Source of the DNA: Nitrospira sp.
GTDB taxonomy: Bacteria > Nitrospirota > Nitrospiria > Nitrospirales > Nitrospiraceae
Assembly: GCA_013696305.1 (NCBI GenBank)
Contig: JACCYV010000131.1
Coordinates: 1 to 41,197 of the forward strand
DNA: 41,197 nt
Direction: 5' to 3'
This document shows positions 1 to 41,197 of this stretch, piece by piece. Both the position numbers and the translations under genes were made by a program. Below the pieces are notes generated by a model that was not told the origin of the DNA, did no database searches, and was given only the letters and a program-made list of their open reading frames with translations. Position 1 is the stretch's first letter, and each line of letters starts with the position of its first letter.

Positions 1-126
1 CGGTGGTTTTCCCAGCTCATTTACGAAGTGGTGAATAGAGAAAGTCTGGGGGCGATTGCGACTAAAAGTGGAGGCGGAACCAGGGTAGTCCGAAACAGGG
101 CTCCGAGAAGAGCCCGGTCAGAATAA
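1..126 (+). pseudogene. 3' end of a second tyrosine recombinase/integrase (truncated by window edge; may be intact upstream)
   Basis: Frame 1 reads RWFSQLIYEVVNRESLGAIATKSGGGTRVVRNRAPRRARSE*, aligning with the C-terminus of the 5477-6679 integrase (HLRTAVNRASLGAIASKSATGTGSKTG). DNA similarity continues to the att repeat. Confidence 0.75.
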
Positions 127-195
127 CTCTGAGATATCAGCAGGAATGGTTGGAGGCGCCGGGCGGGTTCGAACCGCCGCATCGCAGTTTTGCAG
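127..195. repeat. Left att direct repeat (attL-like), including a 3' fragment of tRNA-Cys
   Basis: 69 bp ctctgagatatcagcaggaatg[g]ttggaggcgcc...cagttttgcag matches 6598-6666 with one mismatch (149 g vs 6620 a). The sequence from 151 onward is the tRNA-Cys 3' portion. Confidence 0.93.
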
Positions 196-559
196 CTTGC
201 CCAAGGGGTCTACGACGGAGGATGACCCACAGCTACCGACTAAGATTCCAGAACAATGAAATCAATAGCTTACCGATTTCCATTACGATCTACTTCGATT
301 GTTTATGATTCCGAACCGGGAGCAAAATCGGGAGTGGAACCGGGATTAAAACCGGGATCAGGGTTTGTACTTTGTTGGTAGGCGTTCGAGGTGAGATATG
401 GCTCCACGGTCCATATCCTTGTCGGACGCTTCAATCCGCATTACGCCGTAGTGCAAATGCTGGTTCTTAACCTCGACGCGCTCGTACCAAAACTCGCAAA
501 GCTTGTTATCGGTTTGGGCCAGACAGGACCTCGCAGAATTGTGCATTCTGCAGCCCCCC

Positions 560-714
560 TCAACGATGGACAAGCGCAACCTTTCCCCCAGCATCCACGA
601 GCACGTATGTCGGCGACGCATTGACCTTGAAGGCACTTGCCACCCACCGGTCTTCGTCATACCCAGTGGGAAACAGTTGCAATCCAATCAAAATTTTAGT
701 TGAGGCACGACAAA
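560..714 (-). pseudogene. Fragment of a thioredoxin-fold/TlpA-like protein
   Basis: Minus-frame translation LCRASTKILIGLQLFPTGYDEDRWVASAFKVNASPTYVLVDAGGKVALVHR* resembles the C-terminal half of TlpA/thioredoxin-like proteins (a..F.V...PT.vlvD..G). No start codon or CxxC half; in-frame stop at 560-562. Confidence 0.4.
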
Positions 715-720
715 GCTAAG

Positions 721-936
721 TCATGGAGGCCTGTCACAATCTTGGCGAAGCTGGACAGGCGGGCATTTCACGTTGGCATAAGAACAGAAGATACAGCAGT
801 CAGGAGGATTTGGCCTAAGAACTGCGTGACACGACCCGCACTCAAAGAAGACAACGCATGCATCGGTCGGCATTTCCGTCTCAGTACGCGCATTACAGTT
901 CGGGCAGCTAACCACAGACTGTGTGATTACCTCCAT
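721..936 (-). CDS. Small Cys-rich protein, GDCCVxC-domain-like (71 aa)
   Basis: MEVITQSVVSCPNCNARTETEMPTDACVVFFECGSCHAVLRPNPPDCCIFCSYANVKCPPVQ has CPNC, CGSC and DCCIFCSY..VKCPPVQ motifs. RBS-like CAGGAGGTCAC precedes the ATG. Confidence 0.8.
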   Translation of the reverse strand: MEVITQSVVSCPNCNARTETEMPTDACVVFFECGSCHAVLRPNPPDCCIFCSYANVKCPPVQLRQDCDRPP

Positions 937-1185
937 GTGACCTCCTGGATCTTAACCGTTGAGTAGCTGACCGGCGTAATGTATTCGTCGCCCTTCTCCG
1001 GGAGAAAATAGAGCATGGCAGTAGTCGTTGCAGACAGGGAAGTTTCTTGCCAAGAGTCTCATATGACCCCACAGCACCCCAGGAATTATTTTGACATTGT
1101 CAACCTTCAATAGATCTATCCTTTGGCTTTGCAAGATGGCCCCAACCGACGACCTCAGGGCACAATGTTTGGCGTGGCAGTTCGA

Positions 1186-2559
1186 CTAAAGGCAAATCGA
1201 AGTGCCTGTAGTGTTCTTGGGGCAGCTGAGCACGAAATGGTTGAGAATGGCGTGGCGCTCATATGACAGGAGGTAAACATGGAGCAAGGATGGGTCCTTC
1301 GCATCACGATGCAACAGAGGGCCATCCACACCGATCGCATGGTGGTCGAGCCAGCGATCCTGGGAGTCCAGGTGAAATCCGTAGAAGTTGCGCTGGATCG
1401 GCGGAGTTGCGACGACTTGCTCATATGACTCGAAAAAGCTCGGATTACCGATGCCGAGCGGTACCTGCCATCCCCGCTCGTAATGCTCAGGAGATGCCAC
1501 TGGAATCGCCGACCAATCGAATCCTCCGACGATTAGACGAGTAGCGTCCTGAGTCTTGTTACTGCGAAAGCGGAGTTCAATCTCAAAGAGCGACTCCGCT
1601 CGTCCGGCCGTTTTGACCTGCCGCACCATGGCTCCGGTGAGGTCGGCAAGATAGTGTAGCTCCGTTTTCCGGGGATGTGATCGGGAATAGTACCCGGGTG
1701 AGATAAAGCTCGCGAACTGAACCGGGCCCTGATACCAGTCACGATATGCCGCAGCAACGGGTGTCAGAATATTCTTCTGCTTGCGGATTTGTTCGCCCTG
1801 CGTCGCCACCGCCTCATCCCATAGCCCTCTGGCCAGAATCGGCCACTCCTGCTCAATGGTTCGAATCCTGTCCAGACGGATCGGCGTCCCTGTCGGATCC
1901 ACCCAATGTTCCAGCGACCACCAGTAAGACCAATACGACAAGCCATTCACACGTTCAAATAATTGTTTATAGAGCCCAAGTGGAAACGTGAACCATAGGT
2001 GTTCATAGATTCGCTCATCGCCGTCTTCTACAGTGAACAGGAGCAGTTCCCACAGACCGGCGTTCAAGCAGTTGCGAGCAAGATCGACGCGGGTCAGCAG
2101 CCGCTGCTCCACAGCATCTCCTCTCTCATGCACCTGGACATGAGGGGAGGGACGGGCAAACCGGACTTGCTGCCGATTCCATTCCCGATCGATCAGTCCA
2201 ACTCTCGTAAGGTCAGCATCGGCCTTCACCCAGGGAGGGACTGCCGCCACGAAGTGAGCGAGATCAACGCCCGTCAGTTCGATAGTCGCCGCCTGTGGCT
2301 GAGCCGGTTGCAACAGGAAGCGAAAATGAGTGCCATCCATCTGTTCGATTTTCAATTGACGGTGAGGATAAGCACCAAAGACCTGGCTCGTATTCTCAGG
2401 ATTGTCTGGGTAGGTCTGCTCCGAGAAGGCAGTCAGGGTCACCATCTGCTGAGGCCGGTCGTCATAGCGATTGGCGAACCAGAGTACGCCACCGATTGTC
2501 ATAACGATCAGGAAGATGATTAGAACAAGCGATCGTCGCTTCACGGTCGTAGCGGGCAT
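1186..2559 (-). CDS. Membrane-anchored protein of unknown function (about 457 aa; upstream in-frame start at 2607)
   Basis: Long ORF with N-terminal TM segment (RRSLVLIIFLIVMTIGGVLWFANRY) and a large Trp/Tyr-rich, presumably extracytoplasmic region. AAGGAAGGGGTCCT before ATG 2559. No family recognised. Confidence 0.75.
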   Translation of the reverse strand: MPATTVKRRSLVLIIFLIVMTIGGVLWFANRYDDRPQQMVTLTAFSEQTYPDNPENTSQVFGAYPHRQLKIEQMDGTHFRFLLQPAQPQAATIELTGVDLAHFVAAVPPWVKADADLTRVGLIDREWNRQQVRFARPSPHVQVHERGDAVEQRLLTRVDLARNCLNAGLWELLLFTVEDGDERIYEHLWFTFPLGLYKQLFERVNGLSYWSYWWSLEHWVDPTGTPIRLDRIRTIEQEWPILARGLWDEAVATQGEQIRKQKNILTPVAAAYRDWYQGPVQFASFISPGYYSRSHPRKTELHYLADLTGAMVRQVKTAGRAESLFEIELRFRSNKTQDATRLIVGGFDWSAIPVASPEHYERGWQVPLGIGNPSFFESYEQVVATPPIQRNFYGFHLDSQDRWLDHHAIGVDGPLLHRDAKDPSLLHVYLLSYERHAILNHFVLSCPKNTTGTSICL

Positions 2560-3135
2560 AGGACCCCTTCCTTTCTGACGAGGACGGCTGGATGCAGGAA
2601 TGCTCACATCGATAGCCGCTTGCTTCCCCGCACTGGCCGGCAGGGTGCAAAACAGCCATGCGATGATCGATGGCCGTCTCCCGAATCAGGTTGACGATAA
2701 AATGTATGATTTAGGATCGCTATGCTAGGAGAGGGGGAGCGCGGGCTTGTACTGTGCCTGAGACGATAGGAAGGACAGGACAGGGGAATCGGCCAGGCTG
2801 GCTGAATGAGACGGCTCGAGTTGGGCGAATGATAGGCGAGCTATCGATGAATCCGGCTTCTCCGCTTGTTCCGATCCAGGTGCAGACTTGATGGTGAGGT
2901 TTGGTGAGATGCCCTGTAGGAATGCCGGCTTGCAGAGTCCAGATATGCATCCAGACTATAAGTGAAATATAGGCCAGGCCAATAGTCGAGGTGAGGAACT
3001 GTGCCAGGCGGTACCGATTTGTAAGCATTAACATTAGCGTAATCACACAACACCAATCGTGTCAACCAAGTATTTTAGTTTTCAGTCGAGTAGATAAGCC
3101 TCTCGTCCTACTTTGACCATATGAATCAAGTGAAG

Positions 3136-3193
3136 CGGGGGCTGCGCCCCCGAACCCCCCGGCCGTCCGGTCCGAATGGTCCGGAGCGGCCGG
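3136..3193. repeat. Two adjacent GC-rich hairpins
   Basis: CGGGGGC-TGC-GCCCCCG (3136-3152, perfect), then CCGGCCG-TCCGG-t-CC-gaat-GG-t-CCGGA-g-CGGCCGG (3159-3193, near-perfect). Confidence 0.75.
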
Positions 3194-3413
3194 CGGGTCC
3201 TTGGGGTAAGTGTTCCGTATGACTTCTTTCCTCATTGTCTGCATGCTTCCTTTCCCTTCAACCAGGGAATCCTCGACAGAGCTAGATGACGGCCAAGCTG
3301 ACGCCTCGCCGCCATCTTCATGGATGATGCGCCATGTTCCCCTCTCACCCGTGGGGATAGTGGATGGGTGACAGGGTGAGATTGATTAGAGCAGGCCGCA
3401 GTGATCTCAGAAC

Positions 3414-4373
3414 CTACCGTTCCCTTATTCCCGCGCATGACGCGCAGAGCCACACCTCACAGGGCGCGCCGTAGAGATGAGGCCGCATCTGCACTCGCGC
3501 CCAAGCCCGCTCACACTGGCAGAACTCACACAGACGCTCTCGATGATGTTCCGTACAGATCCAATCCTTTCTGGCGCGGTCATAGAGCGTAGCGGGCTGT
3601 CCGCAACACGTGAATCCCAACAGACTTTTGATTTGGACGACACATATATGGCGGGCCTTCATAGCGGACTCCAGACGAGACCCTTGCCCAAGACAAGCTG
3701 AAGGATGGTATTGCTGAACCAAAATGGGATGCCCAGACAGCAGATCTTCCCACGTCTTGAGAAAGACGATACGAGGCACCTCGATCTGTTTCCGTATGCG
3801 TCGATAGACGTTCTGGGTCTGCCATTGATTGCGCATTTCTTCCCACATTTTGCCAATGGGGAACCCCAACGACCGTTTCCACGACCAACACATATTCACG
3901 TAGCCTGATTGATCCTGAACGTACTGGCTGATGACATAGCGGCTCAGACAATTCCTGGACCGGTGGCCTGCCTTATAGGCCTTGATCCAGACAATTGGCG
4001 CACCGTGGAGCGCTTCCCATTGCGCCGACAGCCATTCTTGCGAGATCCAGAACCGGCGAGGCCGCTCGCCATCCGGCACCCGCCAAGCCCAGAAGATATG
4101 GAGGACGCCGTGGCCTTCCTCCGTCCGCACCTGGTAGTACTCAAGGCCCTCAAAACCCAGCTGGCGTTCAATCCGTTGACGGAGTTGCTTATGGCGATAG
4201 GTCAATTTGTCGGCATTCCCACCATCCGCGGTTGAGAGCGTGACCCACAGGACCTGGAAGTGGTGAGACTCCCAGAACCAGAGGAGTGAGCGAATCCGTT
4301 GATAGCCCCGCTTCTGTTTCCGGCTCCATTCACCGACAGCAGGGACACGGTGAAAGTCCTTCCAGCGGCTCAT
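3414..4373 (-). CDS. Putative rolling-circle replication initiator (HUH-like Rep) with C-terminal Cys clusters
   Basis: LWVTLST (motif I-like), TEEGHGVLHIFWAW (motif II-like, degenerate), LSRYVISQYV (motif III-like Tyr), then CC..C..H..C..C and C..C clusters. Adjacent to excisionase-like gene in an integrase-bearing element. Confidence 0.6.
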   Translation of the reverse strand: MSRWKDFHRVPAVGEWSRKQKRGYQRIRSLLWFWESHHFQVLWVTLSTADGGNADKLTYRHKQLRQRIERQLGFEGLEYYQVRTEEGHGVLHIFWAWRVPDGERPRRFWISQEWLSAQWEALHGAPIVWIKAYKAGHRSRNCLSRYVISQYVQDQSGYVNMCWSWKRSLGFPIGKMWEEMRNQWQTQNVYRRIRKQIEVPRIVFLKTWEDLLSGHPILVQQYHPSACLGQGSRLESAMKARHICVVQIKSLLGFTCCGQPATLYDRARKDWICTEHHRERLCEFCQCERAWARVQMRPHLYGAPCEVWLCASCAGIRER

Positions 4374-4579
4374 CGGGCACCCTCCCCTTGAGGGATCGCT
4401 GGTCGAAGGCCATTCGACAGAATCCGTTCCAGCTCTTCGATCGGAATGCGAACCGCTCTGATCGAGGGCTTCACATAGGCAATCTGCCGCTTCAGGATGT
4501 ATTTCCTGATCGTACTTTCCTTCAGCCCTAACCGAGTGGCCGCCTCACGAATGGTGATCAATTTTGTACTGGGACTCAT
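4370..4579 (-). CDS. AlpA/excisionase-family helix-turn-helix protein
   Basis: LITIREAATRLGLKESTIRKYILKRQIAYVKPSIRAVRIPIEELERIL is typical of the HTH_17/Xis fold. AAGGAGGTACCCG RBS. Overlaps the Rep start by 4 bp. Confidence 0.85.
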   Translation of the reverse strand: MSPSTKLITIREAATRLGLKESTIRKYILKRQIAYVKPSIRAVRIPIEELERILSNGLRPAIPQGEGAR

Positions 4580-4607
4580 CGGGTACCTCCTTGAAAGAGT
4601 GAATGTG

Positions 4608-4647
4608 AAGAGATCATGCCTAACAATTTATAGGCGTGATTACTCTT
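4608..4647. promoter_or_regulatory. Imperfect inverted repeat; candidate operator for the xis-rep promoter
   Basis: AAGAGATCATGCCTA-N8-TAGGCGTGATtaCTCTT. The centre on the minus strand contains TATAAA, a possible -10. Confidence 0.55.
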
Positions 4648-4679
4648 GACAGGCATTAGCAAGTCGGAGGTACACTTGC
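4646..4679 (+). promoter_or_regulatory. Candidate promoter/operator for the zinc finger-int operon
   Basis: TTGACA (4646-4651), TACACT (4671-4676) and inverted repeat GCAAGT-N9-ACTTGC (4659-4679). The 19-bp spacer is long. Confidence 0.35.
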
Positions 4680-4782
4680 CAAATAAATTCATCCCCAAAA
4701 GGCCATCGAGACCGACACTATTTTGGGTGGTGATGGGATGAGGAATACGGAGAGGGCCCGGCATGAGAAAGGAGCGGGAGGC

Positions 4783-5496
4783 ATGAGCGCACAGGAGATG
4801 GCCCGTCAACAGTTCCAACAGGAACATCAGAAAGCAATCGAGCGCATCCGCACGATGCCGGATGGCGTCGTGGGTTGGGTGATCCGATTCTTACACACCG
4901 ATCTGGACGCCTTGACGCCGACGGAATGGACGCTGTTGGCCTTTGAGGTCGTGAGCTTCGTGGATGATCTGGCAGACCGGTATGGCGGGATCGTGGCCAC
5001 CGAAAGCGGCTGGAGTGTGGAAGCTGTGCCCCAGGCCAAGCCCTTTCAGACGATTCCCAGTCGCAAGGAGGCCGTGGACATTCAGGCCACGGTCCTGGCG
5101 CAGTTGGAGAACTATTGGCACGACTCGCAAGCGGTCTTCTCCTTTCCGCAACTCACACTCGTGGTCCTGGCACCGGGCGCGTTTCCTGACGACAGCGGCA
5201 CGATCATCGTGGCAGCCAAACGCAAGGCGAAGGAGTTTGAATACCGGTTTGCTCACTTGCTGGCCCAGTCAGGGGACTACATACGGCGCTGCCCCGAGTG
5301 TGCCACGATCTATTTAGCGATTCGGCGCGACCAGGTATACTGCCACCCGCGTTGTCAGGCTCGCGTGGCGTCGAGGAAATGGCGAGAAACGCATCGATCG
5401 AAGGAAATCAAGGTACCGACAGACAAGACGCGCACAAAGGCCGATTCGGCCGTGAAAGGCCGCAAGGGAGGCTTCGATGGCAAGGCGAAACGGTAA
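4783..5496 (+). CDS. Protein with C-terminal CGNR-like zinc finger
   Basis: C-terminus RRCPECATIYLAIRRDQVYCHPRCQARVASRKWRET fits the Cx2C...CxxxC pattern of CGNR-type fingers. RBS AGGAGCGGGAGGC before ATG. 3' end overlaps int start by 20 bp. Confidence 0.7.
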   Translation: MSAQEMARQQFQQEHQKAIERIRTMPDGVVGWVIRFLHTDLDALTPTEWTLLAFEVVSFVDDLADRYGGIVATESGWSVEAVPQAKPFQTIPSRKEAVDIQATVLAQLENYWHDSQAVFSFPQLTLVVLAPGAFPDDSGTIIVAAKRKAKEFEYRFAHLLAQSGDYIRRCPECATIYLAIRRDQVYCHPRCQARVASRKWRETHRSKEIKVPTDKTRTKADSAVKGRKGGFDGKAKR

Positions 5497-6679
5497 AGAC
5501 CGTGGGGTAGTGTTTAAGCAGGGCAGCTGGTGGGTTCGCCTTTATGTGAATGGCCGGGAGAAGTGGTTTCGGGCGGACTCCAAGAGCCAAGCCAAGACTC
5601 TCTACGGGCGCTTGCGATCCGAGGCTCGCGAGAATCGCTACTTTCCCGAGAAGTATGCCGCCTCTAAGGAAGTGACCCTCCGCGCATGGATCGCCCGGTA
5701 TCTGGAAGGTGTCACCTCGCCCGGCCTTCGGAATGTGCATCGCTACGGCAAGTTCTGGTCGAAGCTCCTGGGACGGAAACTCTTGACCGAGGTTACCGCC
5801 GACGACTTACGGCACATCCAAGCGAAGATGAAGCACAAAGGCAGCCGGACCGCTCGAACGATTAACCGGTACTTTGGGGCGCTGCGACGCATTCTAAATT
5901 TGGCCATTGCCGACGGCCTGCTTGCCGCGAATCCGGTCAAGGGCGTGAAGTTCTTTGCCGAGCCTGTCGGACGGCTGCGGTTCCTCAGTGACAGTGAAAT
6001 CTCCAGCCTGCGTGACACCCTCACCCCTGAAGACTGGTCAATTGTGGCGTTCGCCCTTGAAACGGGACTACGCCTTACCGAGCAGTTTCATTCCCGCTGG
6101 GATTGCCTGAATACCGAACAAGGTATCTTAACCATTCCGTTGAGTAAATCCGGCAAGACCCGGCATGTCATTCTGACAGATGCCGCGCTCGACATTGGAA
6201 AGGGTCTCACGTCTTGGATGCACAGTCCTTATCTCTTTCCGAGCCCCCTAGGCTCAGGACAACCGATGCAGGGACGAAACTTTGTGGTGAAGGTCTACGA
6301 ACCGGCTTTGAAGCGAGCGAAGATCGAGGGGGTCACCTGGCACACCTTACGCCATACCTTTGCGTCACGGGCTGTGATGGCGGGAGTCGATATCCGAACG
6401 GTTCAGGAACTCATGGGCCATTCCACGATCACAATGACCATGCGCTATGCTCATCTCTCCCCGGCTCATCTGCGAACAGCAGTGAATCGAGCGAGTTTGG
6501 GAGCCATTGCGTCAAAAAGTGCGACTGGAACCGGGAGTAAAACCGGGAGTAGTGTAAATCAGAGCGTGGAAGAGGGTCCGGTCAGAATCACCGAACCCTC
6601 TGAGATATCAGCAGGAATGATTGGAGGCGCCGGGCGGGTTCGAACCGCCGCATCGCAGTTTTGCAGACTGCTCCCTTAG
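5477..6679 (+). CDS. int: Tyrosine recombinase/integrase
   Basis: 400 aa with core motifs TGLRLTE, SKSGKTRHVIL, HTLRHTFASRAVMAG and LMGHSTITMTMRYAHL (R-K-HxxR-H-Y). Adjacent to att site; stop codon inside the tRNA gene. Confidence 0.95.
   Translation: MARRNGKDRGVVFKQGSWWVRLYVNGREKWFRADSKSQAKTLYGRLRSEARENRYFPEKYAASKEVTLRAWIARYLEGVTSPGLRNVHRYGKFWSKLLGRKLLTEVTADDLRHIQAKMKHKGSRTARTINRYFGALRRILNLAIADGLLAANPVKGVKFFAEPVGRLRFLSDSEISSLRDTLTPEDWSIVAFALETGLRLTEQFHSRWDCLNTEQGILTIPLSKSGKTRHVILTDAALDIGKGLTSWMHSPYLFPSPLGSGQPMQGRNFVVKVYEPALKRAKIEGVTWHTLRHTFASRAVMAGVDIRTVQELMGHSTITMTMRYAHLSPAHLRTAVNRASLGAIASKSATGTGSKTGSSVNQSVEEGPVRITEPSEISAGMIGGAGRVRTAASQFCRLLP
6598..6666. repeat. Right att direct repeat (attR-like)
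   Basis: Second copy of the 127-195 repeat; spans the int 3' end and tRNA-Cys 3' half. Confidence 0.93.
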
Positions 6680-6697
6680 CCACTTGGGTACGGCGCC
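6622..6697 (-). tRNA. tRNA-Cys (GCA), CCA encoded
   Basis: Reverse complement GGCGCCGTACCCAAGTGGCTAAGGGAGCAGTCTGCAAAACTGCGATGCGGCGGTTCGAACCCGCCCGGCGCCTCCA. Acceptor (GGCGCCG/CGGCGCC), anticodon arm GCAGT-CTGCAAA-ACTGC and T arm GGCGG-TTCGAAC-CCGCC all pair. Confidence 0.96.
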
Positions 6698-6706
6698 ACG
6701 GGTCGG

Positions 6707-6736
6707 ATTATAGAAGGGGGAGCTTCAGGAACTCAA
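6707..6736 (-). promoter_or_regulatory. Predicted sigma70 promoter of tRNA-Cys
   Basis: Minus strand TTGAGT-N18-TATAAT, with -10 ending 9 bp upstream of the tRNA 5' end. Confidence 0.6.
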
Positions 6737-6795
6737 CCGCGAAGCGAGGAGAAACGAGGGAATAATCAATACCGATGACTGGAAGATGCACTGCG

Positions 6796-8001
6796 CTACC
6801 GTTTGTTCGGAAGCACCGGAATGTCCCGGAGAATGGTCGATTGATCATCGGCCGCATGGCCGATGAACTCCCACCCTGTTTCCGGCTGCCCGTCTTGCGA
6901 CACCGCCGCGTCCTGGACTGTTCCGTCGGCTTCAGCTTCTTTTTCTTTGGCCAGGAGCTCGACTTCGCGAATCAGTGTGTCCATGAGATCTTCGATGGGT
7001 ACCTTGCGCATCAGCTTGCCTTTTTTGAAGAGAATGCCCTTGCCTTCTCCACCGGCAATGCCGATATCCGCTTCTTTGCCTTCCCCGATGCCGTTCACGA
7101 CACAGCCGAGCACGGACACATTGAGCGGTGTCTTGATATGGCCCAGTTTCTTTTCCAGCTCATTTGCCATTCGCACGACGTCGATCTCCACCCGGCCGCA
7201 GGTCGGGCAGGCAATCACATTGATACCACGATGACGCAACTCCAGCGACTTGAGAATCTCGAATCCGACTTTGACTTCCTCCACCGGATCGGCCGCGAGC
7301 GAGACGCGCAATGTGTCACCAATGCCTTGCGACAGGAGCCACCCGAGGCCGATGGCGGATTTCACCGATCCGGTCATGGCCGTTCCGGCTTCCGTGATTC
7401 CGATATGCAACGGATAGTTCGCCTGGGTCGAAAACAAGTAATAGGCATCGATGGCATGGTGCACGTCGGACGCCTTGAGCGACACCTTCATATTGGTGAA
7501 GCCCTCGTCCTCCAATGCATGGACGGCATTCAAAGCCGATTCCGACAAGGCTTCCGGCGAGGGCCATCCATACTTGTCCAGCAAGGGCCGCTCAAGCGAG
7601 CCGCCGTTGACCCCCACCCGCAAGGGAATCCCTCGCTCATTGACCGCCTTGATAACTTCCTGCACCTTCCACCAGGCCCCGATGTTTCCGGGGTTGATAC
7701 GGACACAATCGACGACTTCGGCAGCCTTGAGGGCTAGGCGATGGTCGAAATGAATGTCGGCGATCAGCGGTACCGTCATCGCCGCTTTGATCTGGGAAAG
7801 CCCGGCCGCTGCTGCCTCATCGGGCACGGCGACGCGAATGATCTCGCACCCCGCTTCCTCCAATTGACGGATCTGGGCGACCGTGGCCGTCACATCGCGC
7901 GTATCGGTCGAACACATCGATTGGACCGAAATCGGCGCATCGCCGCCGATCTTCACCGACCCCGCCTGAATCTGCCGCGTTTTCTTTCTAGTGATATGCA
8001 T
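6796..8001 (-). CDS. ispG: 4-hydroxy-3-methylbut-2-en-1-yl diphosphate synthase
   Basis: ISVQSMCSTDTRDVTATVAQI, CVRINPGNIG, ACPTCGRVEID and VLGCVVNGIGEGKEADIGIAGG are IspG hallmarks. Confidence 0.97.
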   Translation of the reverse strand: MHITRKKTRQIQAGSVKIGGDAPISVQSMCSTDTRDVTATVAQIRQLEEAGCEIIRVAVPDEAAAAGLSQIKAAMTVPLIADIHFDHRLALKAAEVVDCVRINPGNIGAWWKVQEVIKAVNERGIPLRVGVNGGSLERPLLDKYGWPSPEALSESALNAVHALEDEGFTNMKVSLKASDVHHAIDAYYLFSTQANYPLHIGITEAGTAMTGSVKSAIGLGWLLSQGIGDTLRVSLAADPVEEVKVGFEILKSLELRHRGINVIACPTCGRVEIDVVRMANELEKKLGHIKTPLNVSVLGCVVNGIGEGKEADIGIAGGEGKGILFKKGKLMRKVPIEDLMDTLIREVELLAKEKEAEADGTVQDAAVSQDGQPETGWEFIGHAADDQSTILRDIPVLPNKR

Positions 8002-8055
8002 GGTCTTCGGAGATCTTCTATTCTACTTTCCTTTTGATTGTTACCTTCTTGTCAC

Positions 8056-10002
8056 TTAACTGCCCTGCTCATCTCCGTGCGGCAGGCTCCCGACAAGCGA
8101 CGGCAACCGGTTCGCCCCATCTGTCGCGACTGCGGCTCCGAGCAATGCTTTGACATTCGTGTAAATTCCGTCTGCCGTCAAGCCATACCGTTCACGCAGC
8201 AAATCTTGCGGCCCCTGCTCAATGTACCAATCCGGAAGGCCGATGACCTTCGTCCGCAAATGAGTGACCCCTTCATCCGATAGGGCCTCCAACACCGCAG
8301 AGCCAAACCCACCCATCTTGGAGCCTTCTTCGACGGTCACCAGACAGCGAACGTTCTTTGCCGTCTTGACGATCAGCTCGGTATCCAAGGGCTTCACGAA
8401 ACGGGCATTGATCACCGCCGCAGAGATGCCCTCTTGCGCCAATCGCTCGGCAGCCTTAACGGCCGGCCAAACCGTCACCCCGATCGCCACAATCGCCACG
8501 TCGGTACCGTCCCGCAACAACTCGCCCTTGCCGATCGGCAAGGCCTTCGGTTCGGGATCCATCCATACTCCGAGACTCACGCCGCGCGCATAACGCACCG
8601 AAGCGGGGCCATCATAACTCACACAGGTCTTCATTAAATGCTGCAATTCGTTTTCGTCTTTGGGCGCCGAGACCACCATGTTCGGCACATGCCGTAAAAA
8701 TGCAAAGTCGAATGCGCCATGGTGGGTCGTGCCATCCTCCGCGACGAGTCCGCCCCGGTCAATGCAGAAGGTCACCGGTAAGTTTTGCGTGGCCACGTCG
8801 TGCACGACCTGGTCATACGCGCGCTGTAAGAATGTGGAATAAAGGGCGACGACCGGCTTCATGCCCTGCGCAGCCATTCCCGCGGCAAAGGTGACGGCGT
8901 GCTGCTCAGCAATGCCGACGTCATAGATCCGATCAGGGAACACTTTCTCAAAGGCATTGAGACCCGTGCCTTCACACATGGCTGCGGTAATGGCCACAAT
9001 CCGCTCGTCCTGGTGCGCAACCTTGATGAGCGCATCGACGGCCATGCTGGTATAGCTGGGCCTTGAGGCCTTTTTAGCCGGCACGCCCGTTTCGCGCACG
9101 AAGGGTGGGCAGGCATGGAACCAGACGGGATTCTCTATCGCCGGTTCGTATCCCAACCCCTTCTTTGTAATGACGTGGATCAGGACGGGGCCTTTCATTT
9201 TCAGCACGTTTTCCAGCGTGGGCAGGAGATGTTCGAAATTATGTCCGTCGATCGGCCCGGCATACTGGAAGCCCAGCTCTTCGAACAGCAGGCCGGGAAG
9301 AATCGCTCCCTTGGCCAGCTCTTCTGCCCGTCTCGCAATCTTCTGCACCTCAAGGCCGATATGGGGGATTTTTCGCAACAGGAGGCCGGTTTCTTCCCGC
9401 ATTCGCGCATAGAATTCGCCCGTGAACGTCCGGTTCAAGTAAGCCGAAATCGCCCCGACGTTCTTGGAAATAGACATCTGGTTGTCGTTTAAAACGACGA
9501 TAAAATCCTTGCTAGTCCCTCCGGCATGGTGCAATCCCTCCAGAGTCATGCCTGCCGTCATCGCGCCGTCACCGACGACACAGACGACTTTATGTTTCTC
9601 ATTGCGCTGATCCCGGGCTGCCACCATGCCGAACGCGGCGGAGACGCCGGTACCGGCATGCCCGGCATTGAAGGTATCGTAAACACTTTCTTCCCGTTTA
9701 CAGAATCCGCTCAACCCTCCGTACTGCCGAAGTGTATGGAACTGCTCCCGGCGCCCGGTCAGCAACTTATGGGCATAGGCCTGATTGCTGGTATCCCACA
9801 CGATCTTGTCTTTTGGCGTGTCCAGGAGGTACTGCAGCGCGACCGTCAGTTCCACGACGCCCAGGTTGGAGGCCAGGTGCCCCCCGACATTGGACACCAC
9901 CGCGAGAATCTGTTCACGGATCTCCTGGCAGAGCTCCGGAAACTGTTCGGGAGAGAGGCGTTTCAAATCAGCGGGACTGTGGACATTTTTCAATAGAGAC
10001 AT
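8056..10002 (-). CDS. dxs: 1-deoxy-D-xylulose-5-phosphate synthase
   Basis: GHLASNLGVVELTVALQYLLDTPKDKIVWDTSNQAYAHKLLTGRR, CVVGDGAMTAGMTLEGLHHAG and DVGIAEQHAVTFAAGMA. Confidence 0.97.
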   Translation of the reverse strand: MSLLKNVHSPADLKRLSPEQFPELCQEIREQILAVVSNVGGHLASNLGVVELTVALQYLLDTPKDKIVWDTSNQAYAHKLLTGRREQFHTLRQYGGLSGFCKREESVYDTFNAGHAGTGVSAAFGMVAARDQRNEKHKVVCVVGDGAMTAGMTLEGLHHAGGTSKDFIVVLNDNQMSISKNVGAISAYLNRTFTGEFYARMREETGLLLRKIPHIGLEVQKIARRAEELAKGAILPGLLFEELGFQYAGPIDGHNFEHLLPTLENVLKMKGPVLIHVITKKGLGYEPAIENPVWFHACPPFVRETGVPAKKASRPSYTSMAVDALIKVAHQDERIVAITAAMCEGTGLNAFEKVFPDRIYDVGIAEQHAVTFAAGMAAQGMKPVVALYSTFLQRAYDQVVHDVATQNLPVTFCIDRGGLVAEDGTTHHGAFDFAFLRHVPNMVVSAPKDENELQHLMKTCVSYDGPASVRYARGVSLGVWMDPEPKALPIGKGELLRDGTDVAIVAIGVTVWPAVKAAERLAQEGISAAVINARFVKPLDTELIVKTAKNVRCLVTVEEGSKMGGFGSAVLEALSDEGVTHLRTKVIGLPDWYIEQGPQDLLRERYGLTADGIYTNVKALLGAAVATDGANRLPSLVGSLPHGDEQGS

Positions 10003-10236
10003 TGCACAACTCCTTGTCAAATCTTGACAACTGGGCGCAGGTACGAATATTCATTCAGTGGGAAACAATTGTCTTGCGAAGATAGCGGCAAAGCAGCGCA
10101 AACGTTCCGTACGTCGCTTATCCTCACATATGCATTATCTCGTGTCAATATTTCCCTCACGTCTACGATACTAGTAAGATCCCTGACTTCTCAATAGCGA
10201 TGGGGAGTCTGTACGGTTCCGACGGCGCCAATCTTG

Positions 10237-11235
10237 TTAGGAACGGAATCGGCAGGTGAGGACAGTCGACAGGGTGAGGTCCGCAGCGCTTCCGGTGATG
10301 AAATCCAGATTCTCCACCCCGTAGAGCTGCCATAACAAACCGGGGACGATGAGGTAACTCACCCCGATGACCGATTCCGTCACGCCCTTGTCCAACACTC
10401 TAGTCCCCGTTCCGTGAAACGGCGGCGAATAGTAATCGAACTGTGCCGTGAAGGAAAGATTCTCCGTCCAGAGATATTCCAGGGCCACCAACCCGCTCAC
10501 CACCGGTTGAAGGTCCAAGCCGGCAATCCGTCCAGTGGGCAACACCCCGTTCACGTTCGCATACACGATCCAATGGGCCGCAATGGTTTTATCCAAGGCG
10601 ACGCCGATGCCGAAATCAGGATGCCCGCTCCCGAACACCTGCCCGGTATCTCCGGTAGGCGCTTTCACGGCACCCCGAATGGATATCGCGGGGACTGCGG
10701 ACGTTTCCTTCAGAAGTTGATACTTGGCGAACAGTGACCCATCCCCCAACCCGGTGGCGCCCTCCGACCCTTTAAACATGGTTCGCCCGCCGTTCGAAAC
10801 GTTAAATGCATAGTTGGTATCCCGGAGGGCTTTGCGCGGCGGCGATAATCCCGTGGTCGCATTTTCCACTCCTATAATCGCCCCCTCCATAAATCCCCCA
10901 TAGCGGTGGAGCGCGGGAATCTCCGCACCGATCTCCAGCCGGTCGGTAAGGCCATATCGAAGATAAAGACCGGCGCGAACGGTCTCAAACTTCATCGTGA
11001 CCTCCGCCTGTTCCTCGCTGTCCCTGGCAATAGTGGCCGTATTGGCCACCTCGAGCCGCACGTCGAAATCCCCCTTGTGGAGTACCGCCGCCCGCTCCCC
11101 CGGCATGCCGAGGACCAGCTGATCCAGTGCTTGAAAATTTCTGACCGGAAAGGGGCCAAAGCCTTCGGCTTTGAGGGAGCAGGGCGCTCCCCACAAGAGG
11201 GCAAGACCGCAGAAGAAAAAAATTGTCTGCTGCAT
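10237..11235 (-). CDS. Outer membrane beta-barrel, DUF3187-like
   Basis: Signal-like N-terminus, then FGPFPVRNFQALDQLVLGMPGERAAVLHKGDFDVRLEVANT and repeating amphipathic strands ending CRFRS. Confidence 0.65.
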   Translation of the reverse strand: MQQTIFFFCGLALLWGAPCSLKAEGFGPFPVRNFQALDQLVLGMPGERAAVLHKGDFDVRLEVANTATIARDSEEQAEVTMKFETVRAGLYLRYGLTDRLEIGAEIPALHRYGGFMEGAIIGVENATTGLSPPRKALRDTNYAFNVSNGGRTMFKGSEGATGLGDGSLFAKYQLLKETSAVPAISIRGAVKAPTGDTGQVFGSGHPDFGIGVALDKTIAAHWIVYANVNGVLPTGRIAGLDLQPVVSGLVALEYLWTENLSFTAQFDYYSPPFHGTGTRVLDKGVTESVIGVSYLIVPGLLWQLYGVENLDFITGSAADLTLSTVLTCRFRS

Positions 11236-11264
11236 AGTGATACGGGTCGTTCACGCACAAGCAC

Positions 11265-12470
11265 CTAGTAGGGGAAATCCAGGCCGGCAAAAATCGCTCC
11301 GCCCTCGCGGCTGTAGCCGTAATCGAGACGGCCGACGACATTGGGGCGCACGATGGCACGAAATCCGAGCCCGGGGGTCATGCGATAGTCTTGAAAACTC
11401 ACATCCTTGAACGAGTTGAACACCTGGCCCGTGTCCAGAAAGGGCGCCAGTTCAAAATCCGCCGTGACACCCGCCACTTTCGTCCGCAAGATGTGGATGC
11501 GCTCCTCGATGCTGAAGGCGATCAAATGCTTGTCGATGTACCGATCCAGGCCGAAGCCGCGCAGATTGTTCTGCCCGCCCAGTGATGACTGCTCGTAAAA
11601 GGGGACCTGAGAGCCGATTGTCGCCTGCAAGTCGGCACGGACGATGAGAATGGCTCGCTTCGACTCGCTCGGAAAAAGCTTTTTCACTTCGAGCTCATAT
11701 CGGGAATAGACCGGATGGTCGCCGTTTTTCACATTTTGGTTCAGCTCCGCATAGGCCATGACGGCTACACCGTCGGTGGGCGTCACCAAGCTGTCCCGCG
11801 TATCGTAGTAGAACGACGCGCGGTGACCCACGATGATGGACTCACCCTGAATGCCATCAACCGTCGGGAATTGTTCGACCGAAAACGGAAGATCTGTGGC
11901 GCCCCGCTGGAGTTGTACCTGCCGGACACGCTGCCCGACCGAAACTTGTGTCACCTCATTGGCATATAAGCCGAGCCGCCAGTAGGCGCGTGCCTCCCTG
12001 GCCGTATAATTCGACTCATCGGCTTCCACCGTCGACTGTCCGAGGCCGAAGAAGCGCGACGTCGCGTTCTTGAAAAAAGTTCCTCCGAAGTTCAGGGAGT
12101 ATTGTCCGTTACCGAAGGCCGGATCCACATAATCGAACAGGACCTTGCGCTCGATCCGCTCGGTCAGTGACGCAATAAATCGCATCTGACGGCCACCCGG
12201 ATCGTATTTGAAGAGATTGAACACCGCGCGGCTGCCCACGATCGAGTTCTGAATGAGCATGGGCGCCATGAGATATTTCAACTCACCGTCCGGGTCCGAG
12301 ATGAGGATCGGCGCGATCAAGCCGGCATCGTTACCGTCGTTTTTGCTGGTTGAGACGGAGGGAACAGGGAAAATCTGCGTGTCTGCGCGGGTCGAATCCG
12401 GGAGGCTCGCGAACAGCAGGCCGGCCAGCGCCAGGAGAATACGAATCAACATCAAGTGATTACACTGCAT
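11265..12470 (-). CDS. Omp85/BamA-type surface antigen barrel (about 400 aa, no evident POTRA repeats)
   Basis: Signal peptide, RASFYYDTRDSLVTPTDGVAVMAYAELN, SLGGQNNLRGFGLDRYIDKHLIAFSIEERIHIL, and terminal GRLDYGYSREGGAIFAGLDFPY. Confidence 0.8.
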   Translation of the reverse strand: MQCNHLMLIRILLALAGLLFASLPDSTRADTQIFPVPSVSTSKNDGNDAGLIAPILISDPDGELKYLMAPMLIQNSIVGSRAVFNLFKYDPGGRQMRFIASLTERIERKVLFDYVDPAFGNGQYSLNFGGTFFKNATSRFFGLGQSTVEADESNYTAREARAYWRLGLYANEVTQVSVGQRVRQVQLQRGATDLPFSVEQFPTVDGIQGESIIVGHRASFYYDTRDSLVTPTDGVAVMAYAELNQNVKNGDHPVYSRYELEVKKLFPSESKRAILIVRADLQATIGSQVPFYEQSSLGGQNNLRGFGLDRYIDKHLIAFSIEERIHILRTKVAGVTADFELAPFLDTGQVFNSFKDVSFQDYRMTPGLGFRAIVRPNVVGRLDYGYSREGGAIFAGLDFPY

Positions 12471-12500
12471 GGCGCTCGCCGGAATCGATCACACTCCGGG

Positions 12501-13115
12501 CTAGGGAGCTTTGATCTTATCGGATTTCTTGCGGAGTTGATCGACGAGGCCGGGATAGGAGGAGGTGTTGAGGATTTTCGCAAACTGACCGCGGTAATTA
12601 TTCACCAGACTGACGCCATCGACCACGACATCATATACACGCCAGTCGTTATTCTTATTCAGCAACCGGTAATCCATGGGGATTTCTGTTTTTCCGGAGA
12701 GTACCTTGGTGCGCACTTCCGCGTATTCTTTTTCGGTCCGCTCGTTGAGATATTGCACGCCGTCGCCGGAATAGTTCTCAACTCGATCTGCATAGGTATT
12801 GGTCAGCAGGGTTCTGAAGAGATCGACGAACTCCTGTTTATCCTTGTCTGACAACTGGTTCCATTGGGTGCCCAGAGACCGCCGCGACATTTCAGGATAA
12901 TCGAATCGCGCCCCGACCACATCTTCCAGCCGCTGCCGGCGCGCCTCATGACGTGCCGGCTTTTTCAGTTCCTGATCGACCAATACTTTGAACACTTCAT
13001 CGATCGTCCCCCTGATCGATTCGGTAGCCGGCCCTGCCGTAGCAGGCGATAGTCCCGACAGGAACAGCTGTACCACCAGCATCGCCCCAATCATCATCCA
13101 TCGCAGTCCATTCAT
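12501..13115 (-). CDS. mlaC: MlaC/Ttg2D-family lipid-binding protein (possibly HpnM-like)
   Basis: TRGTIDEVFKVL-type N-terminus, DYPEMSRRSLGTQWNQLSDKDKQEFVDLFRTLLTNTYADRVENY, YDVVVDGVSLVNNYRGQFAKIL. Start at 13115 supported by AGGAGGGGCGCAGGG. Confidence 0.9.
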   Translation of the reverse strand: MNGLRWMMIGAMLVVQLFLSGLSPATAGPATESIRGTIDEVFKVLVDQELKKPARHEARRQRLEDVVGARFDYPEMSRRSLGTQWNQLSDKDKQEFVDLFRTLLTNTYADRVENYSGDGVQYLNERTEKEYAEVRTKVLSGKTEIPMDYRLLNKNNDWRVYDVVVDGVSLVNNYRGQFAKILNTSSYPGLVDQLRKKSDKIKAP

Positions 13116-13197
13116 CCCTGCGCCCCTCCTGTGAGTGGTGAACCTATACCACCGGCTCCGTTCCATAAATCCCATCACTCGGTATCTCCCGCCAAGG

Positions 13198-13641
13198 CTA
13201 GTTGACCTTCCCATGTACATACTGGCTGACCAATTCTTCCAGATCAAGTCCCGATTCGGTATCCCGAATCTTGTCACCGGGTTTTAACGGATCACCCCCT
13301 CCACCGACCGAAATGGCCAGATACTTATCACCGATGATCCCGCGCGTCTTGATCGAGGCAATCGTATCCGAGTACAACTTCACGCCATCCTGAATCGACA
13401 GCGCCACTACGGCGCGGTCGCTGTTCAAACCGATCTGCCGGACACGTCCCACCTCGACCCCGGCTATTTCTACGGAAGCCCCTGGTTTCAAGCCCGATGC
13501 CGAGGTAAACTCTGCTTCAACCGCGTAGTTATGTCCTCCGATGACTTCCAACTTGCCCAGCTTGATGGACAGATATCCCAGGCACGCCACCCCGACGAGC
13601 ACGAAGACCCCCACCAGTAATTCCACCTTTGCACGTTCCAT
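13198..13641 (-). CDS. mlaD: MlaD/MCE-domain protein
   Basis: VELLVGVFVLVGVACLGYLSIKLG, then VEAEFTSASGLKPGASVEIAGVEVGRVRQIGL and IKTRGIIGDKYLAISVGG. Confidence 0.95.
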   Translation of the reverse strand: MERAKVELLVGVFVLVGVACLGYLSIKLGKLEVIGGHNYAVEAEFTSASGLKPGASVEIAGVEVGRVRQIGLNSDRAVVALSIQDGVKLYSDTIASIKTRGIIGDKYLAISVGGGGDPLKPGDKIRDTESGLDLEELVSQYVHGKVN

Positions 13642-13653
13642 GTGATCTCCTAA

Positions 13654-14415
13654 TCAGAGGGATGCGGTCGGCAGACCCTTCGCTGCGAGGGTGCCTCCGA
13701 CAAAAATAAATTCCCGAATCTCCTCATTCGTCGTCTTCACAAAGTCACTCGAGGGCGCCATTTCGGCGATCCGCCCCTTCATGAGCATCGCCACCCAATC
13801 TGAAATCCCGAAAATCTCGGGAATCTCGTGACTGACCATGACGGCGGTAAATCCAAACTGCCGGTGCATCGCCACAATGAGATCATGAATGGATTTCGCC
13901 ATCAATGGATCGAGCCCCGTCGTCGGCTCATCGAACAAGATAATTTCAGGTTCCATCACCAATGCGCGAGCCAGGCCGGCTCGTTTGCGCATTCCGCCGC
14001 TGAGTTCCGCCGGAAATTTGTGTCCCATGCCGGCCAATCCCACCTGTGCCAGTTTCTCGTCTACCCGCCGGGTGACGGTATCGCCGGTTAAGCGAAGTTT
14101 CTCCCGAAGGGGAAACGCGACATTGTCGAACACCGTCATCGAATCGAACAGCGCCGCGCTTTGAAACAACATCGCGAACTTCTTGCGGACCTCATTGAGC
14201 GCCTGCCCCTTCATACGGGCGATGTCCGTCCCGTCGATCCACACTTCGCCGCGATCAGGCTGCATGAGGCCGATGATATGCTTCAACAATACACTCTTCC
14301 CCGAGCCGCTTCCCCCGATAATCGTCGTGAGTTTCCCCGCGGGAATCGTCAAGTCGACCCCGCGCAATACGGCTTGCCTGCCCAATGTCTTTTCAACCCC
14401 GACCAGTTTGATCAC
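13654..14415 (-). CDS. mlaF: MlaF-type ABC transporter ATPase
   Basis: IIGGSGSGKSVLLKHIIGL (Walker A), LSGGMRKRAGLARALVMEPEIILFDEPTTGLDP. Confidence 0.95.
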   Translation of the reverse strand: MIKLVGVEKTLGRQAVLRGVDLTIPAGKLTTIIGGSGSGKSVLLKHIIGLMQPDRGEVWIDGTDIARMKGQALNEVRKKFAMLFQSAALFDSMTVFDNVAFPLREKLRLTGDTVTRRVDEKLAQVGLAGMGHKFPAELSGGMRKRAGLARALVMEPEIILFDEPTTGLDPLMAKSIHDLIVAMHRQFGFTAVMVSHEIPEIFGISDWVAMLMKGRIAEMAPSSDFVKTTNEEIREFIFVGGTLAAKGLPTASL

Positions 14416-14475
14416 ACATTCTCCGTCAGAATCGGCGTCACGATGCGCGCTTGATCCCGCCCAACTATCACGATG

Positions 14476-15243
14476 TCAGAGCAGCACAGAGGTAAGAAAA
14501 TAGTCCCACACGAGGATCAAGACCGCCGAGAGGACGACCGCTTCAGTGGTGGCGGTTCCCAACCCTTCTGCGCTGTGCTTCGTATGAAACCCCTTGTAAC
14601 AGCAGACCCAACTGATCAGGAGCCCGAAGCTGACGGATTTCAACATGCCCCCATACACATCCTTCCACTCCACCGCAGATTCGATTGAACTCCAATAGGC
14701 CCCTTCATTGCCGTTCAGCAACTGCACGCCGACCACGTAGCCGCCGTAGATCCCCACGACATCGAACAGGGCGACCAATAGAGGCACCGCAATCAAGCTC
14801 GCCACGAGCTTCGGTGCGATGAGGTATTGCAGCGGGTTGATCGCCATCGTGTCCAACGCATCGATCTGCTCTGTAATCCGCATGATGCCGATCTCCGCGG
14901 TCATGGCAGAGCCCGCTCGGGCCGTGACCATCAGCGCCGCGAGGACGGGACCCAATTCCCGGATGATGCTGAGCGCCACCGCCGAGCCGAGCACCCCTTC
15001 AGAACCGAACTTCCGCAGCGTGTAATACCCTTGAAGCGCCAGGACCATTCCGGTAAAAACCGCCGTCAGCACGACGACGAATGTGGATTTGTAGCCGATA
15101 AAGTTGAGTTGTTTGACGATCTGGTACAGACGGAAGGGCGGCCGGGTCAACCAGGCGAAGGAGGACAGGACGAACAGCGTCATCCGCCCCGTTTGCTCCG
15201 TGAGCTCGAGGGTGTATCGTCCGATGCGAGCAATGCCGTCCAC
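14476..15243 (-). CDS. mlaE: MlaE-family ABC permease (GTG start proposed)
   Basis: VLTAVFTGMVLALQGYYTLRKFGSEGVLGSAVALSIIRELGPVLAALMVTARAGSAMTAEIGIMRITEQIDALDTMAINP. GGAGGAGAACGCGGC precedes GTG 15243. Confidence 0.93.
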   Translation of the reverse strand: MDGIARIGRYTLELTEQTGRMTLFVLSSFAWLTRPPFRLYQIVKQLNFIGYKSTFVVVLTAVFTGMVLALQGYYTLRKFGSEGVLGSAVALSIIRELGPVLAALMVTARAGSAMTAEIGIMRITEQIDALDTMAINPLQYLIAPKLVASLIAVPLLVALFDVVGIYGGYVVGVQLLNGNEGAYWSSIESAVEWKDVYGGMLKSVSFGLLISWVCCYKGFHTKHSAEGLGTATTEAVVLSAVLILVWDYFLTSVLL

Positions 15244-15302
15244 GCCGCGTTCTCCTCCCGTCCGCCTGCCATGAGGCGGGACTGCACTCGTTCCCGGCCC
15301 TG

Positions 15303-16064
15303 TCAGGCCACGCCTTCGAACACTGCCCCGTCGGCACAGGCTTGATAGGCGGCGGTGAGCTGCGACCCCGCCACACGACTTTGGACACGCAGTCGATTGA
15401 GTTCGATCAGGCTCGTCGGATGAGCCAGGCAGGCGGCCACACCCTTCGCCCATCCAGATGGCCTGAGAAAAAGATTGAAGTCAAGGGGAAGATCTTCATC
15501 CGCGAGGTCCGACACGGTACGGACGACCGCGAACGGAATCTGACGCTCTGATGCAACCAAGCCCAGTGCCGCACTCTCCATGTCGAGCCCGATTGCCCCT
15601 GTACGCTCGGCGAGCGCCTGCTTATCGTCTGCCCGACAAAGCACCCGCGGCACCGTCACGAAGTGGCCGATCTGAACCGAAAAATGCTGCATGGCTTGCC
15701 GCGCCCATTCAACGATCGCCGGGGAACACTCGGACGAAGAGGGCCGATTCGTCTCACCCTCCATACTCACCCGGGTTCCAATCAAGACATCACCGATTCT
15801 GGCTGCCCCTAACGCACAGGCAAATCCCGCCGACCACACCGCGGCAAACCGCTCCTCCGCGAGTACGATCCGCGCAGTCGCTGTAGCCCGCTCAGGACCG
15901 ACGCCCATCGGAATGATCCACCAGTCCACCTGAGGCCGTGGCGCAACCACGCAGCGAATTCCCCCGATCGACCGGAGGTGAGTTAGTGAAAAGGCCTGGC
16001 GAACGGCGTCCGCCTCCCATCGAGTGGCCACGAAGACTCCGATCGAAGTCACAGATGCTCCCAT
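15303..16064 (-). CDS. hpnG: Nucleosidase/phosphorylase-family protein, hopanoid-associated HpnG-like
   Basis: MTA/SAH-nucleosidase-like fold (MGVGPERATATARIVL, GLDMESAALGLVASERQIPFAVVRTVSDLADEDLPLDFNLFL), directly downstream of shc. Confidence 0.82.
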   Translation of the reverse strand: MGASVTSIGVFVATRWEADAVRQAFSLTHLRSIGGIRCVVAPRPQVDWWIIPMGVGPERATATARIVLAEERFAAVWSAGFACALGAARIGDVLIGTRVSMEGETNRPSSSECSPAIVEWARQAMQHFSVQIGHFVTVPRVLCRADDKQALAERTGAIGLDMESAALGLVASERQIPFAVVRTVSDLADEDLPLDFNLFLRPSGWAKGVAACLAHPTSLIELNRLRVQSRVAGSQLTAAYQACADGAVFEGVA

Positions 16065-16105
16065 GGCACATGGCAAGAAAGACTGGCACGGGTGGACCCA
16101 CACTG

Positions 16106-18283
16106 TCAGCGTGGCGACCGGAACTGCCCCGATAGATACGCCTGTTGACGCAATTCATCAGCCCTCGTCGTTCCACGAGTCTTGAGATTGCGATACATGG
16201 CCAGGGCCCAGAGGGGAAAATATTGGCAATACCAATGATAACGAAGATAGAACACGCGAGGGAATCCCGTCCCGGTATGGCGTACCTCTTCCCAGGACCC
16301 ATCCTTCCGCTGATTGCGAATGAGGTAATGGATGCCCCGAGCCAGGCTAAATGAATCCGTCACACCGCCTGTCATGAGGGCCAAGAGAGCCCAGGCCGTT
16401 TGCGATGGAGTGCTGTCGCCGCGTCCACACTGCGAGACATCACCGTAGGACAGACAGGACTCACCCCACCCGCCATCAGGGTTTTGTTTCGATTCTACCC
16501 AACTGACCGCCCGGCGAATGTATGGGGACGAGAGATCCTCGCCGATCGCGCGCAGGCCGGACAGCACCGACCAGGTGCCGTACAGGTAATTCACCCCCCA
16601 CCGGCCATACCAGCTGCCGTCCTGCTCCTGATCCTTCTTCAGAAAAGCCAGTGCTGAGGCGACTGCGGGATGGGTCCAGTCATAGCCCAGGGTCGCAAAC
16701 ATTTCCAGGCATCGCCCCGCCAAATCGGCCGTGCTGGGGTCCAGGAGAGCTCGATGATCGGCGAAAGGAATGTAATTGAACACAATCTTGTTGTTGTCGA
16801 CATCGTAGGCGCCCCACCCTCCGTCGGAACCCTGCATGGAGACCACCCATCGACAACCACGGCGGATCGCCAGCCGTTGCTGTTCCTCGTCCTGGAGCCG
16901 GACTTTCGCCAAGGCCATGAGCACCACCGCTGAATCATCCACGTCCGGATACTGTTCGTTTTCAAATTGAAAATACCATCCACCAGGCTCCGCGCCAGGA
17001 GCAGAAACCACCCAATCCGCCACGGTTTTTGTCTGTTTCGATATCAACCAGGCGGCCGCCTTCTGGAGAACCGGATGGTCTTGCGGCATGCCCGCCTCAG
17101 ACAGCGCGTTGATGAGCAACGAGGTATCCCACACCGGAGAATGACAGGGCTGCAGATGCATGGCATCGACGCGTTGGCCGTTCACATACACGGTATCGTG
17201 TACTTCAAGCTCTTCGATCTCCTGCATCGCTTTCACCACAAGGGGATCGTCGTTGGGGTATCCGAGGCAATGCAACGCCATGACAGAATTGGCCATCGCG
17301 GGATAAATCGCGCCGAGACCGCCGCTCCCCTTCATATGATCGAGCATCCAGCGAGCGGCGTACCCGAGGGCCTTCTGCCGCACCCATTCGACCGGCGAAC
17401 GGTCGTAGATCTTGAGGAGTCCATCGAGATTGATGAAAAAATTCCTGGCCGTACACCACGTCCGGTCCTTCTTGAACGGAGGGACCATGCTGTAGTCGAT
17501 CTGCGTAGAGCGCTCCATGTAGAGCTCGTCGATGCCGTGCTCGCTGGGGATCCGGCATAACGGCCGTTTTGCAAAAATGATCAACAGAGGAATCAGCACC
17601 GCCCGCGACCAGTACGAAATCGCGTAGATACTGAAATAGAACCGTTTGGGCAGCAGCATGATTTCCGGAGGCATGCTGGGAATGCCACGCCAGTCATACT
17701 GCCCGAACAACGCCAACGCGATTTTTGTGAACACATTGGCCGCCGGCACACCGCCCTTGTCGAGGATGCAGGTTCGGGCGGCCACCATGCAGGGCTCGTC
17801 CGCGGACACACCGGACAGTTTTAACGCGAAATAGGCCTTCACCGACGCACTGATGTCGGCAGGCCCCCCATAGTAAATGGGCCAGCCGCCGCCGGGAAGC
17901 TGGGCGGATTTCAAATAATGGATCGCCTTGCGCTCGCGCTCCGCATCACCGCAACTCATGAAGCGGCGCAACATCAGGTACTCGGACGTGAGGGTCGTAT
18001 CGGCCTCCAGTTCCGCGACCCAATAGCCTTCAGAGGCATCTTGTCGCGCGAGAAACCAGGCCTGGCTTTTCCGGATCGCCTCTTCCAAGGCTTCGAGGTG
18101 GCCGGTCGAATGGGCCGGCGTCCGCTTGAACGCACTGTCGCCCGTAGCCGGCGCGGCGGGTTTGGTCGAGACGAGCCGAAGCACCGGCGCCGAAGCGAAG
18201 TCACGAGCTGCTCTGATCCTGGTTGGCACAGATACGAGCAGACTATCGGACAGACGATTGAAGAGCGTCTTAAGAAGTCGCAT
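16106..18283 (-). CDS. shc: Squalene-hopene cyclase
   Basis: QW repeats (QEQDGSWYGRWGVNYLYGTW, QNPDGGWGESCLSY), acid motif DVDDSAVVLMAL, LRYHWYCQYFPLWALAMY C-terminus. Confidence 0.96.
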   Translation of the reverse strand: MRLLKTLFNRLSDSLLVSVPTRIRAARDFASAPVLRLVSTKPAAPATGDSAFKRTPAHSTGHLEALEEAIRKSQAWFLARQDASEGYWVAELEADTTLTSEYLMLRRFMSCGDAERERKAIHYLKSAQLPGGGWPIYYGGPADISASVKAYFALKLSGVSADEPCMVAARTCILDKGGVPAANVFTKIALALFGQYDWRGIPSMPPEIMLLPKRFYFSIYAISYWSRAVLIPLLIIFAKRPLCRIPSEHGIDELYMERSTQIDYSMVPPFKKDRTWCTARNFFINLDGLLKIYDRSPVEWVRQKALGYAARWMLDHMKGSGGLGAIYPAMANSVMALHCLGYPNDDPLVVKAMQEIEELEVHDTVYVNGQRVDAMHLQPCHSPVWDTSLLINALSEAGMPQDHPVLQKAAAWLISKQTKTVADWVVSAPGAEPGGWYFQFENEQYPDVDDSAVVLMALAKVRLQDEEQQRLAIRRGCRWVVSMQGSDGGWGAYDVDNNKIVFNYIPFADHRALLDPSTADLAGRCLEMFATLGYDWTHPAVASALAFLKKDQEQDGSWYGRWGVNYLYGTWSVLSGLRAIGEDLSSPYIRRAVSWVESKQNPDGGWGESCLSYGDVSQCGRGDSTPSQTAWALLALMTGGVTDSFSLARGIHYLIRNQRKDGSWEEVRHTGTGFPRVFYLRYHWYCQYFPLWALAMYRNLKTRGTTRADELRQQAYLSGQFRSPR

Positions 18284-18482
18284 GACGTTATGCCGTGAAT
18301 CTGAAAATGCCGGCGGGATCGATAGTCGAGACGGTTTCATCGATCAGCGAGCACACACATGAAACCGCACCATACCAAGTCGTCACCATGCGTAGAATTG
18401 TATAACAAACCCGCCCGGGGCAGTCAAGGGAACGAGGGTCCTGCCCTATGCCATAACGGCGCCGACGCATCGCTTTGTTGCG

Positions 18483-21400
18483 CTAGGCCGGCTGGAGATC
18501 GCCGAGCTTCACGGAAATCAATGTTGAGACGCCGGGCTCTTCCATCGTTACCCCGAATAACGAATCCGCCATCGCCATCGTTCGCTTGTTGTGGGTGATG
18601 ACCAGGAACTGCGCCGTGGTCGACAGGCCGCGCAATACGGTCGTGAACCGTCCGATGTTTTCTTCGTCGAGCGGCGCGTCGATTTCGTCCAGAATACAGA
18701 ACGGGGTCGGACGGATCAGGAAGCTGGCGATCAAGAGGGCCATCGCCGTGAGCGTCTTCTCGCCTCCGGACAACATGGTAATGCTTTTCAGCCGCTTTCC
18801 CGGCGGCTGTGCGACGATTTCGACGCCGGGCTCCCGTGCTCCATTGTCCTCCGCGCCCTCTTCCAGCGGTGCCTCGATCAATTGCAACTCGGCGCGCCCA
18901 CCGGGAAAGAATTGCGCAAAGACTTCCCTGAACTTCTCCTGCAGTTCGTTGAAGGTTTCCACGAACATATCCTTCGTCGTTCGGTTGATGCGGTGAATGA
19001 TTTCCTTGAGCGCGGCGATGGACGTGGAGAGATCCTGCTCTTGTGTCGTCAAAAAGTGATATCGCTCCTCCAGCTCCCGATGCTCGTCGATTGCCGCCAG
19101 ATTGATCGCGCCCATCCGGTCCAGCCGCTCACGGATTTTCTGAATCTGCTCCCGCAGCTGCGGCGTCTCAAGGATCGACGCGGAGACCGGCGGCGTCAGT
19201 TCGTCGATCGCGGGCGGTTCATCCGTCGGTAGCGCACATAACGTAGGCGGATGGATTTGATAGGTACCGGTGAGGGTGCTCTCAATCGTCGAGAGATGTG
19301 CCTTGACCTCAGCTTTGCGCACTTCCGCTGTCATCCGACGGTCGTGCAAGGCGGACAAACTCTGCCGCACCGCGGTGAGAAACTCTTCCATCGCATGCAG
19401 CCTGGTCATTTCATGCGCCTGGTTTTCCTGTGCCGCCACCAACTCGGCTTTAATCCCGTCGACCTCGGCTCCCACTTCACGACACAACGTTTCCTGTCGG
19501 GTCTGTTCCTCCCGGCTGTTCTCAATGGCCTGAACCAACTCGGCGACTTGCTCGTCCAGGTCAATGGCTCGCTGTTGTGCCGCATCGAGTCGTTGGGTGA
19601 AGCGTGCGATATCGTTGGTTCCATGGTCTCGCCGCCCGCGGAGGCTCTCCAGGGACAATCGAACGTCGGTCAACCGTTGCTGAAGCAGCATGCCTTGGCC
19701 TTCGATGGCACTCAGCCACTCCCTTACCTGAAGCAAGCCCGCTTCCTGGCCGGCCTTCTCGGACACCCATTGCCCAAGTTGCCCTTGGCGGGAAAGGAGT
19801 TCCTCCTGCAGGCGCTCATGTTCAGCCAGACCCCGCTGAAGTTCTTCCCCCAAGACATCCATCCGTCGATGCACTTCTCCACACTGGCGTTCAACACCCG
19901 CATCGTCTTTTTGCAGGGATAATTCCAACATCTCCGCTTCCCGAATAGCCCTGGCGAGACGTTGCTCGTCTTCTCGCACCAGGACCAACCCGGCGGACGC
20001 CTCGTCCCGCGCCACCCTGGTTTGTTCAAGCGCCTGCACCGCTTCGGTCCGGCGTGCCTCCAATTCCAGGACTTCGCGACGACGCTGGAGCAACCCTCCT
20101 CCTCGATGGCTGCCTCCGCCGGCAATCACGCCGGCGGCATCCAGCATCTCGCCGGATAAAGTCACGCAGGTTGGACCTCCTGGGGCCGACCACTGGTACC
20201 GCGCCCAGAGCTGCAGCGCGACGGCCAGCGATTCCACGATCACGATTCCTTCGAACAGATAACCCAAAGTCGGCGCGGATTCCCCCTCGGCGCGAATCAC
20301 GTCGACCGCACGGCCCACCACCCCCGGCTCTCCGTTGATAGCCGACCACCAGGCCGCCGGGGAATCGGCCGACGTATTAGACACCCACCTCAACTGCTGT
20401 GGAATGAAAGCCCCGCGACCCAACTCTTTTTCTATTAAAAACTCGACCGCGCGGCAGGCCGCCAGCGGCTCATCGACCAACCAGCCACGCACGCGTTCCC
20501 CCAAAATCGTTTCGACGGCCCGATCCAGCCCCGGGGGAATGACCAACCATTCCGCCAGGGCCTCCCGGACTCCGTCGCAGGTTTTGAGCGCAGTTCCCTC
20601 TTCCTCACCTGCTCTACCGTATCCCATTTCTTCACGCACGACGCCTTGCAAGACGCCGAGTCGCGATTCCACCCCGGCAACCTCTTCCGAAAGCCGGACG
20701 ATATCGCGATTCAATCCGGCAATCTGGGCACCGAGTCCCTCAATACGCTCGATCGCCGCCTGGCGTTCGGCCATGAGCCCCTGAATACGATGACCGGCCT
20801 CTTCCTTCTGCGCCGTGAGAAGATGACGCTGCTCGTCCAACGCAGCGACTTGCTCCATCAGGATTTCTCGCTCTCGCGAAACCCGTTCCGACCGAGCGGC
20901 CGTTTCCTGCCGGCGGGTGGTCAGTTGCGTGAGGCTCTGCTCCGTATTCGCCACCAGCACGGCAAGGTTCAACACGTCGCGCCGGGCTCGTTCTTCCTCG
21001 GCTACCGCCGCTGCGCGCTGTCCGGCCAGAGCTTGAGCTTCGACATCCCACTGCTGAAACTGTGCGTCCTGCCCGGCGATATCTCTCTCCAGCTGCAGCA
21101 ACATCGCGCGGAGCTCTTCGATCTCCGCCCGCCCCTGTTCCTGGTCGGAAGCCAGCCGGTCCATTTCCTGCGCGGCCTGGACGCGTTGCCGTTCAAACAA
21201 TTCCGTTCGATTCCGCTCGACTTCAGCCGCCGTCAACGCATGCGATTGCCGCTGTTCCGTTCCGGCTAATGTCTCGCGCACGCATGCAATGGCCTCCGCC
21301 GCATCGTTCATGCGCAGTCTGATGGCCTCCTGTTCCGAGCCCAGGCGAGCTTGCTCGGCCACCTGTTCGGTTTCATGCGATTCCACTTCTCGCGCTTCTC

Positions 21401-22163
21401 GATCGACGGCTTCAAGGTCCGCATGCATCGTGCGATAGTCGCGGGATAAGAGTTCGATTTCGAGGCCTCGAGCCTCCTGCTGCAAGGTTTGGTAGGAGCG
21501 GGCCTGGCGGGCCTGGCGCTCGAGCGAATTCAGCTGCTTTTTCACTTCCGCCACGATGTCGCGGACGCGTAGCATGTTTTGCTGAGTCGACTCGAGCTTC
21601 CGCAGGGCTTCGATTTTCTGTCTCTTGTAGCGAACGATGCCGGCGGTTTCTTCGATCAGTTCCCGGCGGTCTTGCGGCGAGGCTTGGAGGATTTGCTCGA
21701 TCCGGCCCTGCTCAATGACGGTATGGCCTTTGGATCCCGCTCTGGTTTCGATCAAAACGCTCCGGATGTCTTTCAGCCGGCACGCGGTCTTATTGATGAG
21801 ATATTCACTATCTCCATTTCGATAGAGTCGCCGGGTGATCATCAGTTCCTGGTACTCGCTGAGCTGGCTCGGCAACCCTGCAATCGCATTCAATCGTAAC
21901 TCACCCAGCCCGCCGATGATCAGCGAGACCTCCACCAACCCCAGCGGCTTCCGAACTTCGGTGCCATTGAAGATGACATCTTCCATGCGTTCGCTTCGGA
22001 GAGTCTTCGTGCTTTGCTCACCCAATACCCACAGGATGGCGTCTACCACATTGCTCTTGCCGCTGCCATTCGGCCCGACGATGGCCGTGATGCCTTTCGG
22101 GAATTGAATCTTTGCCTCCGCAAACGATTTGAATCCGAGCATGTCCAATGACTTCAGGTACAC
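18483..22163 (-). CDS. smc: Chromosome segregation protein SMC
   Basis: [55 protein letters not shown], long coiled coils, hinge, [46 protein letters not shown] 22163 has upstream GGAGGT. Confidence 0.97.
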
Positions 22164-22348
22164 CGGCGACCTCCAAAGCAAGAAGGTTGGATGTGACGGA
22201 TTTTTTAGGAATAAAACGGAGATCTTCTATCACAGGATAGGCAGCAAAGCAAAGAAAAACACCCGATATGGGGGAATGGTTCTCAGCACCTACAACATAT
22301 GGAAACTGATGAACGATGACCCTTTGAACGGAACGGCACCCGGCAAAC

Positions 22349-23311
22349 TTAATTCGCCGAGGCCGTCGTACGCGAAATGGACTCGATCGTCACCAATTCT
22401 TTCGGCAGGAGAAACTCGACATCTTCCTCGATCACGGTCAGCTCCTCGACTTCTTCAGAAGACCCGAGGCGCTTCAGGTACGCGACGACTTCGGTGACAA
22501 GCACTTCCGGGGCAGAGGCTCCGGCCGAGAGTCCAACGCTCTTGGCATCTTTCAACCAATCGGGATTGATGTCCGATGCCGCGTCGATGAGGTAGGACGG
22601 AATGCCGCAGTGCTCTCCCAGTTCGCGAAGGCGATTCGAGTTCGAGCTGTTCGGCGAACCGATCACGAGAATGACATCGACGAGCTTCGACAGCGACTTG
22701 ACGGCATTCTGGCGGTTCTGCGTCGCATAGCAAATATCTTCCTGGTGCGGACCCTTGATAGTGGGGAACCGCAGATGCAACGCGTCGACGATGTCTCGAC
22801 ATTCATCGACGCTCAGCGTGGTCTGCGTGACATAGGACAGATTCTGCGTCTTTTCGACATGCAGCTTTTCCACATCCTGCACCGAGGACACCAGGTGAAA
22901 TTTGTCTGGAAGTTGGCCCAATGTCCCGATTACCTCCGGATGCCCCGCATGGCCGATGAGAATCAATTCGTACCCCTGCGCATAGTCGCGATTCACCTCA
23001 TTGTGGACCTTGATGACCAGCGGGCAGGTGGCGTCGATGACATGCAAGCGACGGCTCTGCGCCTCTTCCCACACCGATTTCGCCACACCGTGGGCGCTGA
23101 AAATGACCACCGATCCTTCGGGCACTTCATTCAGTTCTTCCACGAACACGGCGCCTTTGTGTCGAAGCGAGTTCACGACATGTCGGCTGTGCACGATCTC
23201 ATGGCGCACATAAATCGGCGCTCCGTATTTTTTAAGCGAGAGATCGACGATATCGATGGCGCGGTCCACGCCCGCGCAGAATCCACGAGGATTGGCTAAA
23301 TAGATCTTCAT
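22349..23311 (-). CDS. ispH: 4-hydroxy-3-methylbut-2-enyl diphosphate reductase
   Basis: [70 protein letters not shown]. Confidence 0.97.
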
Positions 23312-23484
23312 ACTCGGTCTTTCCCCCTCACGATCACCGGCCGCGGTCGGGCCTGCTGAGAGAGTTGATGACGTCACTGCACGATCACCTTACGTCAGAC
23401 CCGCCCTTGTCGTCAACAGATTCGTCCCGGCCCTTTCCTCGCGACGGGCTTGAGGCCGCTCAGCCGTTGTGGGAGAATCCCGCC

Positions 23485-24201
23485 ATGTCACCCTCCGCGA
23501 CCAACTACAAAAAAATTCTAATCGTCGAAGATGAGAAAGATATTCTTCATCTCGTCAAACTCTACCTGGAAAAGGAGGGTTTTCGCACCGTCTCCGCGAT
23601 GACGGGCGCGGAAGGGCTCCGTCAGGTCAAGGCTGAACATCCCGACTTGATCATTCTCGACCTGATGTTGCCTGAAATGGACGGGCTGGAAGTCTGCAAG
23701 CGGATCCGCCTGAATCAGGATACCGCGCTCCTCCCCATTCTCATGCTGACCGCCAAGGCCGAAGAATCCGACACCGTGATCGGTCTCGAATTGGGGGCCG
23801 ACGACTACGTGACCAAACCCTTCAGTCCCAAAGCGCTGGTGGCGCGCGTCAAGGCCCTGCTTAGGCGGCTGGAGCGGAACGCAAACAATCCCCAGACTTT
23901 GTATCACTACGGTGCATTGATGGTCGATCTGTCCCGGCATGAAGTCCGGCTGCAGGGAGAGGAAGTGATGCTCACCGCCAAGGAGTTCGGCCTGTTGGAG
24001 CACCTGCTGCGCAATGTCGGACGCGTGCTCACGCGCGACGTCTTGCTCAACGCCGTCTGGGGCTACGACTATTACGGCACCACCCGCACGGTCGATGTCC
24101 ACGTGCGCCGGCTCAAGCAAAAACTTCCGCTCTTGAATGACGCCATCCTGTCGGTCAAATCGCTCGGGTACAAACTTCGTGAATCCGACATGCCTGCATG
24201 A
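23485..24201 (+). CDS. phoB: PhoB-type response regulator
   Basis: Receiver domain (KILIVEDEKDIL, DLIILDLMLPEMDGLEVCKRI) plus winged helix (TAKEFGLLEHLLRNVGRVLTRDVLLNAVWGYDYYGTTRTVDVHVRRLKQKL). Confidence 0.9.
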   Translation: MSPSATNYKKILIVEDEKDILHLVKLYLEKEGFRTVSAMTGAEGLRQVKAEHPDLIILDLMLPEMDGLEVCKRIRLNQDTALLPILMLTAKAEESDTVIGLELGADDYVTKPFSPKALVARVKALLRRLERNANNPQTLYHYGALMVDLSRHEVRLQGEEVMLTAKEFGLLEHLLRNVGRVLTRDVLLNAVWGYDYYGTTRTVDVHVRRLKQKLPLLNDAILSVKSLGYKLRESDMPA

Positions 24202-26057
24202 ACATCGGCATCCGATGGAAAGTTGCGCTCGGCACCCTTGCAGCCGTCATGTTCGGCCTCGCCGTGGCCGGCTGGCTGGTCATTCGCTCAGTCGAACAGA
24301 CGGAACTCAGCCGCACCGCCGACACGCTGGATGCCCGGGGCGGATTGGCCGTGATGTCGCTCAGACCGCTGTTCGACCAATCCGGCCAAACCGTCCCGGA
24401 GCCGTTGCTCCACGCAACCGTTCGTGAACTCAGTCACCATGCCCGCGTCCGCATCACCGTTATCCGGCACGATGGTACCGTGCTGGCCGACAGCTCCGTC
24501 CCTGTCGACGGACTGGCCGGCGTCGACAACCATCTCTCCCGCCCTGAAGTCGCGCAGGCGCTGGCGTCGGGACGCGGCACGGACATCAGGGCGAGTCACA
24601 CCACCGGAGAACGCACGTATTATGTCGCGCGCCTGCTGTCAGACCCTGCCGCCTTACACCCAGGCCTCCCGGTTATCAGACTCGGACTATCGCTGACCTC
24701 ACTCGACGAACGCGTGCGCCATATCCAGCGGGATCTGGCGGCCGCTTTCGGCGTCGCGTTTCTCGTCGCCATGGCCCTCAGCCTCTGGGTTTCGCGCAAT
24801 CTCACGAAGCCATTGTCGGAGATGGCCGCCGCTGCCCGTCAGCTGGCCAGCGGAACCCCCGGCATCCGCCTGGTCGTCTCGTCGACCGACGAGGTCGGCC
24901 TGCTCGCCCAGACACTCAACCACATGACCGATCAGTTGGAGACGAAAATCAAGGAAGTCTCCGACGACCGCGCGCAACTCTTAGCCATGTTGATCGCCAT
25001 GGTCGAGGGCGTCATGGTGCTGGATTATCGCGGCACGGTGGTTCAGGTGAATCCGGCACTGGAACGCATGTTCGCCTTGGGACTGATGGAATCACGGGGA
25101 CGTCACTACGCCGACCTCATTCGGCACGAAGGGCTCAATGCGATCGTGTCCTCGGTGTTGCAGACGCGCTCCGGCCAGGGTAGCGAAATTACCCTCTCGC
25201 CGACCGGACGAAGCCTGCGCGTCGAAGCCTCGATTGCAGGCGGCAGTCGCGAGCAGGAGGCCTGCGCAGTGTTCGTGTTTCACGACATGACGGAACTGCG
25301 GCGCCTGGAAAAGATCCGCAAGGATTTCGTCGCCAACGTCTCGCACGAACTCCGTACCCCCCTGACCTCCATCAAGGGCTACGTGGAAGCCCTCCTGGAC
25401 GGAGGGAAAGACGAACCGGACACGGCGACGGGATTTCTGGAAATCATCATGCGGCAGAGCAACCGCCTCAATCTGATTTTGGACGATTTGTTACAGCTGT
25501 CACAAATCGAATCCGGACAGGTGCTGTTCCGGCACGAGCCCGTTGAACTCCGCGCCTTATTGGAACGGACGGTGGCTGTGATCAAGCCCCTGGCGGACAA
25601 GAAACATCATACGATCGAGCTCTCACTGCCCGACGAGTTGTTGGTGGTCGAGGGCGATGAGGAACGGCTGGTGCAAATCTTCATCAACCTGCTTGAAAAC
25701 GCCGTGAAATACACCCCGGATTACGGACGAATCTCCGTGAGCATCCGCCCTGCCGTACAGAGCCGGACGACATCACCACGCACCATGATTGAAATTGTGG
25801 TGGCAGACTCGGGGATCGGCATTCCGGAAGCAGACCGACCGCGTGTGTTCGAACGGTTCTATCGGGTGGATAAAGCCCGCTCTCGCGAACTCGGTGGGAC
25901 CGGCCTCGGCCTCGCCATTGTGAAACATCTCGTGGACGCCCACAGCGGGCACGTGTGGGTCGAGGGCAATGCTCCCCGGGGCAGCCGGTTTGTCGTCCAT
26001 TTGCCCGCCGCGCAGGAGTCGCCTACACTAGTCTTGACAAGAGCAGGTAACAAATAG
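24198..26057 (+). CDS. phoR: PhoR-type sensor histidine kinase (HAMP, PAS, HisKA, HATPase)
   Basis: FVANVSHELRTPLTSIKGYVEALLDGG, LLENAVKYTPDYGRISV, VADSGIGIPEADRPRVFERFYRVDKARSRELGGTGLGLAIVKHLV. 4-bp overlap with phoB. Confidence 0.9.
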   Translation: MNIGIRWKVALGTLAAVMFGLAVAGWLVIRSVEQTELSRTADTLDARGGLAVMSLRPLFDQSGQTVPEPLLHATVRELSHHARVRITVIRHDGTVLADSSVPVDGLAGVDNHLSRPEVAQALASGRGTDIRASHTTGERTYYVARLLSDPAALHPGLPVIRLGLSLTSLDERVRHIQRDLAAAFGVAFLVAMALSLWVSRNLTKPLSEMAAAARQLASGTPGIRLVVSSTDEVGLLAQTLNHMTDQLETKIKEVSDDRAQLLAMLIAMVEGVMVLDYRGTVVQVNPALERMFALGLMESRGRHYADLIRHEGLNAIVSSVLQTRSGQGSEITLSPTGRSLRVEASIAGGSREQEACAVFVFHDMTELRRLEKIRKDFVANVSHELRTPLTSIKGYVEALLDGGKDEPDTATGFLEIIMRQSNRLNLILDDLLQLSQIESGQVLFRHEPVELRALLERTVAVIKPLADKKHHTIELSLPDELLVVEGDEERLVQIFINLLENAVKYTPDYGRISVSIRPAVQSRTTSPRTMIEIVVADSGIGIPEADRPRVFERFYRVDKARSRELGGTGLGLAIVKHLVDAHSGHVWVEGNAPRGSRFVVHLPAAQESPTLVLTRAGNK

Positions 26058-27015
26058 TCGAGAGGAGCGCGGCTCCTGGCAGGGTGAAGAGCCAGGCCGA
26101 CAGAATTCGTCTCGTCACACCCCATCGCACCGCCGACAGTCGTTTCACCGCTCCCACGCCCATGACCGTGGAGGTGATCGTATGAGTCGTGCTGACCGGA
26201 AGCCCGATATGGGCTGTCACCAATAATACGACGGCGGCTCCCGTCTCAGCGGCAAACCCATGTACCGGTTCCAGCTTGACGATGCGCATTCCCAAGGTCC
26301 GGACGATGCGCCATCCACCTATCGCCGTGCCGAGCCCCATGGCGAGGGCGCAGGAACCGATCACCCACGTCGGCACTTCCACCGTCGGAAGCACGCCCGC
26401 CGACACGAGCGCCAGTGTGATGATCCCCATGGATTTTTGAGCATCATTCGCTCCATGACTGAATGCCATAAAACTGGCGGAGACCAGCTGCAGCCGGGAG
26501 AACAGTCGCAGGGCCAGCGCACGCGGCACGCGAAAAAACATCCAGCTCAGGGCGATCATCAGGATCAGTCCGATGGCGAAGCCAAAAAAGGGAGACAAGA
26601 CCATCGCCTCCAGCACGGCGCGCAGCCCGGAAAATTTGACGGCCCCCACCCCGCCGTGCGTCAGCGCGGCGCCGACCAACCCGCCGATGAGCGCATGAGA
26701 TGAACTCGTCGGCAGGCCTAACACCAAGGTAAAGAGATTCCACATGATCGCGCCGGCCAAGGCCGAAGCCACCACCACCTGCGTCACCGACTGGGGGTCG
26801 ACGATCCCGGTTCCAACCATCTTGGCGACCGCTGTCGACATGAACGCCCCGGCCACGTTGAGCACACCCGCCACCAATACCGCGGTGGAGGGACTCACCA
26901 CGCGGGTCGAGACCACCGTGGCGATCGCATTGGCGCTGTCATGCCATCCATTGGAAAAATCGAAGAGCAGTGCCAGGATCACGACAACCAATAACAGCCC
27001 GCTCAGTTCAGCCAT
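26023..27015 (-). CDS. pit: Pit-family inorganic phosphate transporter
   Basis: FDFSNGWHDSANAIATVVSTRVVSPSTAVLVAGVLN, SSHALIGGLVGA, FSHGANDAQKSMGIITLAL, GLPVSTTHTITSTVMGVGAVKRLSAVRWG. Confidence 0.95.
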   Translation of the reverse strand: MAELSGLLLVVVILALLFDFSNGWHDSANAIATVVSTRVVSPSTAVLVAGVLNVAGAFMSTAVAKMVGTGIVDPQSVTQVVVASALAGAIMWNLFTLVLGLPTSSSHALIGGLVGAALTHGGVGAVKFSGLRAVLEAMVLSPFFGFAIGLILMIALSWMFFRVPRALALRLFSRLQLVSASFMAFSHGANDAQKSMGIITLALVSAGVLPTVEVPTWVIGSCALAMGLGTAIGGWRIVRTLGMRIVKLEPVHGFAAETGAAVVLLVTAHIGLPVSTTHTITSTVMGVGAVKRLSAVRWGVTRRILSAWLFTLPGAALLSTICYLLLSRLV

Positions 27016-27078
27016 GCATGCCGGCTCCTACTCTTCGGATAGTGATCTGGATTGGTGTCAGAGGAACGCGGAAGGCGT

Positions 27079-27696
27079 TCACGTATGCTTGAGGGCGATG
27101 CGCTCAAGAATATTGGCGACATCTTCGCACCGATCGGTTCCCGCTTCGAAATTCTCGTAGATTTCTTTCCATTTAATGACGGTGATGGGATCCGTTTCCT
27201 TCTCAAACAGCAGCGAGATGGCATCGCGAGAAAGGCGGTCGGCTTCATTTTCCAAACTATTCACCCGCACACTGCACTCGATCACGGCGGGATGCGACTT
27301 GCCGAGCAAATCCACCGTCGCTCCCACCTCTACGGACGCCTGATAGAGCACATTGGCCAGCCGGATCGCAGGCTCTGTGGCCGCCGTCACCTTATAGAGA
27401 ACGAACCGATCGGCGATCGCCTCAACCACATCCAAAATGTCGTCAAGCGCACTGGCCAGATCATGGATGTCCTCCCGATCGATGGGCGTGATAAACGTCA
27501 GGTTCAGTTTCCGCGCAATCTCATGGGTAATCCCATCCCCGATGTGTTCGACATCTTTGATGCGTTTGGCTTTCTCGATCGGATTCCGGAAGTCTTCCGT
27601 CATATCCTTCAGCAGACGACTCCCCTCGATCATGTTGTGTGCCGCATTCTTGAACAAATCGAAAAAGGCTTCTTCCCGAGGTATCAGACCGAACAT
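27079..27696 (-). CDS. DUF47/PhoU-like protein (Pit accessory)
   Basis: MFGLIPREEAFFDLFKNAAHNMIEGSRLLKDM, EHIGDGITHEIARKLNLTFITPIDREDIHDLASALDDILDVVE. Confidence 0.93.
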   Translation of the reverse strand: MFGLIPREEAFFDLFKNAAHNMIEGSRLLKDMTEDFRNPIEKAKRIKDVEHIGDGITHEIARKLNLTFITPIDREDIHDLASALDDILDVVEAIADRFVLYKVTAATEPAIRLANVLYQASVEVGATVDLLGKSHPAVIECSVRVNSLENEADRLSRDAISLLFEKETDPITVIKWKEIYENFEAGTDRCEDVANILERIALKHT

Positions 27697-27728
27697 AACG
27701 TCCTTGCGTCCTTTCTAGCCGAGAGGAA

Positions 27729-28739
27729 TTACCAGCGCACCAATCCTGTAGCCCACGTCAGACCGCCGCCGAATGCGCCCAGCAGGACGAGATCTCCTGC
27801 CGCGAGACGCTGAGCCCTCACGGCATGGTCCAATGCAATAGGCAGCGAGGCCGACGAGGTGTTCCCGTAATGTTCGATGACCGAGTACAGCACCCCGTGC
27901 GGAAGTCCGAGACGGCGCCGAAGCTGCTCCAGAATGCGCGCATTGGCCTGATGGGCGATGACATGTGCCACATCGCCGGCCGTCAGGCCGAACTCCTTCA
28001 ACAACCCGGCAACGGCCTGTTCGAGGCGGCGCACCACAGATCGAAACACCGCGCTGCCTCGCATACGCAGCGTATGTTCATTGGCAAGTACCGTCTCCGG
28101 TCGATTGGGCTTTCGTGACCCCCCGGCTGGAATCGTGATGAGGCCGTGGCCCGAGCCTTCCGCGTACAGCCGCACACCGAGTATGCCGGGCGCATCAGGA
28201 CTCTCACGGTCCTCGCTTGCGATCACCGCGGCGCCGGCCCCATCGCCAAAAAGAATGGCTGTTTCTTTATCCAGTAAATTGAGGGAGCGCGACTTGACCT
28301 CCGACGCAACAACCAGGCAGGAACGTATCTGCCCGCTGCGGATCATGACGTCGGCCATCGACAGTCCATAGAGGAACCCCGAGCAAGAGGCCGACAGGTC
28401 GAAAGCCATGACCTGTTTGGCGCCCAAGGCTCGCTGTACAAGACAGGCTGTGGAGGGAAACGCGCTGTCCGGCGAGGTCGTCGACAATACAATCGCGTCG
28501 ATTGACCCGGGGTCCAGCCCTGCAGCTTCGCAGGCCCGTTGCGCTGCCACCACCGCCAGGTCTGAGGAGGCTTGTCCCTGCTCCGCCCAATGCCTCGTCC
28601 GGATTCCGGTCAATGTTACGATTTGATTCGGGTCCAGCCCAAGAAGCGCTGCCACCTCCTGATTGTCGACAATCCGGGAGGGAACGAACGAGCCGGTTCC
28701 GACAATACGACTGCGCTTCACGGAGACCTTACTGAGCAT
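27729..28739 (-). CDS. fabH: 3-oxoacyl-ACP synthase III
   Basis: GTGSFVPSRIVDNQEVA, LTGIRTRHWAEQGQASSDLAVVAAQRA, DLSASCSGFLYGLSMAD, VIAHQANARILEQL, YGNTSSASLPIALDHAV. Confidence 0.93.
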   Translation of the reverse strand: MLSKVSVKRSRIVGTGSFVPSRIVDNQEVAALLGLDPNQIVTLTGIRTRHWAEQGQASSDLAVVAAQRACEAAGLDPGSIDAIVLSTTSPDSAFPSTACLVQRALGAKQVMAFDLSASCSGFLYGLSMADVMIRSGQIRSCLVVASEVKSRSLNLLDKETAILFGDGAGAAVIASEDRESPDAPGILGVRLYAEGSGHGLITIPAGGSRKPNRPETVLANEHTLRMRGSAVFRSVVRRLEQAVAGLLKEFGLTAGDVAHVIAHQANARILEQLRRRLGLPHGVLYSVIEHYGNTSSASLPIALDHAVRAQRLAAGDLVLLGAFGGGLTWATGLVRW

Positions 28740-29146
28740 CGTTGAGGTTCGCCTGCTGCGGCGAGATTATAGGACCCGCGCCCAAGAGGGTCAACCACTA
28801 GCCCGCATGATTCATAACGGTTCCTTGCAAAAGTCGGAGTCGCGAGGCGAACACGTATGAGCTCAGGTTTGCGGACATTACCGAGCCGGTGAGACGGCCG
28901 TGTCTTGCTCGCGAACCTCGTGAGGAAGGGGGCATCCTTGACAGAATGTCGACCGACGAGCGGCGAGCCCGTCCGCCGACCGGCCGTCGCAGCCACAATC
29001 CGTCATTGCAGCAGACGCGTTCATGACAAGCGGGCAAGATGTCGAATCCGTTGCTTTTCGCTTCTAGATCTGCTAGAAAAATTTTGCAGTTACAATCTCT
29101 CAGCCATCTGCGCCACATGCCATACATGTCATCGAGGAGTCGTCGG

Positions 29147-30064
29147 ATGCGTTTGCGTTCAAGGGGATTGTGTATGTGCCTCACCGTATCCGTGGCACTG
29201 CTCTATTTTGCCACCGGGTGCTCGAGCAAACCGAAAACCACCGCGGAGGGCAAACCCGTCAGCGGCACCGACGAACAAATATTTCTTGGCGACACGATTG
29301 AAAAGAATTACGACCCGAATGTGATCATGAAGCGCGGCGAAGCCTTTTTTGACAAAGAAGATTACGCCGAGGCCATCGTCGAGTACCAACATTTCATCGA
29401 GCTGCATCGAGCCCATCAACTCGCCGTCTATGCGCAGTTCCGAATGGCGGAGAGCCACCTGCGGATGGCCAAGTCGATCGATCGCGACCCGGAGCCCATC
29501 CAAAAGGCTATTACCGCCTTTGAGAAATTGCGGAAGGAATTTCCCGGCAGCAAATACGAGGGACAAGCCCTCCAACGTTTGGATGATTGCCACGATTGGC
29601 TGTCCAAGACCCACCTGTTCGTGGGACACTTTTACTACCGCCGAGCCTCATACCTTGCCGCAGCCCATCGATTCGATCAAATCATGAAGGATTATCCGGA
29701 TAAACAGGTGGCCCCGGAGGCCTTATACTACCTGGCCTTAACCTACCAGGAACTCGGTGCCAACGATTGGGCGACGGAAAAGCTTGCGCTTCTGGCCCAG
29801 AAATATCCGAACAGCGAAGTCGCGGGGGATGGCCGCCGATTGCTGGCCAAGCTTGAGAAAAAGCCGTCGTCACGACCACCGGCGGTGGTGGCCAAAGCAG
29901 ACGCCTCGACACCTGACACTCCACCAGCCACCCAACTACTTACCGCCACGGCGTTGTCTTCGAGCTTCAACCCTCTCTCTGCATCCACCAACCAGAGCCG
30001 ACCAAGCGCGACAGGCCTGTCGCTCCAGCCGTTCGTCTCCTGCCGGCTCGGAGCGTGGTGCTGA
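29147..30064 (+). CDS. bamD: BamD-like outer membrane assembly lipoprotein
   Basis: Lipobox LLYFATGC, TPR-like YAEAIVEYQHFIELHRAHQLAVYAQFRMAESHLRMAKSIDRDPEPIQKAITAFEKLRKEFPGSKY. GAGGAG upstream of ATG. Confidence 0.88.
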   Translation: MRLRSRGLCMCLTVSVALLYFATGCSSKPKTTAEGKPVSGTDEQIFLGDTIEKNYDPNVIMKRGEAFFDKEDYAEAIVEYQHFIELHRAHQLAVYAQFRMAESHLRMAKSIDRDPEPIQKAITAFEKLRKEFPGSKYEGQALQRLDDCHDWLSKTHLFVGHFYYRRASYLAAAHRFDQIMKDYPDKQVAPEALYYLALTYQELGANDWATEKLALLAQKYPNSEVAGDGRRLLAKLEKKPSSRPPAVVAKADASTPDTPPATQLLTATALSSSFNPLSASTNQSRPSATGLSLQPFVSCRLGAWC

Positions 30065-30080
30065 ACTGAACCACGCTCCG
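30049..30080. terminator. Perfect 11-bp inverted repeat between convergent bamD and GGR genes
   Basis: CGGAGCGTGGT-gctgaactga-ACCACGCTCCG. No T tract on either strand, so terminator function is uncertain. Confidence 0.45.
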
Positions 30081-30094
30081 TATCGCACACCGCG

Positions 30095-31324
30095 CTACCG
30101 CAAATGTAACGCTTCGAGTAGCAGGTCATTGACCGAGGCTTTCAGGCGTTTCTTTGCATCGGCTAGAAATTGTTCGGCAGAGGTATGTCCCTGCAGCACC
30201 TCATAATAAGACTGTACGACATCCTGATATCGACGAAGAAGCTTGAAGCTCAACCGGGGAAAGGCATAAATCACCCTGGCCATGCGAGCTGTGACCCGAA
30301 AGTCGGGCACAATGTCCCGATTCAACGCCGCCTCATAGGCTGCCATCGATACCCGATGATCGCGAACGTTTGCCAAAATCGCCTGGGCAGCCAATTGCCC
30401 CGAACGAACCGCATAATAAATGCCCTCTCCAAACAGCGGATCGACCAAATGGGCCGCATCACCAACCAGTAATGCCCGACCGCTGACGAACTGAGACATT
30501 GTCTTCTCGTCCTCCCTCTTCATGCCTTCTGAGAACGCAGGAATCGGATGCCCCACCGGGCGAGGCACGGCCCGTCCGGCTAGCCCTGGTTCTCCGCCAA
30601 CGAATCGGTCGAACGTGGCGCGCAGCCTGGTCGACTTGCCACGAAACTCTCCGATCCCCACAGACAGTCGCCCCTGCTTGGGGAAGATCCACCCATAGCC
30701 TTGCCGAGCCGCGCCAACATCGACAAGAATTGCGGATGGACCTGGATAGGCACGGTCATTTCCGATGAAAACCTCGCTTTCCAGAGCCGGGGCGCGATAC
30801 AGGAAGCGATCCGCAAAAAGATGTCGAGCCACCATGCTATTGGCTCCGTCTGCGCCAATCACGATCTTCGCGCGATAGCGGCCTTGTTCAGTGATGACCT
30901 CTACCCAGTCGGATTCTTGACGGACGGCGGCCACGCCCTCACCAGTTCGAACCTCGGTCCCGGCTTGCGCCGCTTGTTGGAGGAGATGATGGTCGAAGCG
31001 ATCCCGCATGACCATATAGGCAATCGGTTCTGATGATTGAATCAGGAGGGGATCTTGCCCGCGATAGACAAACTGCACCCCGTTCACCGTATGCTCGACC
31101 ACCGATTGAAAATCAGGATCTAACAGTCGGCCGATGCGCGCCGATAGTCCCCCACCGCACACCTTATAACGAGGATGCGTGTCCTTGTCGAAACCGAGCA
31201 CGGTCAGACCGCCGCGGCTGAGTGCTGCCGCCGCGGTTGCTCCCGCCGGTCCCATACCGACGATCACCACATCGTACGCCGTGCCTGCTTGTCCGCCAGT
31301 CATGTGCCTACACCAATAATCCAT
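30095..31324 (-). CDS. Geranylgeranyl reductase-family FAD-dependent oxidoreductase
   Basis: YDVVIVGMGPAGATAAAALSRGGLTVLGFDKD, CGGGLSARI, ALLVGDAAHLVDPLFGEGIYYAVRSGQLAAQAI. Confidence 0.88.
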   Translation of the reverse strand: MDYWCRHMTGGQAGTAYDVVIVGMGPAGATAAAALSRGGLTVLGFDKDTHPRYKVCGGGLSARIGRLLDPDFQSVVEHTVNGVQFVYRGQDPLLIQSSEPIAYMVMRDRFDHHLLQQAAQAGTEVRTGEGVAAVRQESDWVEVITEQGRYRAKIVIGADGANSMVARHLFADRFLYRAPALESEVFIGNDRAYPGPSAILVDVGAARQGYGWIFPKQGRLSVGIGEFRGKSTRLRATFDRFVGGEPGLAGRAVPRPVGHPIPAFSEGMKREDEKTMSQFVSGRALLVGDAAHLVDPLFGEGIYYAVRSGQLAAQAILANVRDHRVSMAAYEAALNRDIVPDFRVTARMARVIYAFPRLSFKLLRRYQDVVQSYYEVLQGHTSAEQFLADAKKRLKASVNDLLLEALHLR

Positions 31325-31422
31325 GCCCCTCCGAACCGGTCTTGCCGGGCCGGAGCGCATACGAAGCTTGCGCGTTCATGGGGAGGACCACGAGAGGAAA
31401 GAATCACACCCTACTGACTACT

Positions 31423-32169
31423 TTACTGCCCGAGATACCAGCCAATACCATAGCGTTCAAGAAAGCTCGTAATCATGGTCAGCGAATTCGCATAGATCAT
31501 GACGCCCACCACGATGAGTAGCACACCGCTCACGGTCGACACCCCCCAGAGGTACGCTCGCACTTCTTTAAAGTAGCTCAGAAATCGATCGACACCGAGT
31601 GCCGTCACAAACAGCGGCAAGGCCAGCCCAAGCGAATAGAACGTGAGTAACACCACGCCGCTGAGCATCGATTCGGTCGTACTGGCATAGAGTAGAATGG
31701 TTCCCAGTACGGGGCCCACGCAGGGGGTCCAACCCGCCGCGAACGCGATGCCGATCAAAAAGGATCCGAGCAACCCGGCCGGCCGGCTCCGAAAATGGTA
31801 CCGATGTTCCATTTTGAGGAAACTCAGGTTCAGGATACCGAGCAGATACAGGCCGAACAGAATGACGACGATTCCGCCGAACCGCCGCAGGTGTTCCTGA
31901 TAGGTCATCAAGACCTGTCCAAGCAAACTGGCCGAGGCCCCGAATGCAACGAAGACTGTCGAGAACCCTGCAATAAACAGCAGCGAGTTCACAATGATCG
32001 CTTTGCGGAACCGGCTTCGCTCGGATACATCGGTCAGTTGTTCGATCGAGAGGCCTGTAATGTACGAAATGTACGAGGGGACCAGCGGCAGCACACAGGG
32101 CGAGACGAAGGACAGCAGTCCTGCGGAAAAGGCAGCGATCAATGAAATCGACTGCACGGATTCGGTCAT
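31423..32169 (-). CDS. ccdA: CcdA-type cytochrome c biogenesis transmembrane protein
   Basis: FSAGLLSFVSPCVLPLVPSYISYITGLS, GIAFAAGWTPCVGPVLGTILLYAS, multiple TM helices. Confidence 0.93.
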   Translation of the reverse strand: MTESVQSISLIAAFSAGLLSFVSPCVLPLVPSYISYITGLSIEQLTDVSERSRFRKAIIVNSLLFIAGFSTVFVAFGASASLLGQVLMTYQEHLRRFGGIVVILFGLYLLGILNLSFLKMEHRYHFRSRPAGLLGSFLIGIAFAAGWTPCVGPVLGTILLYASTTESMLSGVVLLTFYSLGLALPLFVTALGVDRFLSYFKEVRAYLWGVSTVSGVLLIVVGVMIYANSLTMITSFLERYGIGWYLGQ

Positions 32170-32171
32170 GC

Positions 32172-32732
32172 TTAAGACCCTTGTAAAAGCGATTCGATCA
32201 GACGTTTCCCCGCCGGTGTATTCCAATCCCGGGCGCCAGGAATCCGGTTGCGAATAATGCCTTGGCGATCGATAAGAAAGGTCATCGGCAACTGGCGTGC
32301 GCCATACCGCAGGCCGATGCGGAAATCGGCATCATGGAGCACGGGAAAGGTAAATCCCGCTTCCTGCTGGAAGGGGCGGGTGACGACCGCGCCCTGGGCG
32401 TCGGTTGAGACGGCCAGAATCTCGAACTCTTTACGGCTGAACGACCGATACAGTCGCTCCATAGCCGGCATCTCAATCTTGCAGGGGCCACACCAGGTCG
32501 CCCAGAAATTCAGAAGCACGACTTTCCCGCGAAACTGATCCAGCGCGACATTAAACCCTTCAGAGTCTTTCAGAAGAAAGTTCGGCGCTTCCTCATCGAC
32601 CTGGGGAATGCGGTCGACCACAACGCCAGGAGAACCGGTCTGAAGCGAAGCAGCCTCTCGGGCGTCGGCAGGGATGAGCCCGCCGAACATCATTGCGGCA
32701 CCGATCCTGGAAAGTAACGACCAGCGGTTCAT
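32172..32732 (-). CDS. TlpA/ResA-like thiol-disulfide oxidoreductase (copy 2)
   Basis: VVLLNFWATWCGPCKIEMPAMERL, LPMTFLIDRQGIIRNRIPGARDW. Confidence 0.92.
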   Translation of the reverse strand: MNRWSLLSRIGAAMMFGGLIPADAREAASLQTGSPGVVVDRIPQVDEEAPNFLLKDSEGFNVALDQFRGKVVLLNFWATWCGPCKIEMPAMERLYRSFSRKEFEILAVSTDAQGAVVTRPFQQEAGFTFPVLHDADFRIGLRYGARQLPMTFLIDRQGIIRNRIPGARDWNTPAGKRLIESLLQGS

Positions 32733-32740
32733 TGTCCCAC

Positions 32741-33364
32741 TTATAGCGCAGGAGTATCCTGAACAGAGGCCGCGCGCGCGGCCTTTTCTCCTGGCTTCAG
32801 GAGTTGTGTCAACACCTTGAGATTGTCCAATCGTGTCCAATCGCGAGGTCCGATCACTTTGTCACGAAGAATTCCTTGTTGATCGATGATGTACGTTTCC
32901 GGAACCCCCATCAACTTATAACGCTTGTCCGTCTGCCCCCAAGAATCGATCAGGACGGGGAATGTGAGATTGAGGCCCTTGACGAACGGAGGAATTTCCT
33001 TCGTTGTGGTCACCCGATCAATGCTGATCGCGAGAATGACTAATCCGTCCTTTTCAAAATTTTTGTATAGCACCTCCATGGAGGGCATTTCCTCACGGCA
33101 AGGCTTGCACCAGGTCGCCCAAAAATTCAAAAAGACAACTTTGCCGCGATAGTCCGAAAGCCGCAGTTGCTTGTCATTCAAATCGGGCAACTGAAAATCC
33201 GGCGCTACTTTTCCCACGAGCAGAGGTTCATACTTCGAACTTTGCAACCACACCACCACAAACATGACTGCAAGAATGGTGGCGGCGACCAGCACCACCA
33301 TGGTTCGAGACGAGCCGGTCTGCGGCGCGACGCCAACGGACTTCTGATTCGGTTGATCAGCCAT
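32741..33364 (-). CDS. resA: TlpA/ResA-like thiol-disulfide oxidoreductase (copy 1)
   Basis: VVFLNFWATWCKPCREEMPSMEVL, VPETYIIDQQGILRDKVIGPRDW, N-terminal TM anchor. Confidence 0.92.
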   Translation of the reverse strand: MADQPNQKSVGVAPQTGSSRTMVVLVAATILAVMFVVVWLQSSKYEPLLVGKVAPDFQLPDLNDKQLRLSDYRGKVVFLNFWATWCKPCREEMPSMEVLYKNFEKDGLVILAISIDRVTTTKEIPPFVKGLNLTFPVLIDSWGQTDKRYKLMGVPETYIIDQQGILRDKVIGPRDWTRLDNLKVLTQLLKPGEKAARAASVQDTPAL

Positions 33365-33367
33365 TGG

Positions 33368-34282
33368 CTATGCGTAGGCATGCAGTCCGGAGAGCAGAAA
33401 ATTTACTCCCCAGAAGCAGAAAATCACCATGAGGAACCCAAAGATCGCATAGATGGCGGCCCGATGGCCCAGCCAGCCCCGGGTCATGCGAGCATGAATA
33501 TAGGCGCCATAGATCAGCCAGACAATCAACGACCAGGTTTCTTTCGGATCCCAGCTCCAGTACCCGCCCCAGGCATAGTTGGCCCACATCGCCCCGAGAA
33601 TGATCCCGAAGGCCAACAGCGGGAACCCCAGCATGATCGCCTTATATCCGAGCTCATCGATGGTTTCGAGATCAGGAAAGGCGGCGTAAAAACGAGACTG
33701 ACTGCCACGATTCACGGCCCGCTCCTTAAACAGATACATCAACCCAAGTCCTCCCGCCATCGCGAAGGCGGCGTAACTGGTCAAGGTGACGGAGACATGG
33801 ATGTAAATCCAATAGCTATTCAAGGCCGGCACGAGCGGCTCGGCGGTTTGATATCGATAGGGTAACAGCGACGCCGCGCCCATGGCGATGAATCCGATGC
33901 CGACCACAAAGGCTCCGACGGCCTTGATCCTGTATCTGAATTCGAGGAGCACATAGCCCAAGATAATGGCCCATGACACGTAGGCCATCGCTTCGAACTG
34001 ATTCGACCAAGGGGCGAACGTGCCGGAATGTTCCATTCGCTCGAAGGCCCGTGTCGTCAATGCCAGGGTGTTCAGCACCCATCCGAAGACAGTGACCAGC
34101 GTAGCCACTTGTCCCAACTGGGTAGCCCATGCACCATCGCGCTCCTCAATATGGTCTATCGGATGCCCGGCAGGAGCCAGCTGCAGGGCGGGACGTTTCG
34201 CAAACAGATACGCCACATACAAACCCAACGCGGCCAGGTAGAGCCAGAATGTCATATCGAAAAGAAACAGTGATCGCATCAT
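33368..34282 (-). CDS. ccsA: CcsA/ResC-type cytochrome c biogenesis protein
   Basis: IYIHVSVTLTSYAAFAMAGGLGLMYLF, LGAMWANYAWGGYWSWDPKETWSLIVWLIYGAYIHARM (WWD-type motif). Confidence 0.95.
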   Translation of the reverse strand: MMRSLFLFDMTFWLYLAALGLYVAYLFAKRPALQLAPAGHPIDHIEERDGAWATQLGQVATLVTVFGWVLNTLALTTRAFERMEHSGTFAPWSNQFEAMAYVSWAIILGYVLLEFRYRIKAVGAFVVGIGFIAMGAASLLPYRYQTAEPLVPALNSYWIYIHVSVTLTSYAAFAMAGGLGLMYLFKERAVNRGSQSRFYAAFPDLETIDELGYKAIMLGFPLLAFGIILGAMWANYAWGGYWSWDPKETWSLIVWLIYGAYIHARMTRGWLGHRAAIYAIFGFLMVIFCFWGVNFLLSGLHAYA

Positions 34283-34364
34283 ACAGGCCTCCGTCTATCG
34301 TAGATGGCAGCGCCGACGGTTGAAAGGTTTCTTAGAACCGCTCTGCATCGGTCTTCCTTCAAGG

Positions 34365-35795
34365 TCAGATCTTGGACTGGATCTTCTCAGTCAGTTTCTT
34401 GAATTCTTTTTGAAAGTCGATCTGACTCTTGTGTGTCGTCCCGCCCAGATGAACCGTGACACCGGAATGGCCGGGCACGATCTTCGCCCACAGCCGACGA
34501 TGATAAATCACAGAGGACAGCGTCATCCCCACCACCAACATCGTACACCCAATCCACACCATCATGATGCCTGGATTTCTCGCGATCTGCAGACCGGTAA
34601 ATTTCTTCGGTTGATATCCGATGAATTCGAATTGGTACGCAGAATCCTTAATTTCGAACAGGTCAGGATAATGATAAAACACCCATGGAGTGGACTGTAT
34701 AGTGCTGCGTTCGTCGACCGTTAGCCGAATCGCAGGATTGGCATGTTCGGCAGTTTTTGAAAACACTTTTTTCTCAGTCGAATTGAACGCGAAATCGGCC
34801 ACGAAATCAGTCATCTTCATCTTAAGTGGAAGGCCGTCGACGGCCTTTTCCTTGTTCCACTCCAAATCAACCGTGGAGACGATTTTCTCGCTGTTTTTCT
34901 CCTTAATATTGATCCGCGCCGCTTCAATCTGATCCCAGGCATCGCCATAACTGGATTGGTAGAACCAGATGCCCTTATAGACTAACGGATCATTGACCGT
35001 AATGGTCTTGGTTGCGGTCGGCGTTCCTTGATCGATCACTGTCAGCGTGCTGTTATAGGATTTAACCGATCCGTTTTCATGGTAATCGATCCAAAACTTG
35101 TCCACCCGCAGATCGAAATTGCCGCGCGGGATATGGTAGGTCTGGCCTTCCAGGCACACACCGAATTCCTGGAATCCATAGTAACTGCCCAGCAGTCCTC
35201 CGAGCACAATGATGGTCGCACTGAGGTGGGCGACGTGCGCACCGACCCGGCCCATGATCCCTTTGGTCGCGTAGACCGTTACCTCCCCCGGGTCGCTCTT
35301 GGCCAGCACCCGATAGCCTTTTTCGGCAAGGAGCCGTACAACATGCTCTGCCACGGCTTCTTTGGACTGCTTGAGCGAAAGCGTCGCCTGTTGCTTCATG
35401 CCCTGGATGAATGCCAGCGAGACACTGACCTTATCCTGACGCATGGATCGCCACACACCGGGAAATCGTTTATGAAAACAGGTGAGAGAATTCACGCAGA
35501 GAAGCCCCAGCAGACTGGTGAACCACCACGTGTGGTAGACGTCGGTGAATCCCAGCCTGACAAACCAGCGGTACGCCTCTTCGCCATATTCTTGCACATA
35601 AGTTTCAGGCCGTTCGCCCTGCTGAATGACCGTTCCGATTGTGGCAGTCATGGCAAGCACAATAAACAGGAACATCGCCAGCTTGATGGAGGCGAAAAAT
35701 TCCACGACTTCCCGGGAAAACTCTTCCCATCCGAGTCCAGACGTGGAAGGACCGGGCGCGGTCGAATCAGATGCTGCGTCGGGTTTACTGTTCAT
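34365..35795 (-). CDS. resB: ResB/Ccs1-like cytochrome c biogenesis protein
   Basis: SIKLAMFLFIVLAMTATIGTVIQQ, VYHTWWFTSLLGLLCVNSLTCFHKRFPGVWRSM, GRVGAHVAHLSATIIVLGGLLGSYYGF. Confidence 0.93.
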   Translation of the reverse strand: MNSKPDAASDSTAPGPSTSGLGWEEFSREVVEFFASIKLAMFLFIVLAMTATIGTVIQQGERPETYVQEYGEEAYRWFVRLGFTDVYHTWWFTSLLGLLCVNSLTCFHKRFPGVWRSMRQDKVSVSLAFIQGMKQQATLSLKQSKEAVAEHVVRLLAEKGYRVLAKSDPGEVTVYATKGIMGRVGAHVAHLSATIIVLGGLLGSYYGFQEFGVCLEGQTYHIPRGNFDLRVDKFWIDYHENGSVKSYNSTLTVIDQGTPTATKTITVNDPLVYKGIWFYQSSYGDAWDQIEAARINIKEKNSEKIVSTVDLEWNKEKAVDGLPLKMKMTDFVADFAFNSTEKKVFSKTAEHANPAIRLTVDERSTIQSTPWVFYHYPDLFEIKDSAYQFEFIGYQPKKFTGLQIARNPGIMMVWIGCTMLVVGMTLSSVIYHRRLWAKIVPGHSGVTVHLGGTTHKSQIDFQKEFKKLTEKIQSKI

Positions 35796-36192
35796 GAATC
35801 ACCACACCTACCTGCTTTGACCTGCCATTTACAGACCGCCTCATCATAAACGATGACACGGTGCGTGTGGGATCTTGCACCTATGCAGGTCGGTACCACG
35901 AGGTTGGAATTGCCCGGGGGGCGGGGCGTTATGATAAAAACTGCTCCAAATACGCGAAAAAAAAGCTATCTTACAAGTCGCCTTAAAGGGCTGTCAAGCA
36001 AGACACATCTGCCGCAGGTGAAACGATCGATTCAGTCAGATCAGTAGACAAGTATGGCTTAGTCAGTTACTATTGCCACAGTTTTCTGCGGAGTTCCTAA
36101 TCATTCTGAGAGTATCGTCTTCCACGTTTAGTCGCCGTGCCATCCGAACTCCACCGCCGAATATTCGAATCACTTCAATTCCAGGGGGAACA

Positions 36193-37341
36193 ATGAGACA
36201 TAATTATCTCTTCACGTCCGAATCTGTGACCGAAGGACACCCGGACAAAATTGCCGATCAGATTTCTGATGGAATTCTAGACGCCATCATCGCCCAAGAT
36301 AAATATTCGCGAGTGGCCTGCGAAACCATACTCACCACAGGTATTGCTTTCGTCGCGGGGGAAATCTCGACAAAAGCCTACGTGGAGATCCCGGACATCA
36401 TTCGCGAAGTGATTAAAGATGTGGGCTACACGGACGCGTCCTGGGGGTTTGACTCCAACACCTGTTCGGTGCTCACGTCCATCCACCAACAATCCGGCGA
36501 TATCGCCATGGGAGTTGATTCCGGAGGTGCTGGCGACCAGGGACTCATGTTCGGATATGCCACCAATGAGACGACCGAGCTCATGCCGATGCCGATCGTG
36601 CTGGCCCACCGGCTGACCAAACGTCTGGCGGAAGTACGCAAGAAGAAAATTCTGAAGTGGGTTCGTCCAGACGGCAAATCCCAAGTGACGATCGAATATA
36701 AAGACGGCAAACCCTTCCGCATCGATACCATCGTCGTCTCCACACAGCACAGTCCGGACGTGACGAATAGGCAGATCGAGAAGGATTTGATGGAGTATGT
36801 CATCAGGCCGTCCATGCCGAAGGGATTGTACGAACCGACGAGCGTGAAACACCATATCAATCCGACCGGTCGGTTCGTTGTCGGCGGCCCGATGGGCGAT
36901 ACCGGCCTCACCGGCCGCAAGATTATCGTCGATACCTACGGCGGGCATGGCAGCCATGGCGGTGGCGCCTTCTCCGGAAAAGATCCTTCCAAGGTCGATC
37001 GTTCCGCCTCCTACATGGCTCGTTACATCGCCAAAAACATCGTGGCCGCAGGCCTGGCCTCCAAATGCGAAGTACAACTGGCCTATGCCATCGGGGTCGC
37101 CGATCCCGTCTCCGTGTTGGTCGACACCAAAGACACCGAGAAGGTGGCTCCCGAAAGTCTGGACAAGATGGTTCGAAAACATTTCCCGCTGACCCCGCGC
37201 GGGATCATCGAGCATCTGAAACTCCGCAGGCCCATTTTTAAGAAGACAGCGTCCTACGGGCACTTCGGTCGTAACGAACCGGAGTTCACTTGGGAAAAGG
37301 CCGATAAGGCCAAGGCCTTGCGCAAGGACGCGGGCCTCTAG
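36193..37341 (+). CDS. metK: S-adenosylmethionine synthetase
   Basis: [92 protein letters not shown]. Confidence 0.98.
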
Positions 37342-37366
37342 GTCACGCAGCAGGTCGCACCAGCCT

Positions 37367-37397
37367 AGGGGGTGGGTCGCAAACCCGCCCCCTTTTT
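37367..37397 (+). terminator. Rho-independent terminator after metK
   Basis: GGGGGTGGGT-cgcaa-ACCCGCCCCC followed by TTTTTT. Confidence 0.85.
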
Positions 37398-37437
37398 TCT
37401 GCAATCGAGCAGCAACCAATTACAAGTTACGACATAG

Positions 37438-38706
<1,269 letters not shown>

Positions 38707-38730
38707 CCTATAATGTCAATTTAAGCGACG

Positions 38731-38781
38731 CGGCAAGCGGCCGGTTGCGGTCTCGCACCGGCCACTTGCCGTTTTCTTTTT
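38731..38781 (+). terminator. Rho-independent terminator after ahcY
   Basis: CGGCAAGCGGCCGGT-tgcggtctcgc-ACCGGCCACTTGCCG followed by TTTTCTTTTT; 15-bp arms with one mismatch. Confidence 0.88.
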
Positions 38782-39067
38782 CTGGATTTGTTCGAACTGG
38801 CACGCACCGCTCTACTCCTCTGTTAGTCTTATATTGAGCCGCCATCTTGTTCGGACGCGCCGATCCCCTCCCCTCTCCTGCCTCTTGTCAGTCCGATCGC
38901 GATCACCGGTCTCTGCCTTCAAGCCAGATTACATTCATGACTCATCCTTGTTATAATCGGAACCGAACCGGCCCTTCGCAATACCCGGTCATCACGCCAT
39001 CTCTGATCGGTTTGTCGGCAAAAACGTTTCTGGGCATTTCTGCCTAAGTCCCGGTCGTCATGTTCCT

Positions 39068-39817
39068 ATGGCCTACATTCGCATCGGACTCTCCGGCTAT
39101 TCGTATAAACCATGGCAAGGGCCGAAACGCTTTTACCCATCGGAGCTCAAGCAATCCGATTTTCTCGAATATTACGCGAGGCGATATAGCACGGTTGAAT
39201 TGGACGGTGTGTGGTATCGACTCCCCACTTTATCGTCAGCAACGAAATGGATCGATCAGACACCGGATCACTTTGTCTTCTCGGTTAAGGCCCATCGCAC
39301 GATCACTCACGTGAAACGGCTGCGTCCCGAATCAGTTCCCTACCTCCATACCATGCTGGAACATTTAGCCCCCTTGGCCGAAAAGGAGAAACTGGGACCG
39401 ATCCTTCTTCAGTTACCACCCAATCTCAAGCGGGACAATGACCGGTTGGCCGATTTCTTGCCTTCTCTTTCCCGTTCTCACCGCTGGGCGATGGAATTCC
39501 GGCATGACAGCTGGAACAATTCTGCAGTGGAAGACCTCTTACGTCGCTGTCACGTCGCCTGGGTAGCAGTTGATACAGATGATCGCCCTGCGGAGCATCG
39601 AGACACGGCTGATTTCGTCTATGCTCGTCTCCGACGCAGTCAGTATTCGTTCAAGGACCTAGAGCGATGGGGAAAACACTTCATAGAGGCGAGAGAGAAT
39701 GGAAAGGATTGCTATGTTTATTGCAAGCATGAGGATGAGGGATCGCCATGGGTCTGGGCGGATCACTTGTTGAAAATGACAGCAACCACTGCCCTAACGG
39801 GTGGAAATCATCGGTAG
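39068..39817 (+). CDS. DUF72 domain-containing protein
   Basis: IRIGLSGYSYKPWQGPKRFYPSELKQSDFLEYYARRYSTVELDGVWYRLPT, FVFSVKAHRTITH, GPILLQLPPNL. Confidence 0.93.
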   Translation: MAYIRIGLSGYSYKPWQGPKRFYPSELKQSDFLEYYARRYSTVELDGVWYRLPTLSSATKWIDQTPDHFVFSVKAHRTITHVKRLRPESVPYLHTMLEHLAPLAEKEKLGPILLQLPPNLKRDNDRLADFLPSLSRSHRWAMEFRHDSWNNSAVEDLLRRCHVAWVAVDTDDRPAEHRDTADFVYARLRRSQYSFKDLERWGKHFIEARENGKDCYVYCKHEDEGSPWVWADHLLKMTATTALTGGNHR

Positions 39818-41197
39818 CTCTCGCGAACCTTCGGCTTCCTTCTGAATCCGCTGGCGCTCTGCTTTCGATTCTTCCAACACACTATGCAATAACTCATCAC
39901 TGAGCTGAGTGAGTTGCGCCGCGGCGTCTTTCATTTCCGCATGCTCGACCGCCCGGGACAGCACCTCGGCCTTGGTTGCGCCCTTCTTTTGCCCCAAGAA
40001 CGGCTTGATGATGATATAGGCGACATCACGGAAGGGCATATAGCGCAAAAACCGCCGCAGCAATTTGAAAGTCTGAATGGGATAGCGGGTGAGCTTATAG
40101 ATGAACAGCCTCCTCAGGCCCTCCTGGCGCACCGTATTGATGACCGCTCCCGGCAAACAGGTCGGGTCAATCTCCGAACATTTAAAATATTTGTACCAAT
40201 CCTTGGCATCGGTCACCAGACCGCGTTTGACGTATTCCTGCCACAGCGGCGTTCCTCGATAGACGCAGAGTCGGTTGAATCCAAACGTGTCCAACGGCAG
40301 TTTCGACGCGAAATCGAATGTCTTCTGCATATCCTCGACGGTCTCGTCTGGATTGCCCACGGTAAAGAACCCATGGACGATTTCGATTCCGGCCTTCTTC
40401 GCATTTCTCACCGCAGTCTCAACCTCTGCAAGCGTCTGCTCCTTTTGGAGGCGATCAAGAATTTTTTGGCTTCCGCTTTCGATGCCGAACATGACCGTCC
40501 GGCAGTGCGCCTTGGCCATGGCAGGGAAGAGGTGCTGCGCGACCGAATCGACGCGGCCTTCGATGCCCCACTGGATTGACAGCTTGGCATCGATAACGCC
40601 GGTGCAAATTGCATCAATCCGCTTCGGCTGCAGCAGGAAGTGATCATCGACGAAGTAGACCGACCCGTATCCGTTCGCTTCGAGATACTTGAGTTCCTCG
40701 ACCACGTGCTGCGCACTGCGCGCGCGCCACTTGCCCTCGTTGAAGATCGGAATGTCGCAGAAGACGCATGGCCAAGGGCATCCTCGCGACGTCTGCATGG
40801 TCGTAAACCGCTCCATCGACAGCACGGCCGGCACATCCAACGGCATGGACTCGATAAAATCCAACTCCAAACTTTCCCGGTCCGGGAAGGGCCACTGGTC
40901 CAAGTGGCGCTCCATGGTCCGGTTGGGATTGTTGATCACCTGACCGTCCTTCGCCCAGGTCACGCCGCCTACCTCCTGCGGATCGTCGATGCGATCAAGC
41001 AAATCCAACAGCAGTTGCTCACCGTCGCCCCGGCAGATGAAATCCACCTCTGGGCATTGCAGTTTGACGAGGCCGGCATTGAGACTGGCGAACACCCCCC
41101 CGAAGGCCAACTTCACGTGGCTATCGGTAGCCCGAATCTGACGGGCGAGAATTTTCGCATAGGGATAGCTAGTGGTACTAAGAAAGCTCAGGCCGAC
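39794..41197 (-). CDS. B12-binding domain radical SAM protein (5' end beyond window)
   Basis: TSRGCPWPCVFCDIPIF (CxxxCxxC), MFGIESGSQKILDRLQKEQT. Frame stays open to 41197 (VGLSFLSTTSYPYAKILARQIRATDSHVKLAFGGVFASLNA). Confidence 0.9.
   Translation of the reverse strand, partial: VGLSFLSTTSYPYAKILARQIRATDSHVKLAFGGVFASLNAGLVKLQCPEVDFICRGDGEQLLLDLLDRIDDPQEVGGVTWAKDGQVINNPNRTMERHLDQWPFPDRESLELDFIESMPLDVPAVLSMERFTTMQTSRGCPWPCVFCDIPIFNEGKWRARSAQHVVEELKYLEANGYGSVYFVDDHFLLQPKRIDAICTGVIDAKLSIQWGIEGRVDSVAQHLFPAMAKAHCRTVMFGIESGSQKILDRLQKEQTLAEVETAVRNAKKAGIEIVHGFFTVGNPDETVEDMQKTFDFASKLPLDTFGFNRLCVYRGTPLWQEYVKRGLVTDAKDWYKYFKCSEIDPTCLPGAVINTVRQEGLRRLFIYKLTRYPIQTFKLLRRFLRYMPFRDVAYIIIKPFLGQKKGATKAEVLSRAVEHAEMKDAAAQLTQLSDELLHSVLEESKAERQRIQKEAEGSRELPMISTR

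Follow-up and report, generated by a model that had tools for sequence, protein, structure and literature searches.

How might an integrase carry a record of whether the element that encodes it is integrated or free? The question is raised by a tyrosine recombinase gene (int) in the window, by which is meant the whole stretch of 41,197 nucleotides of Nitrospira DNA that was analysed. The int reading frame runs antisense into a tRNA-Cys gene through a 46-bp repeat, a second copy of which lies at the other end of the element. The first-pass annotation of this DNA had described the int frame, the tRNA, the repeat, the alternative tail and both stops, and the anatomy was found to be exactly as written there; its further claim, that recombination within the repeat would join the same frame to the left end and so give Int a different 21-aa tail, is likewise what is predicted here.

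The element and its integrase

The features of the locus, together with the circle tails of related elements, are collected in Table 1. The two att copies form a direct repeat of 74 nt (96% identity; 127-200 and 6598-6671) with a core of 46 identical bp, and the integrated element between them measures 6.47 kb (196..6666, with a repeat spacing of 6471). A complete tRNA was looked for at the left att copy and none was found, the copy there being a 3' fragment. The locus has the layout of a tRNA-targeted tyrosine-recombinase island, in that one end holds a whole tRNA and the other a direct repeat consisting of a 3' tRNA fragment, and the end of Int is encoded by the antisense 3' half of tRNA-Cys. 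As part of the overall explanation preferred below, it is probably a small tRNA-Cys-targeted integrative element with an int frame that crosses attP.

Table 1. Features of the window (positions are those of the window) and circle tails of the related tRNA-Arg classes
Feature	Position	Strand	Basis or detail
Degraded, frameshifted 3' end of another related int gene	11..126	+	about 75% nt identity to 6460-6666
Left att block copy, tRNA 3'-half fragment	150..195	+	identical repeat core
Predicted circle-state C-terminal exon SLPKGSTTEDDPQLPTKIPEQ, stop TGA 257-259	194..259	+	Int-frame reading of the left end; contiguous with int only after excision to a circle (or in a tandem)
Excisionase-like HTH protein, candidate directionality factor	4370..4579	-	TIGR01764 above cut-off; HTH_17
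Tyrosine recombinase (integrase), integrated form, 400 aa, ends RLLP-stop	5477..6679	+	PF00589 E=1.3e-28; phrog_1 integrase E=2e-66
Right att block copy, int side, inside the tRNA gene	6621..6666	+	identical repeat core
tRNA-Cys (GCA), integration target restored by the element	6622..6697	-	ARAGORN
Integrated-state C-terminus RLLP, stop TAG 6677-6679	6665..6679	+	host tRNA 5' half in antisense; Int frame ...AASQFC-RLLP-TAG
Arg(TCG) circle tail			xQSTLETDSDQGGQMDMFSL
Arg(TCT) circle tail			PPEANDINKD(SV)
Arg(CCG) circle tail			DSSEIGTTKND
Arg(ACG) circle tail			ERSEANEPESA and others

At the left end, the Int frame reads codon AGC (194-196), then LPKGSTTEDDPQLPTKIPEQ, then the TGA stop. Any crossover within the repeat would exchange RLLP-stop for SLPKGSTTEDDPQLPTKIPEQ-stop and, because the 46-bp block is identical in both copies, the point of crossover inside it is irrelevant to the protein product. 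The expected circle junction reads int - GCAGTTTTGCAG - CTTGCCC in frame, and the predicted circle form of Int has 417 aa, compared with 400 aa for the integrated form. In the AlphaFold model, residues 328-400 have pLDDT values below 50, so that the switch is predicted to exchange the end of a floppy tail and to spare the catalytic fold; the catalytic domain (170-330) is unaffected by the tail swap. The circle tail of 21 aa is acidic and probably disordered. The open left frame of the window was rejected as evidence on its own, 51% of arbitrary 21-codon stretches (window 200-6400) being open.

Directly to the left of the left repeat, and absent from the first-pass annotation, lies the int remnant of Table 1; base 1 of the window is the contig end. 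The remnant, being the frameshifted 3' end of another int gene, suggests that an older element once stood at the left end. Serial integration is the likeliest reading, in which an earlier element once held the same tRNA-Cys and the present element inserted next to that one; the left end of the present element would then lie downstream of the tail of the older int. In profile searches of the element ORFs, no family matches were obtained for several other cargo ORFs. The cargo ORF at 721-936 (-) matches NF041374, a GDCCVxC domain (seleno)protein family (E=2.4e-25), and a 319-aa ORF at 3414-4373 (-), with no family match, may encode a replication protein.

It was considered whether the element is a decayed remnant in which the switch no longer works in the window strain. 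The older int remnant at the left and the cargo ORFs without family match are consistent with decay, as is the fact that no captured circle junctions were found when viral contigs were scanned for left-end patterns. However, int is intact and its catalytic residues are conserved, R199, K224, R292 and Y324 being invariant and H315 nearly invariant among 17 Int homologues; 46 identical bp are common to both att copies, an excisionase-like gene is present, and intact relatives occur in several genomes, homologous tRNA-Cys elements measuring 7.0-9.9 kb. Decay of this kind is therefore regarded as quite unlikely.

Left ends of related elements

Integrases of 68-95% identity occur at tRNA-Cys within the family Nitrospiraceae, part of the compared genomes being draft assemblies. 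Of 19 int loci examined at tRNA-Cys, 18 share RLLP as the end of the integrated form, and in the remaining one (G070) the frame reads further. In 10 elements the left att was located 6.5-9.9 kb upstream of int, each time with an in-frame circle tail. The first-pass annotation had proposed that homologous elements be checked for an open frame across the left att, and this expectation was borne out: all 15 distinct Cys-class left ends from Nitrospiraceae, which were collected by a search for left-end DNA, are open in the Int frame over 13-36 codons, and the related tRNA-Arg classes share the layout. Stops in the Cys class fall mostly near codon 21, with many tails ending at that codon, most of the tails show the pattern S-x-P-[DEKN]-x-S-T-T-x-[DE]-D, and the net charge of the tail is negative in every case.

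Constraint at the codon level was assessed from pN/pS and from parsimony changes by codon position, for which all P values are approximate in view of the shortness and relatedness of the left-end sequences, the latter inflating significance. In the Cys class, the nine sequences with 21 codons gave a pN/pS of 0.67 in the Int frame (shuffle P about 0.05), against 1.12 and 0.88 when read in the other frames; over the first 12 codons, 14 sequences gave 0.68, a value that was not significant (223/1000 shuffles). Parsimony changes at the three codon positions numbered 11, 17 and 29 in the first 12 codons (13 left ends, P=0.005) and 19, 30 and 35 over 21 codons (P=0.07), and the pattern is flat past the stop. 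The nearest pair, the window and L086, differ mostly by non-synonymous changes, as judged by eye. Taken at this level, purifying selection on the Cys-class circle tail is suggested weakly and in a test-dependent manner.

Outside Nitrospiraceae, a 3.2-kb contig in a Verrucomicrobiales MAG (L040) carries a 95% identical int with tRNA-Cys and is probably Nitrospira contamination. Among viral contigs, one distant locus was found (44% identity), the int of which has no comparable run into a tRNA. One Cys-class left end with an int-tail remnant (L129, G031:C1:2529197) lies about 850 kb from the tRNA-Cys and int of the same genome (G031:C1:3378486) and on the opposite strand, an arrangement for which a large inversion between att copies is a possible explanation.

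At tRNA-Arg of the TCG, TCT, CCG and ACG isoacceptors, integrases 48-55% identical likewise read into the tRNA gene, and the circle tails at these four targets are class-specific. The Arg(TCG) test set comprised 13 distinct left ends attached to the tRNA half. These gave a pN/pS of 0.26 in the Int frame, a value reached in 0/2000 column shuffles, and the other two frames gave 1.21 and 1.30; by codon position, 16, 16 and 32 parsimony changes were counted (P=0.004), and past the stop pN/pS rose to 0.94 (14-sequence set, including one internal copy, L148). These values point to strong codon-level purifying selection on the Arg(TCG) circle tail, and because nothing reads into the left end when the element is integrated, translation in the circle (or in tandems) is the best account of such constraint.

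In four genomes, elements of the Arg(TCG) class (L155, L148, L159 and L160) have a second copy resembling the left end, about 840 bp into the element. In L155, the one for which ORFs were listed, two small ORFs between the copies resemble RelB/RelE antitoxin and toxin by eye. As a non-attached control, the internal copies gave a pN/pS of 0.57, which was not significant, the copies being too few. That they form part of another translated gene was considered and rejected, as they hold short open frames beside small opposite-strand ORFs.

Relatives at tRNA-Gln provide a natural control, as their int stops a few bases short of the tRNA. Although homologous, their left ends contained nonsense codons in the corresponding frame in 3/4, compared with 0/13 of the attached Arg(TCG) left ends (Fisher P=0.006, for a small sample that is not fully independent). 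The frame thus appears to be mostly lost where int does not reach the left end.

These comparisons bear on the alternative that the left end is conserved as DNA, for example as arm-type Int or Xis sites of attP, with the open frame as a by-product. The left-end DNA can still be recognised in the tRNA-Gln elements, where the left end is not translated, it recurs in the internal copies within the Arg(TCG) elements, and in the Cys class conserved bases run on past the stop (TGAAATCAA), all of which would be expected of such sites. Yet the excess of third-position differences and the low pN/pS of the Arg(TCG) class appear in the Int frame only, with no such pattern past the stop, and in relatives whose int stops short of the left end the frame has decayed. 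On this evidence, conservation as DNA alone is largely refuted for Arg(TCG) and is judged very unlikely as a general account.

A second alternative accepts that the tails are exchanged but holds that the exchange is neutral, selection needing only an early end of the frame in both states and the tail sequence itself having no function. The variation of the Cys-class tails in length (13-36 aa) and sequence, the weak constraint in that class and the position of the tail within a region predicted to be disordered are all compatible with neutrality. What it leaves unexplained is the residue-level conservation in Arg(TCG), seen in the QMDMFSL end as well as in the pN/pS of 0.26, which goes beyond a mere need for a stop, and a neutral exchange is accordingly rated as unlikely. 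Overall, a state-dependent C-terminus kept by selection is well supported by these sequence comparisons, more weakly so for the Cys class to which the window itself belongs.

Proposed switch and known systems

The left end is thus probably a selected C-terminal exon of Int that is used only in the circle. In the free circle, the frame would read from int through the tRNA 3'-half mimic into the left end to give the longer protein; integration would cut the left-end exon off, leaving int to end in host tRNA sequence. Selection on the protein appears to maintain the circle tail, the clearest case being the related Arg(TCG) class, and the two forms of Int therefore most likely act differently. The circle form may have a role in integration, or may serve in turnover or in limiting Int after integration, and the integrated form would be the enzyme available for excision. 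For the window strain, we infer that the circle exists, that both forms are expressed and that they differ in activity. It is hypothesised, as it was in the first-pass annotation, that the exchange could act as a sensor of integration state and tune the activity or stability of Int.

The primary work on the integrase of Myxococcus phage Mx8 is reportedly that of Tojo 1996 and Magrini 1999, and phage Mx9 is said to be related. In Mx8, attP lies inside the int coding sequence, and integration supplies int with a different 3' end; the resulting integrase is still active, with changes in activity and specificity (PMC6070905). The present elements resemble Mx8 in that the int frame crosses attP and integration gives a different C-terminus with the catalytic domain intact, here as read from sequence only. 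They differ in several respects: the switch is located in a short disordered tail that follows the catalytic domain, a host tRNA gene encodes the integrated tail on its antisense strand, the same layout is seen at several tRNA targets, and the carriers are small islands rather than tailed phages. Both the Mx8 and the SSV integrases have been noted to extend across attP (Islander; PMC4383910). In the 'suicidal' archaeal integrases of the SSV type, integration splits int into two inactive pieces (PMC8371274); the recombination site is likewise within the integrase gene and commonly at tRNA genes, whereas here the whole catalytic part stays on the int side and the tail alone changes. In the integration-dependent immunity of mycobacteriophages (BPs, cluster P), attP lies inside a regulatory gene, and integration alters the C-terminus of the protein and removes a tag (PMC9635641, PMC4557955); there it is the repressor that changes and Int carries its own tag, whereas here Int itself changes. 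The principle of an integrase end altered by integration is therefore already known, with Mx8 Int as a clear precedent. What appears to be new is a family directed at tRNA genes in which the circle tails are selected and specific to each class, no paper describing one having been found in the literature searched, the coverage of which was partial.

If the proposal is correct, it would describe a simple protein-level memory of integration state in which recombination edits the recombinase, and a stretch usually annotated as the non-coding end of an island could code for protein, as an exon whose expression is confined to the excised element. How tyrosine integrases tip the balance between integration and excision has long been asked, and this family would lend itself to tail-swap tests of the question, since it offers many natural variants across five tRNA targets together with a natural negative class (tRNA-Gln).

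A clamp-binding-like motif in the Arg(TCG) tails

Near the C-terminal end, all 13 attached Arg(TCG) circle tails contain Q[LMI]D[LMI]F, followed by SL. This QLxLF-like C-terminal motif is absent from the window's own tail, and inspection of the Cys-class tail revealed none. Tentatively, the elements may be viewed as a Nitrospirota-wide integrase clade in which attP serves as a splice-like joint, linking a shared body to a tail that depends on the state, with the Arg(TCG) circle tail as a sliding-clamp-binding peptide through which only unintegrated Int would be tethered to DnaN; this extended reading is considered doubtful. Were it true, tethering to DnaN would couple integration to replication and would release Int once integrated. 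Transposases that bind the beta sliding clamp carry a QLxLF motif at their C-termini (PMC4549789), to which the Arg(TCG) tail, written as Q[MIL]D[MI]F-SL, is close in sequence; it is likewise close to the QTSIF carried by the host DnaE.
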